Source: Saprospiraceae bacterium (GTDB taxonomy: Bacteria; Bacteroidota; Bacteroidia; Chitinophagales; Saprospiraceae). Taken from it: a stretch of DNA of 64,000 bases. The stretch covers positions 1 to 64,000 of the forward strand of contig JAIYAP010000041.1 in assembly GCA_027488935.1 (NCBI GenBank), given 5' to 3'. This document shows, one piece after another, positions 1 to 64,000 of this stretch; the first letter of the stretch is position 1; each line of letters begins with the position of its first letter. The position numbers were made by a program, and so were the translations under genes. The notes beneath the pieces are model-generated. The model was not told where the DNA came from, did no database searches, and saw nothing but the letters and a program-made list of their open reading frames with translations.

Positions 1-79
1 CTTCTTCACCAATTTGATCAAAAAATGCCTGAGGAATCTGGTCAAGTAAGTCTTTTACGCGCAGAGACTGTCTTTTCAT
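1..79 (-). CDS. N-terminal fragment of a probable IS4-type transposase, cut by the window edge
   Basis: An ATG at 79 on the minus strand opens a frame that stays open to base 1, giving 26 residues that begin MKRQSLRVKDLLDQIP. The start resembles N termini of IS4-family transposases of Bacteroidota, which open with a short helical segment of the type KVKDLL.QIP. This is recognition from memory on very few residues, and no catalytic DDE residue lies inside the window. A palindromic repeat (116-166) lies directly upstream. It could instead be another short helical protein; the rest of the gene is outside the window. Confidence 0.45.
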   Translation of the reverse strand, partial: MKRQSLRVKDLLDQIPQAFFDQIGEE

Positions 80-115
80 CCCGCAAAATTACCTCTTTAG
101 GTTTTAGACAGCAAT

Positions 116-166
116 GGGCAGAGCCCGAATGATCGACACACGCGGTAGAACCGCGCGCGAGCGAGG
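116..166. repeat. Double-hairpin palindromic repeat, copy 1
   Basis: This 51-base unit starts GGGCAGAGCCCGAATGATCG and continues with a second hairpin GCGGTAGAACCGC. It is the same element as the arms of the inverted repeat at 49487-49607. The first hairpin has the form GGGC-AGA-GCCC. The second hairpin has changed bases on both sides of the stem relative to the other copies (GCGG/CCGC against GGGG/CCCC), so pairing is kept. It sits ten bases past the 3' end of the alkyltransferase gene and just upstream of the transposase fragment. Confidence 0.85.
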
Positions 167-175
167 CCAATAATC

Positions 176-1012
176 CTAAGCCCCCGCCGCTTCCCAACCA
201 ATCATCGCCACCTTCCGCGTACTCCCCCAATGATACTGACCAAAATGACCCGTCGCCTGTATCACCCGATGACAAGGAATCAAAAAAGCCACCGGATTAT
301 CGCCCACCGCCGAGCCCACCGCCCGCGAAGCTTTCGGGTGTTCAATTTGCGCCGCGATATTGCCATAGGTAGAAAGTTGTCCCACCGGTATTTTAAGCAG
401 GGTTTCCCATACTTTTATTTGGAAAGCCGTGCCTTTTAAATGGAGTTTAATTTGTTCCAGTTGCCCCCAATCACGGTCAAATATTTGCAGGGCATTGCGT
501 TGATGTATATTCGACTGTTGCACATAATTTGCCTTCGGAAATAAATGCCGCAATTCGGCCATCGGCACCGCAGGATCATCGGCAAAGGCCATGTAACACA
601 CGCCTTTTTCGGTGGAGGCGACCAAAATAGGACCAAAAGGTGTATCAGCGTAATCATATTGGATGCGCAAACTTTCCCCGCCGTTTTTAAATTCTCCCGG
701 CGTCATGCCTTCTATTTGCACAAACAAATCGTGCAGACGCCCGGTACCTGAAAGTCCTGTTTCAAAAGCAGCGTCAAATAAGGTGGCCTGTTTTTCCTTG
801 AGCAAGGATTTGGCATACTCCACATTGATATATTGTAAAAATTTCTTCGGACTGGTGCCCGCCCATTCCGTAAAAAGCCGCTGAAAATAGAAGGGACTTA
901 AATGCGCCTGTTCTGCCAATTCTTCCAGACTCGGCTGTGTTTTAAAATTTTGGCGGATGTAATCGATCGCTTCGGCGACGCGCTGATAATTGATTTTTTC
1001 CTGCTCGTTCAT
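176..1012 (-). CDS. AraC-type regulator fused to O6-methylguanine-DNA methyltransferase
   Basis: This is an Ada-like adaptive-response protein of 278 residues. Residues about 10-105 form an AraC-type double helix-turn-helix (SLEELAEQAHLSPFYFQRLF), and residues about 115-275 form a methylated-DNA-protein cysteine methyltransferase domain with the active-site motif PCHRV at 246-250. The cysteine accepts the alkyl group from O6-alkylguanine irreversibly. The N-terminal zinc domain of E. coli Ada, which senses methylphosphotriesters, is absent, so how DNA binding would be switched is unclear. Frame, length and motif leave little doubt about the family. It is transcribed alone, divergently from rlmD. 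Confidence 0.93.
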   Translation of the reverse strand: MNEQEKINYQRVAEAIDYIRQNFKTQPSLEELAEQAHLSPFYFQRLFTEWAGTSPKKFLQYINVEYAKSLLKEKQATLFDAAFETGLSGTGRLHDLFVQIEGMTPGEFKNGGESLRIQYDYADTPFGPILVASTEKGVCYMAFADDPAVPMAELRHLFPKANYVQQSNIHQRNALQIFDRDWGQLEQIKLHLKGTAFQIKVWETLLKIPVGQLSTYGNIAAQIEHPKASRAVGSAVGDNPVAFLIPCHRVIQATGHFGQYHWGSTRKVAMIGWEAAGA

Positions 1013-1243
1013 GGTGCAATTAATTTAAAAAAAAGCGCCGCCTGTAAGGCAGCATTCCTTGTCATGCTGAGCACTGATGGTCAATGTTTTAGGCCGAAGG
1101 CCATACACAAATCGATTCAGTGCGAAGTATCTGACAAAGGTAGGCACTCAAGCCTGGTCTGAAAACCCGAATATTGCGGTATGTGCGGGCTTTTCGCTAC
1201 AAACGCGATTGATTGCAAAGCACGGCAATTTCCGCCAAATACC

Positions 1244-1251
1244 TACCTTTG
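1244..1251 (+). promoter_or_regulatory. -7 promoter element of rlmD
   Basis: TACCTTTG matches the Bacteroidota sigma-A -7 consensus TAnnTTTG. It ends 32 bases before the chosen ATG of rlmD. No convincing -33 TTTG was found. Confidence 0.5.
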
Positions 1252-1283
1252 CGCCCTTTCTCGAATCAGACCCGTTTCCCAAT

Positions 1284-2693
1284 ATGCGCAAGCCCTTGAT
1301 TTTACCTGCTGTATCCATTACCGGAATTGCCGACCGTGGCAAAGGCGTGGGCCGTACGGAAGATGGCCTGGTCGTATTTGTGGAAGATGCCGTACCGGGC
1401 GATGTGGTGGATGTGTACGTGCAAAAGAAAAAAGGCGGATTTGCAGAAGGCGTCATTCAGGAAGTAATCACCTATTCGCCCAAGCGGGTGCCGCATTTTT
1501 GCGACCATTTTAAGGTGTGCGGCGGCTGCAAATGGCAATACCTCGATTACGCCGATCAATTGGAACAAAAGCAGCAAGTGGCGTACGATGCTTTGTTGCG
1601 CATCGGAAAATTGGACATCGACGAATTGTTGCCCATTTTAGGTGCAGAGGAAACGCGGTATTACCGCAATAAATTAGAATTCACCTTTGCCAACCGCCGC
1701 TGGTTGCTCAAAGAAGAATTAGGCGATCCAAGCCTCGATGCCACCCGCGCGCTGGGCTTCCACCGCGCCGGTTTTTTCGATAAAATTGTAGATATTCAAC
1801 ATTGCTGGTTGCAAGCCGATCCTTCCAATGCCATCCGCAATACCATTCGCCAAATTGCGCTGGAGCAGCAACTGAGTTTTTACGATATCCGGGCACATGT
1901 AGGTTTTTTGCGCAATTTGCTGGTGCGTTTATGCACGACTGGCGAATGTATGGTGGTGGTAAGTTTCGGTTACGACGATCAGGAGGCCATTCAGTTGTTT
2001 TTGGATACCGTGTTGGAGCGTTTTCCGCAACAAATTACCACGCTGGTGTTTAATGTAAATACCAAAAAGAACGATGCCTTGTTCGACCTCGACATGCAAA
2101 CCTATTACGGGAAAGGCTATGTAGAAGAAGTGCTGGGAGAAGTGCGTTTTAAAATTGGTCCAAAGTCATTTTTCCAAACCAATACCGCCCAGGCCAAACG
2201 TTTGTATGATGTGGTCGTCGATTTTGCCGGTTTGACGGGCACCGAAAATGTGTATGATTTATACACAGGCACCGGTAGTATTGCCCTTTATTTGGCAAAA
2301 TATTGCAAACAAGTAGTGGGCATTGAAGAAATACCGGCCGCAATCGCCGATGCAGAAGAAAACAAGCGCATGAATGGCATTGAAAACGCCATTTTTTATG
2401 CAGGTGACGTGAAAAACGTCTTGAGTCCGGAGTTTGTAACCCGCCATGGCAAACCCGATTTGGTCATTACCGACCCCCCGCGCGCGGGCATGCACGAAAA
2501 AGCCGTGCGTTTTTTGCTCGATCTGGCTGCGCCGCGCATTGTCTATGTGAGTTGCAATCCTGCTACCCAAGCGCGCGATTTGCAATTGCTATCAGAAAAA
2601 TACCATACCTTGAAGGCGCAACCGGTCGATATGTTTCCGCATACGCATCATATCGAAAACGTTGCCCTGCTGGTTGCGCGTGATCAACGGTAG
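1284..2693 (+). CDS. rlmD: 23S rRNA (uracil-5-)-methyltransferase RlmD/RumA family
   Basis: The enzyme methylates a uracil of 23S rRNA using S-adenosylmethionine. The N terminus (residues 1-60) is a TRAM RNA-binding domain. Cysteines C73, C79 and C82, with another near residue 170 (DIQHCW), match the [4Fe-4S] ligands of RlmD. A Rossmann methyltransferase core follows, with the SAM-binding segment VYDLYTGTGSIALYLA and the catalytic motif VSCNPAT (Cys about 424). The frame is open upstream to 1077, but the ATG at 1284 is preferred because the TRAM domain begins there and a -7 promoter box lies at 1244-1251. In some phyla homologues modify other uracils (RlmCD), so the exact target base is inference. 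Confidence 0.9.
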   Translation: MRKPLILPAVSITGIADRGKGVGRTEDGLVVFVEDAVPGDVVDVYVQKKKGGFAEGVIQEVITYSPKRVPHFCDHFKVCGGCKWQYLDYADQLEQKQQVAYDALLRIGKLDIDELLPILGAEETRYYRNKLEFTFANRRWLLKEELGDPSLDATRALGFHRAGFFDKIVDIQHCWLQADPSNAIRNTIRQIALEQQLSFYDIRAHVGFLRNLLVRLCTTGECMVVVSFGYDDQEAIQLFLDTVLERFPQQITTLVFNVNTKKNDALFDLDMQTYYGKGYVEEVLGEVRFKIGPKSFFQTNTAQAKRLYDVVVDFAGLTGTENVYDLYTGTGSIALYLAKYCKQVVGIEEIPAAIADAEENKRMNGIENAIFYAGDVKNVLSPEFVTRHGKPDLVITDPPRAGMHEKAVRFLLDLAAPRIVYVSCNPATQARDLQLLSEKYHTLKAQPVDMFPHTHHIENVALLVARDQR

Positions 2694-2729
2694 CGTCCAA
2701 TATATTTGCTGAATTGAAACTGAAATTTT

Positions 2730-3278
2730 ATGCTTTCTGCGATTTCTGCATTGATTTTACGCCTTTGGGGCTGGAAAATAACGGGTAAATACCCTTCTGA
2801 CATTCCCAAAGTGGTGATTGCGGTAGCGCCGCACACCTCCAATTTCGATTTTCCAGTGGGGGTATTGGTCAACAGCGCGGGCAAGTTTAATGCAAATTAT
2901 GTTGGCAAACACACCCTTTTCCGCTGGCCGTTCGGTATTTTATTTCGCTGGTGGGGTGGCATTCCGGTTGACCGAAGTAAAAACCACAATTTTGTAGCCG
3001 CTACGGTAGAGGCCTTCAAACAAAATGCACGCATGCACTTAGTGATTGCCCCCGAGGGCAAACGCGCCAAAGTAGATAAATTCAAAACCGGGTTTTACCA
3101 CATTGCCCGGCTGGCCGAGGTGCCTATTTGCTTGTGTACCTTCAACTGGGGCACCAGAGAAGCCTTTTTTGACCCAGTTTTATTTCATGTTACCGGTGAT
3201 GAAGCAGCCGACTTGGCGTATATCTGGAACTACTACAAGGGTATTCCGGGCGCCAATCCTGAATTGGGCATTTCTTAG
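2730..3278 (+). CDS. 1-acyl-glycerol-3-phosphate acyltransferase-like protein (PlsC superfamily)
   Basis: This short acyltransferase (182 residues) carries the HX4D catalytic block as HTSNFD at residues 35-40 and the substrate-binding block EGKR at 109-112. The first 15 residues are hydrophobic and may anchor it to the inner face of the cytoplasmic membrane. The family transfers fatty acyl chains to lysophospholipids or related lipids; the exact acceptor cannot be read from sequence. It follows rlmD by 36 bases and precedes the homoserine kinase gene closely, so it is probably co-transcribed with them. Confidence 0.82.
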   Translation: MLSAISALILRLWGWKITGKYPSDIPKVVIAVAPHTSNFDFPVGVLVNSAGKFNANYVGKHTLFRWPFGILFRWWGGIPVDRSKNHNFVAATVEAFKQNARMHLVIAPEGKRAKVDKFKTGFYHIARLAEVPICLCTFNWGTREAFFDPVLFHVTGDEAADLAYIWNYYKGIPGANPELGIS

Positions 3279-3297
3279 TTTATAAAATTTAAATCAA

Positions 3298-4224
3298 TTG
3301 GAAATCAAGGCATTTGCACCCGCTTCCATTGGCAATATCGGCATTGGTTTCGATATCATGGGCCTGTGCATCCAGCGACCTGGCGATCAGGTGGTAGCAA
3401 GGCATAGTTCCACCCCAGGTTTGCGCATTACGGAAATTCGCGGCGCGACTGGCTTGCCCACCGATATTGAATTGAACACCGCCGGTTTGGCCGCCCTTCG
3501 TTTATTGGAGCATTTGGGCGCTACCGACATGGGCATCGAACTGGAAATTCACAAAAAAATGCCTTCCGGGAGTGGATTAGGAAGCAGTGCTGCCAGCGCC
3601 GTTGCGGGTGTAATGGCGGTAAATGCCCTGCTGGATGCCGGTTTATCCAAAAAAGAGCTCTTGCCGTTTGCCTGCATGGGCGAACAAATCGCCTCGGGTG
3701 GTTTGCATGCCGATAATGTTGCGCCCTCGCTGTTGGGCGGCATCGTGCTCATCCGGGATAACCACACCTTTGATATTGTTCAATTTCCAGTTCCGCCCGC
3801 ACTCTATACCGTAGTAGTGCATCCACAACTCGAAATGTTGACCAAAACTGCGCGTGCTATTTTACGTCCGGAAGTGCCGCTCAAAACCTATATTGAACAA
3901 AGCGCCAACATTGCCGCCTTTGTAAGCGCTTTATATACTGATGACTACGACCTGATTGGCCGCAGTTTGCAGGATGTCATCATTGAACCGCAGCGTGCAG
4001 GACTCATTCCTGGTTTTCATGCCGTAAAAGCAGCGGCCTTGGCGCACGGTGCCTTGGGCAGCAGTATTTCAGGGGCGGGTCCTTCCGTTTTTGCCCTTTG
4101 TAAAGGCGCATTTATTGCCGAAAAAGCCGGAAAAGCCATGCAAGCAGCCTTTAGTGCCGTCAACATAAGCAGTACCATCTACACGTCTCCGGTGAATACC
4201 GAGGGTGCCGGAATCATTTTATAA
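3298..4224 (+). CDS. thrB: Homoserine kinase (GHMP kinase)
   Basis: ThrB phosphorylates L-homoserine in threonine synthesis. The 308-residue protein has the GHMP ATP-binding loop PSGSGLGSSAAS at residues 89-100, the N-terminal substrate segment APASIGNIGIGFDIMG, and the C-terminal motif GSSISGAGPSVFAL. The start is a TTG at 3298; the translated sequence begins MEIKAFAPAS, which matches where family members begin, and no ATG lies between the upstream stop and this point. thrA and thrC are not next to it, whereas many Bacteroidota keep thrABC together. The next gene begins three bases after its stop. Confidence 0.92.
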   Translation: MEIKAFAPASIGNIGIGFDIMGLCIQRPGDQVVARHSSTPGLRITEIRGATGLPTDIELNTAGLAALRLLEHLGATDMGIELEIHKKMPSGSGLGSSAASAVAGVMAVNALLDAGLSKKELLPFACMGEQIASGGLHADNVAPSLLGGIVLIRDNHTFDIVQFPVPPALYTVVVHPQLEMLTKTARAILRPEVPLKTYIEQSANIAAFVSALYTDDYDLIGRSLQDVIIEPQRAGLIPGFHAVKAAALAHGALGSSISGAGPSVFALCKGAFIAEKAGKAMQAAFSAVNISSTIYTSPVNTEGAGIIL

Positions 4225-4227
4225 GGT

Positions 4228-6009
4228 ATGAAAAAACACTGCTGTCAAATCTTTTTTGTCTTGTGGTGCTTGTACGCGGTCGTCCCTGCCCAGGCCCAGG
4301 CGGGATTTGACACCCTGCTCAATTATCAGCAGGTACAGGATTTAATGAACCAGCGCGATCCGCGGCAACAGGCATTGGCTTGGTATCATTGGGCCTATTA
4401 TACCGAGCGGCAATATGGCGATACCGATTCGGCGTTTCAGTATTTGGCCCGCAGCGTGCAGCGGTTTCGGCGCATCGACGATACCTTGGCCTACCAAAGG
4501 GCGCGTTCTGATTTGGCCGACTGGATGGCCAAGCGCAAACTGGTGGATGAAGCCATTAAAATGCAGGAAGAAGCCCTGTTTTACGCCCGAACTTCGGGGC
4601 AGGTAAGGCTCCAAACTTTGGTCCTCGCCCGATTGAGCCGTTACTATTTAAGCCAGGCCGACAATGCCAATGCCTTGAAATACAGGCGTTTATTTCGGGA
4701 AGCCAACTTGATTTTAAAAGATACTTCCCTCGAAGTCACCGTACTGCTGGAGGAAGTGCTGCGTTTGAAAAAAGAAGGCCGCATTTCGGAAGCCAAAACC
4801 CTTTCGGCGCGTACCGTGGAGTTGGCCCGGCGGCTACCCCACAAAGAATTACTCACCCAGGCCTTCTATAATTCGGGGGCCATCGCCGCCTATGACCGCG
4901 ATTACGATACAGCACTACGCTTTTTAAAAAAGGCAGAAGCCATCCCGATGGGCCCTTTAGACAATCAACGACGGTTGATTTATAAAGAGTTATCTATAAC
5001 GTACGCTGCACTCGACAGCCTGCATAGCGCCTATTATTATGCCTATAAATATGCAGACCTGGCTGATAGCATCTTGCTGGTAAACCGGGATACGGCAGCC
5101 CAACGCATCGCCATGCAGTTTGATTCCCGCGAAAAAAGCAAGACTATTGAAAGTTTAAAAAAGGAAAAACAAAGCGCACTATCACAGGCCCAGGAGCAAC
5201 GCCTGTTTATCGCAGCCCTGGCCGTTGGCTTATGTGCCCTCATCCTGGCCATGTTTTTCATTGTACGCGATTATCGGCATCGGCTGCATACTACCCGCGT
5301 AATCAACCAGCAGAAAGAAGAAATCAATGCCCGAAAAATCAGGGAACTGGAAGATGCGCTCAAGATCGAAACCATGCAAAGTATGCTGGAGGGCCAGGAA
5401 AGTGAACGTCAGCGCATTGCACACGACTTGCATGATAGCCTGGGCGGATTGCTCGCAGCGGCGCGTTTGCAATTAGAAAGTTTATCCGGCAGGGTGCCTC
5501 AACTCCAGGAAGATAAAGATTTACTAAAAATAAAGGACTTACTGGATGAAACCATTGATGAAACCCGCCAAATTGCGCGCAATTTACAGCCGGGCACCTT
5601 GTTGCAATTTGGGCTGGTAAAAGCCATTCAGGATTTGATTAATCGGGTACATAGCAAAGGTGGACCTGAAATATCCTTTCAACATTTTGGCAGCTACACG
5701 GATTTGTCGCAACATTTTGCCCTCAATTGTTACCGTATTGTGCAGGAATTGCTGCAAAATTGCATGAAACACGCCAAAGCCCAGGAAATACTCGTACAAC
5801 TTACCCGCACAGACCAGCAAATTGCCCTTATTGTGGAAGACGATGGCGTCGGCTTCAACCAGGAAACCGTCCTAAAAGGTATGGGTACAGGCAATATTTC
5901 CCAGCGCGTGCAGTTCCTAAAAGGCGAAATGAGCATCCAGACCGCCCCTGGCAAAGGGACCAGTACCCTCATCACAGTGGCCCTGCCGCCATCTCAGGGA
6001 AAACCCTGA
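4228..6009 (+). CDS. Sensor histidine kinase with periplasmic TPR domain (NarX/DesK type)
   Basis: Residues 1-25 form a signal peptide ending AQAQA. Residues about 30-300 are TPR-like helical repeats, predicted to be periplasmic, followed by a coiled coil, a membrane helix near 325-346 (LFIAALAVGLCALILAMFFIV) and a cytoplasmic coiled coil. The HisKA_3 dimerisation motif ERQRIAHDLHDSLGGLL lies near residues 394-410, with the phospho-accepting His about 399, and an HATPase_c domain (DDGVGF, GMGTGNI) follows. Kinases of this type pair with NarL/LuxR-type response regulators, but none is encoded nearby, so the partner is elsewhere. It may be co-transcribed with thrB. Confidence 0.88.
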   Translation: MKKHCCQIFFVLWCLYAVVPAQAQAGFDTLLNYQQVQDLMNQRDPRQQALAWYHWAYYTERQYGDTDSAFQYLARSVQRFRRIDDTLAYQRARSDLADWMAKRKLVDEAIKMQEEALFYARTSGQVRLQTLVLARLSRYYLSQADNANALKYRRLFREANLILKDTSLEVTVLLEEVLRLKKEGRISEAKTLSARTVELARRLPHKELLTQAFYNSGAIAAYDRDYDTALRFLKKAEAIPMGPLDNQRRLIYKELSITYAALDSLHSAYYYAYKYADLADSILLVNRDTAAQRIAMQFDSREKSKTIESLKKEKQSALSQAQEQRLFIAALAVGLCALILAMFFIVRDYRHRLHTTRVINQQKEEINARKIRELEDALKIETMQSMLEGQESERQRIAHDLHDSLGGLLAAARLQLESLSGRVPQLQEDKDLLKIKDLLDETIDETRQIARNLQPGTLLQFGLVKAIQDLINRVHSKGGPEISFQHFGSYTDLSQHFALNCYRIVQELLQNCMKHAKAQEILVQLTRTDQQIALIVEDDGVGFNQETVLKGMGTGNISQRVQFLKGEMSIQTAPGKGTSTLITVALPPSQGKP

Positions 6010-6056
6010 TTTTATAATTCCCGGTTTACACGGATAGCCAGCCAAATGCGTCCCCA

Positions 6057-6064
6057 TACCTTTG
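6057..6064 (+). promoter_or_regulatory. -7 promoter element upstream of a small ORF
   Basis: TACCTTTG matches TAnnTTTG exactly. The TTG of a 31-residue ORF begins 23 bases after its last base, close to the spacing seen for the genes at 31380 and 39097. Confidence 0.4.
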
Positions 6065-6086
6065 TCAAAGGATAACAGAAACCGAT

Positions 6087-6182
6087 TTGCAATCCAAACC
6101 TACCCCCCGCTTTTTATTAATTCTCTCAATACTCGCTTTTGGCGCTTTATTTTGTCGAAAGTCGTCCTTGACTAGTTTGTAA
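6087..6182 (+). CDS. Possible 31-residue membrane peptide
   Basis: A TTG-started frame encodes a basic N terminus (MQSKPTPR), one hydrophobic helix ([15 protein letters not shown]) and a short polar tail, then TAA. The layout is that of a single-span peptide, or of a lipoprotein signal with a lipobox-like end (GALFC). A -7 promoter box precedes it at the distance used by other genes of this window. There is no homology evidence, and a 32-codon frame can occur by chance. It is the only gene-like object in the left part of the 382-base gap between the histidine kinase and sod. Confidence 0.3.
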
Positions 6183-6338
6183 AGCTGCAAACAAATCAGA
6201 AAACACACACAATTTTAATCCTTATTGGTTCCATCGCCGATAAATGCTACCTTTCTCCCATCAGGCGCCCGTATTGCAGCAATGCTATATGGGCGTTTTG
6301 TATTTTTATCAACTATTTTACTTCGCTCCAAAACATCT
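6183..6338. other. Intergenic sequence upstream of sod
   Basis: This is the remainder of the 382-base gap at 6010-6391 up to the sod promoter. A 38-codon minus-strand frame (6215-6331, TTG start) is present but has no promoter box or recognisable motif. I see no RNA gene, repeat or terminator here. Confidence 0.4.
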
Positions 6339-6346
6339 TACTTTTG
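6339..6346 (+). promoter_or_regulatory. -7 promoter element of sod
   Basis: TACTTTTG fits TAnnTTTG. The sod ATG lies 45 bases downstream of the end of the box. A T-rich stretch about 20 bases upstream could serve as a degenerate -33 element. Confidence 0.45.
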
Positions 6347-6391
6347 TCCGTGTTAGGTATAACAATTAACTTTTCAAAACGATCAACAAAA

Positions 6392-6997
6392 ATGGCCTTT
6401 ACACTTCCTGATTTGACCTATGCTTTTGCTGCCCTCGAGCCACACATCGACGCGCGCACCATGGAAATTCACCACGACAAACACCACGCTGCTTATGTAA
6501 CCAACCTCAATGCTGCCGTAGCAGGTACGCCCATGGAAGGCCTCTCAATTGAAGCACTACTGGCCAATATTTCCACCCACCCCGTGGCAGTACGCAACAA
6601 TGGCGGCGGTCACTGGAACCATAGTTTTTTCTGGACTTTATTGAGCCCCAATGGTGGCGGCGAACCAACGGGTGCCCTGGCCGATGCAATCAATACAGCA
6701 TTTGGTTCCTTTGACGAATTTAAAAAACAATTCGCACAAGCCGCTGCTACCCGCTTCGGTTCCGGATGGGCCTGGTTGTCGGTAAATGCCGATGGCAAAT
6801 TGTTCATCAGTTCTACGCCAAATCAGGACAATCCATTGATGGACGCGGCTGAACACAAAGGCCGCCCGATTTTGGGACTCGATGTATGGGAACATGCCTA
6901 TTACCTGCACTACCAAAACCGCCGTCCTGATTATGTAGGCGCATTTTGGAATGTGGTAGATTGGAACGCCGTGAACGCTTTATTTGAAGCGAAATAA
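6392..6997 (+). CDS. sodB: Superoxide dismutase, Fe/Mn family
   Basis: The enzyme converts superoxide to oxygen and hydrogen peroxide. The 201-residue protein shows the family metal ligands: His in EIHHDKHH near residue 27, His in NHSFFW near 75, and Asp and His in the [11 protein letters not shown] block near 163-167. The frame is open upstream to a TTG at 6344, but that codon overlaps the promoter box at 6339-6346, and [12 protein letters not shown] is the usual N terminus, so the ATG at 6392 is chosen. Iron and manganese forms cannot be told apart safely. It lacks a signal peptide, so it is cytoplasmic. Confidence 0.95.
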
Positions 6998-7038
6998 ACA
7001 CAAGGCGCTTTTAGCCACATCCGCATTTTATAAGTTGC

Positions 7039-7046
7039 TACTTTTG
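7039..7046 (+). promoter_or_regulatory. -7 promoter element upstream of the TPR protein
   Basis: TACTTTTG fits TAnnTTTG and lies 62 bases before the ATG at 7109. A hairpin with a T run follows directly, so a transcript starting here would begin within that hairpin. Confidence 0.4.
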
Positions 7047-7047
7047 C

Positions 7048-7098
7048 AGCCGGAATAATCGCTCCATCACCGAGCGCTGTTCCGGCTGTTCTTTTTCA
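7048..7098 (+). terminator. Probable intrinsic terminator of sod
   Basis: AGCCGGAA (7048-7055) pairs with TTCCGGCT (7080-7087), and the downstream arm is followed by GTTCTTTTTC. The loop is long (24 bases) and could contain a smaller stem. Its place 50 bases after the sod stop fits termination of sod. Confidence 0.45.
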
Positions 7099-7108
7099 AT
7101 TTCCCCGT

Positions 7109-8614
7109 ATGTCCCGTAATCAAACCACACCCTTCATCACAGTTCTGTTTTTTTGTTGCATCCAACATACCATGTGGGCAGGCAACAAATATTTCGATTT
7201 CAATGCACCGGCGATCGATTTATATCAAAAAATCGTAAGCCTGCGTCTGAAGGAGGCGCGTGTTGGTCTGGATGCCTATAAACGCAATGAACCCGACAAC
7301 CTGATTCCACTTTTTCTGGAAAATTATTACGATTTTATCCTTGTTTTTACCAATGATAATAAGGCGGAATTTAATCGCCTGGTGAAAAACATGGAACCGC
7401 GCCTGGCCAAAATAGCACGCGGCGACCCTAAATCGCCCTATTTTCTCTACACACAGGCCGAAATTCACCTGCAATGGTCGCTACTGCACTTGCGATACAG
7501 CGCCTACCTCTCCGGCATGAGCGATGTAAAACAAGCATACGCCTTGTTGGAAGAAAACCAGCGTAAGTTTCCCGATTTTATTGCCAATAAAAAGAGCCTC
7601 GGCATCATGCACGCAATGGTTGGCAATATTCCCGACGATTTTAAATGGGGCATACGGGCACTCAGCGGCATGAAAGGTACCATCAGCCAGGGACTAAAAG
7701 AATTGGAAGATGTGCTGCAATTTGCCCGACAAACTCCCTATGTTTTTGAAGAAGAAACCCAGGTGGCCTATGCGATTGTCCAAATGTATTTCAACAACAA
7801 CCAGAAAATCGCTTGGGAAACCCTTAAAAACAGTAAATTAGCCCATACTTCTAATCCACTAGCCGCATTCGCAATGGGCCTGATTGCCATGCGGACCGGC
7901 CAAAATGATGAAGCCATTCGGGTATTGTCGGCCGCACCGAGCGGGGGCAATTACCATCCCTTTTACATGCCAGCCTATATGCTTGGACTGGCTAAATTAC
8001 GTCGACTAGACCTGGACGCGAACCAATGGCTGGAACTGTTTTTAAATAATTTCCACGGCGAAAACATGCAAAAGGAGGGCTATCAAAAACTTGCATGGTA
8101 CCATTTGGTTAACAATAACCCCGGCGGTTACCAAACGTATATGAATGCTTTAAAAACCAAAGGTGCCAGCAACAACGAGGCAGATAAATCGGCACTCATG
8201 GAAGCCAACAGCGGCATTATACCCGAACAGCGCCTGCTCAAAGCCCGGCTTTTGTTTGATGGCGGCTATTACCAGCGGGCGTATGATTTGCTCAAAAATG
8301 CAGCAAAATCATACCAGGATCAACACCGACTACACCTCGAATACCTGTACCGAATGGGGCGGATCACACAAAATTTGACAAAAAAAGCCGAAGCTATTCA
8401 GTTTTACCAACAAACAATAGACCTTGGAGCCAAAGATCCCTGGTACTTTGCCTGCAATGCGGCCTTGCAACTTGGGATTATTTACGAAAATCAACGCGCT
8501 TATTCCGATGCCCGCACGGCATTTAACCGCTGCTTAAACCTCAAAACCGAAGAATATAGCGCCAGTTTACACGCCCAGGCTAAAGCCGGCCTGGAAAGAA
8601 TTAAAGGTAAATAA
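7109..8614 (+). CDS. Exported TPR-like protein of unknown function
   Basis: The 501-residue product starts with a signal-peptide-like stretch (ITVLFFCCIQHTMWAG) and is otherwise made of amphipathic helices with TPR character, for example YALLEENQRKFPDF, ARLLFDGGYYQRAYDLLKNAA and IQFYQQTIDLGAKDPWYF. No catalytic motif is visible. Its stop codon overlaps the first base of the S9 peptidase gene (TAATG at 8612), so the two are probably translationally coupled. A role in envelope protein handling with the peptidase is possible, but this is only context. I do not recognise a named family. Confidence 0.75.
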   Translation: MSRNQTTPFITVLFFCCIQHTMWAGNKYFDFNAPAIDLYQKIVSLRLKEARVGLDAYKRNEPDNLIPLFLENYYDFILVFTNDNKAEFNRLVKNMEPRLAKIARGDPKSPYFLYTQAEIHLQWSLLHLRYSAYLSGMSDVKQAYALLEENQRKFPDFIANKKSLGIMHAMVGNIPDDFKWGIRALSGMKGTISQGLKELEDVLQFARQTPYVFEEETQVAYAIVQMYFNNNQKIAWETLKNSKLAHTSNPLAAFAMGLIAMRTGQNDEAIRVLSAAPSGGNYHPFYMPAYMLGLAKLRRLDLDANQWLELFLNNFHGENMQKEGYQKLAWYHLVNNNPGGYQTYMNALKTKGASNNEADKSALMEANSGIIPEQRLLKARLLFDGGYYQRAYDLLKNAAKSYQDQHRLHLEYLYRMGRITQNLTKKAEAIQFYQQTIDLGAKDPWYFACNAALQLGIIYENQRAYSDARTAFNRCLNLKTEEYSASLHAQAKAGLERIKGK

Positions 8615-11502
8615 TGTACACCATGAAGCATTTTTTGTCCCTTTTGCTGCTTTGCTTATGTAGCCTGCCCATCTTTGCCCAGAAAAAACAACTCGAACAC
8701 AGCGATATTCCACGCTGGAAGAAAATTGAAGGACAAAAAATCTCCAACGATGGTCAATGGGTCGCGCATGTGCAAGCGCCTATTACAGAAGGAGATACAA
8801 AATTATTGCTGTGGAATGCCACCACCCAACGCAGCCTCGCCTTTGAACGCGGCACCGAAGCGCGCTTTTCTGCCGATAATCGATTGCTGGTGTTTCGCAT
8901 CAAACCACCCTTGGATACCCTGAAAGCGCTGCGCCGCAAAAAAGTCAAAGAAGAAGACTTACCCAAAGATACCCTCGCGGTATACACCCTCGCAACGGGT
9001 GCGCTCGAAAAAATACCCCGCCTGAAATCCTATACCCTGCCTGAAAAATGGTCGGGATACTTGCTCTATCAATTGGAGGCCGACAAACCTGCAGCCGCTA
9101 AAAAGGATACTTCGACTGTAAAAACAGCGCCCGATTCGGTTAAAACGGTTGTTAAGCCTAAAAAAAGTACTAAAAAACCCAAAAAAGAAGATAAAGACAA
9201 CGGTTATCGACTGTTTGTTCGCAATACTGAAAACGGAACACAAGATACCCTGGCCTATGTGTTGCAGCACGTTTTGGCCAAACGAGGTAAAAAACTTCTG
9301 TGGAGCAGCAGTGGGAAGGGCGACACCTTATCTTTTGCCGTCAACCCCTATGCATTGCAAAATGGGGTGTATTTGCTAGACCTCGAAAAAAAGGCGCTTA
9401 CGCATTTGTTCCGCGGTAAAGGCAAGTTTCAACAATTGAGTTTGGATGAATTGGGGCAAAGTGCCGCTTTTTTAGGTGATACCGATACAACAAAAGCCCT
9501 TATTCGGCCCTGGCAACTGATGGTGTACACCGGCAAAGATTCGGCGCGGACCTTGGTGCAGCCCCAAAGCCCTGTTTTGCAAGTAGCTGATGAAAAGCCC
9601 TGGATGCTGAGCGAACACTACCGGATGACGTTTTCCGAATCCGGCGAGCAATTGTATTTTGGGATTGCCCCCCAACCCGTACTGCCCGATACGACCTTGT
9701 TGCCGGAAGAAATTGTCAATGTGGAAGTATGGAACTGGACAGAAAAACACTTGTACACCGAGCAAAAGGTACAAATAGAACTGGAGAAAAAACGCGCTTA
9801 CCCGGCGGTCTGGCATTTGAAAAAAGATCAAATTTTTGCGCTTGGATCCCGCAATATTCCACAAATGCGTTTTCAGGAACAACGCAATGCCCCGCTTGCA
9901 CTGGGATTTAACGAGGAGATTTATGCACAATACCTCACTTCGGAGGGTACAGCCCACAAGGATTTATACGCAATTGATGTAAAAACAGGCAAAAACCAGC
10001 GCATTGTGACCGATTTGCGCTGTGATCCGCGTCTAAGCCCCGAAGCCCGATACATTGCCTGGTGGAGCGCACCGGACACAGCCTGGTTTTCCTGGCAGGC
10101 CCGCAACCAACAAACGGTACGGCTCACGAACAACCTGCAAGTACCATTTTACGACGAAGAAAACGATGTGCCCGATTATCCCGACAACCATGGTTTTGCC
10201 GGTTGGCTTGATGGTGACGAGGCCATGTTGGTATATGATCGATTTGATGTATGGCGCATCGACCCCAGTGGCAAAAAAGCGCCATATCGCCTCACCGAAG
10301 GCCGCGCCACTCAAACCACGTATCGGTATATTAAACTCGATCCGGAAGCTTTTAGCATTCCCCCCAACGCCAAAATACTGCTGCATCAGTTCAATGAGCA
10401 TACCAAAGCAGAAGGATATTGCTGGCTCGATTTGGCCAGCGGGAAGTTAGAAATCTGGCAAAATGCCGATTTTGCCTACAGCAAACAAGTAATTAAGGCG
10501 AAAGATGCCACTGCAATGCTGTTCACCCAAGAACAATTCAAAACATTTCCAGACCTGCAATTTGTGGCCAACGGCGCCCAAAAAACGCCCCAGCGCATCA
10601 GCGATGCGAATCCGCAACAGGCCAATTACTTCTGGGGCAGCATTGAATTGATCCAATGGACTTCCCTCTCCGGTCAAACCCTGCAAGGCCTGCTCATCAA
10701 ACCGGAAGGATTTGACCCGAGCAAAAAGTACCCGATGATCGTCAATTTTTACGAACGTATGTCGGATGAATTAAATCGTTACCGCACCCCCGACTTTGGC
10801 CGTTCCTCCATCAATTGGAGTTTTTATGCCAGCAGAGGCTATGTTTTGTTCATTCCCGACATTCCCTACCGCACGGGCTACCCGGGCGAGTGCGCCTACG
10901 ATGCAATCATGAGTGGAGTAACTTCCGTGATGAGCAAAGGATATATTAATCCCGCCAAAATAGGGGTGCAAGGCCATTCCTGGGGCGGTTACCAAACGGC
11001 CTACTTAGTGACGCGCACTAATTTATTTGCCTGTGCCGAAGCCGGTGCACCAGTGGCCAATATGACGTCTGCGTATGGCGGCATTCGCTGGGAAACCGGT
11101 TTGAGCCGCGCATTTCAATACGAACACCAGCAAAGTCGGATTGGCGGTACCCTTTGGGAATATCCAATGCGGTTTATTGAAAATTCGCCCTTGTTTGCTT
11201 TGGATAAAGTGGAAACACCCTTGCTTATTTTGCACAATGATAAAGACGGCGCGGTGCCCTGGCAACAAGGCATCGAATTATACAGCGGGCTGCGCCGATT
11301 GGGAAAACCCAGCTGGCTGCTCAATTACAATGAGGAGCCCCACTGGCCTGTTAAACTGCAAAACCGCATTGATTTTCAGACCCGTATGCAGCAATTTTTC
11401 GATTTTTACCTGAAAGATGCACCCATGCCGCGCTGGATGAAACGTGGGGTGCCTCCCCTGGAAAAAGGGATCTTGCAAGGACTGGAAGCCGAAAAAGAAT
11501 AG
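8614..11502 (+). CDS. Prolyl oligopeptidase family (S9) peptidase, exported
   Basis: The 962-residue serine peptidase has a signal peptide ending SLPIFAQ, an N-terminal beta-propeller region and a C-terminal alpha/beta hydrolase domain. The nucleophile lies in GHSWGGYQ near residue 789, the acid in HNDKDGAVPW near 876, and the histidine in EEPHWPV near 909, giving the S9 triad. A lysine-rich low-complexity insert (about residues 165-195) lengthens the propeller. An in-frame ATG at 8623 (MKHFLSLL) gives a more typical signal peptide and is an alternative start. It probably cleaves peptides in the periplasm. Confidence 0.88.
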   Translation: MYTMKHFLSLLLLCLCSLPIFAQKKQLEHSDIPRWKKIEGQKISNDGQWVAHVQAPITEGDTKLLLWNATTQRSLAFERGTEARFSADNRLLVFRIKPPLDTLKALRRKKVKEEDLPKDTLAVYTLATGALEKIPRLKSYTLPEKWSGYLLYQLEADKPAAAKKDTSTVKTAPDSVKTVVKPKKSTKKPKKEDKDNGYRLFVRNTENGTQDTLAYVLQHVLAKRGKKLLWSSSGKGDTLSFAVNPYALQNGVYLLDLEKKALTHLFRGKGKFQQLSLDELGQSAAFLGDTDTTKALIRPWQLMVYTGKDSARTLVQPQSPVLQVADEKPWMLSEHYRMTFSESGEQLYFGIAPQPVLPDTTLLPEEIVNVEVWNWTEKHLYTEQKVQIELEKKRAYPAVWHLKKDQIFALGSRNIPQMRFQEQRNAPLALGFNEEIYAQYLTSEGTAHKDLYAIDVKTGKNQRIVTDLRCDPRLSPEARYIAWWSAPDTAWFSWQARNQQTVRLTNNLQVPFYDEENDVPDYPDNHGFAGWLDGDEAMLVYDRFDVWRIDPSGKKAPYRLTEGRATQTTYRYIKLDPEAFSIPPNAKILLHQFNEHTKAEGYCWLDLASGKLEIWQNADFAYSKQVIKAKDATAMLFTQEQFKTFPDLQFVANGAQKTPQRISDANPQQANYFWGSIELIQWTSLSGQTLQGLLIKPEGFDPSKKYPMIVNFYERMSDELNRYRTPDFGRSSINWSFYASRGYVLFIPDIPYRTGYPGECAYDAIMSGVTSVMSKGYINPAKIGVQGHSWGGYQTAYLVTRTNLFACAEAGAPVANMTSAYGGIRWETGLSRAFQYEHQQSRIGGTLWEYPMRFIENSPLFALDKVETPLLILHNDKDGAVPWQQGIELYSGLRRLGKPSWLLNYNEEPHWPVKLQNRIDFQTRMQQFFDFYLKDAPMPRWMKRGVPPLEKGILQGLEAEKE

Positions 11503-11536
11503 ACTTGGGGTGGTGGTGCGTAAAAAGTAGCGTCGT

Positions 11537-12232
11537 TCATTGCCCAAAAAGGCTGGTCAACACGGCTTTCTTGCGCGTACGCGCCACTGGTATGCGATGC
11601 ACACCGATATGTAGTGTATTGCCTTCTAATTGATTAACTCTTTCGTTGGCCACAATAAAGGACTTGTGAACCCGTAGAAATTGATCGGCAGGAAGCAGTG
11701 TTTCCAACTTGGCCAAACTTTCCAGCGTGACCACCTTTTGGTGTAATGTGAATATTTTTACATACTCTTTCCAGCCTTCGATGTATAAAATATCGGCAAA
11801 AGGAATCTTCACCCATTTGCGGTCTGATTTGACCATTAAAAACCCCTCTAAAACCTGGTTATCCCTGCGTTGTACCTCAATCAAGGCCATTGCTTTCATA
11901 ACAGCGTGTTCAAAACGATCAAATGAAAAGGGCTTGAGCAAATAATCTACAACATCCAGTTCAAAGGCTTCGAGGGCGTGCTGTGGGTAGGCCGTCGTGA
12001 ATATCGTCACGGGCTTTTTCGCTAAAGCACGCAGCATATTGGGTCCGGTCATTCCCGGCATCTGAATGTCTAAAAACAATAAATCAATGGACTGTTCTTG
12101 CAAAACATCCAGGGCTTGTACGGGGCTTTTGCATTTTTCTACCACCACCAGATCGGGAACCTGGGCTATAAATTTTTCCAGCAGTGCCAGGGCAAAGTGC
12201 TCGTCGTCCACCAGCAGGCATTTAATTTCCAT
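11537..12232 (-). CDS. LytTR-family response regulator
   Basis: The 231-residue protein has a receiver domain (residues 1-120) with the acidic pair D9-D10, the phospho-acceptor D55 in LLFLDIQMPG and the switch lysine in LLKPFSF. A LytTR DNA-binding domain follows at about 130-228 (ILYIEGWKEYVKIFT, FLRVHKSFIVA). It lies 5 bases downstream of a LytS-type kinase gene on the same strand, which is almost certainly its partner. Target genes cannot be read from sequence; the adjacent MFS exporter is a candidate because it lies just upstream on the same strand. Confidence 0.93.
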   Translation of the reverse strand: MEIKCLLVDDEHFALALLEKFIAQVPDLVVVEKCKSPVQALDVLQEQSIDLLFLDIQMPGMTGPNMLRALAKKPVTIFTTAYPQHALEAFELDVVDYLLKPFSFDRFEHAVMKAMALIEVQRRDNQVLEGFLMVKSDRKWVKIPFADILYIEGWKEYVKIFTLHQKVVTLESLAKLETLLPADQFLRVHKSFIVANERVNQLEGNTLHIGVHRIPVARTRKKAVLTSLFGQ

Positions 12233-12237
12233 AGGTG

Positions 12238-13290
12238 CTATTGGGCATATAAAGTGATGCTTGCAAAAAAAGTGTTTTCACGTGCGGATGCGGTAAATTC
12301 ATGTCGGGACGCATAGTGCAAGGCTAACCGGTGGCGCACATTTTCTAAACCGACCCCGCCCACTGCATCTTTTTGTGCATTGGATGGGTCGAAGCTGTTT
12401 TCAACTCTGAAATTCAATTGCTCGGGGGATAAATGCAGGGATATATTTAAAAAAGCGCGCAAATCTATTTCAAGATCGCCATGTTTCAAGGCATTTTCAA
12501 CCAAAGGCAAGAGCAACAACGGCTCAATTTGCCAGGATTGAAGCGCACCCCAAACCTCAACTTTCAATGGAAGCGGGCTTTCTGATTTTAATTGAAACAA
12601 ATCCAGGTACGCATATATTTGTGCCAATTCTTTTTCAAGAGGTACTTGATCTGCTTGTGCTTCGTAAGTGACATAACGGAGTAAATCGCTCAAACGCAAC
12701 ACCATTTCAGCAGTTTTGGGGTGCTGCAAAGAAGCAGCGGCATATATATTATGGAGTGTATTAAACAGAAAATGCGGGTTAATTTGGGCTTTCAGGTAAT
12801 TTAACTGCGCCTCCTGATGCCGTACGCCCAATTCTAAGTGCTGTATTGCAAGGGCATGTCTGTTTTCAACCAATTGATACAGGGTACTAAAAACCCATAA
12901 CAGGAAAAATGAAATAAAATATCCCCAAAAAAGACGCCATGTACCATCCTGTCCTTGGGTGTACATCCGAAAAAGACTTCCCCCAAACCAATATACTTCT
13001 ACCCAACTGCGCAAAAAAGCACTCCCTAGTAAAACAAGGACTACAATGGCCAAATATTGGCTTCTACGCCCTATTTCTAAATAACGGTTGACTAAAAAGC
13101 GGGTGTTTCCATAAAAAATGGCCAGCATAAAACTCAAGTTAACCCCTGTGCGCCCAAAGGCTTCTTCCACACTGCGCACCCCACTCAAAAAGTAAAAGAA
13201 CATAAACGCCAACAACAACCAACCCGATAGGTGGGTAATCACCCGCGCGCGTCCTGCGAAAATTGGTATTTGTGAAAGCATGGTCTGCAT
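12238..13290 (-). CDS. LytS-type sensor histidine kinase
   Basis: The 350-residue protein has about four N-terminal membrane helices (residues 20-155), a short coiled coil (residues 160-180) and a His_kinase domain with the phospho-acceptor motif QINPHFLFNTLHNIY. An ATPase region with PLVENALKHG and GVGLENVRHRL follows. No separate sensory domain is present, so the membrane helices probably sense the signal. It precedes the LytTR regulator by 5 bases, the standard gene order in Bacteroidota. Start alternatives are the ATGs at 13290 and 13281. Confidence 0.92.
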   Translation of the reverse strand: MQTMLSQIPIFAGRARVITHLSGWLLLAFMFFYFLSGVRSVEEAFGRTGVNLSFMLAIFYGNTRFLVNRYLEIGRRSQYLAIVVLVLLGSAFLRSWVEVYWFGGSLFRMYTQGQDGTWRLFWGYFISFFLLWVFSTLYQLVENRHALAIQHLELGVRHQEAQLNYLKAQINPHFLFNTLHNIYAAASLQHPKTAEMVLRLSDLLRYVTYEAQADQVPLEKELAQIYAYLDLFQLKSESPLPLKVEVWGALQSWQIEPLLLLPLVENALKHGDLEIDLRAFLNISLHLSPEQLNFRVENSFDPSNAQKDAVGGVGLENVRHRLALHYASRHEFTASARENTFFASITLYAQ

Positions 13291-13317
13291 GCCGTAAAGA
13301 TCGGATTTTCGCCAAAA

Positions 13318-14511
13318 TTATTGCGTAGTCACCCGCAATCTGCTGGCCAACCAAATACTCAACAACACCAGGATGATAGAAATATATCCCACCCAGTTGT
13401 AATGCTCCAGGTGGCCATCCACGGTTTTTACGACAATCAAGCCGCCAAGATTAGCCGCCACCCCGGAAGACAATTGCTGTATCGACGAATTAATACTCAT
13501 AAATCCGCCCCGCTGCTCGGGGGACACTACCCCCGAAACCATCGCCTGTACCGGAATCATCCGCCCATTGATGAAAATGAAAAACATGCTGGAGATGATC
13601 AACACAACCCAAAGTGGCATCGGCCATAAATTGGTGATGAGCCATACCGGAATCAGGGAAAGCAAGGCAAACAATACAAAAATGGGGAATTTGCCGCGTT
13701 TATCGGCAATTCTACCGACCAAAGGAGAGGTAAAAAAGGTAAGTGAGCCGCCTACCAGGTAGATCAGGAAGATATTATCCTGGCTGAATGCCGCATTTCC
13801 GACCAGCGATGGCGCTAAAAATGGTATAATTGAAAAATGACCGATCATCAGCACAGCCGATAAGGTTAAGGCCTTGCGCTGATTCGAAGATGCCCAAATA
13901 TCCGTCAATACGTGAAACGGACTGTGGTTTTGAACGGCTTTTTGTAAATGCCCCGTTATCGGCGGCACCAGAAAATAAATCAATAAAATAACCACCAAAC
14001 CAATGCTCCCAACCACCATAAACGGCGCGTGCCAGCTGTATAAAGAAGCCAGCCATAAACCCGCTGGCACTCCTAGCACAGAAGCCATCGAAAAGGCCAT
14101 CGTCAGAATGCCCATCGCGCTCGCCCGCCGCTCATAAGGAACAGAATCCGCTACGATCGACAACACCTGAGCACCAATCATGCCGCCAAATAAACCAGCT
14201 AAAATACGTGCACCCACCAGCATACTATACGTGGGCGCATAAGCGCAGGCAAAAGTCCCCACTACAAAGCCAATATAGGCAAGTAATAAGATCTGCTTGC
14301 GGTCAAATTTATCCACAAAAAAGGCTGAAATGAAACCCGAAACACCCGCAGTCAGGCTGTAGGAGGAAACCGCAAACCCAAATTGTTGCGGCGTAATATC
14401 AAACAACTTCATGAGTTGCGGACCCAACGGCATCATGATCATAAAATCCATGATGTGGGTAAAGTTTACGCATGCCAGGATCACCAGCAGCAATCGTTCT
14501 TTTGTGTTCAT
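13318..14511 (-). CDS. Major facilitator superfamily transporter, AraJ/drug-exporter type
   Basis: The 397-residue protein has twelve predicted membrane helices and the MFS loop 2-3 signature in FFVDKFDRKQILL. The segment GARILAGLFGGMIGAQVLSIV and the following GVPAG block resemble drug:proton antiporters of the DHA1 family. Substrate is unknown; sugar or drug efflux is typical. It lies 29 bases downstream of panD and 27 bases upstream of the LytS gene, so these minus-strand genes may share transcripts. Confidence 0.85.
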   Translation of the reverse strand: MNTKERLLLVILACVNFTHIMDFMIMMPLGPQLMKLFDITPQQFGFAVSSYSLTAGVSGFISAFFVDKFDRKQILLLAYIGFVVGTFACAYAPTYSMLVGARILAGLFGGMIGAQVLSIVADSVPYERRASAMGILTMAFSMASVLGVPAGLWLASLYSWHAPFMVVGSIGLVVILLIYFLVPPITGHLQKAVQNHSPFHVLTDIWASSNQRKALTLSAVLMIGHFSIIPFLAPSLVGNAAFSQDNIFLIYLVGGSLTFFTSPLVGRIADKRGKFPIFVLFALLSLIPVWLITNLWPMPLWVVLIISSMFFIFINGRMIPVQAMVSGVVSPEQRGGFMSINSSIQQLSSGVAANLGGLIVVKTVDGHLEHYNWVGYISIILVLLSIWLASRLRVTTQ

Positions 14512-14540
14512 AGCTTAGGGCCGCTGGGCAAACAATCCGG

Positions 14541-14903
14541 TTATTGTCCGGTATGAATGACCAGGCGGTTGTTTTCGTCGGGAAATACCGCAACTGATTG
14601 GAAGGTTTTGGCCTCTTCCGGGGTCATATAGGCATAAGAAATGATAATCACGATGTCGCCCACCTGCACCAAACGGGCCGCAGCGCCGTTCAAACAAATA
14701 ACGCCTGTACCGCGTTCCCCTCGAATCACATAGGTTTCCAAACGGGCGCCGTTGTTGTTGTTCACAATTTGAACCTTTTCCCCTTCTACCAGGTTGGCGG
14801 CTTCCATCAATGCTTCATCAATGGTGATGCTGCCAACATAGTTCAAATTGGCTTCCGTGACGCGTACACGGTGTATTTTGCTTTTGAAAATTTCAATAAA
14901 CAT
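14541..14903 (-). CDS. panD: Aspartate 1-decarboxylase precursor
   Basis: PanD makes beta-alanine from aspartate for pantothenate and coenzyme A. The protein is 120 residues, close to the usual 115-140. The self-cleavage site is visible as YVGSITID, with cleavage between G24 and S25 to form the pyruvoyl cofactor. Lys9 (SKIHR) and Tyr in the [12 protein letters not shown]-to-ISYAYM region match conserved positions. panB and panC are not adjacent. It is placed between a lipid kinase and an MFS gene. Confidence 0.95.
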
Positions 14904-14975
14904 AAGAATCGGCTTGCGCCAGAAAAAAAGTGTCGGAATTAAACAACAGATCCATCAGCAAGGTTGCAAATTTTG

Positions 14976-15899
14976 CTACAAGATCACTTTTAATGCCTTC
15001 GGTAAAATGACAAAACGCACGGGCGTTTCTCCTAAAAATTCGCCATCTGCCTCCAGCAAGGTGGTATGTTCGCCAATATGATCGACGGTCAAACTTTGGG
15101 TTTGGTAACCTTCTACTTTGGGATGTTGCAAAATGGTACCATTGTAAAACCGCCGGGTTTGCAACAATACCTCCCATTTGGGCAACCGTCGGGCAAAGGT
15201 AAGCGCGAATAAACCATCGTCGGGTATAGCCTGTGGTACAAACTGCATGCCACCACCTGAATACCGACAAATACCAATGTTAATGGTGTAAAAATAGTCT
15301 TTTACTGTTTGGCCGTTGAATACAATTTGTGCTTCACGCAGGATATATTTGGATAAATACTGCGCCACCATCAGCAAGTATTGTACTTTTGATTGCACTT
15401 TGCTGCGGTTTACGGCCAGCGCCTGTCCAATGTAACCGTCGTAGGCCATGCCCGCTACATTGGCGAAATACCGTTCCAGTTTTTGACCTTCCCAATGGTA
15501 TTCCACCCACCCAACATCCTGAAAAACCGCTTTGCCTTGTAATAACTGTTGCAGGCGTTTGCGCGGATCATGGGGCAATTCGTAGCTGCGCGCCCAATCA
15601 TTTCCGGTCCCCACCGGCAACAAAGCATAGGCTATTTCCGCCGAAGGAACGGCCTGCTGCTTCAAGATACCATTAACAATTTCATGATTGGTACCATCAC
15701 CGCCAATCCCCAGTATTTGTCGATGCCCGCGCAAAATCGCTTCTTCGGCTAACAAAGTCGCATGCCCGGGACGTTCGGTAAAACGAATGGTGTACGAAAA
15801 ACCGAGTTCCTGCAACAGCGCTTCAATTTTAGGCCAGCGTTTTTGTACGGCGCCGCCGCCTGAAGTCGGATTGGCGATGATGTACCACTTTGTATCCAT
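14976..15899 (-). CDS. Diacylglycerol kinase family lipid kinase (DagK/YegS type)
   Basis: The 307-residue protein carries the nucleotide-binding motif GGDGTNHEIVNG starting at residue 66 and an N-terminal NPTSGGG loop, both hallmarks of the DAGK catalytic domain. LPVGTGNDWARS near residue 100 is the second conserved block. Such enzymes phosphorylate diacylglycerol or related lipids; the exact substrate is uncertain. The ATG shares its first base with the last base of the stop of the thioredoxin-like gene upstream, indicating coupled translation. Confidence 0.9.
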   Translation of the reverse strand: MDTKWYIIANPTSGGGAVQKRWPKIEALLQELGFSYTIRFTERPGHATLLAEEAILRGHRQILGIGGDGTNHEIVNGILKQQAVPSAEIAYALLPVGTGNDWARSYELPHDPRKRLQQLLQGKAVFQDVGWVEYHWEGQKLERYFANVAGMAYDGYIGQALAVNRSKVQSKVQYLLMVAQYLSKYILREAQIVFNGQTVKDYFYTINIGICRYSGGGMQFVPQAIPDDGLFALTFARRLPKWEVLLQTRRFYNGTILQHPKVEGYQTQSLTVDHIGEHTTLLEADGEFLGETPVRFVILPKALKVIL

Positions 15900-17317
15900 T
15901 AATGCTTCATTTTTCGCTGTTCTCGCTCAAAAATAGCCTCCAACTGGTTGGGATGCAGGTTTTTGGCAACAATCGTGCGGTCCTGATTCAATACGTATAA
16001 CTCCGGCGTGATGTCCACAAAATATTTGGCGTAAATAGCCTTATACGTCGGATCAAACACGTTGGTGAAGGTAAACTTGTTTTTGTTGATAAAAGCCTTC
16101 CACTCTGCATCGGTCGTACCCACGCAAATGCCGTAAAAATCAACGCCTTTATCTTTCCATTTTTCATACAAAGCCTGCACTTCGGGGGCTTCTTTTTGGC
16201 AATGCTCGCAATCGGGGCTGAACATAAAGATCACCACAATAGGCGCTGTTTTTTCATAAATACTTTTAAACACGCCAAATTGGTCTTGCGCACGCACGTC
16301 CGGACCTTTTTTGCCCATCAAGCTGGCCTCCATTTCCCACACATGCTTTTGGAGCTTTTCCAGGCTTTCTTTGGTATCCCAATAAGCCAATTCGGGGGTG
16401 AAGAAGTTTTGAATTACATGTACAAACACCGCTTCACCATCCATTACGGTGGTTTTGCCATTTTCATACGTCAAGGCAATCCAGTTGGAAAAAAACTTGA
16501 AATACTCTTTGTACGGCATCACTTTCCGAATCAACGCATCCGCCACGGGTATCAGGGAGTCGGGGCGTTGCGGCGTCAGGTCCTTCATGTACCGCTTTAA
16601 TTTATTGAAAACGACGGGCGTGTACAACAAACGATTGTCGGTAAAATCCACGCCATCGAAAAAGTGGCCGCGGTAATGTCCCAATTGACGCAAGGTATCC
16701 GTGTCACCATTGGGCTTTTTAAACTCGACGAAATCCGGGTTTTGGCCCGCAATTTTGAATTTGGTAAAAAAGGCTTTCGGATGCTTTTTGAAAGTTGCCT
16801 CCAGGCTGGCTTTGCGTTGTGCCATCAATTCGAGTTGTCGCGCTTTGGCCGTTTTATAAATTTCGGTGTTCGTTGCGCTTTTTTGCATTTGTTCGCTCAA
16901 TTGGGCAAGTTCCTCCTCTTGTTTTGCCTGAAATTTCATGCTTTCAAAAAACAACTCGGCATTCAAGGAACCGTGTACTTCGGCCGTACCAAAAATATCC
17001 TGTACCTGGGCACGCAACGTAAAACGCTGATCCAGATCCACTAAAAAAGGCAAATACCGGGATCCTGGCAACAAAAAGGTGTAATAACCGGGCTGCAGGG
17101 GCTTGGTGCGGCGCAACAGAAAATGACCAGACGCATCAATGACGGTCGAATCGGCGATGTAGTTTTGATCGCCAAAAGTACCCACCAACTTGGTTTTGCC
17201 AGCAGATAACCCATCAATGGTGATATCGATGTAGGTGCTGTCCTGATTTTGGGCCGACGCAATGCCAACCATGGCTGTAAAAAGACAAAAAACGAGGCGT
17301 AATTTTAGCATAAACAA
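15899..17317 (-). CDS. Exported thioredoxin-like protein (DUF4369/DUF5106-TlpA type)
   Basis: A signal peptide (VFCLFTAMVGIASA) leads into an N-terminal beta domain of the DUF4369 kind (residues about 25-130), a helical charged middle, and a C-terminal thioredoxin fold with the redox motif CEHC at residues 370-373 (FMFSPDCEHCQKEAPEV). A cis-proline is present in DITPELYVL. This architecture is typical of Bacteroidota periplasmic disulfide reductases. The protein overlaps the lipid kinase gene by one base. Its partner proteins are unknown. Confidence 0.88.
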   Translation of the reverse strand: MFMLKLRLVFCLFTAMVGIASAQNQDSTYIDITIDGLSAGKTKLVGTFGDQNYIADSTVIDASGHFLLRRTKPLQPGYYTFLLPGSRYLPFLVDLDQRFTLRAQVQDIFGTAEVHGSLNAELFFESMKFQAKQEEELAQLSEQMQKSATNTEIYKTAKARQLELMAQRKASLEATFKKHPKAFFTKFKIAGQNPDFVEFKKPNGDTDTLRQLGHYRGHFFDGVDFTDNRLLYTPVVFNKLKRYMKDLTPQRPDSLIPVADALIRKVMPYKEYFKFFSNWIALTYENGKTTVMDGEAVFVHVIQNFFTPELAYWDTKESLEKLQKHVWEMEASLMGKKGPDVRAQDQFGVFKSIYEKTAPIVVIFMFSPDCEHCQKEAPEVQALYEKWKDKGVDFYGICVGTTDAEWKAFINKNKFTFTNVFDPTYKAIYAKYFVDITPELYVLNQDRTIVAKNLHPNQLEAIFEREQRKMKH

Positions 17318-17341
17318 TCTTTAGTTTAATAAAAAGACGTG

Positions 17342-17349
17342 CAAAATTA
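17342..17349 (-). promoter_or_regulatory. -7 promoter element of the thioredoxin-like gene
   Basis: On the minus strand the sequence reads TAATTTTG, which fits TAnnTTTG. The ATG at 17317 starts 24 bases after the box, a spacing similar to other promoters in the window. Confidence 0.45.
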
Positions 17350-17404
17350 AGGCATGTCACCGCATCAGGCAGCCTGTTAGGGTATCATTTGCAATTATCT
17401 GTAT

Positions 17405-18463
17405 CTATCCCTTTACACGACCAAGTCCAAGGGCCTTCAGCATCATGCGCGGCAAAGGCTTGGCAGCATCCTTGCGTCTGCGCAAATCCAGGAACCAGCC
17501 CACTTTCTTGATGATCGGAATTTTATGCGTTTCCACAAATTCAATGAGCGCGCCATCCGGATCTTCAATGTAGGAAAAATAGCCCGCTGCTTCGCCCATA
17601 TCAAAACTGCCACTCGAATCGACGGTAAACGGATGGCCTTTTTCGGCGCAAAAAGCCTTCATTTCGGCCATACCCGTAATATCGAAACAAAGGTGGATGT
17701 AACCAAGGTCGCCCCAAAGTCGGTCGGCAAAAATTTTGTTCGGCGTACGGTCTGTCGCGGCAACCAATTCAATTTCGGTATTACCGAGCAGGGTACTGAA
17801 CGGGCCTTTGCGTTGTGCAGTATGTTGCAGCAGCACCCGGCGATATGTAGAAAAACCACCATCTACTCCGTGCAAATCGGCAAAATCGCTGGTTTGATCG
17901 TACACCACCTTGTCGTAGCCTAATATTTCACTGTAAAAACGGATGGCGCGGTCCATATCCGAGACACCGATCACGCAGCCATACACACCGCCTGTCAGGT
18001 TGGGGCGATTTTGGCTAAAAAATTCGGCGCTACCCACCACTTCAAACAAATTCCCCCAAGGATCTTTTACAAAGAAATGTTCTTGTCCATCGGGCCGAAC
18101 GGTAATGCCGGTTACCATATTTGCCCCGGCTTTGCGCAGTGCATGAAACGTAGCCGTTACATCTTTGCTCTTAATTTTGGCAATAAAAATGCCCAAATCG
18201 CCCAATTGTGGCTGAAATGCAGGCGGTACCGGCGTGCGGCTCGTGTATTGCCAGATTTCCATGCCGCCCCCACCTTGCAGGTTTAGGGCCAAAATAGCAT
18301 GCCGATCACGCGGAACGCCGCCCGTGTAAGGCAACATTAGTCCGGCGGTAGCCGCTTCTTCAAAAATAGGAACATCCATCCCAAAATGTATACGGTACCA
18401 GTTGAATGCATCTTTTACATTCGATACGCCAATGCCGATTTGTTGTATGCCGGAAATAAACAT
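17405..18463 (-). CDS. VOC (glyoxalase/extradiol dioxygenase fold) family protein, two domains
   Basis: The 352-residue protein contains two VOC modules, residues about 3-135 (IQQIGIGVSNVKDAFNWY) and about 160-310 (GCVIGVSDMDRAIRFYSEILGY). Candidate metal ligands are the His in QEHFF, the Glu of NLFEVVG, and the His and Glu of GYIHLCFDI and ALIEFVETH. A basic C-terminal tail (FLDLRRRKDAAK) follows. Substrate is unknown; the two-domain size resembles ring-cleavage or 4-hydroxyphenylpyruvate-type dioxygenases, but no specific assignment is justified. It is a single gene with its own promoter. Confidence 0.8.
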   Translation of the reverse strand: MFISGIQQIGIGVSNVKDAFNWYRIHFGMDVPIFEEAATAGLMLPYTGGVPRDRHAILALNLQGGGGMEIWQYTSRTPVPPAFQPQLGDLGIFIAKIKSKDVTATFHALRKAGANMVTGITVRPDGQEHFFVKDPWGNLFEVVGSAEFFSQNRPNLTGGVYGCVIGVSDMDRAIRFYSEILGYDKVVYDQTSDFADLHGVDGGFSTYRRVLLQHTAQRKGPFSTLLGNTEIELVAATDRTPNKIFADRLWGDLGYIHLCFDITGMAEMKAFCAEKGHPFTVDSSGSFDMGEAAGYFSYIEDPDGALIEFVETHKIPIIKKVGWFLDLRRRKDAAKPLPRMMLKALGLGRVKG

Positions 18464-18497
18464 GGTAAAAACGAATTGTTAATATGAATTTGACGCA

Positions 18498-18505
18498 CAA
18501 AGGTA
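18498..18505 (-). promoter_or_regulatory. -7 promoter element of the VOC gene
   Basis: The minus strand reads TACCTTTG, an exact TAnnTTTG match, 34 bases before the ATG at 18463. Confidence 0.5.
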
Positions 18506-18581
18506 AACAGGCGCAGGTGGCATTGGGTGTTATTGGGTGCTTTTTGCAACCCTAAGTTCTAAAATCGTTTGTTAGAAATAC

Positions 18582-18589
18582 TACTTTTG
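18582..18589 (+). promoter_or_regulatory. -7 promoter element upstream of the DUF2141 gene
   Basis: TACTTTTG fits TAnnTTTG and lies 65 bases before the ATG at 18655. A TTTG at 18568-18571 is too close (10 bases) to be a normal -33 element. Confidence 0.4.
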
Positions 18590-18654
18590 TCGTTCCATCA
18601 GTTAAAGTACCCTTTGGGGCGGTTTTGCCCAACGGTTAATACTCCCGCTAACGT

Positions 18655-19062
18655 ATGAATTTGTGGATCATAACGCTGTTTTCGTGGTGGATTGGCACCC
18701 TCGATTTGACAATTAGCAACATCAAAGTGGCAAAAGGCCAGTTATTTGTAGCGGTATACAACAACAAGCCTGACTTCTTAGATGTTTCAAAAGCCACCTC
18801 ACACCATGTCTTTCCGATTAGCCAAACCGGCAAGCAAAACTTTAAATTACCTGCGCTGTCACCCGGCTATTATGCAATTTGTTGTTTTCAGGACCTGAAT
18901 GGAAACAAACGCCTGGATACCAATATGTTTGGCGTGCCCACCGAACCGTATGGGTTTTCACGCAATGCCCGTCCAAAATTCAGGGCGCCTGTTTGGGATG
19001 AAGCCTGTTTTGAAATAAAAAAAGACCCCATTCCTGTTGAAATTTATATTGATAGCTGGTGA
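18655..19062 (+). CDS. DUF2141 domain protein
   Basis: The 135-residue protein matches the DUF2141 pattern: LTISNIKVAKGQLFVAVYN at the start of the fold, LSPGYYAICCFQDLNGNKRLDTN in the middle and GFSRNARPKF near the end. The first 20 residues are hydrophobic and may be a short signal peptide. Family members are small exported beta-sandwich proteins of unknown function, frequent in Bacteroidota. It has a promoter of its own and is separated from the next gene by 116 bases. Confidence 0.85.
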   Translation: MNLWIITLFSWWIGTLDLTISNIKVAKGQLFVAVYNNKPDFLDVSKATSHHVFPISQTGKQNFKLPALSPGYYAICCFQDLNGNKRLDTNMFGVPTEPYGFSRNARPKFRAPVWDEACFEIKKDPIPVEIYIDSW

Positions 19063-19097
19063 AATCGTGCAAATGCCCTTCCTTTTGCTAAATGCTG

Positions 19098-19105
19098 TAC
19101 CTTTG
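19098..19105 (+). promoter_or_regulatory. -7 promoter element upstream of the MlaF-like gene
   Basis: TACCTTTG matches the consensus and lies 73 bases before the ATG at 19179. Confidence 0.45.
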
Positions 19106-19178
19106 TGCAATCTGGTAGTATCCTGCCCGATTGTTTGTACTTGAAATTTAAACCGGCGCTTCGGCCCAACCCATTGAC

Positions 19179-19937
19179 ATGATTCGCGCAGAAAATATCA
19201 TCAAAACATTTGGAGACCAACAGGTACTCAAAGGCATCGACTTCACCTTTCAAGCGGGACAAAACAACCTGATTATTGGTCGTTCGGGCGCAGGCAAAAC
19301 GGTTTTGCTCAAAATATTGGTGGGCTTGCAAGTTCCTTCTACAGGCACCATCTGGTATGATGATGTGAATTTTACCGGCCTCGATAAAGAAGGCATGCGT
19401 GCAATCCGCATGAAAATCGGGATGTTGTTCCAGGGTTCTGCGCTGTTTGACTCACTCACGGTAGAGGAAAATATTCGTTTCCCGCTGGATATGTTTACCA
19501 TGATGACCTATAAAGAGAAACTGGAACAGGTGAATTATTGCTTGGAGCGGGTAAACCTGGGCGGCAACAACCGCAAATATCCTTCTGAGTTATCGGGTGG
19601 GATGCAAAAACGGGTGGGTATTGCGCGCGCGATCGTGCTGAATCCGCAATACTTGTTTTGTGACGAACCCAACTCAGGCCTCGATCCAAAAACGGCCATT
19701 TTGATTGATGAATTGATTTCGAGTATTACGGAGGAAAAAAACATCACGACCATCATCAACACCCACGATATGAATTCGGTGATGGAAATTGGGGATAATA
19801 TTTGTTTTTTACACGAAGGTCGCCTGGAATGGAGCGGCACCAAAGACCAGGTTTTGGCGAGCGAGAACGAAAATTTGCAGTCGTTTATCTTTGCGTCTCC
19901 GTTTTTGCAGCGCTTGCGCAAGCAGGCCTTGGGGTAA
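19179..19937 (+). CDS. ABC transporter ATP-binding protein, MlaF type
   Basis: The 252-residue ATPase has Walker A GRSGAGKT at 34-41, the signature LSGGMQ at 138-143, Walker B LFCDEP at 159-164 and the switch histidine in NTHDMNSV. The pattern GMLFQGSALFDSLTVEENI is characteristic of MlaF, the ATPase of the phospholipid transport complex MlaFEDB. The permease (MlaE) and MCE protein (MlaD) are not adjacent, although in many genomes mlaE directly precedes this gene. The function in lipid asymmetry is family-based inference. Confidence 0.85.
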   Translation: MIRAENIIKTFGDQQVLKGIDFTFQAGQNNLIIGRSGAGKTVLLKILVGLQVPSTGTIWYDDVNFTGLDKEGMRAIRMKIGMLFQGSALFDSLTVEENIRFPLDMFTMMTYKEKLEQVNYCLERVNLGGNNRKYPSELSGGMQKRVGIARAIVLNPQYLFCDEPNSGLDPKTAILIDELISSITEEKNITTIINTHDMNSVMEIGDNICFLHEGRLEWSGTKDQVLASENENLQSFIFASPFLQRLRKQALG

Positions 19938-19951
19938 TCCATTCATCCTTT

Positions 19952-19971
19952 CAGCGTTCCGCGAGGAACGC
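19952..19971. repeat. GCGTTCC hairpin repeat, copy 1
   Basis: GCGTTCC and GGAACGC pair around a GCGA tetraloop (19954-19971). It lies 14 bases past the stop of the MlaF-like gene and has a near-identical second copy at 20033-20053. Confidence 0.75.
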
Positions 19972-20032
19972 CATATTATTATCTGGAATTTTCAATTCCC
20001 TTTCAAATCATTTCCATCCATCCAACGAAATC

Positions 20033-20053
20033 CAGCGTTCCGCTAGGAACGCT
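20033..20053. repeat. GCGTTCC hairpin repeat, copy 2
   Basis: AGCGTTCC pairs with GGAACGCT around GCTA. It differs from copy 1 mainly in the loop (GCTA against GCGA), which suggests a dispersed structured repeat. Confidence 0.75.
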
Positions 20054-20060
20054 ATCTGAT

Positions 20061-20092
20061 TAGGCTGCAACACGCTTATGTGTCGCAGCCTA
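20061..20092. repeat. Hairpin with 8 + 4 bp stem in the repeat cluster
   Basis: TAGGCTGC (20061-20068) pairs with GCAGCCTA (20085-20092), and ACAC pairs with GTGT inside it after one mismatch, leaving loop GCTTAT. No T run follows, so a classic terminator is unlikely. The hairpins lie between a + strand and a - strand gene and could stop or protect both transcripts. Confidence 0.65.
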
Positions 20093-20203
20093 TCTTGGTT
20101 ATGTTTCATGAATGTAATCCTGGTTGGGATGGCCTTCGTTGTCTTGGATAATGATGTCTTTAACGTAGATTATCATTCCGGTTTTGCCGAAATTTAAAAA
20201 AGG

Positions 20204-23032
20204 TCATTCTGCGATTAGTTTACCGGAGGCTATCGACTTACCTTGGGAGGTAAGTCGATAGAATACAACGCCTGCCGGAATTTGATGTCTAAGCAATCGG
20301 AATGTGGGTTGGGTAAAAACAGGATTAGCAATTAATCGGCCTTGGATATCGTAAAGGGACAGTTCAAAACGATTGGACGGTACCCCGGTTACTTCAAATA
20401 TTGCACTTTCGGTAAATGGATTCGGGTAAACATTCAGGTCGGCACCCGGCCAATCCACGTGTACGGTTGAAAGAATCCAATATTCTTCCTCTTGACAGGC
20501 GGTATGGAGGGTGGTATTCGACAAAATGGGCGTGTTATAATTAAAATAGATGGCAGCGTGGTTCAGGATTTGCGTTCCACAAGGGAGGGAATCGCGTTGA
20601 GCGACCCGGAATTTGACAAACCCATCGGCCGCGCTGCCACCTGGAATCAGATTAGCATTGGGGATGGTAAACTGTACGATGCCGTTGCCATACACCTGGA
20701 ACGTGTAAGGATGGCTGGATGCGCCTGGCCGTACGGTGGCGGGATCCAGTGCAGCCGAAAGGGTATCGCGGACGATCACCTGCTGCACTGTATCATTGCC
20801 TGAATTGGTAAAGTGGATTAAATAGTCCAAATCGGTTTGTGGACTGACGTAGTTGGGGACGTCGTACCCCTTGGGATGGCCTCTTTTGAGTATGGTTGGA
20901 TTGTAATCAGATTCGGAACTTTCCTGGCAGTTGATGGACACAAAAGCATCCTGATCATCTTCCGGGAACATGGTATAGAAACCCAGGGAAGGCGTATTGC
21001 CGCTGGTGTCGCTGATACAGCCTTCTACGGCTGCGGTGGGAAAACTGGTACCGGGGTAGCCAGGGGTTTGTTTGGCAATGATGCGGTAGGTTTTGCCATC
21101 TTTTTCAGAGGCCCAGGATTTGGTAGCACCCGCATCCAACTGGTATTGAAAATCGGGATTGCCGGGTTGAACGAGGAAAAGCACATCTTCTACAATCACA
21201 AATTCCTGCACGGATCCCATGTCTCCGGTTCCAACATTCTTCAGGACAAAGCGAACAGAATCGCCATCACAGCGACCTTCTGCTACGATCAATGAACGAT
21301 CCCAGCTATTGATATTACAAAATGTATCCGGGTAAATATGCGCTGACACACAGTGTGTTTGTCCAGCAACCGTTTCATTACAGTCGAGGAACGCATTGAA
21401 TGTAAATTCTTTACAAACACCAGGCTCCAACTTGCCAACATCAAACAACAGGGTGTCAGCGTCTGGTATAAAGGGTATTGAACTCTGGGTAACGGTAAGT
21501 GCTCCGTCCAATACAACTTTTATAAAAGTTACATCAGATGTGGCCGTGCCAGAATTACAATAACGCACTACATATTCATTATCTGCACAGCGGCGCAAAA
21601 TTGGCGTCGCAATATCCACTTCATTTCGTGGGCAAGTAAAGGTGGTCTTTACAGGAATCGGCACTTCTACGGTATCATAAGGCAGCAGCACGGGCACCAA
21701 AATGCTCGGCGTACAGGTTTCCCAATAGTCGCTGAAGCGATACAAACTTATGGTGTAATACCCGGTATCTACCAATATCTGAAATGCACCATTGGCGTTG
21801 GATACCGCATAAAGCGTATCATCTTTCCCTTCAACTTTTACAACCCAATCGGTTAAACTAGGTTCGTCCTGATCACGCACACAATTTTGAACCTGATTAT
21901 CCCAAAAGATATTGCCGCGCAGGTAACTCGTTAGGACGGTACCATTTTTATCGGTTTTAACCAAATATGCCCGTTGTTCTGAAACGGTCAAATCTTTCGA
22001 ACTGCTACCGGCAGCAACAGCCCCTCCATCATTGGCAGGCACCACGCCATAAGCAGCATCCGGACCAACTTTGCCCGCAAGCGATTCCCACAACATGTTG
22101 CCGTTTTCGGCCACATAATCGATACACAACTCCCCGTCGAGGGTACTAAGGTCTTTTTGTCCAGCAACAAAATAACCACCATTCGGAGCAGTAGAAATAC
22201 TGTTGAATCGTGTTTGCGCAATAGTGTCAATCCAGATTAAATTATCACCAGTGCCATCAATTTTGGCAACAAATCCATTTGTATTGGTATATCCGGCTAT
22301 TACAAAGGCGTCGTCTGTTGCAAAAACAACATCGCGGCCAATATCAAATAAGCCCTGATAAAAATCATAGGTGCGTTCCCAAACCAGACTGCCATCATTG
22401 CTCTGAACCCGCACGGCGTAAACGAGCGATTCGTTTTTGGCACCGACGGCGATCAAATCACCATTTGGAGCCAGGGTAATACCATAACCTTGTTCTTTTT
22501 CGGAGGGCAGCCCAAATGTTTTGTACCAAATTGTATTGCCTAATGCATCTGTTTTTAAAACAAACAGGTCATTTTTTTGACTTTCAGACCCAACAATAAC
22601 CAAAGAACCGTCGGGTAATTCTAAGATATCAAATGCTTCCTCATCCTGACCGATCTGTGTAGCACCAATGCTTTTAGACCATATTTTTTTACCAAAAGCA
22701 TCTGTTTTAAACAGATAAATATTCTTTTGGCTGGTCTTTACATAACCAACTGCAATGATGCCCGTATCGCGGCTACTAATAAGCGCATTCGCAGAAAAAC
22801 TGCCGGAACCTGTGTAATTCTTGGCCCACTGCTCATTTCCGTCTGCATCTACTTTTACGATAAACAAGCGGCTCAAGCCATAATAGCCCGCCATTACATA
22901 ACCACCATCAGGGGTTTTGGCTACCGCATTGGCGATATCGAACCCGCCACCTCCATATAAACGCTCCCAGCCCTGCGCGGAAACGAACCCGGCAGTTAGC
23001 AAAAACAAGAAGATGAAAAGATACTTTCGCAT
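20204..23032 (-). CDS. Secreted T9SS type A protein with propeller-like repeats and a DUF11-like domain
   Basis: The 942-residue product has a signal peptide (FIFLFLLTAGFVSAQ) and many repeats of the form KTPDGGYVMAGY / WAKNYTGSGSFSANAL, expected to build a beta-propeller at residues about 20-370. A Cys-rich SdrD/DUF11-like region follows (DYLIHFTNSGNDTVQQVIVRD, INHAAIYFNYN). The C terminus (LNVYPNPFTESAIFEV to ASGKLIAE) is a T9SS type A sorting domain, so it is exported across the outer membrane and probably anchored at the surface. The frame is open to 23155, but MRKYLFIFLFLL at 23032 gives the signal peptide. No substrate is known. Confidence 0.87.
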   Translation of the reverse strand: MRKYLFIFLFLLTAGFVSAQGWERLYGGGGFDIANAVAKTPDGGYVMAGYYGLSRLFIVKVDADGNEQWAKNYTGSGSFSANALISSRDTGIIAVGYVKTSQKNIYLFKTDAFGKKIWSKSIGATQIGQDEEAFDILELPDGSLVIVGSESQKNDLFVLKTDALGNTIWYKTFGLPSEKEQGYGITLAPNGDLIAVGAKNESLVYAVRVQSNDGSLVWERTYDFYQGLFDIGRDVVFATDDAFVIAGYTNTNGFVAKIDGTGDNLIWIDTIAQTRFNSISTAPNGGYFVAGQKDLSTLDGELCIDYVAENGNMLWESLAGKVGPDAAYGVVPANDGGAVAAGSSSKDLTVSEQRAYLVKTDKNGTVLTSYLRGNIFWDNQVQNCVRDQDEPSLTDWVVKVEGKDDTLYAVSNANGAFQILVDTGYYTISLYRFSDYWETCTPSILVPVLLPYDTVEVPIPVKTTFTCPRNEVDIATPILRRCADNEYVVRYCNSGTATSDVTFIKVVLDGALTVTQSSIPFIPDADTLLFDVGKLEPGVCKEFTFNAFLDCNETVAGQTHCVSAHIYPDTFCNINSWDRSLIVAEGRCDGDSVRFVLKNVGTGDMGSVQEFVIVEDVLFLVQPGNPDFQYQLDAGATKSWASEKDGKTYRIIAKQTPGYPGTSFPTAAVEGCISDTSGNTPSLGFYTMFPEDDQDAFVSINCQESSESDYNPTILKRGHPKGYDVPNYVSPQTDLDYLIHFTNSGNDTVQQVIVRDTLSAALDPATVRPGASSHPYTFQVYGNGIVQFTIPNANLIPGGSAADGFVKFRVAQRDSLPCGTQILNHAAIYFNYNTPILSNTTLHTACQEEEYWILSTVHVDWPGADLNVYPNPFTESAIFEVTGVPSNRFELSLYDIQGRLIANPVFTQPTFRLLRHQIPAGVVFYRLTSQGKSIASGKLIAE

Positions 23033-23280
23033 GAGTCGAATGATTAAGCAATCTGATTGCTCTTTTTTGATGATACAAAAGTGCAGCTTGTAAAATGTAG
23101 AAGTACAGACAAAAAAATGCATTTGTTGAGCGGTTTTATCGTATAAAGATGACAAATTTATTTACTACAATTGAATATTTTTCATTTTTTCGCCTCAAAT
23201 GCCCAATATTTACACAAAAATAACCGTTTGTAAAATCCGAAACGATATTTCGTTTGTTGAATAGATAAATAGAAACGACT

Positions 23281-24693
23281 ATGCAAAAAAGTGTATTAGC
23301 CGAAATTGTGCGTTCCCTCAATAAAAAAGAACATCGCGAACTGCATAAATGGTTGCAATCGCCTGCCCATAACCAACGGGAGGATGTGCCGATCCTTTTT
23401 GAATACCTTATTAAACACCTCAATCAATCTGATACAGGCGTTGAAAAGGAAGATGCCTGGAACGCCATTTTTCCGGATAAGGAATACGATGACGCCTATA
23501 TGCGGCAGGTGATGTATTTTTTACTAAAGGCCATCGAAGATTATCTGGTTTTTACTGAAATTTCTTCGAATAAAGTAATGCATCAAAGTACCCTCATTCG
23601 GATGTACCGAGGACGGAAGCTTGAAAAAGCGCGCAAACAAGCCCAACGCCTGGCTTGGGAAAGTTTGGAGCAACAGCCTTTGCGCAATAGCTATTACTTA
23701 CGTACCCGATTTATGCTGGAACATGAAAACTACGAACACTTAGTGAGTGTTAATCACAATGCATTGGTCAACCTGCAAGAAACCGCTGATGCGTTGGAAG
23801 CATGGTTTTTGGCCGAAAAAATTCAATTGAGCTGCGAAATGCTGGCCCACCGTTGGCGCTATCAAAAAGCGGTGTATCAACATGGACTACTTGAAGCGGT
23901 GCTGGATTATACAGAAGGAAAAAGCTTTTTGGACGAACCGGCTGTGGGCGTATTTTATCATGCCTATATGGCCATTACCAATCCACTGGACGAACAATAC
24001 TTTGACAAACTAGAAACCCTGATTCGAAATTTATCTGTAAAGTTTACCCATTCTGAAAGCCGGTCACTCTATCTGGTGGCACTCAATTATTGTGTAGGTA
24101 AAGTAAACCAAGGACAATCGGACTATGCCAGAAGGCTTTTTGAGTTATACCGATCGGGCATCGCAACCGGAATATTGTTGGATAATAATAATGTATCCAG
24201 TACGACCTTTGGAAACGCCGTTGGCAGCGCACTCCGATTGAATGAATACGGCTGGGCCGAAAAATTTATTGAAGATTTCAAACACCACCTGGAAGAAAAG
24301 GAGCGCAACAGCATTGCAAACTTCAACCTTGCACGGGTATTCGCCAGCAAAGGGGAATACGATAAAGCCCAGCGCCTGCTTACCCAATTCGATTATGATG
24401 ATATGTCACTCAACATCATCGCCAAAACCATGCTCCTCAAAATATATTACGAACAATCAGAGTTAGATGCCTTCGAATCGCTGCTGGAAAGTATGCGTAT
24501 TTACCTACAACGCAAGGAAGCGCTCAATCCAGCCTACAAAACCGCCTTCAAAAACATGATCAGCCTGATGAAGCGCTTGCTCAACATGAACCCCTACTCC
24601 AAAGCCCAAAAAACAAAACTGCGCGAACTCATTGTGGCCACCAACCCACTCATGGAACGTGATTGGCTGCTAAAACAGGTAGATGGACGATAA
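23281..24693 (+). CDS. Cytoplasmic helical-repeat protein of unknown function
   Basis: The 470-residue product has no signal peptide and is almost entirely helical, with TPR-like pairs such as NFNLARVFASKGEYDKAQRLL. The N terminus (VLAEIVRSLNKKEHRELHKWLQ) is a distinctive block that I associate with a poorly described family of Saprospiraceae-type bacteria; this is memory-based and not checked. It is transcribed divergently from the large T9SS protein gene with a 248-base shared upstream region, and is followed by lspA. No enzymatic motif is visible. Confidence 0.7.
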   Translation: MQKSVLAEIVRSLNKKEHRELHKWLQSPAHNQREDVPILFEYLIKHLNQSDTGVEKEDAWNAIFPDKEYDDAYMRQVMYFLLKAIEDYLVFTEISSNKVMHQSTLIRMYRGRKLEKARKQAQRLAWESLEQQPLRNSYYLRTRFMLEHENYEHLVSVNHNALVNLQETADALEAWFLAEKIQLSCEMLAHRWRYQKAVYQHGLLEAVLDYTEGKSFLDEPAVGVFYHAYMAITNPLDEQYFDKLETLIRNLSVKFTHSESRSLYLVALNYCVGKVNQGQSDYARRLFELYRSGIATGILLDNNNVSSTTFGNAVGSALRLNEYGWAEKFIEDFKHHLEEKERNSIANFNLARVFASKGEYDKAQRLLTQFDYDDMSLNIIAKTMLLKIYYEQSELDAFESLLESMRIYLQRKEALNPAYKTAFKNMISLMKRLLNMNPYSKAQKTKLRELIVATNPLMERDWLLKQVDGR

Positions 24694-24759
24694 ACTGCGC
24701 GTATTTTCATAAATCATCGTTTCTTTGTGCCTTTCTATTCATAAAAACGCTTACGCATC

Positions 24760-25539
24760 TTGAAACAGGGTTATAAAGTTGCTATTTTGATATTCCTGGT
24801 GCTGCTCATCGATCAGTCCCTGAAAATTTACATCAAAACGCATTTTGAATACAACGAGGATTATGCCATCCTGGGCCTGGAATGGGCAAGGCTGCATTTT
24901 GTGGAAAACGAGGGCATGGCATTTGGCATTACCTTCGATTGGGCCTACGGAAAATTGATCCTGAGCCTGTTCCGCATTCTGATGGTAGCCGGACTGATTT
25001 GGTACATGCGCATGCTCATGGCCGCAAAAGCGCCCAAAGGTTTTGTGTACAGTGTGGGACTGATCACGGCAGGCGCCCTGGGCAATATTATTGACAGCGC
25101 CATTTACGGATTGATCTTTTCCAGTTCCTATCACAATGGTATGCTTGCCGAAATGGTACCAATTGGACAGGGTTATGGTGCGTTTTTGCACGGAAAAGTG
25201 GTGGATATGCTGTACTTCCCCATCAAATACTTCGAATTGCCTTCCTGGCTGGGCGGCGGCGGCTTCCTGTTTTTTAGCCCAATTTTTAATATCGCCGATG
25301 CTTCCATCACGACGGGTGTGCTGAGTATTTTGCTGTTTCAACGCAAGTTTTTTACCAGCGAACTACAAAAAGAAGCCGAGCCCGTGCTGGTATTAGAGAC
25401 CAATGAACTGGCAGAAACCAGCGATGCAACACCTGTCATCGAATTGGGTGAACCAGCCCATACAGAGCCTACTCCAGAAGAAAAAGGTACCGATGGGCTG
25501 TTGAGCAACGACCCCAAACCAGATGAAGCCGGGAAGTAA
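24760..25539 (+). CDS. lspA: Lipoprotein signal peptidase with long C-terminal tail
   Basis: LspA removes signal peptides from prolipoproteins in the cytoplasmic membrane. The two catalytic aspartates are in GNIIDSAIYG and FNIADASI, and the N-terminal VLLIDQSLKIYI block is conserved. About 45 extra residues separate the catalytic blocks compared with E. coli LspA, and a tail of about 60 acidic residues follows the last helix, so the protein is 259 residues against the usual 160-200. The start is a TTG at 24760; no ATG gives the full first helix. It opens the outer-membrane biogenesis block that runs to bamA. Confidence 0.9.
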   Translation: MKQGYKVAILIFLVLLIDQSLKIYIKTHFEYNEDYAILGLEWARLHFVENEGMAFGITFDWAYGKLILSLFRILMVAGLIWYMRMLMAAKAPKGFVYSVGLITAGALGNIIDSAIYGLIFSSSYHNGMLAEMVPIGQGYGAFLHGKVVDMLYFPIKYFELPSWLGGGGFLFFSPIFNIADASITTGVLSILLFQRKFFTSELQKEAEPVLVLETNELAETSDATPVIELGEPAHTEPTPEEKGTDGLLSNDPKPDEAGK

Positions 25540-25594
25540 GCATTTGTTGCAGTTGTTTCACACCCATTTAACAGCTAGTTGTGGTCAATTAGAC

Positions 25595-25602
25595 TAACTT
25601 TG
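25595..25602 (+). promoter_or_regulatory. -7 promoter element of the PPIase-like lipoprotein gene
   Basis: TAACTTTG fits TAnnTTTG and lies 38 bases before the ATG at 25641. Confidence 0.45.
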
Positions 25603-25640
25603 CGCGATTTTGCCGGGAAAACTAGTCCGGTTCGGATAAT

Positions 25641-26501
25641 ATGATGTTGCTGAAACATACCTCATACCTTGTTAGCCTGCTGTTTGTCTGCTTGTCGCTC
25701 TGGCATTGTGGCAGTAACACTACGTCCAAAGCAGACGACAAAGTACTCGCGCAAGTATATAATAAGGTGCTTTATCAGTCGAACCTGGCTGATATGATAC
25801 CGGAGTATACCACACCCGAAGACAGCGCGCTGATTGTAAAAGCATATTTGCAGCGCTGGATTCGCGAACAGTTGCTCATGTACGAGGCCGAACGCAATAT
25901 TCCGAAAGACCTCAACATCGACCAGCTGGTGCGCGATTACCGGGCAAGTTTGGTGCGCTTCAATTTTGAAGAACAACTCATTGCCGAAAAATTGGACAGT
26001 ACCGTTTCCGAGGCCGTGCTCAAAGATTTTTACGAAAAAAACAAAGAGCAGTTTCAGCTGGAAAGCACCATTTTAAAATGTATGCTCATCAAGGCACCTG
26101 CTAAAGCGCCACAATCGGAGCTCAATAAACTTTGGTACAGCCGCTCCGACGATGCCGATGGAAAATTGATGACCTTCGCCAAACAGTGGAACGCTTTTGG
26201 CCTGTTTGATCGCGAAAAATGGTACAAATTGGAAGAGGTAGCCGCGTTTCTGCCTAAGGGTACGTTAACATCGGAAAACGTACGCTCCCGCAGTGATGGC
26301 ACCTTGAGCGATGCCGATTATCGCTACTACTACCGCGTACTGGAAACGGTACAAGGAAAAACAACCGCACCGTTCGATTATGTGCGCGAACAAGCAGTAA
26401 AAGTGATCCTGCACCAGCGCAAACAAGCATTGCTCGAACAGTGGAAAGAGGATCTTTATCAGAAAGAACTAAGACGAGAAAACGTAAAGATCTTGCAGTA
26501 A
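25641..26501 (+). CDS. Lipoprotein resembling a SurA/PpiD-type chaperone
   Basis: The 286-residue product has a lipoprotein signal peptide with lipobox SLWHC. The helical body (YLQRWIREQLLMYEAERN, VSEAVLKDFYEKNKEQFQL) resembles the N-terminal chaperone part of SurA-type peptidyl-prolyl isomerases. A clear parvulin domain with its usual active-site motifs is not visible. It lies directly upstream of surA and bamA and is probably their partner in delivering outer-membrane proteins. Assignment as a chaperone rests on general similarity and context; isomerase activity is doubtful. Confidence 0.7.
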   Translation: MMLLKHTSYLVSLLFVCLSLWHCGSNTTSKADDKVLAQVYNKVLYQSNLADMIPEYTTPEDSALIVKAYLQRWIREQLLMYEAERNIPKDLNIDQLVRDYRASLVRFNFEEQLIAEKLDSTVSEAVLKDFYEKNKEQFQLESTILKCMLIKAPAKAPQSELNKLWYSRSDDADGKLMTFAKQWNAFGLFDREKWYKLEEVAAFLPKGTLTSENVRSRSDGTLSDADYRYYYRVLETVQGKTTAPFDYVREQAVKVILHQRKQALLEQWKEDLYQKELRRENVKILQ

Positions 26502-26579
26502 CCAAACCATCGTAAACGCAATCATGTTCATTTCGGCTTGCCAATAGGCACGCATTTTGTCATTCGCAATAGATTTTCA

Positions 26580-27938
26580 ATGAAACATATTTTTGTATTT
26601 TTCCTTTTTTGCGCCTGTTTCGGACAATTGTCCGCCCAAAATGACCGGGCCGTCATCGATCGTGTAGTGGCTTCTGTAGGGGGCGAAATTATCCTATTGA
26701 GCGAACTTCAGGAACAATTGTCGTACGCCAAACAACAACAACCCAACCTGCCGCCTGAGCACCGCTGCATCATTTTGCAAAACCTGGTCATTCAGAAATT
26801 GCTGGTCAACCAGGCCAAACTCGACTCCATTGAAGTAAAAGATGAAGATGTGGAAACGCAAATCAATGCGCGGATCGAACGGTTATTGGGCTATTTTAAC
26901 CAGGATGAAAAAGCAATCGAGGAATTTTACGGGATGAGCCTCAATGACATCAAAGAGCAAACCCGCACCGATATGCGCAACCAACTGCTCGCAGAGCGCA
27001 TGCAAGGCCAAATTACAGAAAAAGCGACTGTTACTCCTGCCGAAGTGTTGCGTTTTTATAACCGGATTCCGAAAGACTCGCTGCCTTATTTCAATGCTGA
27101 TGTGGAAATTCGGGAAATCGTGTACAAGCCGCAGGTGAATGCCGAAGAAAAGGAAAAGGCGCGGGTAAAAATTGAAGAATTGCGCAAAAGAATCACTTCG
27201 GATGGCGAAGATTTTGCTGTTTTGGCCAAAAAATACAGCGATGACCCCGGTAGTGGCGCGCAAGGCGGCGATTTGGGCTGGCAAAAGCGCGGCACCTTTG
27301 TTCCTGAGTTTGAAGCAACCGCTTATAACCTCGAAAAAGACCAAATCAGTCCGGTCATCGAAACCGAGTTTGGTTTTCACTTTTTGCAATTGCTGGAACG
27401 TCGAGGCAACCTCATCCACGTGCGCCACATCCTGGTAAAACCTGAAATTACCGATGCCGACCTGGCTACTGCAAAAATGAAACTCGATACCGTGCGCAAC
27501 CTGATCAAAACGAATGCGATCTCGTTTTCGGATGCAGTAAAAAAATACGGCGACAAAAACACCCCCAGCCACAGCAATGATGGCCGCATTACGAATCCAC
27601 GCAGCAACAATACCTTCTTTGAAGTGGCCGATCTCGATACCGACGTGTACTTCGCCATCGAAGGATTGCAGGTAGGTGAAATTGCCGAACCTTTCCAATA
27701 CCGCGGACAGGATGGCAGCAAACTGTATCGTTTGGTGCAATTGCAAAGTCGTACCAAACCACACAAAGCCGACTTGAAACAGGATTACGGTAAAATTCAG
27801 ATTGCAGCGCTGGAACAAAAAAAATCGGAAAGCACCGAAAAATGGGTGGTCGAAAAATTGCGTACCACGTACTTATCCATCAGCGATATGTTTATGAATT
27901 GCCCAAACCTGACAGAAATGTTGGAAATCAAACCATAA
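26580..27938 (+). CDS. surA: Periplasmic chaperone/peptidyl-prolyl isomerase SurA
   Basis: SurA escorts unfolded outer-membrane proteins to the BAM complex. The 452-residue product has a signal peptide ([14 protein letters not shown]), an N-terminal chaperone domain ([19 protein letters not shown]), and two parvulin domains: a clear first one ([23 protein letters not shown]) and a second beginning [17 protein letters not shown]-terminal helix completes the chaperone core. The ATG at 26580 is chosen over the upstream in-frame start because it begins the signal peptide. bamA follows 81 bases later. Confidence 0.92.
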
Positions 27939-28019
27939 GCAACATCCTTCTTCTATAAATACATCGTTCGCTTGCATGCCAGGCGTCCCAAACTAAACAC
28001 AGTACCGCAACTCAACTTT

Positions 28020-30575
28020 ATGCGCCTATTGATATTTGGCCTCTTGCTGGCCCTGCTTGTCCCACAGATCTCGAATGCTCAAACGCAGGATACTTTATTG
28101 CCACCTGTGGCATACGATCAACCCAAGGAATTTGAAATTGGCGGTATCCGAGTGGTTGGTACACAATATGCCGACGCCAATACGCTGATTGCCATAGCCG
28201 GTTTCAGGGTTGGCGACAAGGTGCGCATTCCGGGCAGTGTTTTCCCGAAAGCCATTCAGGCACTGTGGGCTTTGCGCTTGTTTACCGACGTGCAAATCAA
28301 CCGCGAACGCACGGTTGGCGATAAGGTATTTATTGAAATTTCAGTAAAAGAATTGCCGCGTTATACCCGCCACACCTACACGGGTGTGCGCAAAAGCAAA
28401 CACGATGATTTGAACGGTATTGTCACCAAATACCTTCAAAAGGGCGCAATTTTGACCGAAAACATCAAGTCATCGCTGATCACAGGCATCGAAGCCTATT
28501 TTGTCGAGAAGGGCTTTTTAAATGCGCGGGTAAAAATCCTGTCTTTTAAAGATGAGCGCACCACCAATGGCAATCGCCTGGAATTTGTGATTGATACTGG
28601 TAAAAAAATTAAAATCAAAGACATCCGTTTCTACGGAAATGACCATATCAAAGCAAAAGTTTTGCGCAAAAAAATGAAAAATACAGCCCGGAAGAGCCGT
28701 ATTTTCAAAAAATCAAAATTGGTGCGCAAAGACTATGAAGAAGATAAGTTAAAAATTGAAGCCTATTATAACACCATTGGCTACCGCGATACCCGTATTG
28801 TAAAAGACAGCATCAGCCGAAATGCAAAAGGACAGTTGCTGATCGACCTTTTCATCGAGGAAGGCAACCGGTATTTCTTCCGAAATATTATTTGGAAAGG
28901 CAACACCCTGTACGATACCAAATACCTCGATCAAGTGTTGGGTATCAAAAAAGGCGACGTTTACAACCAGGAATTGTTGAGTACCCGCCTGCAATTTAGC
29001 CAGGACGGTCGCGATATCTCTTCTTTGTACCTCGATAACGGATACCTGTTCTTCCGCGTTGATCCGGTGGAAACTTCCATTGAAAATGACTCGATTGACC
29101 TGGAACTGCGCATTTTTGAAGGTCCGCAAGCGACCATCGACCGCGTGGTCATCAAAGGCAACGACCGTACCCACGAACACGTGATTCGCCGGGAATTATA
29201 CACCCGTCCGGGCGACAAATTCAGCCGTTCGGATATCATTCGTTCCCAGCGTGAAATTATTAACCTGGGTTACTTTAACCAGGAGGCTCTGGGCATCAAT
29301 ACGCCTGTTAACCCCGACCGCGGAACGGTAGACGTAGAATACACCGTTGAAGAAAAACCTTCTGATCAGCTCGAATTATCGGCTGGTTACCAACCTTCCA
29401 CTACTTTTAGCAGAGGCGGTATCATTGGTACCCTGGGGGTAACGTTCAATAACTTCTCGTTGCGCAACGTAAAAAACAAGGAAACCTGGAACCCGCTGCC
29501 GCAGGGCGATGGACAGCGCTTTAGTGTGCGCGGACAAACATCGGGCGAGCGCTTTCAGTCGTATAACGCTTCGTTTACAGAGCCTTGGTTGGGCGGTAAA
29601 AAGCCGAATTCACTCACGGTTGCTGGTTTTTATAACCGTTTTGCACAAGGCTTTTCGGGTTCAAGCAGCTTCCAGCGCCTCGACATCCTGCAAGGGACCG
29701 TTGGTTTTGGTACCCGTTTGAAATGGCCGGATGACAACTTTATTTTCCGGGCAGATTTGGACATTCAGACCTTGCGCCTCAGCAACTGGCCGGGTTTCCG
29801 GGATGACAACAACCGGACGGTATCGAATGGTATTTTCCACAACTATAATATGGCCTTTACCCTGGCCCGCAACAGCATCAACGACCCTATTTTCCCAAAA
29901 CAAGGTTCGCTGATTTCTTTGAAATTGCAGGTAACACCACCATACTCTTTGTTTAAAAGCACCGAATTTTATAAAACGGCCGACGTAAACGAATTATACA
30001 AATACGTCGAATACTTGAAATGGCGGATTGACGCCGAATGGTACACTACCATTGTGGGCAAGTTGGTGTTAAAAACCAGTACTAAAATGGGTTTATTGAG
30101 TCGGTGGAGCAGTAAAACACCCCTCACGCCGTTCGAGCGTTTCGAACTTGGTGGCGATGGTTTGAACAACCAAAATGCGGGTTTGAACGGACGTACGATT
30201 GTAAGCTTACGCGGTTACGAGGTAAATGGCACCAATGGCAACGGAGATGGCATCATGGACCGTCTGGCAGGTGGCGCGGGTGTGTTTGCAAAATACACCG
30301 CTGAATTGCGCTACCCAATATCCCTCAACCCACAAAGTACCATCTTTATTACGGCGTTTGCACAGGGCGGTAATGCATGGCGAACGGTTCAAGAATTCAA
30401 TCCTTTTGATGTGCGGCGTTCGGCAGGTATGGGCTTGCGGGTATTCTTGCCCATGTTTGGTACCCTTGGTTTTGACTATGGCTTCGGATTCGATAAGCCA
30501 AACTTGATTGAGCAGGGAGCTAAATGGAACACATTTGGCCGCTTTAGCATCGTGTTAGGCTTCGAGCCAGATTAA
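28020..30575 (+). CDS. bamA: Outer membrane protein assembly factor BamA
   Basis: BamA is the central pore of the BAM complex that inserts beta-barrel proteins. The 851-residue product has a signal peptide (FGLLLALLVPQISNA), POTRA domains over about residues 35-460 (EIGGIRVVGTQYADANTLI, IKDIRFYGNDHIKAKVL, TIDRVVIKGNDRTHEHVI) and a 16-strand barrel. The loop-6 motif region GRTIVSLRGYE is present, and the protein ends with a barrel strand (FGRFSIVLGFEPD). The frame is open 16 codons upstream from a TTG, but MRLLIFGLL at 28020 starts the signal peptide. A strong terminator follows. Confidence 0.95.
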   Translation: MRLLIFGLLLALLVPQISNAQTQDTLLPPVAYDQPKEFEIGGIRVVGTQYADANTLIAIAGFRVGDKVRIPGSVFPKAIQALWALRLFTDVQINRERTVGDKVFIEISVKELPRYTRHTYTGVRKSKHDDLNGIVTKYLQKGAILTENIKSSLITGIEAYFVEKGFLNARVKILSFKDERTTNGNRLEFVIDTGKKIKIKDIRFYGNDHIKAKVLRKKMKNTARKSRIFKKSKLVRKDYEEDKLKIEAYYNTIGYRDTRIVKDSISRNAKGQLLIDLFIEEGNRYFFRNIIWKGNTLYDTKYLDQVLGIKKGDVYNQELLSTRLQFSQDGRDISSLYLDNGYLFFRVDPVETSIENDSIDLELRIFEGPQATIDRVVIKGNDRTHEHVIRRELYTRPGDKFSRSDIIRSQREIINLGYFNQEALGINTPVNPDRGTVDVEYTVEEKPSDQLELSAGYQPSTTFSRGGIIGTLGVTFNNFSLRNVKNKETWNPLPQGDGQRFSVRGQTSGERFQSYNASFTEPWLGGKKPNSLTVAGFYNRFAQGFSGSSSFQRLDILQGTVGFGTRLKWPDDNFIFRADLDIQTLRLSNWPGFRDDNNRTVSNGIFHNYNMAFTLARNSINDPIFPKQGSLISLKLQVTPPYSLFKSTEFYKTADVNELYKYVEYLKWRIDAEWYTTIVGKLVLKTSTKMGLLSRWSSKTPLTPFERFELGGDGLNNQNAGLNGRTIVSLRGYEVNGTNGNGDGIMDRLAGGAGVFAKYTAELRYPISLNPQSTIFITAFAQGGNAWRTVQEFNPFDVRRSAGMGLRVFLPMFGTLGFDYGFGFDKPNLIEQGAKWNTFGRFSIVLGFEPD

Positions 30576-30599
30576 TTTAAAGTTTGAAGTTTGAATGGG

Positions 30600-30637
30600 G
30601 CCGCCTCAAAAGGGAAACTTTTGAGGCGGCTTTTTTT
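30600..30637 (+). terminator. Intrinsic terminator after bamA
   Basis: GCCGCCTCAAAAG (30600-30612) and CTTTTGAGGCGGC (30618-30630) form a perfect 13-bp stem with loop GGAAA, followed by seven T residues. It lies 24 bases past the bamA stop. The minus strand has AAAAG-type flanks but no T run of equal quality, so it mainly serves the + strand. Confidence 0.95.
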
Positions 30638-30659
30638 GTAAATTAAGCAATAAGGTGCG

Positions 30660-31160
30660 TTAGCGTACCATATTCAAAAACATATTGGTAAACCAGTTGG
30701 ATTCAGCCTTGATGAGGGTATCAAGGGTCTGATTGGCTTTATTCGAAAACTTGCGAATGTCCTGTACGACTTCGCAGAAATGTTCCGACTCGGGTGTGAG
30801 GGGTTCAACACTGGCAATTTCATCGAGGGCCTTAATCATAGGCTCCAGTTCCCGCTTTTTGCGGTTGATGATGATTTGGCGTACTACGGTCCACATATCT
30901 TTTTCGGCAAAGAAATATTCTTTTCGTTCGCCCGATTTGAGTTGTTTGTGTACCAGCCCCCAATCCATCAAGGCACGGATATTCATGTTGGCATTTCCGC
31001 GCGAAATATCCAATTCTTCCATCACCTGGTCGGCCGTCATCGCTTCCGGAGCGATCAGCAATAAGGCATGCACCTGGGCCATTGTTCTGTTGATCCCCCA
31101 ATCGCTCGCCATTTTACCCCACGATTCAATAAACTTTGCTTTGCCTTCCAGGAATTCCAT
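30660..31160 (-). CDS. GbsR/MarR-family transcriptional regulator
   Basis: The 166-residue protein begins with the helix KFIESWGKMASDWGINRTMAQVHALLL, typical of GbsR-type regulators, followed by a winged helix-turn-helix (MTADQVMEELDISRGNANMNIRALMDWGLV). The C-terminal part is helical and probably a dimerisation or ligand domain. In other bacteria GbsR senses choline, but no betaine genes are present here, so the ligand is unknown. It is divergent from the DUF5706-MoxR-Bat block with 219 bases between the start codons, so it may regulate that block; this is context only. Confidence 0.85.
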   Translation of the reverse strand: MEFLEGKAKFIESWGKMASDWGINRTMAQVHALLLIAPEAMTADQVMEELDISRGNANMNIRALMDWGLVHKQLKSGERKEYFFAEKDMWTVVRQIIINRKKRELEPMIKALDEIASVEPLTPESEHFCEVVQDIRKFSNKANQTLDTLIKAESNWFTNMFLNMVR

Positions 31161-31350
31161 GTAGTTGGTTTTAGTTCAAAGCAAATGAAATACATTTTTG
31201 TCGTATTTTGTTTTCAGAATATCCTGAAAATTATGTCAATCCGCGATTTTTATTTGCTGTCGGCGCGGCGCTTGCAACCCAATTGGTCGGGCTTTGTCTT
31301 TTAACGCATAATAACTGACCATAATAATGATCGTCAACGAGGCATCTTAT

Positions 31351-31358
31351 TACCTTTG
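31351..31358 (+). promoter_or_regulatory. -7 promoter element of the DUF5706-MoxR block
   Basis: TACCTTTG matches TAnnTTTG. The ATG at 31380 begins 22 bases after its end. A TTG at 31356 is within the box, which argues against that codon as a start. Confidence 0.55.
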
Positions 31359-31379
31359 GCAGCTCAATCATCCGACGCA

Positions 31380-31991
31380 ATGTCTAGCCTTCATTCCCGT
31401 TTTTTTATTAAAAATCCTGCTGTTCTGGAATTTGTTGCGTTTCTCGAACAACTTCGGGACGCGAAAGCCCTTGAACGGCAAGGCGGTGCTTATTTTCGCA
31501 TCGCCTATGATACGCATTTGGCGTTGAGCAAAATTGCCGACGACAAAGCCCACCTGATGTTGGGCATCAATACGCTGGTACTTTCCTTTGTGGTGACCAA
31601 AAAGCACTTGGGTGTTCTGGCCCACATGCCCAATATGTTTATCCCCGACATTTTGATTGTCTTATTGAGTTTGACGTGCATTGTTTTGGCGACTTTAGCG
31701 ACGCGGCCCAGTATCGCCCCGTCGGTTAGTAAAAAAGCGAAGATCAACTGGTTGTTTTTTGGCGATTTTACCCAAATGTCGCCCCCCCAGTTTGACCATG
31801 CCATTCGCAATTTCATGAAAGATCCAGATGCCCGGCAAGAGGCATTTTCACGCGATTTATACTGGTTGGGGGTTTCTCTTTCACGCAAATACTGGTATTT
31901 ATCGCAATGTTATACCGTATTTTATATAGGTTTGCTCGTTATTGCAGCCGTACTTGGCGGGATGCTGTTGTACGCGCAATTGGGCATTTAA
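31380..31991 (+). CDS. DUF5706 (Pycsar effector-type) membrane protein
   Basis: The 203-residue protein has the DUF5706/PycTM pattern: KIADDKAHLMLGINTLVLS, a second helix (ILIVLLSLTCIVLATLATRP), NWLFFGDFTQMSPPQFDHAI, and RDLYWLGVSLSRKYWYLSQC followed by a last membrane helix. In Pycsar defence such proteins are activated by cCMP or cUMP and damage the membrane; in many Bacteroidota the same domain is fused to an HD domain of unknown role. Here there is no HD domain and no cyclase nearby. It precedes moxR by 19 bases, so the genes are probably co-transcribed. The domain call is firm; the function is open. Confidence 0.82.
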   Translation: MSSLHSRFFIKNPAVLEFVAFLEQLRDAKALERQGGAYFRIAYDTHLALSKIADDKAHLMLGINTLVLSFVVTKKHLGVLAHMPNMFIPDILIVLLSLTCIVLATLATRPSIAPSVSKKAKINWLFFGDFTQMSPPQFDHAIRNFMKDPDARQEAFSRDLYWLGVSLSRKYWYLSQCYTVFYIGLLVIAAVLGGMLLYAQLGI

Positions 31992-32010
31992 TTCAAATAA
32001 AACAATATTC

Positions 32011-33006
32011 ATGCAGCAACACATCGACATACAAGCGCTCAATCAACAAATTCAGATTGAAAGTGCTTTTGTAGATCAATTGACACTGGAAACGGCGAAG
32101 GTTATTGTAGGGCAGGAGCACATGATTGAACGGCTGATGATTGGGCTGCTCACCAAAGGCCACATTTTGCTCGAAGGGATGCCTGGTTTGGCCAAAACCC
32201 TGGCGATCAAAACCTTGGCGCAGGCGGTAGATGCTCAATTTAGCCGTATTCAGTTTACGCCCGACTTGTTACCGGCGGACGTGTTGGGTACCATGATATA
32301 CAACCCGGCCCGTTCGGAATTTGCGGTGCGCAAAGGACCCATTTTTGCCAATTTTGTGCTGGCGGATGAGATCAACCGCGCACCTGCGAAAGTACAAAGT
32401 GCACTATTGGAGGCCATGCAGGAGCGACAAGTCACCATTGGGAGCGAAACCTTCCACCTGGAGGAACCCTTTTTGGTGCTCGCCACCCAAAACCCCATCG
32501 AACAGGAAGGTACGTATCCTTTGCCTGAAGCCCAGGTAGACCGTTTTTTGTTAAAAGTAAAAATTGACTACCCTACGAAAGCGGAAGAGCGGAGTATTGT
32601 GCGGCGCAACCTGAGCGGCGAAACACCGTTTATCCATAAAGTAGTGACGCCTGAGGCCTTGTTGCGCGCGCGGGAGGTGATGCATGGCATTTATATGGAC
32701 GAAAAGATCGAGCAATACATTATTGACATCGTTTTTGCCACGCGAAATCCGGCCGAATATGGTTTGAAGTCGCTCACGCCACTGATCAGTTATGGCGCAT
32801 CGCCCCGGGCAAGTATCGGTTTGGCACAAGCGGCCCGCGCCATTGCCTTTTTGCGCCACCGTGGGTATGTTATTCCCGAAGATGTGCGCGCCATTTGTTA
32901 TGATGTTTTGCGCCACCGCATTGGTCTTACCTATGAGGCTGAAGCAGAAAACATTACACAGGAAGACATCATTGAAAAAATACTCAACAAGGTGGAGGTA
33001 CCTTAA
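32011..33006 (+). CDS. MoxR-family AAA+ ATPase
   Basis: The 331-residue protein has Walker A GMPGLAKT (in ILLEGMPGLAKTLAIK), Walker B VLADEINRAP, sensor 1 LATQNPIEQEGTYPLPEAQ and the arginine region SYGASPRAS. MoxR ATPases act as chaperones for von Willebrand factor A proteins, and a DUF58-VWA gene block follows. The frame is open from 31942, but MQQHIDIQALN at 32011 is the start that does not run into the DUF5706 gene. A cytoplasmic role in assembling the Bat complex is family inference. Confidence 0.93.
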   Translation: MQQHIDIQALNQQIQIESAFVDQLTLETAKVIVGQEHMIERLMIGLLTKGHILLEGMPGLAKTLAIKTLAQAVDAQFSRIQFTPDLLPADVLGTMIYNPARSEFAVRKGPIFANFVLADEINRAPAKVQSALLEAMQERQVTIGSETFHLEEPFLVLATQNPIEQEGTYPLPEAQVDRFLLKVKIDYPTKAEERSIVRRNLSGETPFIHKVVTPEALLRAREVMHGIYMDEKIEQYIIDIVFATRNPAEYGLKSLTPLISYGASPRASIGLAQAARAIAFLRHRGYVIPEDVRAICYDVLRHRIGLTYEAEAENITQEDIIEKILNKVEVP

Positions 33007-33027
33007 TACCCATTTAAACTTAGTCGC

Positions 33028-34437
33028 ATGCGTTGTATTGGTTTGACATGTATTTTTAAGGTGCAAAAGGGGTACTTGCTTTTGCTGGTTTTGGTATTGC
33101 CCGTTTTGGCATGGGGTCAAAAGAAAGAAACGGCATCGCCCGCTGCGACTAGTTCGGTTTCGGTTCCTTTACCACCCGTTGCCGATTCGGCTATTCAAAA
33201 ACTATTCAACAATGCGACGGCCTTGAAGTGGATTAAACGCTTGAAGGGCCGCATTGATGATGTCTATCTGGTGGATATTGCCCTGGGCAGCGATGGTCGT
33301 AATTGCAAGGGATACCTGACCTATATAAAAAGCAAAACGCGCTTTCAAATCAGTGGACCGCTCGAAAAGGATCAAATTGTGTTGGAAGAACGCGATGCCA
33401 ATAATTATGTGACCGGCCAAATAAAGGGAACCTTTAACGGAACACGCCTGGAAGGCAGCTGGAGCAACAACAACAATTCTTTAGGCAGCCGCATTGAAGC
33501 CGAAATTATTCAGCCGGGCCAAACGGTTGTAACCAGTTGCGCCGAGAACAAATGGGCTTGCCGCTACATCACCCGGTACAACGGCGGTCGGGCAGATATG
33601 GTCCTGATTCGGATGCACAACGGCGCGCTGGAAGGTTTTTTATGGGTGGAAGCCGATCGCAATACCTACACGTTGAAAGGCGACTTAAAAACCGATGGCG
33701 CATACGATTTGGAAGCACTGTTGCCCAACGGAAAAACAGGCGGTTTAATCAGTGGCAACTTGAGTAGTCCGACTGCAATCACCGCCAATTGGGTAGGCAG
33801 CGGCGAAAAACGCAGTTTTACCTTTAGCCAAAAGGACAAATTGGTGTTTGGATGCCTTGATTATGCCGATTATCGCTCCGGGTTTGATGCGATTTACCCG
33901 CGTACCGCCTGCACCGCTTGCAATACCTGGCTCGATCAGCAGGTGAATGGCTGGATGAGTGCCTGCCGCACCGCAGTGGCCGCGAAACAGGAAACCCTAA
34001 ACGCCGCCAGTCGAAATGCACATCGAGGCAGTTGCTGGTCGGACATCGTATGCTGGACAGAAAACATTTTGAGTGGATATTTGACCTTTACCGATACCTG
34101 GACGCCCGATGCGCAGGGCAAATCATTTAATTTTAATTTAAAAACAGGCAAGGAGATCACCCTGGCGGATTTGTTTGTTAAAAGTTTTAATGCGAAATCC
34201 TGGCTGGATGAATATTGGAAACGCGAATCGCCCAAAATGCGGCAGTTTGCTTCCGACCCTGTCTACCGCGAATGGATCATAAAGGTTGGTTTTCCATTGT
34301 TTGCTTTGCGCCGCGATGGCCTTGAACTCAGCACTTTATTTCATCCCGTATATGGTCAGCAGCATTTGTTGGTGCCCTATGCAGATTTAAAGCCTTATTT
34401 GCGCAAAGACCATCCAGTAGCAGAATTTGTAAAATAA
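33028..34437 (+). CDS. Exported protein with DUF3298-like C-terminal region
   Basis: The 469-residue product has a hydrophobic signal-like segment (LLLLVLVLPVLAWGQ), although 16 residues precede it; in-frame alternatives are few. Residues about 60-270 are beta-rich with repeated strands (GYLTYIKSKTRFQISG, GFLWVEADRNTYTLKG). The end (FNFNLKTGKEITLADLFV ... VGFPLFALRRDGLELST) resembles DUF3298/RsiV-type domains. Several cysteine pairs (TACTACNTW, GSCWSDIVCW) may form disulfides. Its insertion between moxR and the DUF58 gene is unusual for Bat operons. Function is unknown. Confidence 0.7.
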   Translation: MRCIGLTCIFKVQKGYLLLLVLVLPVLAWGQKKETASPAATSSVSVPLPPVADSAIQKLFNNATALKWIKRLKGRIDDVYLVDIALGSDGRNCKGYLTYIKSKTRFQISGPLEKDQIVLEERDANNYVTGQIKGTFNGTRLEGSWSNNNNSLGSRIEAEIIQPGQTVVTSCAENKWACRYITRYNGGRADMVLIRMHNGALEGFLWVEADRNTYTLKGDLKTDGAYDLEALLPNGKTGGLISGNLSSPTAITANWVGSGEKRSFTFSQKDKLVFGCLDYADYRSGFDAIYPRTACTACNTWLDQQVNGWMSACRTAVAAKQETLNAASRNAHRGSCWSDIVCWTENILSGYLTFTDTWTPDAQGKSFNFNLKTGKEITLADLFVKSFNAKSWLDEYWKRESPKMRQFASDPVYREWIIKVGFPLFALRRDGLELSTLFHPVYGQQHLLVPYADLKPYLRKDHPVAEFVK

Positions 34438-34466
34438 CCCATTTCTTCATCAATGCATTTGTTCTT

Positions 34467-35336
34467 GTGGATACAACCGAACTGCTAAAAAAAGTACGCA
34501 AAGTGGAGCTGAAGACCCGTGGTCTGAGCCACCATTTGTTTACAGGAGGGTATCATAGTGCCTTCAAGGGCCGGGGCATGTCGTTCAGTGAAGTACGGAT
34601 GTATCAATTTGGGGATGATGTTCGAAGCATAGACTGGAATGTGACGGCCCGTACGGGTGCGCCCCATGTCAAAATTTTTGAAGAAGAACGAGAACTTACC
34701 GTGATGTTGCTGGTTGACATCAGTGGTTCGTCGTTTTTTGGTACCACGGGCTTGTCGAAACAGGAAGTATTGACCGAAATTTGCGCAGTTTTGGCATTTT
34801 CGGCCATTTCAAATAATGATAAGGTTGGATTGTTGTTGTTTTCGGATAAGCCGGAGTTGTTTATTGCACCCAAAAAGGGGCGCCAGCACATCCTGCGCAT
34901 CATCCGGGAACTGGTCAATGTGCGGCCATCGGATAAGGGTACCGACTTAGCAGCAGCGCTACAGTACACCCGAAATGTGATGAAAAAGCGGACAGTCTGT
35001 TTTGTTTTATCCGATTTTCAGGCGCAAAATTATGAAGCGCCGTTGCGTATTTTAGCCCGGCGGCATGATTTTATTGGCTTGCAATGCTGGGATCCACGCG
35101 AACGGGTGTTGCCCAATGTAGGATTGCTGCATGTCAAAGATCCCGAATCGGTGGCAAGTCGCTGGGTTGATACCACCGACCCGGCCATGCGACAGGGGTA
35201 CACCCAGCGTTTCGACCAGCATCAGGTGCAAACGGCTGCTTTGTTTCGGCGCGCGGGGGCCGATTTTTTGAGTGTACAAACGACCGACTCCTATGTCAAC
35301 GCCTTGTTGCGTTTTTTTGAGCAAAGAAGTACCTAA
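34467..35336 (+). CDS. DUF58 domain protein (VWA-like)
   Basis: The 289-residue protein shows the DUF58 hallmarks GYHSAFKGRGMSFSEVRMYQFGDDVRSIDWNVTAR and a VWA-like fold with the metal-site motif VDISGSS. Start is GTG at 34467; an ATG start is not available at the right place. DUF58 proteins are partners of MoxR ATPases and link them to the VWA proteins of the Bat system. It is cytoplasmic by sequence. The following BatD-like gene starts 12 bases after its stop. Confidence 0.9.
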   Translation: MDTTELLKKVRKVELKTRGLSHHLFTGGYHSAFKGRGMSFSEVRMYQFGDDVRSIDWNVTARTGAPHVKIFEEERELTVMLLVDISGSSFFGTTGLSKQEVLTEICAVLAFSAISNNDKVGLLLFSDKPELFIAPKKGRQHILRIIRELVNVRPSDKGTDLAAALQYTRNVMKKRTVCFVLSDFQAQNYEAPLRILARRHDFIGLQCWDPRERVLPNVGLLHVKDPESVASRWVDTTDPAMRQGYTQRFDQHQVQTAALFRRAGADFLSVQTTDSYVNALLRFFEQRST

Positions 35337-35348
35337 ACAATCTATACA

Positions 35349-36290
35349 GTGCAAAAATTGATTCGATTTTGTTGCTTTTTAGGGCTTTTATTGCTGTTTG
35401 CACCAAATTTACAGGCGCAAACAGATGCTACTGCTGCCCTGGACAGCAACCTGGCCGAAACCGGCAATCCGTTTTTGTTGCATTTACGCATCCCCAAATC
35501 GGCGGGGCAACCCTTGCACGTTGCCTATGATGCCTGGAGCGATGTGCTGCCCAAGCAAAACATTTTGCAGCAATCGGAATGGCAATTGGGCGACCAGGGC
35601 TGGGAAAAAAACCTCACCCTCATTGTCTTTGACGCCGATACCCTTTTGTTGCCCCCCTTGCCGATCCAGATAAAAGGTGCCGACACCTTATTAACGAATT
35701 CGCTTACCCTGGTGGTTATTCCGAGTCCGGCACCCGACGATTTGAATGATATGGCTGAAATCAAGGATATCCACAAGGAGCCGGTGCGTTGGACTGATTA
35801 TTTGCCATGGGCATATGGCATTGGCGCTTTTTTACTGTGTATTTTATTGATATACTGGATATTGAACCGGCGTAAGCAGCAGGGCATTCAAAGCCGACTG
35901 GTGCAATTACCTGCACATGAACTGGCCTTAAAGAAACTGGAAGTATTGCGCAAAAAGCAATTGTGGCAGCAAGGTGATTTGAAGGCCTATTATGCCGCAT
36001 TAACCTTTATTGTGCGCGAATATTTGCGGGAGCGCTTTGACATTCCGGCGCTGGAATCAGCATCGGGAGAAACCATCCAGCAATTGCGCAAACACCCCGA
36101 TTTCCCGACGGATTTTATTCCCCTTTTGCAAGAATTGTTTCAGCAGGCTGATTTGGCCAAATTTGCCAAAGCAACGCCGGCTGCCGACTACCACGAACGC
36201 GCCCTTCAATTGGCTTTTGACCTGGTCAGAAATACCATACCTGCGCCGGAAGCCGCCCCTGTTCACCCTTCAAACCAATCCAACGCTTGA
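35349..36290 (+). CDS. BatD-like membrane protein, short form
   Basis: The 313-residue product has a signal peptide (CFLGLLLLFAPNLQAQ), a short beta-rich periplasmic part of about 120 residues, one membrane helix near 160-178 (GIGAFLLCILLIYWIL) and a cytoplasmic helical domain (LKAYYAALTFIVREYLRERF) of the DUF4381 kind. Full BatD proteins are nearly twice as long, with several periplasmic beta domains, so this is a shortened version. Start is GTG at 35349. Its stop overlaps the TTG start of the BatA gene, indicating coupled translation. Confidence 0.75.
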   Translation: MQKLIRFCCFLGLLLLFAPNLQAQTDATAALDSNLAETGNPFLLHLRIPKSAGQPLHVAYDAWSDVLPKQNILQQSEWQLGDQGWEKNLTLIVFDADTLLLPPLPIQIKGADTLLTNSLTLVVIPSPAPDDLNDMAEIKDIHKEPVRWTDYLPWAYGIGAFLLCILLIYWILNRRKQQGIQSRLVQLPAHELALKKLEVLRKKQLWQQGDLKAYYAALTFIVREYLRERFDIPALESASGETIQQLRKHPDFPTDFIPLLQELFQQADLAKFAKATPAADYHERALQLAFDLVRNTIPAPEAAPVHPSNQSNA

Positions 36291-37267
36291 TCCTTGCTCA
36301 ACCTATTTGGCTATTGTTGCTGCTGGTATTGCCGGTTTGGTACTTGATTACCCGCACACAACGCGATTTGTCGCTGCGCGTACCGCAACCAGCCGGCGCA
36401 TTGGGTCCCGCTAGCTGGCGTGCCCGACTGCGCAACAGTTTGTACTGGTTTCGTTGGGCGGCCTTATTCCTGGCAATTTTGGCCATGGCACGTCCACAAT
36501 TGCTTTGGCAAGAACAAAAAGTAAACGCCAATGCGGTGGATATTGTGTTGGCCCTGGATATTTCGCCCAGTATGCTCAGCAAAGATTTCGACCCCGATCG
36601 CTTAGCGGTTGCCAAACGGGTAGCGATTGAATTTGTAGAAAAAAGACCTTACGACCGCCTGGGCCTGGTGGCATTTTCGGCCGAAGCATTTACCCAATGT
36701 CCGCTTACCACCGATCGGCGGGTGGTGCAGGGCTTTATTGAAGCCTTGGAAGTGGGGCGTTTGGAGGACGGCACTGCTATTGGAATGGGCCTCGCAACCG
36801 CCGTTAATCGCTTGAAAGACAGTCCTTCCCGCAGTAAAATTGTGATCTTGCTCACCGATGGCGAAAACAATGCGGGCTATATTTCCCCCATGCAAGCGGC
36901 CGAACTGGCGGCAACCCTCGGCATCCGTGTATACACCGTAGGCATCGGAACGGAAGGGGTGGTCATGTCGCCTGCCCAGCGCGCGCCCGATGGCAGCTAT
37001 TTCTTCGCCCCCCGGCAAATGGAGTTCGATACCGAGTTGTTACGACAGATTGCACAGGCCACCCAAGGCCGATTTTACCGGGCTTATTCGGAACGGGATT
37101 TGGCGGGTATTTATGAAGAAATTGACCGTTTGGAAAAAACAAAAATAGAAATCCGCACGATGCAGCGCAGCACCGAAGTGTTTTATTGGCTTTTGGGCGT
37201 GTCCATACTTTTGTTGTGCCTGGAGGCGGGCTTGCGCTGGGGATTGCTGCGTTCGGTAACAATTTGA
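36287..37267 (+). CDS. batA: VWA membrane protein BatA
   Basis: The 326-residue protein has two N-terminal membrane helices (PIWLLLLLVLPVWYLI and AALFLAILAMARPQLL), a von Willebrand factor A domain with MIDAS motif LDISPSMLS, the later metal ligands (TDGENN), and a C-terminal membrane helix (FYWLLGVSILLLCLEAGL). Start is a TTG at 36287 overlapping the previous stop. BatA works with BatB in an inner-membrane complex linked to oxygen or stress tolerance in some Bacteroidota and spirochaetes; the molecular role is not settled. Confidence 0.9.
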   Translation: MILAQPIWLLLLLVLPVWYLITRTQRDLSLRVPQPAGALGPASWRARLRNSLYWFRWAALFLAILAMARPQLLWQEQKVNANAVDIVLALDISPSMLSKDFDPDRLAVAKRVAIEFVEKRPYDRLGLVAFSAEAFTQCPLTTDRRVVQGFIEALEVGRLEDGTAIGMGLATAVNRLKDSPSRSKIVILLTDGENNAGYISPMQAAELAATLGIRVYTVGIGTEGVVMSPAQRAPDGSYFFAPRQMEFDTELLRQIAQATQGRFYRAYSERDLAGIYEEIDRLEKTKIEIRTMQRSTEVFYWLLGVSILLLCLEAGLRWGLLRSVTI

Positions 37268-37286
37268 ACCCATATTAAATACAAAC

Positions 37287-38288
37287 ATGTTTCGATACGA
37301 CCATCCCGAATTTTTAAACCTGCTTTGGATTGTGCCCGTATTGGCATTGCTCCTGCTCAATTATAGGCGCTGGCGGAGCAATGCCCTGCGCGTATTAGGC
37401 GATCCGGGCAAGGTGGAGGGGCTGATCGCGGGATATTCGCAACAACGATTTTGGATCAAAAACGCCTTATTTCTTGGGGGGCTTGCGTTGCTCTTATTTG
37501 CATTTGCCAATCCACAACGCGGTGCTAAAATGCAAAAGGTGACCCAAAATAGTTCGGATATCTTCATCGCCCTGGATATTTCAGAAAGTATGTGGGCCCA
37601 GGATGTTGCACCCAACCGCCTGGAATTATCGAAAGCCTTTGCACAAAAACTGGTGCAAACACTGGAGGGTGAACGCATCGGCTTGATCTTTTTTGCCGGA
37701 TCTGCGTTTTTGCAATTACCCTTGTCTACCGATTATAATTTCATGCTCGAATCAATACAAAGTGCTAGTCCTGAATTGATTACGAATAAAGGCACCAATA
37801 TTCAATCTGTTCTGAAGTTGGCCTCCAATGCGTTTGATCCCGAACCTTCGGGCAGAGCATTGATCCTGATCACCGATGGAGAAGACCAAGAGGAAGGCGC
37901 CCTTGCGCAGGCTGAAACGGCCTTTGCGGATGGCATGGTATTATATCCGGTTGGCGTCGGCACAGCAGAGGGAGGCCCTATTCCCTTGCCAGGCGTTCGC
38001 GAAAACAATTACAAGCGCGATGGGGAAGAAAAAGTGGTTATTTCAACGTTAAATGAAGCCTTGCTCAATCAATTGGCTACTGCCGGTGGTGGCCGCGCTT
38101 TTAATGTAAATCAGGGGGATGCCGCCATTCGGGCGTTAAAGAAAGAAATGGATGGTTTGAAAAAACGCGAACTGGAAGTACGTTCGGTTTCCAGTTATGA
38201 AAGTTATTACCAGTGGTTTTTATTACCCGGTGTGCTGCTGCTCTTGTTGGAAATGTTGATTCAGTGGCGTAAACGGGTGGTCTTTTAA
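37287..38288 (+). CDS. batB: VWA membrane protein BatB
   Basis: The 333-residue paralogue of BatA has the same layout: an N-terminal helix pair (LLWIVPVLALLLL, NALFLGGLALLLFAFA), a VWA domain with MIDAS LDISESMWA and TDGEDQ, and a final helix (QWFLLPGVLLLLLEMLI). It follows batA by 19 bases and is adjacent to batC without a gap. The pair of VWA proteins is expected to be loaded by the MoxR ATPase encoded upstream. Confidence 0.9.
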   Translation: MFRYDHPEFLNLLWIVPVLALLLLNYRRWRSNALRVLGDPGKVEGLIAGYSQQRFWIKNALFLGGLALLLFAFANPQRGAKMQKVTQNSSDIFIALDISESMWAQDVAPNRLELSKAFAQKLVQTLEGERIGLIFFAGSAFLQLPLSTDYNFMLESIQSASPELITNKGTNIQSVLKLASNAFDPEPSGRALILITDGEDQEEGALAQAETAFADGMVLYPVGVGTAEGGPIPLPGVRENNYKRDGEEKVVISTLNEALLNQLATAGGGRAFNVNQGDAAIRALKKEMDGLKKRELEVRSVSSYESYYQWFLLPGVLLLLLEMLIQWRKRVVF

Positions 38289-39053
38289 ATGCAAAATACT
38301 ATGAAAAATATCCTTTTGCTTTGTTGTAGCCTGGCCGTTTTTGCCCTTCAAGCACAATCAGCCCATGACCCCTTGCGCAAGGGCGACAAAAATTATAGCC
38401 GGCAGGAATATGAAAACGCGGGCAAATCCTACAAAGATGCCCTCACGATCGACCCAAATAACCAACGCGCCAACTACAACCTCGGAAATTCATTGTACCA
38501 ACAAGGAAAATATGAAGACGCCGTTAAACAATACGAACAAGCGGCGCCCAGCATAAAAAACCCGCAAGAAAAGGCCGATTTAATGCATAATTTGGGCAAT
38601 GCCTACCTGAAACAAAAGAAATACAAAGAAGCCATTGACGCTTATTCAAACAGTTTGCGGCTGCGTCCGGGTGACCCGCAAACGAAAATGAACCTGCAGA
38701 TGGCCAAAAAGAAAATCCTGGAACAGCAAAAACAGGATCAACCGCAAAATCAGCCTCCTAAACAAGGCCAGGATCCGCAAAACCAGCCACCCAACCAGGA
38801 TCAAAATCAGGATCAAAACCAAAATCAAGATCAAAACAAGGATCAAAATCAGCAGCCAAACCAAGGCTCCAAACCCGAACAGCAAAAGCCCCAAAACCCG
38901 GAAAAGGAAACAACCCCTCCCGGTAAAATGAGTCCGGAAGAAGCCAAACGCCTGTTGGAAAGCGCTGTGGGGCCAGAAGATAAAAAAAATGCCCGCAAAT
39001 ACCGCGAACAAGCGCCTGATACAAAATCCAAAACCAATAAAAAGGATTGGTAA
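38289..39053 (+). CDS. batC: TPR protein BatC with Q/N/P-rich low-complexity tail
   Basis: The 254-residue product has a signal peptide (LLLCCSLAVFALQAQ), three TPR units over residues about 30-135 (NYNLGNSLYQQGKYEDAVKQYEQA), and then about 60 residues of QDQNQ-rich low complexity, followed by a short charged helix with MSPEEAKRLLES. The tail is coded by near-tandem CAGGATCAAAAC-type repeats and may change length by slippage. BatC is periplasmic. No BatE gene follows, so the operon ends here or continues elsewhere. Confidence 0.87.
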   Translation: MQNTMKNILLLCCSLAVFALQAQSAHDPLRKGDKNYSRQEYENAGKSYKDALTIDPNNQRANYNLGNSLYQQGKYEDAVKQYEQAAPSIKNPQEKADLMHNLGNAYLKQKKYKEAIDAYSNSLRLRPGDPQTKMNLQMAKKKILEQQKQDQPQNQPPKQGQDPQNQPPNQDQNQDQNQNQDQNKDQNQQPNQGSKPEQQKPQNPEKETTPPGKMSPEEAKRLLESAVGPEDKKNARKYREQAPDTKSKTNKKDW

Positions 39054-39068
39054 CGCCATCCAAGCGCG

Positions 39069-39076
39069 TACCTTTG
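39069..39076 (+). promoter_or_regulatory. -7 promoter element of the ABA4-like gene
   Basis: TACCTTTG matches TAnnTTTG, starts 16 bases after the batC stop and ends 20 bases before the ATG at 39097. Confidence 0.5.
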
Positions 39077-39096
39077 TGCCCACAACGGAAAACACC

Positions 39097-39528
39097 ATGA
39101 TTACTGCCGATATTTTTTACGGATATGCCAGCATCCTTATTTTTCTGCCCTGGGTGTTGCTCTTGTTTGCCCCAACCTGGCCCTACACCGAAAAAATCGC
39201 CTTTGGTGCGGCCATTATTTTGTTCATCGCGGCGGCCTGGTTTACGTTTCAGTTTTTAACAAACCCCGAAGAAAGCGGCAACCTGCTGTCTTTATCAGGA
39301 CTGGAAAACCTGTTTCGCAGCAAATCCATGTTGTTGACGGGCTGGCTCAATTACCTTTCTTTCTGTTTATTGGTAGGCGTTTGGCAGGTGCATGATGGCC
39401 AACAACTGAAAATCCACCCGATTTTTCTGGTCCCCAGCCTACTCCTCACCATGCTTACGGGTCCAGCCGGATTGTTGCTTTACCTGATTATTCGCTTTTT
39501 TAAAACCCGGAAATGGGATATCCGATAA
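39097..39528 (+). CDS. ABA4-like family membrane protein (DUF4281)
   Basis: The 143-residue protein has four predicted membrane helices and resembles the DUF4281/ABA4-like family (FYGYASILIFLPWVLLLFAP, NYLSFCLLVGVWQVHD, LLTMLTGPAGLLLYLI). The frame opens upstream at 38989 inside batC, but the promoter box at 39069-39076 and the first helix support the ATG at 39097. In plants ABA4 takes part in neoxanthin synthesis; the bacterial role is unknown. It overlaps the next gene by 16 bases. Confidence 0.8.
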   Translation: MITADIFYGYASILIFLPWVLLLFAPTWPYTEKIAFGAAIILFIAAAWFTFQFLTNPEESGNLLSLSGLENLFRSKSMLLTGWLNYLSFCLLVGVWQVHDGQQLKIHPIFLVPSLLLTMLTGPAGLLLYLIIRFFKTRKWDIR

Positions 39529-40124
39529 TTAAAGCCGCCTGCATCACCAACCTCACCGATGCGCGTTATTTTGCTGCTAAATCTGTAGCGTTTTTAGGGT
39601 TTAACCTGGTAGAAGGCACGGAAGGCTACCTTGATCCGATGTACATGAAGGCCATGCGCGCTTGGGTGGAAGGGCCGCAAATTGTGGGCGAATTTGCCCA
39701 TACCCCCGTAGCGGTCGTTGCCGAAGCAGCGCGTTTCTTTGAGCTAGATGCGGTACAGATTACAGGACTGCCAGATACCCAAGATTTGGCGGTATTGGCC
39801 GATTGGCCTGTTTTGTTGCAACTCGAATGGCCGCCTATACCAGCCGCATTGCTTGAAATTTGTGCCGAAAAAGCGCCTTTTGTTCAATATTTTATCCTGG
39901 AAATAACCGCTGCCCATTGGCCTGCACACGCTGATCTGTTGCAAACGCTCTGTGCTAAATACCCGTTTTTACTCCATATTCATTTGGATACGGAAACGGT
40001 ACAGACGATCATGGAGCAAGTGCAGCCGGCAGGACTCAACCTGCAAGGCGGCGAGGAAGAGCAAGTGGGTATTAAGTCTTTTGATACGCTGGATACCATT
40101 TTTGATTTGTTTGAGGAGGACTAA
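39513..40124 (+). CDS. Phosphoribosylanthranilate isomerase-like protein with altered active site
   Basis: The 203-residue protein aligns by eye with TrpF: IIKAACITNLTDARYFAAKSV matches the N-terminal motif KICGITN..DA, and DAVQITGLPD occupies the position of VQLHG.E. The catalytic cysteine is kept, but the general-acid aspartate region and the phosphate-binding VDVSSGVE block (here LNLQGGEEE) are not. It is therefore probably not a normal tryptophan enzyme, and no other trp gene is near. The stop lies three bases from the stop of the convergent DUF2142 gene. Confidence 0.65.
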   Translation: MGYPIIKAACITNLTDARYFAAKSVAFLGFNLVEGTEGYLDPMYMKAMRAWVEGPQIVGEFAHTPVAVVAEAARFFELDAVQITGLPDTQDLAVLADWPVLLQLEWPPIPAALLEICAEKAPFVQYFILEITAAHWPAHADLLQTLCAKYPFLLHIHLDTETVQTIMEQVQPAGLNLQGGEEEQVGIKSFDTLDTIFDLFEED

Positions 40125-40127
40125 TCC

Positions 40128-41480
40128 TCATCCGTAATAGCGCATCCAAATCGCTACGACCATGGCCAGATTGCCCAGGCAAAAGATGCTGCCCAGCCCG
40201 ACATTTACCCATTTTTCTTTTATTTTAAAATATTGATTACCAAAAGCATACGCCAAAAGTGGCAAGATGGGTACAAAATAACGCCCTTGCAAATTGCTGA
40301 GTTCGGGTGCCCCCACCGGATGCCATAAAGCGAACATGGTAATTGCAAACAAGATCAGGTAGAGCAGCGCCGCCAAAGCAGCGAGGCCACGTTGACTGCG
40401 GTTGGCCTTGTTTTTTTCCGTGATTGCAAGGACGATAAACAAACCAAGCAGCAGCGCAATCCAGCCCGCAGGCAGGTAATTTTTTTCCCAACCAAATTTC
40501 CCAACCCAGTGTGCCGTGGTAGAAGGCAGCGCTTGCAGGTACGAGCCCCATACGAGGCGGATAAAAGTAAAAGGATGCCCCAGGATCCACTGCAACTGTC
40601 CCGCAGGATCAACGCCCGCATTGAGTGTTTGGGTATCCCTAAAATCCGGGTGATAAAGATCGTAGGGAATGAACCATTGGTTTGCAAAAAGAGCCCATCC
40701 TATTGCCGCGGCACCAATAATCAGGCTATATAATAGGTTTCGAACATGCTTTTTGGGTGCATTAACCCACAATAGTAGCACCAACGGCAAGGTGATTAAT
40801 TTATGCATGGCCACCAGCATCAGCGCGGCTACACACCCATAAAACAGCGACAGTCGTCGACTTAAAAGTCCGGCAAAAATCAGGATGCACAAGCCATTGG
40901 TAATCCCATCAGCATTACAACTTGCCGCCATCACCAAGGAAGCTGGCATCAAGGCAAGTGCCGTCATAACCCGCTGCTGAAAAGGAAATAAATACAAGGC
41001 CCACCACCATAATAAGCTCCAAACGAGCAAATTGGCAAAGCGCGCTGCATACAAACATCCCAATGGTCCCCAACCCAAGCCTTTACCAAGGCCAATACCC
41101 AATGCCTGGGGTAGGTAGGCGGTCGGGGCGTAAATGGCGGTATTGGCAAAATCTAAAAATTCCTGCTCCGACGCATTTACGTTTATATTGTTTGATGCAA
41201 GTACCTGATGGATCGAAATGCGCTGCGCAGGCTCGGTCCTTAAAAATTGAAAGGATTGCGTAAACGCTTGTAAACCCTTCGGCAAAACCCCGCCCAGGCG
41301 ATGATCGGGCGTTTTTTGGGCAATAAACTGGCCGTTGGAAACCTGCCAGGCGCGCAAAAAATGATTCGGTTCATCCGGCGATTGAAAAGGCGGCACCAAA
41401 AAGGCATACAAAAAACCAAAACCCAGCAACATGGCCAACAAGTAAAAAGGCAGCCTGGGTTTGTGCATTAATTGGTTCAT
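40128..41480 (-). CDS. DUF2142 polytopic membrane protein
   Basis: The 450-residue product has about ten to twelve membrane helices and the DUF2142 signature FLVPPFQSPDEPNHFLRAW near the first external loop, where an aspartate-glutamate pair resembles the catalytic site of GT-C glycosyltransferases. Its ATG at 41480 overlaps the TGA of the upstream T9SS gene (ATGA), so translation is coupled. The family is thought to contain lipid-linked sugar transferases; donor and acceptor are unknown. The frame is open to 41513 but the coupled start is preferred. Confidence 0.82.
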   Translation of the reverse strand: MNQLMHKPRLPFYLLAMLLGFGFLYAFLVPPFQSPDEPNHFLRAWQVSNGQFIAQKTPDHRLGGVLPKGLQAFTQSFQFLRTEPAQRISIHQVLASNNINVNASEQEFLDFANTAIYAPTAYLPQALGIGLGKGLGWGPLGCLYAARFANLLVWSLLWWWALYLFPFQQRVMTALALMPASLVMAASCNADGITNGLCILIFAGLLSRRLSLFYGCVAALMLVAMHKLITLPLVLLLWVNAPKKHVRNLLYSLIIGAAAIGWALFANQWFIPYDLYHPDFRDTQTLNAGVDPAGQLQWILGHPFTFIRLVWGSYLQALPSTTAHWVGKFGWEKNYLPAGWIALLLGLFIVLAITEKNKANRSQRGLAALAALLYLILFAITMFALWHPVGAPELSNLQGRYFVPILPLLAYAFGNQYFKIKEKWVNVGLGSIFCLGNLAMVVAIWMRYYG

Positions 41481-44098
41481 TTGGCGACCACCACAAATTT
41501 CTCGTGGGCCCACACACGCCCGTCGGATTGCGCAAACACCACATACATGCCCGATGGCAATTGTTGGGTATCCAGGGGTAATGCGTGTTTACCAAAGCCC
41601 TGACATTGCGTTTTCCAAACTACCCGGCCCGATAAATCGGTCACCAGAATCTCCGCCAATTGACGGGATTTCAGGTTTTCGACCGTGATGGTGGTTTGTG
41701 CATGTACCAGGTTGGGCGTTACATTCAAGCGGGCATTGCGGGCATTCCCAGGTGCCGAGGTGGATACATCGCCGCCTATTTTAAGGGAATCCAGGGAAAA
41801 CGAATAAATACTACGGCCAAAAGTGCCCGCAAACAAGGTTTTTTTATCAATATTCCACTCAATATCGTACACGGGCACAATGGGCATGCCCGCTCCCAGG
41901 CGTTCCCAGTGCTGGCCGCCATTCAAGGTGCCATAAACACCCCCATCGGTGGCCGCAAACAACACAGAATCCTGGTGACCCGGCAAAATAAGCAGATCAT
42001 TGACCGCAAAATTGGGCATATCACCCGAAATAGAGGTCCAGTTGTTGCCTTTATCATCCGAACGATGGATCCGTGCCGTAAAATCATTGGATTTATAACC
42101 GGTATGGGATACAAACACCCGATCGGCCTCGCTGGGGGAGCCTTTTACACAAGAAACATACCGGTCGGGCAGGTTATTGCTAATATTGTTCCAGGTTTGG
42201 GTAAAAGGATTACCATGCCAAACATTGCCATCGGAAGTGCCCGCATATACGTTTTCGGGATTCACCGGACTTTCGTGTACTGTAGTGATGACATGAAAAC
42301 GCCGGCCAAACACAATGCCGTCGGTCAGGTCTTCGCTGATCGGAAACCAGGTAGGCAAATGGCCATAACTCTGATAGATCCGATACGTGCCGGTGTACAT
42401 GATTTCAGGATCGTGGGCACTGATTTGGTATTGCATATCCCAACTGCGGCGGTCTGCTTCGTCAATGCCGTTGGTCGCCGCATCAATAAATCCGGTACCA
42501 TCGGCTGTTCCGTAAATAGCCCCGTCTTGTGTTTCAAAGTAAAAAATATCCGGGTTTACCGGGTGAAATACAGTTTGAAAACCGTCCCCGCCAAACAAGC
42601 GCGGCCATTCATTGATGCTTGCTTTGTCGCCCGCAGTAGTGCCGTTATCCTGCAATCCGCAATAGTAATAACCGGTAAAAAAGGGATTATATGCCACGCG
42701 GTAGGCCTGGTTGGTTGGAATATTTTCAATTTTAAGCCAGCTTTGACCATCGTCCGTCGTTTTATACAAACCGCCATCGGTGGCTACTAGATAGGTATTG
42801 GCACTTATAAAAGCCATATCATGTTTGTCGGCATGCACCTCGTACGTCCACCAATCGGGTGTAGCTTGGTACCAGTTCACCCCAGCATCTTTGGAGCGCC
42901 AAAGTGAAACGCCGCAGGTAAACAGGTCTTGCGCGCGGTAGGGATTGATGAAGATTTTGCCAAAATACCAGGCAAAATTGCTTTGAAATCCTGCGTCCAG
43001 CCCGATTAAATCCATCGGCGCCCAATTGGCACCTGCATTAAACGATTCAAAAATGGTATCAAAAGTAAGGTCTGTATCGGCATAAATGGCGACCAGGTGG
43101 TTGGCATTGGTGGCGTCTATTTCAAGCCCGATCCGGCTTTTTTCCGTTTCCGGCAAGCCGCCCGCCAGCATGGTCCAGTTTGCACCGGCATTGCTGGTTT
43201 TCCAAATTCGGGCATTGTTTCCGATGACCACGCTTTCCTGGTTATTTCGGATGCGGTCCCACATGGCAACATACAGCACATTGGGATCGGCCGGTGACAT
43301 TTTTAAGTCGATGGCACCCGTCTGGTCGGATACGAACAACACTTGCTGCCAGGATTGTCCGCCATTGATGGTTTTATACAAACCGCGGTCGTTGTTGCGT
43401 TCAAACGGCAGGCCCATGGTTGCCACATACAGGATATTGGCATTGGTAGGATGCACAACGATTTTGCTAATAATGCGCTGATTGGTCAGTCCGAGGTGCT
43501 GCCAGCTTTGACCGCCGTTGGTACTTTTCCATAATCCGTCGCCGATGAACGGATAGCCGCTTACGTTCGGATCGCCGGTACCCACGTACACGGTATTAGG
43601 ATTTTGAGGATCCAGTTCGATGTCGCCAATGGCTAAAAAGGCTTGCTGGTCAAAAATCGGGAACCAGTTTTGGCCGCCATCTACTGTTTTCCACACACCG
43701 CCGGTTGAGTAACCGATGTAAATAATGTTTGGGTTGGTCGGATGCACCTTAATGGTATTGATCCTTGCCCCAATGTTGCCCGGACCTTCTTGGGTCCAGG
43801 GGGCTGTGAATCCCTCAAAATTACCGCGTTGCTGGCTGGCATTGCGCAATTGGGTCATGGCCTGGGTATAAGCAGGCACATTGGTTTTAAAATCGGGGTA
43901 TTCACGCAGCAAATGAAACCACTCGGCGGGGGTAAGACCTGCGTCTTTTACGGCCTTTTCTTCCTTGTTTTCTAGCACTGAACCAGCCGGTTGCTTTTCA
44001 AACTTGCCGGCTAGGTATAAAAAGAACAAGAGTACGGCAACGGCCAGTACTACAATATTGCGGATTGGAAAGGGTTGGCGGGCTTGTCGTTCAAACAT
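41477..44098 (-). CDS. T9SS type A protein with sortilin-like BNR propeller
   Basis: The 873-residue product contains many BNR/VPS10-type repeats (GGVWKTVDGGQNW, GLWKSTNGGQSW, GLYKTINGGQSW) forming one or two beta-propellers over residues about 90-750. The end (NLVHAQTTITVENLKS to HEKFVVVAK) is a T9SS type A sorting domain, with YLSGRVV-type strand LSGRVVWKT and LPSGMYVV. The N terminus has an arginine-containing n-region and one hydrophobic stretch (VVLAVAVLLFFLYLAG) that is either a signal peptide or an anchor. The ATG at 44098 is chosen over the upstream one at 44161 because the hydrophobic segment then lies near the start. Confidence 0.88.
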   Translation of the reverse strand: MFERQARQPFPIRNIVVLAVAVLLFFLYLAGKFEKQPAGSVLENKEEKAVKDAGLTPAEWFHLLREYPDFKTNVPAYTQAMTQLRNASQQRGNFEGFTAPWTQEGPGNIGARINTIKVHPTNPNIIYIGYSTGGVWKTVDGGQNWFPIFDQQAFLAIGDIELDPQNPNTVYVGTGDPNVSGYPFIGDGLWKSTNGGQSWQHLGLTNQRIISKIVVHPTNANILYVATMGLPFERNNDRGLYKTINGGQSWQQVLFVSDQTGAIDLKMSPADPNVLYVAMWDRIRNNQESVVIGNNARIWKTSNAGANWTMLAGGLPETEKSRIGLEIDATNANHLVAIYADTDLTFDTIFESFNAGANWAPMDLIGLDAGFQSNFAWYFGKIFINPYRAQDLFTCGVSLWRSKDAGVNWYQATPDWWTYEVHADKHDMAFISANTYLVATDGGLYKTTDDGQSWLKIENIPTNQAYRVAYNPFFTGYYYCGLQDNGTTAGDKASINEWPRLFGGDGFQTVFHPVNPDIFYFETQDGAIYGTADGTGFIDAATNGIDEADRRSWDMQYQISAHDPEIMYTGTYRIYQSYGHLPTWFPISEDLTDGIVFGRRFHVITTVHESPVNPENVYAGTSDGNVWHGNPFTQTWNNISNNLPDRYVSCVKGSPSEADRVFVSHTGYKSNDFTARIHRSDDKGNNWTSISGDMPNFAVNDLLILPGHQDSVLFAATDGGVYGTLNGGQHWERLGAGMPIVPVYDIEWNIDKKTLFAGTFGRSIYSFSLDSLKIGGDVSTSAPGNARNARLNVTPNLVHAQTTITVENLKSRQLAEILVTDLSGRVVWKTQCQGFGKHALPLDTQQLPSGMYVVFAQSDGRVWAHEKFVVVAK

Positions 44099-44233
44099 GG
44101 TCCTATATCGTTGGGTTTGTTCGCAAGTGCGGGTATACAAGCCGCGATTGCCAACATGCAAAAGAATAGTGCTAAGGTAATGGCTTTATGCCATTTAGCA
44201 TGTCCAATTTAGGCAAAAACACATTTTCTCGAA

Positions 44234-44241
44234 TACTTTTG
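44234..44241 (+). promoter_or_regulatory. -7 promoter element of the coiled-coil protein gene
   Basis: TACTTTTG fits TAnnTTTG and lies 43 bases before the ATG at 44285. Confidence 0.45.
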
Positions 44242-44284
44242 CCGCGCCGATCTTCGTTTTCGGCCAAATCAATATTGTTTCGCT

Positions 44285-45394
44285 ATGCGTCCATTTATCG
44301 CTTTATTCCTCTTGCTGACAATTGCACCCGCACTTGCTGCACAAAGTTCACGAAAAATCAAACTTAGCCCGGTTGCACTGGGACTCGATTTGCCGGATTC
44401 GTACAAGCAACGCACGTTCATCAAAGGCCTTGCGGGATTTGTAAACAAGATTGATCAGTTGGTGGGAGCCATGATTTTGATTGATGAAAACAAAACGACG
44501 GTGCTGACGCGTTTTGTTCGGCAAGACAAGCCGCCCATCATTACCACCTCTACCTCGGATGTAATTTTTAATGCCAAAATTGATTCAAAATTCAAATTTA
44601 ATGGCGCGTACAGCATTGCTTCAACCAAAGTTGACCGCGACGCAATTCGGGAAATCATTATTACAGATATTGGACATGCGTTTTTGCCCGAAGATTATAT
44701 TCCATACGTGGAAATTTGTCGCGCCTCGGGCAATGTAAGTCCCGAAACCCGCAAGAAGACCTATTATATACGTTCTGCCAAACTCACCACGGTGTACACC
44801 CGCGCTTACCAAAAAGTAGGTGCGGAGGCCGAAGTCAGTGGGGTGGTTTTCAGTGTAGGCGGGGAAGTGTACAGCAGCTCCGAGCAATTTCGGGTCGATT
44901 ATATTGTCTCGGTGGATATTGTCAGCCTCGAAAAATTACTGTCGCTCCAAAACTGCAACGCGCTGATCAACAGTGAAGAACTTGCCCGCCGCGACCAGGC
45001 CGAACACGCGCGCCTCGTCGCCCAACGCGCTGAAGAAGAAAAACGGGCCCGCGAAAACGAACTCAATGCCGCAAAAGCACAATTGGAAGACCTGAAAAAC
45101 GTGCTCAGCCAACATATTGTAAAAACAGAAGCCATGCAACAATCGCTGCAAGCGGCCCAGGACAAAGAGAAAAACGCCCTGGAGCAGTTGCAACATGCCA
45201 TTCACCTGGCCGATGACATGGCCCATCGCGCCCAAATTGCCCAGCAAAATGTGGAAAACAAAGAAAGCGTGATCCTGACCTTTAAAAACAAAGAAGGGAA
45301 AGTGCTGGAAATCAAAAACCTGGATGAACTCAGCCAGGAAAAGTTGCGCGAACTCGGATTTGATGTGGAAATTTTGATGCGCGGTAAAGAGTAA
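44285..45394 (+). CDS. Exported coiled-coil protein of unknown function
   Basis: The 369-residue product has a clean signal peptide (IALFLLLTIAPALAAQ). Residues about 25-225 form a mixed alpha/beta domain without recognisable motif. Residues about 230-325 are a long Ala/Glu/Gln-rich coiled coil (EEKRARENELNAAKAQLEDL), and the last 45 residues form a compact charged domain (SVILTFKNKEGKVLEIKNLD). It is monocistronic as far as can be seen. I do not recognise the family. Confidence 0.72.
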   Translation: MRPFIALFLLLTIAPALAAQSSRKIKLSPVALGLDLPDSYKQRTFIKGLAGFVNKIDQLVGAMILIDENKTTVLTRFVRQDKPPIITTSTSDVIFNAKIDSKFKFNGAYSIASTKVDRDAIREIIITDIGHAFLPEDYIPYVEICRASGNVSPETRKKTYYIRSAKLTTVYTRAYQKVGAEAEVSGVVFSVGGEVYSSSEQFRVDYIVSVDIVSLEKLLSLQNCNALINSEELARRDQAEHARLVAQRAEEEKRARENELNAAKAQLEDLKNVLSQHIVKTEAMQQSLQAAQDKEKNALEQLQHAIHLADDMAHRAQIAQQNVENKESVILTFKNKEGKVLEIKNLDELSQEKLRELGFDVEILMRGKE

Positions 45395-45427
45395 GCCCTT
45401 TTTTAAATTTTCAAACCATTGCTATAC

Positions 45428-45435
45428 TATTTTTG
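45428..45435 (+). promoter_or_regulatory. -7 promoter element of the DUF2147 gene
   Basis: TATTTTTG fits TAnnTTTG and lies 73 bases before the ATG at 45509. Confidence 0.4.
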
Positions 45436-45508
45436 CACGATTGTGCATTTTAACAGCATCGTATTTTGAATCTGAAACACCTCGTTCATTTCATCCATTT
45501 TAGACAAC

Positions 45509-45934
45509 ATGTATAAAATTGCTTTCATTATTTGTCTGGCATTGAGTTGCTCGACCCAAGCGCTCCATGCGCAAGTTACCGGAACCTGGAAAACCATCGA
45601 CGATGAAAAAAAAAAAAAAAAAAGTTATGTGGAACTTTATGAAGCCAATGGCACGTTGTATGGTAAAGTAGCCAAACTTTTGAATGCTCCAGCAGACAGA
45701 AAATGCGATAAATGCCCCGACGAGCGCAAAAACCAACCCATACTCGGCATGGTCATCCTGGTGAATATGAAAAACAAGGACGGCTATTATCAGGGCGGCA
45801 GCATCCTCGATCCCGAAAAAGGCAAATGGTACGGCTGTAAAATGTGGATCAAAGAAGGCGAACCCAACACCCTTGTGGTGCGCGGTTACTACGGCCCAAT
45901 TTACCGTACGCAATACTGGTATCGGGTTAATTAA
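45509..45934 (+). CDS. DUF2147 domain protein with in-frame A18 tract
   Basis: The 141-residue product has a signal peptide ending ALHAQ and the DUF2147 pattern GTWKTIDDE...SYVELYEANGTLYGKV, CDKCPDERKNQPILGMVIL and GSILDPEKGKWYGCKMWI. Family members are small exported beta-barrel-like proteins of unknown role. A run of 18 A (45606-45623) encodes K34-K38 in the loop between the first strands. The frame is intact at this length, and the loop has the usual family length. Slippage at the tract would truncate nearly the whole mature protein. Confidence 0.85.
   Translation: MYKIAFIICLALSCSTQALHAQVTGTWKTIDDEKKKKKSYVELYEANGTLYGKVAKLLNAPADRKCDKCPDERKNQPILGMVILVNMKNKDGYYQGGSILDPEKGKWYGCKMWIKEGEPNTLVVRGYYGPIYRTQYWYRVN
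45606..45623 (+). repeat. Homopolymeric A18 tract inside the DUF2147 gene
   Basis: Eighteen consecutive A residues lie after GATG and before GTTATG. It encodes the end of a glutamate codon, five lysine codons and the first base of a serine codon. It is the longest mononucleotide run I noticed in the window. Confidence 0.95.
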
Positions 45935-45973
45935 AGATTGAAAAAGATTTTTTCGAAAAAAAGCGAAAGATAC

Positions 45974-46004
45974 TTGCAGGGTATCACAACTCGGAGTACC
46001 TTTG
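45974..46004 (+). promoter_or_regulatory. Promoter of tRNA-Gln
   Basis: TTG at 45974-45976 and TACCTTTG at 45997-46004 are separated by 20 bases, matching the Bacteroidota -33/-7 arrangement. The tRNA begins 24 bases after the -7 element. Confidence 0.65.
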
Positions 46005-46027
46005 CCCCGCTTTTTAAGAAGCGTTGG

Positions 46028-46098
46028 TGGCCCATGGTGTAAAGGTAGCACAGCAGATTTTGGTTCTGTTAGTCTGGGTTCGAATCCTCGTGGGCCAA
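46028..46098 (+). tRNA. tRNA-Gln (anticodon TTG)
   Basis: The acceptor arms TGGCCCA (46028-46034) and TGGGCCA (46091-46097) pair over 7 bp with discriminator A. The anticodon arm GCAGA-TTTTGGT-TCTGT gives anticodon TTG, reading CAA and, by wobble, CAG. The T arm contains GGTTCGAATCC, and the D loop contains GGTGTAAAGGT. The length is 71 bases and the 3' CCA is not encoded. Confidence 0.96.
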
Positions 46099-46111
46099 CA
46101 CAGTAAACAAA

Positions 46112-46145
46112 AGCGGTTGATCGGTAAGATCAGCCGCTTTTTTTA
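46112..46145 (+). terminator. Intrinsic terminator after tRNA-Gln
   Basis: AGCGGTTGATC (46112-46122) pairs with GATCAGCCGCT (46128-46138) with one T-G wobble and loop GGTAA, followed by seven further T residues. Confidence 0.92.
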
Positions 46146-46168
46146 TGCCTATAAAATTCAGGTATTGC

Positions 46169-46795
46169 TTAATTTGGGTGTATTTTTTTGCGCGAAAAAT
46201 GCGCAGGCTTTGTTTTGTACACTTCTTCCAAGGCGTCCGATTGTTCGTGGGATTCTACATTGAGGGCCAATTGTACCTCCTCCTGGTCTTCAATGTTGCG
46301 TTGTAGTCGATCCAGTTTTTTCTCAATTTCTTCGAGGGCACTTTCAATGTTGGGCAACAAAGGCCGTGTAATAATCATCCGAATGCGGCCTTCGGGATCG
46401 ATGACATAGGCCAAGCGATCGCAACCTGGCCGTGGCCGACGGGTAGAGGCCATGCCGTACACATTGGCAATGGTGAAGTCGAGGTCTTCAATCACCGGTG
46501 CCTTGAGGTAAATACCGAGGTAGCGGCGCGCTTTGTCGGAAAAGTTATTTTGTCGGATTGATTCGTTAGAAATGGCAAGAATACGGGTGTTGCGCTCCGT
46601 AAGCCAACGTTCTTTCAGGGCCAAAAAAGCGGAAAACATGGTCCAAGCGGAGGTAAAATTGGCCGGATGTGCAAAAATAATGCACCAGCAGCCCTGACTG
46701 TACTCAGGGAATTGGATTAACCCCTTTTCAGTTTGAGCTTCAAAATAAGGCGCATACATGCCTACTTTCGGCAAATTCAAATCGTGTTCCGACAT
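46169..46795 (-). CDS. Peroxiredoxin-like protein lacking the peroxidatic cysteine
   Basis: The 208-residue protein has the AhpC/Prx6-type fold: IIFAHPANFTSAWTMFSAF occupies the active-site loop, and YVIDPEGRIRMIITRP matches the later conserved segment. In peroxiredoxins the loop reads P-x3-T-x2-C; here P44 and T48 are kept but the cysteine position is Trp51. Cysteines C36, C38 and that of RPGCDRLAY are elsewhere. A peroxidase activity by the normal mechanism is therefore excluded unless another cysteine takes over. The C-terminal 45 residues are charged and helical. It faces tRNA-Gln convergently. Confidence 0.85.
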   Translation of the reverse strand: MSEHDLNLPKVGMYAPYFEAQTEKGLIQFPEYSQGCWCIIFAHPANFTSAWTMFSAFLALKERWLTERNTRILAISNESIRQNNFSDKARRYLGIYLKAPVIEDLDFTIANVYGMASTRRPRPGCDRLAYVIDPEGRIRMIITRPLLPNIESALEEIEKKLDRLQRNIEDQEEVQLALNVESHEQSDALEEVYKTKPAHFSRKKIHPN

Positions 46796-46923
46796 AACTT
46801 TTCAATTCAGGCTTGAATGAATGAAGTTGTATCTAACAACTTTATAGGTTTCGTGTTTTTATTAAAAGCAAAATTTCCCCAAAATTACCCGCTTTTTCAA
46901 CAACAACCATGCTATTTGCAGTT

Positions 46924-46931
46924 TACTTTTG
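46924..46931 (+). promoter_or_regulatory. -7 promoter element of the beta-mannosidase gene
   Basis: TACTTTTG fits TAnnTTTG and ends only 6 bases before the ATG at 46938. If used, transcription would start at or near the start codon, giving a nearly leaderless mRNA. Confidence 0.4.
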
Positions 46932-46937
46932 CCTTTG

Positions 46938-49457
46938 ATGAAAAAAATCCTGCAATTTTCGCTTATTCTGATCCCCATGATCGCAGCTGCGCAACCGAAT
47001 TACACGCCCATCCGTAACCCCCTTTATGTTGCCTGGGAGTTTCGACAGGCCGAAACAACTACCTGGCTGCCGGCCAACGTACCCACCAGTGTGCACAGCG
47101 CCTTGCTGCAAAATGGCAAAATTGAAGATCCGTATTACCGCGACAATGAAGCCAAAGTACAGTGGATCGAAGAAAAAGATTGGGAGTTTCGCTCCACGTT
47201 TGACGTAGACCCCGTTACGTTGCAAAAGAAACATGTGGAGCTCGTTTTTAAAGGCCTCGACACGTACACCCATATTTACCTCAACGATACCCTGATTCTT
47301 GAAACAGATAATATGTTTCGGAGCTGGAAAGTAGACGTTAAAAAATGGATCAAACCGACCGGCAACCGCTTGTTGGTCTATTTCGACAGTCCCGTAAAAC
47401 GGATCAAACCGGAATGGGATAAATTGGGCTACGAACTGCCCGGAGGTGTCCGCACCATGAGCCGAAAAGCACAGTTTCACTTTGGTTGGGACTGGGGCCC
47501 GCGTTTGGCCGGTTGTGGCATTTTGAAAGCGCCCGAAATCGTGGCCTGGGACGATGTTATCATCGAAAACGTATTTGTCACAACCCTCGAAGTGACGCCC
47601 GAAAAAGCAAAAATGGTAGCGCGCTTTCGGTACCGCTCCGATTTTGCGGGCAATGTGACCCTTATCAGCCGCGATGGAAAACGCAAAGGCGTGGAAGATC
47701 GCAAGTTTGAAGTAGGGGTGCACAACGATTCCATTACGTTTGAGGTCATGAACCCCAAATTATGGTGGAGCAATGGCATGGGCGAACCGCATTTATACGA
47801 TTTTACCTTCGAAATTAAACGTGGTGTGCGCCAACTTGAAAAAGTAGATGTACGTACTGGTATTCGAACTGTAAAACTGATCACCGAAAAAGACAAAGAC
47901 GGGGAGTCTTTTTACTTTTTATTGAACGACAAACGGGTGTTTGCGAAAGGTGCCAACTACATTCCGCAGGATTTGATGCAGGATCGGGTAACCCCTTTTC
48001 ATTACCAAAAACTGCTCGATGATGTGAAATCGTCGAATATGAACATGCTGCGCGTGTGGGGTGGTGGCATTTATGAAGATGACCTGTTTTATCAATTGTG
48101 CGATGCACGTGGTATTCTGGTGTGGCAGGATTTTATGTACGCCTGCGCCTTGTACCCCAGCAATGGCCGTTTTTTGAAAACAGCCGCTTTTGAAGCCCTC
48201 GAACAAATTGAACGCCTGCGCCAACACCCTTGCATTGCGCTGTGGTGCGGCAACAACGAAAACAACGAGGCCTGGAACAACTGGGGCTGGCAAATGAACT
48301 TTACCGAAGAGCAACGCAAGCAACTTTGGCGCGATTACAAGACCCTTTTTCAGGATCTGCTGCCGATTTATGTGGAAACCAACGCGGGCGGTGTATCCTA
48401 TTGGGAAAGTTCGCCGCGTTACGGCCGTGCCAACCCCAAAAGCCATAAAGAAGGCGATTCGCACTATTGGGGCGTGTGGCATGACGAAGAGCCGTTTGAT
48501 GTGCTCAATAAAAAAGTGCCGCGTTTTATGAGTGAATTCGGCTTTCAGTCCTTCCCGGAATGGAAAACCATCGAAACCTTCACCCTGCCGGAAGACCGCA
48601 AACTGGAAAGCAAAGTGATGTTGGCCCACCAAAAACACCCGCGGGGCAATGCCCTGATTGCCGAATACCTGCAACGCGACTACCGCCCGGTGGACAAATT
48701 TGAAGACCTCGTGTATGTGAGTCAACTCTTGCAAGCGGAAGGCATGCGCACCGGCATAGAAGCCCACCGACGCAACAAACCATACTGCATGGGCACCCTG
48801 TACTGGCAACTCAACGATGTGTGGGGCGGCGCCTCCTGGGCCAGCCGCGATTACTTTGGGCGCTGGAAAGCCCTGCAATATTATGTGCGGGAGGCCTATA
48901 AGCCCGTCGCCGTGTTGCCTTACGTGGAAGACGACGTGTTAAAAGTATATGGCGTGTCGGATTTGCCTGATTCGGCGGTCGTGCACCTGCGGGTACGCGC
49001 GATGACCCTGGATGGAAAAATATTTAACGAAATAAACCTGCCGGATACTTTATTGCTGGCTGATTCGAGCAAAGTGCTTTGGGAAATGCCGCTGAAAAAG
49101 TTTTTGGAAAAACACAAGCCGGAAAACACGATGATCGAATGCCAATTGCTGGCAGCAGACAGCACGGTACTTTCGCATCGATTGTTGTTCCTGACGGCAC
49201 CCAAAAACCTCAAACTGTCCAATCCACGCATCAAAACCACGGTTTCCAAACAGCCACTTGGCTACGAAATTACCTTGACTTGCGAAAATTTGGCAAAAAA
49301 CGTGTTCTTGCAATCCAGCGCAGACGGCTTTTTCTCGGATAATTATTTTGATTTGATTCCTGGAGAAAGCAAAAAGGTGTTGTTTACGACTAAGGCAGAT
49401 TTAAAAGAAGCAAGTGGGGCATTTACGGTGAAACATTTGTTGGATACTTGGAAGTAG
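46938..49457 (+). CDS. Exported beta-mannosidase, glycoside hydrolase family 2
   Basis: The 839-residue enzyme has a signal peptide (FSLILIPMIAAAQ), a jelly-roll sugar-binding domain (residues about 25-195, VELVFKGLDTYTHIYLNDTL), an immunoglobulin-like domain, and a TIM barrel. The acid/base glutamate is in WCGNNENNEAW and the nucleophile in FMSEFGFQSFPEW. HFGWDWGPRLAGCGIL is typical of beta-mannosidases rather than beta-galactosidases. It probably removes terminal beta-mannose from glycans in the periplasm. The 3' end (last eight codons) is duplicated downstream at 49605-49631, flanking a palindromic element. The product ends KHLLDTWK. Confidence 0.92.
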   Translation: MKKILQFSLILIPMIAAAQPNYTPIRNPLYVAWEFRQAETTTWLPANVPTSVHSALLQNGKIEDPYYRDNEAKVQWIEEKDWEFRSTFDVDPVTLQKKHVELVFKGLDTYTHIYLNDTLILETDNMFRSWKVDVKKWIKPTGNRLLVYFDSPVKRIKPEWDKLGYELPGGVRTMSRKAQFHFGWDWGPRLAGCGILKAPEIVAWDDVIIENVFVTTLEVTPEKAKMVARFRYRSDFAGNVTLISRDGKRKGVEDRKFEVGVHNDSITFEVMNPKLWWSNGMGEPHLYDFTFEIKRGVRQLEKVDVRTGIRTVKLITEKDKDGESFYFLLNDKRVFAKGANYIPQDLMQDRVTPFHYQKLLDDVKSSNMNMLRVWGGGIYEDDLFYQLCDARGILVWQDFMYACALYPSNGRFLKTAAFEALEQIERLRQHPCIALWCGNNENNEAWNNWGWQMNFTEEQRKQLWRDYKTLFQDLLPIYVETNAGGVSYWESSPRYGRANPKSHKEGDSHYWGVWHDEEPFDVLNKKVPRFMSEFGFQSFPEWKTIETFTLPEDRKLESKVMLAHQKHPRGNALIAEYLQRDYRPVDKFEDLVYVSQLLQAEGMRTGIEAHRRNKPYCMGTLYWQLNDVWGGASWASRDYFGRWKALQYYVREAYKPVAVLPYVEDDVLKVYGVSDLPDSAVVHLRVRAMTLDGKIFNEINLPDTLLLADSSKVLWEMPLKKFLEKHKPENTMIECQLLAADSTVLSHRLLFLTAPKNLKLSNPRIKTTVSKQPLGYEITLTCENLAKNVFLQSSADGFFSDNYFDLIPGESKKVLFTTKADLKEASGAFTVKHLLDTWK
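49430..49456 (+). repeat. Direct repeat, upstream copy (3' end of the beta-mannosidase gene)
   Basis: This 27-base segment encodes the end of the enzyme (KHLLDTWK and part of the stop). It recurs at 49605-49631 with a single mismatch (T against C). The two copies flank the inverted repeat. Confidence 0.9.
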
Positions 49458-49486
49458 GCGAAATACTACACTTCAAATTTTGACAT

Positions 49487-49607
49487 TTCCGTTGCTAGCG
49501 CGGGGTTCTACCCCGTGCATCAATCATTCGGGCTCTGCCCGCTTATCTTCCTCGGGCAGAGCCCGAATGATCGGTACACGGGGTAGAACCCCGCGCAAGC
49601 AAGGGAA
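49487..49607. repeat. Inverted repeat of two palindromic units (copies 2 and 3)
   Basis: Two 55-base arms, 49487-49541 and 49553-49607, are inverted copies with five mismatches and an 11-base spacer. Each arm contains two small hairpins, CGGGC-AGA-GCCCG and CGGGG-TAGAA-CCCCG, and the arms can pair with each other into one long stem. The right arm matches the single unit at 116-166. Confidence 0.92.
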
Positions 49608-49631
49608 ACATTTGTTGGATACCTGGAAGTA
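49605..49631 (+). repeat. Direct repeat, downstream copy
   Basis: This segment repeats 49430-49456 with 26 of 27 bases identical and even recreates a stop codon (TAA instead of TAG). It is outside any gene and ends three bases before the stop codon of the convergent SulP gene region. Confidence 0.9.
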
Positions 49632-49633
49632 AA

Positions 49634-51199
49634 CTAATGCAGCGCGGTGATTTCAACCGATGGAACATCGATTAATTTAAAATCAATGTGCTTAACGTGC
49701 GCTTTGGCCTTAAATTCCTGAAAAATTTCCAGGATATCATGGTCAATGTACACACTATCAGACCCAATGATTTCTACAGATGCGTATTCGGGCAGTTTGT
49801 CCAACATCTCCACAAAACGCTTCTTATTCAGAAAACTTACGTTCAAGGCAAGTTGGACGGTAAAACATTGAATATGCCCGACGGTATGTTCTTTCAGGGT
49901 AAAACCCGCGTGATACGTATATTTGATCAAAAAATAAATGGCATAAGCAATGCCAATTAACACCCCAATCAGCAGGTCGGTGAGTAATATCGCAAACAGC
50001 GTTACGATAAACGGCAAAAATTGCTCCCTGCCTTGTTTGTAAACAGCAAGGATCATTTTAGGCTTAACCAGGTTGTAGCCCGTGCGGATGAGGATAACCG
50101 CCAGTACACAGTACGGGATTTGATTGAGCAATGGAACCGCAAATAAAATGGCCAATAACAGCCAAATTCCGTGGGTAAACGAAGATAAACGGGTTTTTGC
50201 CCCTGCTTCAACATTAGCCGAACCGCGCACAATGACGGCGGTAATTGGCAGACCGCCCAGCAGGCCACTCAAAAAGTTGCCGGTACCTTGCGCAATTAAT
50301 TCGCGGTTCTGCGGTGTAACGCGGTTGTAGGGATCCAGTTTATCAATCGCGGCAACACTCAACAGCGTTTCCAGCGTTGCGACAAAACAAATCACAACGG
50401 CATTGCGCCATATCGCAGCATTGCTAAAAAACACGCCTAAGTTGGGCCACGCAAACTGCGATGTAATATCCTTCGGAATATGCACAAAATGCGTTTCATT
50501 TAGTTTTAATACAGGAATATACGCATTAAATAAATTAGCCAATAATATCGCAGTTAATACCACTAAAAAGGATGCCGGAATAAATTGAAAACGCTTTGCA
50601 AAAAATCTTTTCCACACCATTAATACGGTCATCGACAGCAACGAAATTACGACGGCCCCCAAACTCATTTCGGCATATAAACTGCGCATATTGCTAAATA
50701 CATGTTGCAGTGTTAATATGTTGAATAACTCATTCGACCAAAAATCGGGCTGACCGTAGCCGATTAATTGCGGAATTTGTTTTGAAATCAGGATAATTCC
50801 AATGGCACTCAACATGCCCTTAATCACCGTGGAAGGTATAAAATGGGTAAAACCTCCTAATTTTAATACCCCTAACAGGATTTGTAATAGTCCTGCCACC
50901 GCTACCGACAAATAAAATAATTCGAGCGCACCTAATTGGGTAATGGCAGCAGCACAAATGGCCGTTAAGCCTGCCGCCGGGCCACTTACACTAAATTCCG
51001 ATTTGCTCAGGGTGGTAATCACTACGCCGCCAATGATTCCTGCAATTAAGCCGGAAAGCACGGGCACTCCAGACGACATCGCTACCCCTAAACAAAGTGG
51101 CAATGCCACGAAAAACACGGTAATACTGGCCTTGAGATCGTGTTTGAGCCAGGAAAGCATATAATAACGTGCTTTTCTTTGATAGGATGTAGAAGACAT
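49634..51199 (-). CDS. SulP family anion transporter with STAS domain
   Basis: The 521-residue protein has about twelve membrane helices, with the SulP signatures GVAMSSGVPVLSGLIAGIIGG and FSVSGPAAGLTAICAA, and a C-terminal STAS domain from about residue 440. SulP proteins carry sulfate, bicarbonate or other anions; the FSVSGPAAG variant is common in Bacteroidota members whose substrate has not been shown. No carbonic anhydrase or sulfur gene is adjacent to help. It lies 30 bases downstream of an SSS transporter gene on the same strand and may be co-transcribed. Confidence 0.88.
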   Translation of the reverse strand: MSSTSYQRKARYYMLSWLKHDLKASITVFFVALPLCLGVAMSSGVPVLSGLIAGIIGGVVITTLSKSEFSVSGPAAGLTAICAAAITQLGALELFYLSVAVAGLLQILLGVLKLGGFTHFIPSTVIKGMLSAIGIILISKQIPQLIGYGQPDFWSNELFNILTLQHVFSNMRSLYAEMSLGAVVISLLSMTVLMVWKRFFAKRFQFIPASFLVVLTAILLANLFNAYIPVLKLNETHFVHIPKDITSQFAWPNLGVFFSNAAIWRNAVVICFVATLETLLSVAAIDKLDPYNRVTPQNRELIAQGTGNFLSGLLGGLPITAVIVRGSANVEAGAKTRLSSFTHGIWLLLAILFAVPLLNQIPYCVLAVILIRTGYNLVKPKMILAVYKQGREQFLPFIVTLFAILLTDLLIGVLIGIAYAIYFLIKYTYHAGFTLKEHTVGHIQCFTVQLALNVSFLNKKRFVEMLDKLPEYASVEIIGSDSVYIDHDILEIFQEFKAKAHVKHIDFKLIDVPSVEITALH

Positions 51200-51229
51200 G
51201 TTGTTGGGATGGTTAAAGCATGTAATATA

Positions 51230-52924
51230 TTATTTTTTATTAAAAAACACCGTGTATTGCAAAATCAAACTCAAGCCCATCACCAAGCCGCAGCCCAAGG
51301 GATTGTACCACAAATACGCGTCTTTATCCACCCAAAAGAACATATACAACACCACGCCCTGCGAAACCAATGCCGCCCAAAAAACAGCCTTTCCACGCAC
51401 CGTTTTGAGGAAAAACGCCGTGAAAAAGATGCCCAACATGGTGCCATAAAAAATAGAACCAATCATATTGACCGCCTGAATCAGGTTGTCGGGCAACTTT
51501 ACATACGTGGCAAAAATCATGATAAAAATGCCCCAAAACACCGTCGCCAACCGCGATGCCCGGAAATAATGGGTATCGTCGCGGTTTTTCACCAACGAAC
51601 GCCGGTAAATATCATTAATCGATGTAGCCGCCAAAGAGTTGAGCTCCGAGGCCTTGGTACTCCAGGAAGCGCAAAAAATCATGGCAAACATCAACCCAAT
51701 CAGCCCCACCGGCAAGTGGTTCATAATGAACCCGATAAATATATAGTCCTTGTCCTTGGAATCAAGAAGCGGCAAGGCCTGTTTGGCCACCGTAACGGCT
51801 TCATCGTGCAGTTGCACGCTTTGCTGGTCGATTTGTTGCAGCTGGGTGCGTGCCGTTGCAACTTGCTCCGCATCGGATTGATGCAAAGCCTCGGTCAATT
51901 GTGCGAGTGTATTTTTTTTGATCTGAAACAAGGTATCTGCGCGGGCTTCCAATTGTACAAACTGCGCATTTTGCGGTGTTTTTTCAATTTTCAGGCGATT
52001 GGCCTGGTTGAAATACAAAGGCGGCTGGTTGAACTGGTAAAATACAAACACCATCACCCCGACCGACAATACCAGCAACTGCATCGGAATTTTTACAAAG
52101 CCATTGAATAACAGGCCAAAACGGCTTTCCCGCAAGGATTTTCCCGATAAATACCGCCCGACCTGACTCTGGTCGGTGCCGAAATAGGAGAGAAACAAAA
52201 AGGTAGCGCCCAGCACACCCGACCAAATATTATACCGATCGTGCCAACTGAAGGACCAATCCACCACCTGGGTTTTGCCCGTGATGCCCGCAATTTGCCA
52301 GGCTTCCGGCAGCCCTACCCCTTCCGGCAACTGGTACAGCACCAGGAAAAATGCCAGGATCAATCCGCCCAACATAATGGTCATTTGCAATTCCTGGGTG
52401 CGACTTACGGCCGCATTGCCCCCAAACGTGGTGTAAATGATCACAAAAGCGGCCAAAAAGAAATTGGTAAACGCCAGGTTCCAGCCAAACACCGTAGAAA
52501 GAATGATGCCCGGCGCATATATACTGATGGCCGCTGAAATACCGCGCAGAATCAAAAACAAAATGGCCGTAAACGTGCGCATCCGCACATCAAAACGCTG
52601 TTCTAAGTACTCGTAAGCGGTGGTTACCCGCAATTTGTAATAAATAGGCAGCACCACGTACGCCAGGATAACCATGGCGATGGGCATACCGAAATAAAAT
52701 TGCGCAAACTGCATCCCATCGGCATACGCTTGTCCGGGCGTACTCAAAAAAGTGATTGCGCTCGCCTGGGTGGCCATGATGCTCAGGCCGATGGTCCACC
52801 AGGGTAAATCGCGGTTGCCTGCCAGAAAATTTTCACTCGACCCGAGGTTACGGCTTTTGTACATGCCATAAAAAATGACCAAAGCCAGGGTAAAAGTCAG
52901 TACAATCCAATCAATATAATGCAT
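51230..52924 (-). CDS. Sodium:solute symporter (SSS family)
   Basis: The 564-residue protein has the SSS N-terminal pattern SSENFLAGNRDLPWWTIGLS and SAITFLSTPGQAYADGM, and about thirteen helices. A hydrophilic helical insert of about 90 residues (LEARADTLFQIKKNTLAQLT to AKQALPLLDSKDKDY) interrupts the membrane part around residues 330-420. Substrates in this family range from sugars to amino acids and sialic acid; none can be chosen from sequence. The order SSS-SulP downstream of a beta-mannosidase on the other strand is not proof of a sugar link. Confidence 0.87.
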   Translation of the reverse strand: MHYIDWIVLTFTLALVIFYGMYKSRNLGSSENFLAGNRDLPWWTIGLSIMATQASAITFLSTPGQAYADGMQFAQFYFGMPIAMVILAYVVLPIYYKLRVTTAYEYLEQRFDVRMRTFTAILFLILRGISAAISIYAPGIILSTVFGWNLAFTNFFLAAFVIIYTTFGGNAAVSRTQELQMTIMLGGLILAFFLVLYQLPEGVGLPEAWQIAGITGKTQVVDWSFSWHDRYNIWSGVLGATFLFLSYFGTDQSQVGRYLSGKSLRESRFGLLFNGFVKIPMQLLVLSVGVMVFVFYQFNQPPLYFNQANRLKIEKTPQNAQFVQLEARADTLFQIKKNTLAQLTEALHQSDAEQVATARTQLQQIDQQSVQLHDEAVTVAKQALPLLDSKDKDYIFIGFIMNHLPVGLIGLMFAMIFCASWSTKASELNSLAATSINDIYRRSLVKNRDDTHYFRASRLATVFWGIFIMIFATYVKLPDNLIQAVNMIGSIFYGTMLGIFFTAFFLKTVRGKAVFWAALVSQGVVLYMFFWVDKDAYLWYNPLGCGLVMGLSLILQYTVFFNKK

Positions 52925-52954
52925 TTTGCGGTGTTAAAGCGCCCTTTAGGCGTC

Positions 52955-53533
52955 TTATTTGAGCGAAAAATAAATCAATGCCGCGATGGCCATCAGGAAA
53001 AACAACCAGGCCCAGAGGCTGAGGCTGTTCTCTCGGTACACATTGTACATGCGCTCCATGAGGTTGCGCCAATCGAGGTCGCCGCTTCTGCCGCGGGTGG
53101 CCGGTTCGTGTACCAGGCAAAAATAGCGCCGCAGTCCTTTGCGTCCCTGGTCGCCGTGTTTCGATAAAATCATAAACTCCGGATTGAGGAAACAGAGGTC
53201 GAATAATTCCCCTTTCCCCGACATTTCAATTATCAGCGTGTTATCGCCGCCCAATTGCCGCCAGGCGCCTTTTACAATATTGCCATCGAGCGTGAGCAGG
53301 TATTCGCCGCCCGGATTAAAAATATGCAAAATTGCCTCATGAAAGCCTTCCTCGTCGCGTACTTCTTTCCAGCGTTTGCTCAGCCAGAAATCTTTTTCTC
53401 CAATATCTTCCCCGTATGGCTCCACCTTTTCGAGGATAAAATCGAGGTAGTCGTCCATATTACCCAGGTCTTTGGGCAATTCGGGGCTAAAACCCCGGGA
53501 AATGTCGCGTGATAACTGTGTAAAAAAATCCAT
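52955..53533 (-). CDS. C-terminally anchored protein of unknown function
   Basis: The 192-residue product has a mixed alpha/beta domain (EGFHEAILHIFNPGGEYLLTLDG, NTLIIEMSGKGELFDLCFLN) and one membrane helix at the very end (LSLWAWLFFLMAIAALIYFSL). The topology suggests a tail-anchored protein with its domain in the cytoplasm. It lies 30 bases upstream of the SSS transporter gene on the same strand. I do not recognise the family. Confidence 0.68.
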   Translation of the reverse strand: MDFFTQLSRDISRGFSPELPKDLGNMDDYLDFILEKVEPYGEDIGEKDFWLSKRWKEVRDEEGFHEAILHIFNPGGEYLLTLDGNIVKGAWRQLGGDNTLIIEMSGKGELFDLCFLNPEFMILSKHGDQGRKGLRRYFCLVHEPATRGRSGDLDWRNLMERMYNVYRENSLSLWAWLFFLMAIAALIYFSLK

Positions 53534-53686
53534 AACGTGTTCGTTTCTGTGGGGTAAAATTCGCGCAAATTATCTTACCAAATGCGCTTTATTTTGCAGG
53601 CCCAAATCAGACGTCCACATTTTGGCGAGGTATTTGGAATTGGAGGTTTTGACACGTTTTAGTTTTTACCTTTAATCAGTCATTCA

Positions 53687-54853
53687 ATGCGTAAACACGA
53701 CAAAGTACCCATGCTGAACTATAATTTGAGTTATTGGGAGCGCGAAACTTTTTTCAAAGATATTGATCTGGCCATCATAGGCAGCGGTATTGTTGGATTA
53801 GCGGCGGCCATTCATGCCAAAACAACCAATCCAAACCTGCAAGTGGCCATTTTGGAACGCGGCACCTTGCCCATTGGTGCGAGCACGCGCAACGCGGGTT
53901 TTGCCTGTTTTGGCTCCATGACCGAGTTGCTGGACGATCTTTCCCGCATGACCGAAGACGATGTATTGGCCTTGGTGGAGCAGCGCTGGCGGGGATTGCA
54001 CCTGTTGCGCTCCATCGTGGGCGATAAAAATATGGATTTTGAAATGCTGGGCGGTTATGAATTGTTTACCGACGACGAAGAAAGCGTTTTTCAGGAATGC
54101 CTTGAACGTATGCCCGATTTTAACCAAAAAATGTCGGCGATTACGGGCGTAAACGATACCTACCAACCTGTGGATGAGCGTTTACCCGCGTTTGGCTTTC
54201 AAGGTGTGCGGCATTTGATCTTGAACCGCAGCGAGGGACAGGTGCACACCGGCAAAATGATGAAAAAATTGCTCGAACTGGCCCATGCCAAGGGGGTGCG
54301 CATTTTTAACGGCATCGGTATTCGTACCATCACCGATACTGCTGACGGTGTGCAGTTGGAAACCGATTTTGGCTGGCAATTGCAGGTACCCAAAGTGCTG
54401 GTGGCCGTGAATGGTTTTGCGAAGCGCCTGCTGCCCGATATAGACGTAATTCCGGCCCGCAACCAGGTGTTGATTACCAAAAAAATACCCAATTTGGCCG
54501 TAAAAGGCTGCTTTCATTACGACCGCGGCTACTATTATTTCCGCAACATCGACGGGCGCATTTTGCTGGGCGGCGGACGGTTCCTGGCCTTTGAAGAAGA
54601 AACCACCGATGAATTTGGCAGCAACGAAATGATTCGGAGTGCCCTGGCGCAATTGCTGCACACGGTTATTTGTCCGGAGCAAAAACCGGCTATAGACAGT
54701 TGGTGGAGCGGTATTTTAGGCTTGGGTCCGATCAAGAAGCCGATTATTGAAAAAGTATCGTCTAATGTGGTGGTTTCCGTGCGTTTGAGCGGCATGGGGG
54801 TGGCGATTGGGTCGTTGGTGGGTAAATCTGGGGCGGATTTGGTGATGGGGTGA
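53687..54853 (+). CDS. FAD-dependent oxidoreductase (DAO family)
   Basis: The 388-residue protein has the dinucleotide-binding motif LAIIGSGIVGLAAAIHA at residues about 28-44, followed by ERGTLPIGASTRNAGFACFG, a pattern of glycine or amino acid oxidases and related dehydrogenases. RGYYYFRNIDGRILLGGGR and the C-terminal RLSGMGVAIGS complete the FAD fold. No signal peptide is present. The substrate is unknown. The gene stands alone between unlike neighbours. Confidence 0.87.
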   Translation: MRKHDKVPMLNYNLSYWERETFFKDIDLAIIGSGIVGLAAAIHAKTTNPNLQVAILERGTLPIGASTRNAGFACFGSMTELLDDLSRMTEDDVLALVEQRWRGLHLLRSIVGDKNMDFEMLGGYELFTDDEESVFQECLERMPDFNQKMSAITGVNDTYQPVDERLPAFGFQGVRHLILNRSEGQVHTGKMMKKLLELAHAKGVRIFNGIGIRTITDTADGVQLETDFGWQLQVPKVLVAVNGFAKRLLPDIDVIPARNQVLITKKIPNLAVKGCFHYDRGYYYFRNIDGRILLGGGRFLAFEEETTDEFGSNEMIRSALAQLLHTVICPEQKPAIDSWWSGILGLGPIKKPIIEKVSSNVVVSVRLSGMGVAIGSLVGKSGADLVMG

Positions 54854-54931
54854 GGAATAATGTAAAAAAAGACACCACGCGAAGGATAAAAACCCACCAT
54901 AAACCGTTCCATTCCTCGAAAAAAACAAGCC

Positions 54932-55642
54932 ATGAAAACTTACCCCATCATATTACTGATATTCTGCGCCATGATCACATCCTCCTGCTATCGGAAAATA
55001 ATTGGCGCGTACGAAACCGAAGGAGCCAATTATGCAGGAAGGGCGGTCATGGTTGGTGAAGGAAAAAAACTAAGTATTGTTAGTACATCTTGTACGAGTG
55101 GAAAAGTTTTAAGAGGATATTATAAAAGCGGATTGATGGGAATTCATCTAAAAACGATAGATACAGATGATTCTAGGATAAATGCACCCTATGTAGAAAT
55201 CGTAAAAAAAAGTAGAAACCGAAAAGGATTAACACAATTCGAGTTTCAAATTTTCGACAATACAACCTGGTTTCAAATTCCATCTGGAACAATAATTGGC
55301 GTAGAAGCAAAGATTGATAGCAATAAATTCAATCGAGCGCTCAGGTTAACTTACAAAAATGAATCAATACCCAGCGAACTAGCGTTTGTAGGGGACGGAT
55401 ATAAAAAATACAATATCAAAATTAAGGAGCGTTTTGAACCAGGATACAGGTACAAAGTTGATATTTTCCTGGATTTCGATGGGATGGAAGATTATCTTTA
55501 CTTGGAAAAAGCAGCAAAAGTCCACATCCAAATCAAGAAGTTAAAGGATGATCGAATTGAGATGAAACAAACTTTTGGATATCAGATTTTTTCAGATAGA
55601 AAAATGAAAATAAAATTAAAAAGGATGAGGCAGGTTCGGTAA
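54932..55642 (+). CDS. Lipoprotein of unknown function, AT-rich gene
   Basis: The 236-residue product has a lipobox-type signal (LLIFCAMITSSC), so it is probably anchored in a membrane. The mature part is rich in lysine and aromatic residues with alternating beta-strand character. Codon use is visibly more A/T-rich than in neighbouring genes, with many AAA and ATA codons and little of the GCC/GGC use seen elsewhere. This suggests recent acquisition or weak selection. I recognise no family. Confidence 0.65.
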   Translation: MKTYPIILLIFCAMITSSCYRKIIGAYETEGANYAGRAVMVGEGKKLSIVSTSCTSGKVLRGYYKSGLMGIHLKTIDTDDSRINAPYVEIVKKSRNRKGLTQFEFQIFDNTTWFQIPSGTIIGVEAKIDSNKFNRALRLTYKNESIPSELAFVGDGYKKYNIKIKERFEPGYRYKVDIFLDFDGMEDYLYLEKAAKVHIQIKKLKDDRIEMKQTFGYQIFSDRKMKIKLKRMRQVR

Positions 55643-55849
55643 TCTTTTAAAATCCTAACAAATAAATACACATTAAATAAAAAATATATTAAATAGCCAA
55701 CCAAAGAGGTTCAATCTGTGAACGCTGTAACTTTTCCCCAAAGTTATGTAACACTTCCTACCCAAGACAAGCCCAATTTTGGACAGTAATTATGTAGTCG
55801 CAATATGACAATTGCGTCTTCTGATCTTATTCATGTCCTTAATTGACAA

Positions 55850-58546
55850 ATGAAAATCAAATACCCGCTCAAAAATGCGCATACCCTGTCGGTAGCGGAT
55901 ATATTACTTGCGTTTAAAACAGATCCGAGTGTTGGCCTGAGCGCTACGGAAGCGCAAAAACGCGCAAAAACGTATGGACTAAATATCTATCAAACCCAAA
56001 AACCCAAGCCTGTTTGGTTGATGCTGTTAGAGCAATTCAATAGCCCAATTGTTTATTTATTGGTCCTTGGAGCGGCTGTTTCGCTCTATTTTCAAGATTT
56101 TATAGAAGCGATTGCAATTGGGGTGGTCATTTTAATCAATGCGCTCATTGGTTTTTTCATGGAATTACAAGCCCGCAACTCCATGAACGCTTTGAAAGAA
56201 ATGGACGTCATGTTGTCCAAAGTCCTTCGAGCGGGCAATGTGCAGGAAATTCCGTCTGAAAAACTGACAATTGGCGATGTGATGGTGCTGGAAGCGGGGG
56301 ATGTTGTGCCGGGCGATGGGCGATTGGTGGAACTGAATCAATTGCAATGCGATGAATCGTCGCTCACTGGCGAGTCCTTGCCAACCGAAAAGAATTTGGA
56401 AACGCTGCCCCAGGATGCCACACTGGGCGACCAACACAACATGGTTTTTAAAGGCACTTCCGTGATCAATGGCACGGGGAAAGCGGTTGTAACGGGGATT
56501 GCCCAACACACCGAATTGGGGAAAATCACCGCTTTGGTTGAAAGTTCAGCGGAAACAGAAACGCCTTTGGACAAAAAACTCAATACGCTAAGCAAAAAAC
56601 TGATTTGGCTTACCTTGATTCTGACGGCTATTTTTGCCATAACAGGGATTATACAAGGTAAAGACTGGGTTTCTATCCTAAAAACCTCCATTGCTTTGGC
56701 GATTGCTGCTTTCCCGGAAGGTTTGCCCATTGTTGCTACGGTGGCATTATCTTACGGCATGCTGCGGATGGCAAAGCGCAATGTGATCGTCAAAGACTTG
56801 TCCTCCGTTGAAACCTTGGGCAGTACTACTGTAATTTTAACCGATAAGACCGGCACATTAACTGAAAACAAGATTTACGTGGATACTTTTTGTTTCCCGG
56901 ACGAAATATTGAAAGTGCATATAAAAAAAGACACCTTAGTATTTGATGAAGGCGATATAAAAACCAGCACAGCGAATTTTGAAAAACTGAAATTGATCGG
57001 TGCCTTGTGCAACAACACAACCCAGAAAACCGCCAAAACTAAGAAGAAACTGTTGGGCGACCCCATCGAAATTGCCTTAATCCATTTAGCCAACACATCG
57101 AGCACAACGGCCAGCGATTTTCAAACACAATATGAGCGCATCGGCGAAGTACCTTTTAATTCGGTGATTAAGATTATGGGGACTTTGCATAAAAACGCGC
57201 AGCATACCAAAAAATCGGAGGGGGGCTATTTTGTCGCTGCAAAAGGTTCGGTGGAGCATTTAATTGAAAAATGCAAGCAAATACAGTCGGGTGCAACAAT
57301 TAAATCTTTAGAAAAAAGCGATCAAAAAGCAATCCTGGAAGCATCTGAAAAAATGGCGGCGGACGGGCTTCGGGTGCTGGCATTTGGCTATAAAACCGGA
57401 ACAGCACATCCTAAAGATGATTTTATAAACGATTTGATTTATGTCGGCATGATTGGTTTTTTAGACCCGCCTAGAACAGACATCAAAAACGCCCTTTCGA
57501 GTTGCCGAAATGCCGGGATAAAAATTGTGATGATTACCGGCGATCATCCGTTGACGGCCCTTAATATTGCACTAAAAACGGGCTTGATTGATGAAAGTGA
57601 TCAAAATGTAATTAATGGAAAAGATCTGCCCGAAGGCGATAAGTTTTCGAGCGCATGGCAAAAAAAGATACTTTCCTGCGCCGTTTTTGCCCGAACCACG
57701 CCCAAACAAAAACTAGATATTGCCGCAGTTTATCAAAAAGCACATCATATCGTTGCGATGACCGGCGACGGCGTGAACGATGCGCCCGCCTTGAAAAAAG
57801 CGGATGTGGGTATTGCGATGGGAATGCGGGGCACGCAAGTGGCGAAAGAAACGGCCAATATTGTGGTCAAAAACGATTCTTTTGCCTCCATCGTTAAGGC
57901 TGTAGCCCAGGGCAGGGTGATTTTTCAGAACATTCAAAAGTTTGTAATTTACCTTGTTTCCTGCAATTTGAGTGAAATCTTCATTGTGACCACGTTGGGC
58001 TTTATTGCGCCGTCTTCTACTTTATTGCCCTTGCAAATCCTGTTTTTAAATATGGTGACCGACGTTTTTCCAGCGTTGGCGCTCGGTTTAGGCAAAGGCG
58101 ACAAAACGATCATGGAACAACCGCCCAAAGACCCCAAAGCGGATATTATTTCAAATCGGAAATGGATCGATATTACCCTTTATGCGGTTGTTATAACACT
58201 TTCATGCATGGCAGCCTTGTTTTATTGCCAACAAATTTTGAAGATAGACAGCCAAAGTGAAAACAATGTGGCTTTTATAACCTTGGCTTTTGCGCAACTT
58301 TTTCATGTGTTCAACATGTCATCCGTCGGTTCAAAATGGATCGTCAATGATGTGACCAAAAACAAATTTGTTTGGTTTGCGATGTTGATTTGCACGGGTA
58401 CTTTGATCCTGGTATATGCCTTGCCGCAAATGCGTTTGGTCTTAGGTTTAGTGAATTTATCGGTGCAAGTATGGGTGGTGTGTATCGTTTCGAGCTTATT
58501 GCCGCTGCTGATTATACAGATATATAAACGGGTTTTTGAACGGTGA
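55850..58546 (+). CDS. Cation-translocating P-type ATPase (calcium-type)
   Basis: The 898-residue pump has the actuator motif LTGESLPTEKN, the phosphorylation motif DKTGTLTEN (Asp about 331), and the hinge MTGDGVNDAPALKKADVGIAMG. Residues 1-75 form a cation ATPase N-terminal domain. The segment IAAFPEGLPIVATVALSYG is typical of P2A calcium pumps of the Pmr1/LMCA1 type. Ion specificity is not certain; manganese or calcium efflux is likely. The start ATG at 55850 follows an AT-rich gap of 207 bases. Confidence 0.9.
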   Translation: MKIKYPLKNAHTLSVADILLAFKTDPSVGLSATEAQKRAKTYGLNIYQTQKPKPVWLMLLEQFNSPIVYLLVLGAAVSLYFQDFIEAIAIGVVILINALIGFFMELQARNSMNALKEMDVMLSKVLRAGNVQEIPSEKLTIGDVMVLEAGDVVPGDGRLVELNQLQCDESSLTGESLPTEKNLETLPQDATLGDQHNMVFKGTSVINGTGKAVVTGIAQHTELGKITALVESSAETETPLDKKLNTLSKKLIWLTLILTAIFAITGIIQGKDWVSILKTSIALAIAAFPEGLPIVATVALSYGMLRMAKRNVIVKDLSSVETLGSTTVILTDKTGTLTENKIYVDTFCFPDEILKVHIKKDTLVFDEGDIKTSTANFEKLKLIGALCNNTTQKTAKTKKKLLGDPIEIALIHLANTSSTTASDFQTQYERIGEVPFNSVIKIMGTLHKNAQHTKKSEGGYFVAAKGSVEHLIEKCKQIQSGATIKSLEKSDQKAILEASEKMAADGLRVLAFGYKTGTAHPKDDFINDLIYVGMIGFLDPPRTDIKNALSSCRNAGIKIVMITGDHPLTALNIALKTGLIDESDQNVINGKDLPEGDKFSSAWQKKILSCAVFARTTPKQKLDIAAVYQKAHHIVAMTGDGVNDAPALKKADVGIAMGMRGTQVAKETANIVVKNDSFASIVKAVAQGRVIFQNIQKFVIYLVSCNLSEIFIVTTLGFIAPSSTLLPLQILFLNMVTDVFPALALGLGKGDKTIMEQPPKDPKADIISNRKWIDITLYAVVITLSCMAALFYCQQILKIDSQSENNVAFITLAFAQLFHVFNMSSVGSKWIVNDVTKNKFVWFAMLICTGTLILVYALPQMRLVLGLVNLSVQVWVVCIVSSLLPLLIIQIYKRVFER

Positions 58547-58682
58547 ACATGATTTTTCGCTGCTGGTGGACTTCAATTGGAAAAGAACACGGAATGGTCC
58601 CTGAAAATCCCGGGATTGGCATTTCGGATTTACAAGCAGTAAGTAGTATGTTTGCTTTTGGATCAAAGATGAACAGGTAAAC

Positions 58683-59378
58683 ATGGCAAAAACAGAAGAA
58701 AAAGAAACCCTTAGGGATATCCTTAAAAAGTATATTCTGGAGGTGGTAATCATTTTTATTGGCATTTCAATGTCTTTTCTGTTTGATGAATGGAGAGAAA
58801 ATCGAAAAGACGAGGAAACCGCCAGAAAAAACCTGATCTTTTTAAAAAGTAATTTGGTACAAGATACAATTGTATTAACCGGTATGATTGACATCGGTAA
58901 AAAATCGGTACACAGTATCAACAAGTTAATTTATTTTAAACAGGATTCAGAAATATCCGATAGTCTTAATGCCCATATTGATAAAGCCGCCGGTTACTTA
59001 GATTTCAAGCCCAATCAAATGGCTTATGAAGAAATTAAACAAACGGGAAATACCAGTTTAATTAAAAACGACACCTTGAAAAGGTCTTTTTTATCCTATT
59101 ATACCTTTGTAACGCCTTATTGTAACGAATGGACAGCGGTAGATAAAATGCAAACCATGACCCAGTTAATTCCTGAAATAAGTATTTATTTTCCGGTTGT
59201 AGTGGACACTTCCAATGTCGTTTCTGTACAAGAAAAGATTAAATCATTAAAAATACGGAAAGTCAGAAATTTACTGATCATGAATGCAGCCTATAAACAA
59301 GAGGTTATAAACACCTTTATGTTTACGAAAGCGGCTGCCAAAAAGCTGCTGAAAAGAATTGACGATGAATTGAAGTAG
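58683..59378 (+). CDS. Single-span membrane protein, DUF6090-like
   Basis: The 231-residue protein begins with a short cytoplasmic segment and one helix near residues 18-36 (LEVVIIFIGISMSFLF) followed by DEWRENRKDEE, a layout shared with the DUF6090 family of Bacteroidota. The rest is a helical, charged, probably periplasmic domain. It is moderately AT-rich, like the lipoprotein gene at 54932. A 24-bp perfect palindrome overlaps its stop codon. Function is unknown. Confidence 0.7.
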   Translation: MAKTEEKETLRDILKKYILEVVIIFIGISMSFLFDEWRENRKDEETARKNLIFLKSNLVQDTIVLTGMIDIGKKSVHSINKLIYFKQDSEISDSLNAHIDKAAGYLDFKPNQMAYEEIKQTGNTSLIKNDTLKRSFLSYYTFVTPYCNEWTAVDKMQTMTQLIPEISIYFPVVVDTSNVVSVQEKIKSLKIRKVRNLLIMNAAYKQEVINTFMFTKAAAKKLLKRIDDELK

Positions 59379-59400
59379 TGTGGACTGGCCAGTCCACACT
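59377..59400. repeat. Perfect 24-bp palindrome overlapping a stop codon
   Basis: AGTGTGGACTGG is followed directly by its reverse complement CCAGTCCACACT. The palindrome begins in the TAG of the DUF6090-like gene. No T run follows, so a simple intrinsic terminator is doubtful; a dispersed repeat or protein-binding site is possible. Confidence 0.9.
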
Positions 59401-59477
59401 CGGAGGCTTACGGATCACCGCAACAAGTTTATTTATAGACATTTGGAGCGCGCATGTCTGAAAGTATTCAAATGTTA

Positions 59478-60746
59478 CTAACGCAGCACCGTCACCGTTC
59501 CACGAAGCATCTCTTTTTCGCCATCGGGGTAAAGCAATTCCATAGCGTACGTGTACACATCGGATTGGGCCGTTTTACCCCTGATCATTCCATCCCAACC
59601 GGTATTTTCAGCATCAACATCATTGGCGGCATAAACCATACTCCCCCATCGATCACACACCTTCAGCCAGCGGATGCGGGTGCCGGGGATACGGGAATAA
59701 ATCTGAAACCGGTTGTTGGGCGCCTCCCCATCTGGCATGAAAACATTCGGGATATAAACTGGCCGGTTCGCCGACACTTCTATCTGCACCGAATCGGAAA
59801 ACACACAGCCATTTCCATCCGTAATGGTAGCGATCGCCCATTGATTCCGGGAGGCCCAAAAACAAACCGAATCACAATCGCTGTTTGAACAAGGCAAATT
59901 ATTGGACCATTCAATGGCCGTGAACCCCAGATTACCCGGAACTTCCAAACAGATCTGTTCTCCCAGATAAACCGACTTGTTTTCACCTAAAAAATCCGGT
60001 TCATCCAATGGGTCATAAAAAGACATGATTACATAAATAATAGAATCACAACCATTTACAGCAGCATTTGGCAAAACTTCAATACCCTGAGGTCGATTGG
60101 CATTATAAACTGTTCCGTTCAAACTTAATGATGCCGAAGGGCAAAGGGTTTGCGAAAAAGTATCAACAGCCGTGGGCAAAACCGTTAAATCGACCAGAAT
60201 TATACTATCGCATCCATTCGCGCCGCCGCCCGCTACGGTTTCCATTCCTACATAATAATACTGGTCATATGCCTGCTGATTGACCCACACCGTATCGTTG
60301 CTGCAAATGGTTTGTTGCAAAAGAAACTGGGCCGGCGACAAAAAATGCAGATCAACCACGATCAAACTATCACACCCTCCAACGGCCCCGCCTGGCAACA
60401 ATTCTGTTCCCGACGGGTTACTGGCATCGTAAATATGTCCGTTGACCACCAAGGCCTCATTGCTGCAATAACTGGATTGGATGAGCTGCGTGACGGGCGG
60501 CGAAAGGGATAGCTTGACAATGACCACACTGTCGGTTCCATCCCAGCTGGCACCGGGTAAAACCATCGTGCCCATGAGGTTTTGCGCATCAAAAAGATTA
60601 CCCGCAATAAAAAATGATTGTCCAGGGCAAATGATATTGTTGAAAAAAGCGGTGTCGCGGGGCGCATTTTCCGCACCCGCTTTTGCCGCTACCGGCAAAA
60701 GGAGTGCGGAAAAAACGAGCGCCCATACAAATTGGCATGTTCGCAT
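59478..60746 (-). CDS. T9SS type B adhesin-like protein with NGCDSI repeats
   Basis: The 422-residue product has a signal peptide (VFSALLLPVAAKAGA), three to four repeats of about 55 residues that share a cysteine pattern and end in GCDSI-type motifs (NGCDSIILVDLTV, NGCDSIIYVIMSF), an Ig-like domain (VSANRPVYIPNVF), and a C-terminal gliding-motility/CHU_C domain typical of T9SS type B cargo (FKIYSR-type FQIYSRIPGT, CDRWGSMVY, GWDGMIRGK, DVYTYAMEL). It is expected to be secreted and surface-attached. It starts 12 bases after the stop of the collagen-like gene, so the two form an operon. Confidence 0.87.
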   Translation of the reverse strand: MRTCQFVWALVFSALLLPVAAKAGAENAPRDTAFFNNIICPGQSFFIAGNLFDAQNLMGTMVLPGASWDGTDSVVIVKLSLSPPVTQLIQSSYCSNEALVVNGHIYDASNPSGTELLPGGAVGGCDSLIVVDLHFLSPAQFLLQQTICSNDTVWVNQQAYDQYYYVGMETVAGGGANGCDSIILVDLTVLPTAVDTFSQTLCPSASLSLNGTVYNANRPQGIEVLPNAAVNGCDSIIYVIMSFYDPLDEPDFLGENKSVYLGEQICLEVPGNLGFTAIEWSNNLPCSNSDCDSVCFWASRNQWAIATITDGNGCVFSDSVQIEVSANRPVYIPNVFMPDGEAPNNRFQIYSRIPGTRIRWLKVCDRWGSMVYAANDVDAENTGWDGMIRGKTAQSDVYTYAMELLYPDGEKEMLRGTVTVLR

Positions 60747-60758
60747 CTGGTGGATTGA

Positions 60759-63700
60759 TTATTTTTTTTCAACAGCCTTTTCCAAGGCGGTTTCTAAACG
60801 TTGTAACCGGGATTCGAGATCGGCGTTTTTTTGTTGGATGGCCTCTAGTTCGGTGCGAACAGCCGCATTTTCTTTTTGCAATGCCTGTATTTGCACCTGT
60901 TGTTCTTGTATCGCTTTCACCGTAATGACGCTCATTAATCCATAATTGACCATGTAGATCTCCTGGTTGCGATCGGGTGCCATTTCGTGCGATACTACTT
61001 CGGGGAATACATCATTCAATTCCTGGGCAATAAAGCCGATGGTACGTTTACCGGTTCTAGCATTGTCAACGTGCACGTAATCGGTGGGGTTCAGCAGCAT
61101 GAGCCCCTGTAAGGCAGAGCGGAATGGTTTGATATCTGTTTTTAAGCGGCGGTCGCTGGTGGTGTACACACCGCTGGCAGCATTGAAGGCGCCCCTGAAA
61201 TTGTTATTAAAAAACAAATTCAGGTTACCTCCAGAGGAAGCGGTTACGATTTCCCAATCGTCGCCGGCGTTGTTCTCAAGGTCGAGGCCAAATTCCGAAT
61301 GCTTGATTTTCATCTGAAAAGAACCGATGGTGGTGGTATTCACCCCAACTGCACCATTGCCCTGGATCGTGAATGGGAACGGACTGCTGGTACCGCTGCC
61401 ATGCGCATAAACAAAATTGAACGTTGAATTGGCGGCAATGGTCGGGTCGAAAGACGCCGAAGTGATCCATTTGCTGTTGTTGCCTTGTTGTGAAAATTCA
61501 ATACTGGAATTGCCACCTGCTGCTACATTGGAATTGTGCAGTTTCAGCATTTTAGCAAAAGAGAGCACACCAGGTGTCGGGCCGTGGTTGATCTGCATTT
61601 TCACATCTGTTGCCACGATTGGCAAACCGATCCCCACTCTTCCAACCCCGGTTTCAAGGGCCAAACCAGTTGTTGAATTTAAAAAAGCGGCTGAGCCTGT
61701 TTCGGCAGACGCGAGTAAACCCGAACCAGCACCGAAATTAATCCCAACCAGTGCATTTCCGGTGCTGTTCAGCCGGGCAGCAATCGCAGCAGGCTTATTG
61801 GTGGCATTGCTGCCTACGGTCAGGAGCGTAAGTGGGTCGGGTGTAGCACCCATGGCGATACTTCCGTTTTGATCGATGATCATTCTATCCTGACTGATAC
61901 TGCTGCCATTGGGCGTGGTAGCAAAATTAAAGCGGGTACCATTGTTAAGGGGGGTCCAGTTTTCGGTAGCGGTTGCATAAATAGATGCTCCGCTTTTGAA
62001 CGATGCACCCGTATATCCTTGAAAACTGATCGCTGCAAGCGGTTGGCTGATGACTTTGGCGGTCGGTGCGGCTTTTGTGCCATTCGCACTACCAAACCCA
62101 ATAATACCACCACCGCCAGAACCGAAATAATTCACCTCCAAGTCATTTACGCCACCTGTGCTGCTTACGGTAAGGGGGGATTGGGGATTCGCAGTACCGA
62201 TGCCCACATTACCTGCATCGGTAATCATCGCAGGGCCACTTTGAGAAGAAAAGAATCCGGCAGCACCGCTATTGGATTCAAAATAACCGCCATAGTTAGC
62301 AGTTGAACCGCCATAAACCCCGATTCCTGTATTACAAATACCGGCAATCGCGGTAGCCGCCGAGGTATTTTGAATCCGGAAAACATCGCCCATGCCAGCC
62401 CCGATATTCACCGTTTGGCTATAAGGCAAGGTGAGTCCACCGCCTGCTGTGCCCGGTGCCCAGTTGGTCCCATTCCACCGCATCACCTGACCAGTAGTTG
62501 CGCCATCTTGTGCAATTTTTAGCCCTGTGACTGCACCATTCGCCAGTTCCGATGTTCCGACCGCATTCGCCGCAATTTGCAGATTGCTAAAAGTTCCGGT
62601 AACATCGCCACCAGCAATGGATGCATTGGTTATATCATTAGACGGATCAGCATCGCCTGTATTGGTAATGACATTGCCCGCAATACTGATACCTGCACCA
62701 GCAGTATAAGTAGGGCCGCCACCGCCGCCGCTTACGTCGTTCGCGGGCTCCCATTGGTTACTGGAAGCATTCCACTTGATGACCTGCTGGTCGGCAGGAG
62801 CAGCAGCGGACACATTGCGCCCTTTTATTTTATTAACCGAAAGTGTTGAAAATGTGCCACTTACATCACCATTGGCGATACTGCTGTTGACAATATCATC
62901 GGCTCCATCCGTATCACCGGTATTGGAAATAACACTGCCTCCAACAATGCTAATACCCGTACCTGCCGAATAAGTACCTGCCGGACCAACCGGGCCAGTA
63001 GCGCCTGTAGGGCCTGCGGGTCCAGTTAAGCCAATTGGGCCTTGCGCACCCGTTGCACCTGCGGCACCTGTTAAGCCGATCGGACCTTGCGCACCCGTTG
63101 CACCTGCAGGACCAGTCAAGCCAACTGGACCTTGTGCGCCTGCGGGACCTGTTAAGCCAACCGGGCCTTGTGCACCTGTTGCACCTGCGGCACCTGTTAA
63201 GCCGATCGGACCTTGCGCACCTGTTGCACCCGTTAAGCCAACCGGACCTTGTGGACCTGTTGCACCTGTTAAGCCAATCGGACCTTGTGCACCTGGTGCA
63301 CCTGCGGCACCCGTTAAGCCAACCGGACCTTGTGCACCTGTTGCACCTGCGGCACCCGTTAAGCCAACCGGACCTTGTGGACCTGTTGCACCTGTGGGAC
63401 CTGTTAAGCCAACCGGGCCTTGTGGACCTGTTGCACCCGGTAAGCCAACCGGGCCTTGTGGACCTGTTGCACCTGTTAAGCCAATCGGACCTTGCGCGCC
63501 CGTTGCACCTGCGGCACCCGTTAGGCCAATCGGACCTTGCGGACCCGTTGCACCTGCGGCACCCGTTAAGCCAACCGGGCCTTGCGGACCCGTTGCACCT
63601 GCGGGACCTGTTAAGCCAATCGGACCTTGTGGACCAACTGCGCCGCCGCCATTACCCGAGAACAAGGCATAAGGCACACTCATCAATTGCGTGGTGCCCA

Positions 63701-64000
63701 GTTCGGTGGCCACCGCGCCGTTGAGCACAAATACTTTCAGGTATTTGGAGCCACTGGCCCAGTTGATCGTATTAAATGTGCCGGTGCTGGGCGTACCCTG
63801 CCCCACCACCAGGTTAATCAGGCCAAAGTCGTTGGTATTGATTACATGGCTTTCTGCGTATTCCACGGGACCGGCTGGGTCGCCGTTGCGCAAAGAAAAA
63901 AGCAGGGAAACCGTTTGATTGGTCACAGGCGCATTCGCAGCGTCCCGCACAATGCATTGGTAATTAAATCCTTGCGGTGCCTGCCCGAAGAGTGGTTTCA
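60759..64000 (-). CDS. Collagen-like surface protein with C-terminal S74 chaperone domain, 5' end outside the window
   Basis: The frame runs off the right edge: residues upstream of the apparent start GTG at 63950 continue as [13 protein letters not shown], the usual opening of Bacteroidota proteins of this class, so the true start is beyond 64000. The protein has an N-terminal domain of about 120 residues, a Gly-X-Y region of 221 residues (62973-63635), a tail-fibre-like repeat region ([17 protein letters not shown]), and a Peptidase_S74 intramolecular chaperone ([33 protein letters not shown]) with a final coiled coil. S74 domains trimerise and often cut themselves off. No T9SS domain is present at the C terminus. 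Confidence 0.88.
62973..63635 (-). repeat. Collagen-like tandem repeats (12- and 15-residue units)
   Basis: The region codes for about 15 units of the pattern [15 protein letters not shown] or its 12-residue shorter form [12 protein letters not shown]. Units differ by multiples of three residues, which keeps the Gly-X-Y register, and nucleotide copies are nearly identical, so recombination between units is likely. Its plus strand looks like an open frame only because of the repeat. Confidence 0.93.

Follow-up and report, generated by a model that had tools for sequence, protein, structure and literature searches.

The window, by which we mean the whole stretch of 64,000 nucleotides analysed here, contains an intact beta-mannosidase gene that is followed by a long palindrome and then by a convergently oriented permease gene. 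The features referred to in the text are listed below by position, with the strand where it was recorded; G000 denotes the genome of the window and G023 that of a sister species.

46929 to 49457, plus strand: beta-mannosidase gene (GH2), intact; an 842-aa ORF with matches to Pfam Ig_mannosidase and Glyco_hydro_2_N2, whose 3' end is the duplicated part
49284 to 49315, plus strand: stretch of this gene with a degenerate copy (26/32 bases) to the right of the element in G023
49430 to 49456, plus strand: first 27-mer, the native gene end
49494 to 49541, plus strand: left arm of the REPIN-like element, with foot, outer mini-hairpin, linker and inner mini-hairpin (R1 model, E 3.0e-15; covariation)
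49553 to 49600, minus strand: right arm of the REPIN-like element (R1 model, E 1.6e-15)
49605 to 49631, plus strand: second 27-mer, located at the outer end of the element; probably what remains of a longer 3'-end duplication
49634 to 51199, minus strand: SulP-type permease gene, the convergent neighbour (PF00916)
51222 to 51317, strand not given: single, element-free copy of the 3' end of a sodium:solute symporter gene, of which G023 has three copies
116 to 166, strand not given: second, partial element copy, consisting of one arm with the inner mini-hairpin broken by an IS end

The preliminary description of this DNA had placed an inverted repeat between two copies of the gene end, and both were confirmed. 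The 27-mers at 49430-49456 and 49605-49631 are identical at 26 of 27 bases, and the inverted repeat between them occupies 49486-49608, with 56-nt arms that are 91% complementary and lie 11 nt apart. The palindrome strand was predicted to fold at -115.9 kcal/mol, compared with a mean of -58.75 for shuffled sequences (z of -12.24), and it is more than a chance structure since it is a member of a repeat family of the genome. The first 27-mer, which comprises the last eight sense codons and two stop bases of the 842-aa ORF, is separated by 29 bases from the inverted repeat and by 37 from the modelled arm. The second 27-mer overlaps the end of the inverted repeat by 4 bases. With a gap of 29 bases on the left and an overlap of 4 on the right, the 27-mers are unsymmetric about the element, unlike those of a simple target duplication. 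In 3-kb tiles across the window, the repeat-rich gene near 63 kb aside, three other direct repeats were found, of 30 to 75 bp and 73 to 87% identity. The stretch at 63001-63640 is internally repetitive, with many direct repeats of about 80 to 500 bp.

A REPIN-like repeat family and its RAYT genes

The palindrome at 49486-49608 is a REPIN-like element of a RAYT-associated repeat family in this Bacteroidota genus. The preliminary description had offered REP-type mobilisation as an alternative, and it is supported in so far as the element is a REP-type repeat. The REPINs of Pseudomonas fluorescens SBW25 were described as two inverted REP units with a short spacer, with RAYTs located beside REPIN clusters (PMC3116915). 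The present element similarly combines two inverted REP-like units with a short spacer (11 nt in the window) and an association with RAYT genes, while some other copies are single arms. Each arm is about 48 nt long and is laid out as foot, outer mini-hairpin, linker and inner mini-hairpin. In 37 aligned arms all 406 of 406 cells at the 11 mini-hairpin pairs were paired, and 33 cells carried double changes compared with 8.5 in shuffles, relatedness being known to inflate such counts.

A DNA search of the own genome with 49400-49660 gave 66 matches on both strands at E up to 10, some of them chance matches. The arm covariance model (R1), applied at E up to 0.001 with stricter filters, gave at least 50 matches in the own genome and at least 49 in G023, and had matches in at least 15 of 42 genus genomes, a count that includes the own genome. 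The genome holds many copies, and those inspected sit outside genes. The palindrome is one copy of a hairpin that is repeated in the genus and is probably mobile. The foot of a canonical REP hairpin, with the tetranucleotide GT[AG]G or GGAG, was lacking, as GTAG, GGAG or their complements occurred in 0 of the 37 arm feet, and in this respect the family is unlike the GTAG/CGTC REP families (PMC3733652). A search of Rfam with the palindrome yielded no match at gathering level; the only such match in the window was a tRNA.

Four Y1_Tnp matches were found in the own genome. The one at C46:222496-222672 belongs to an ORF of 205 aa, which has a complete element on one side and, on the other, a further copy that is interrupted by an IS end. 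The RAYT counterpart in G023 (C406, 205 aa) matched NCBIfam REP_Tyr_transpos (NF047646) with 97.9 bits against a cut-off of 80. At both places, C46 of G000 and C406 of G023, the RAYT gene is flanked by copies of the same repeat. TnpA_Y1 subclass 2.6 is reported to be mostly from Bacteroidetes, with "atypical secondary structures" and the motifs NH[LIV]H, WQ and YIH[QN]NP (PMC6006769). The present system resembles this subclass in belonging to the Bacteroidota and in having a Y1 transposase gene flanked by unusual hairpins that are copied elsewhere in the genome. Compared by motifs, NHVH or NHIH and WQ are present, but the third motif is YIHMNA and departs from that of the subclass (PMC6006769). 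A PDB sequence search with the RAYT returned nothing at E 1e-3, and the plasmid collection contained only distant RAYT relatives, with less than 60% identity, in 5 records.

In G023 the neighbours of the RAYT gene are SulP and an element, and the corresponding place in the window holds an element alone; at the G023 equivalent of the G000 RAYT site, on contig C763, an element and no RAYT were found in the stretch inspected. RAYT presence and absence at two element sites is reciprocal between the sister species (G000 C46:222032-222986, L032; G023 C406, L085; C405, L202; and C763, L172). Relative to the G000 RAYT gene region, the C405 copy of G023 is 98.7% and the C406 copy 92.1% identical. Because the beta-mannosidase contig of G023 (C86) ends inside an element, we infer the G023 order of beta-mannosidase, element, RAYT, element and SulP across a contig gap. 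The left arm of the window element at 49494-49600 resembles the left arm of the element on C86 (L084, 46/48), and its right arm the right arm of the element on C406 (L085, 47/48). By its sequence the window element looks as if a RAYT had been lost from between the halves of one palindrome, or gained into it.

An IS with terminal ATTGCTGTCTAAAACC abuts the inner mini-palindrome of the element, GGGC-NNN-GCCC, in six distinct contexts (window 1-166 at the contig start, with the IS end at 1 to about 115, and L003, L016, L021, L045, L046 and L102), and for this reason it appears to target the element repeat. In this it is like the REP-targeting elements ISPpu9 and ISRm22 (PMC1525189). Such targeting is a phenomenon separate from the gene-end duplications. 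The partial transposase of this IS gave a weak match to Pfam DUF4372, below the cut-off.

Gene-end duplications at the window and other element sites

The sister G023 is about 93% identical at the window locus, and its beta-mannosidase end and the left part of its element match the window. To the right of the element it has no second 27-mer; a 32-bp stretch is found instead, which matches window 49284-49315 at 26 of 32 bases and comes from the same gene, 146 bp further upstream than the 27-mer. When 3000 tails were drawn at random from the window, with those starting at 46.9 to 49.7 kb skipped, no tail reached this score against the gene end of G023. In both species the remnant begins with GAAA, 3 to 4 nt past the element's terminal GCNNGC. 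In both sister species a piece of the beta-mannosidase 3' end is attached to the element at its outer end, but it is a different piece in each. The gene carries GAAAATTTG at 49284 and GAAACATTTG at 49430, and a deletion between these two would convert the G023 arrangement into that of G000. Both pieces probably go back to a single duplication, at least 173 bp long (49284 to 49456), that decayed differently in each species, while two separate duplication events might also lie behind them. Since the sister has the element with a different gene piece and without the second 27-mer, the 27 bp are most likely a remnant.

Among the loci examined in relatives, which came from fewer than the 41 genomes with a beta-mannosidase match, beta-mannosidase and SulP were present in one locus only in the own genome, and the comparison did not provide the empty site proposed as a check in the preliminary description. 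In the genome G004 (L064) the beta-mannosidase gene converges directly on the symporter gene, at a distance of no more than about 20 bp, and both SulP and the element are missing. As these two genes adjoin there, SulP was either gained in the lineage of the window or lost in G004.

At four other sites the element lies between direct copies (77, 104, 207 and 361 bp) of a gene 3' end, and the sister is single-copy at each. At L201, G023 carries three copies (about 101 to 104 bp) of the sodium:solute symporter gene's 3' end. One pair of copies is separated by the element, the other by a palindrome that has collapsed to 16 bp. All three agree in states that are absent from G000, where window 51222-51317 is one copy with no element. 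At L174 of G023 the element is followed by a 361-bp copy of the gene 3' end with 92% identity, and contig C516 starts with the end of such a copy and continues into a further element; at this place (L264) G000 has a single gene end without an element. The L174 copies match each other and the sister at 333/361, 333/361 and 332/361, and since they are as far apart as they are from the sister, this is an old event that could have run in either direction. L194 of genome G042 has a 77-bp copy with a single-arm element between, whereas its sister G024 (L280) has one gene end and only the older downstream element; the new and old elements of L194 are 96.6% identical over 59 bp. At L195, also in G042, the element, a spacer and a 3' gene segment are duplicated as a 257-bp unit, of which G024 (L283) has one.

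The frequency of such arrangements was determined on 92 listed sites, drawn from the matches listed and exclusive of G024 sites found later, of which 4 were dropped for a flank of less than 60 bases and 88 had both flanks. A direct repeat was scored as abutting when it measured 25 bp or more and its copies began no further than 40 nt from the element on either side; 7 of the 88 had one. Five of these are gene-end copies (the window, L174, L201, L194 and L195; 4/87 without the window's own), while L149 and L150, whose repeats are situated inside element arrays, fall outside this class. Two further cases were left uncounted as abutting, L050/L096 and also L299, where copies of 193 bp are found 439 bp past the element. 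The refuting condition named in the preliminary description, that other copies show no flanking duplications, thus had a mixed outcome: four other sites have them, and 81 of the 88 had no abutting repeat. Such a duplication was seen at 0 of 282 pseudo-elements placed after stop codons and at 3 of 1500 random pseudo-elements, 2 of the 3 being in the repeat-rich gene near 63 kb. Fisher tests gave p values of 7e-4 for 5/88 and 0.003 for 4/87 (without the window site, which prompted the work) against 0/282, and 2e-5 and 3e-4, respectively, against 3/1500, all of which are optimistic because a site with an orthologue in the other of two sister species entered the count twice. The site pairs L166/L268, L164/L269, L167/L266 and L158/L273, with and without the element, looked like plain or complex indels with no clear duplication, as did L148/L272, and such pairs count against a universal rule.

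Insertion of the IS200/IS605 type is single-stranded and is not known to make a target duplication; gene-end duplications were present here at 5 of the 88 sites and abutting repeats were absent at 81. MITEs and derivatives of classical IS elements typically have a short target duplication of fixed length. The element does not fit this class, as the abutting gene-end duplications measured 27 (the remnant), 77, 104, 207 and 361 bp or were absent, with repeats of at least 25 bp scored.

Recurrent breakpoints at the outer ends of elements

The breakpoints occupied the same place on the element and recurred from locus to locus, with single copies in the sister genomes: at five sites the outer end facing away from the intact gene continued, 1 to 7 nt after its terminal GCNNGC, into a position within that gene. 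Gene end and element form a tandem unit at L174 and L195. The distance from the terminal GCNNGC to the new junction is 4 and 7 nt at these two sites, and the position of the junction is informative there because the tandem unit ends with the element. At the window, L201 and L194 the junction does not by itself favor a jump-back mechanism, since any insertion ends there.

A related pattern was observed on a smaller scale. When 45 nt were required beyond the arm, 20 of 133 arms were followed directly on the outside by a repeat of their outermost 18 nt (15 or more of 18 matching), compared with 0 of 126 for inward repeats (p of 1e-6), in a test that was devised after examples in these loci, that counted orthologous arms twice and whose inner control faces the palindrome center. 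Seventeen of the 20 outward repeats had a period of 18 to 24, at most 2 nt of further left homology, and a start near the loop of the outer mini-hairpin. In the L096 region of G023, four decayed tip repeats lie beside the element.

We tentatively suggest a jump-back explanation, in which a free DNA end would arise at the outer end of the element; the simplest route to it would be a nick made by RAYT and subsequent run-off of a replication fork. The freed end may re-enter the same region upstream, by about 20 to 360 bp and with little or no homology, and replication restart would then copy the segment, yielding the gene end, the element and the gene end once more, in some cases together with a second element. 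Re-entry inside the element would produce the tip repeats of about 20 nt. The gene would survive because one copy stays whole, and the extra copy would decay, leaving 27 bp in the window's species and 32 bp in G023. As a whole this explanation appears quite possible while falling short of probable; the points that count against it include the ending of several contigs at element palindromes, the metagenomic origin of the G023 assembly, the shortness of the 32-bp remnant and the 81 sites that have no abutting repeat. A wider proposal would be that REPIN-like elements spread and reshape their surroundings by jump-back copying from a RAYT-cut outer end and not by clean cut-and-paste of a single-stranded circle, that one mechanism makes the tip repeats, the tandem REPIN-plus-flank clusters known from other bacteria and long gene-end duplications, and that an element is newly inserted if copying passes into a donor element and then goes back upstream. 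We consider this generalization distinctly unlikely.

In an alternative that needs no RAYT, the palindrome would be a fragile site whose stable hairpin occasionally gives rise to tandem duplications, by ordinary slippage during replication or by recombination. Palindromes have been termed fragile sites (PMC7999016), and the element at L201 that has collapsed to its terminal 16-bp palindrome beside the duplication is what slippage over a palindrome would be expected to leave. The tip repeats, outward in 20/133 and inward in 0/126, speak weakly against this account, as a hairpin stall might also be asymmetric, and we regard it as somewhat unlikely. A true insertion with a long and variable target duplication, in which an excised single-stranded element integrates at nicks that are spaced by tens to hundreds of bases on the two strands, with subsequent gap filling, would fit the order gene end, element, gene end at L201 and L194, where the outer copy sits directly on the native flank, and the sister without the element at L201 and L174. 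However, the same gene-element junction occurs twice at L174 and L195, and at L195 G024 already has the single-copy element, a pattern of tandem duplication rather than of insertion; the lengths, moreover, vary from 77 to 361 and sites without duplication exist, which makes such insertion an unlikely explanation. A 27-bp target-site duplication by an insertion-sequence-type transposase, suggested by the two near-identical 27-mers that flank the element, is very improbable given their asymmetry, the lack of the second 27-mer in G023 despite its element, with a piece from elsewhere in the gene in its place, and the quite different lengths or lack of duplication at other sites. What stands of the original proposal, that the arrival of the element duplicated the 3' end and left the gene intact, is that a gene-end copy accompanies the element and the gene is whole, but not the 27-bp target duplication.

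REPINs, their association with RAYTs and tandem REPIN clusters with flanks have already been published (PMC3116915, PMC3733652), as have Bacteroidetes RAYTs with atypical hairpins (PMC6006769). In SBW25, 16 ordered clusters repeat a REPIN together with flanking sequence, and excision events were reported; unlike those clusters, as the available text describes them, single elements here also lie between gene 3'-end copies with single-copy sister sites (PMC3116915). A literature search, with most subscription papers outside its scope, found no account of REP elements between long gene-end copies with single-copy sister sites. The sister-genome pairs with and without element-tipped duplications are footprints that any mechanism of REP/REPIN movement must explain, and they name places where such movement can be tested directly.

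Two further arrangements were noted at element loci. At L264/L265 (the end of G000 C75 and the start of C57), a (GAGATGACACCTCGGG)n minisatellite occupies the place where G023 has an element, a gene-end copy and an element. At L050 (G000 C62:1-1300) and L096 (G023 C28), an element lies between tandem gene copies, with a 260-bp match of 96%.
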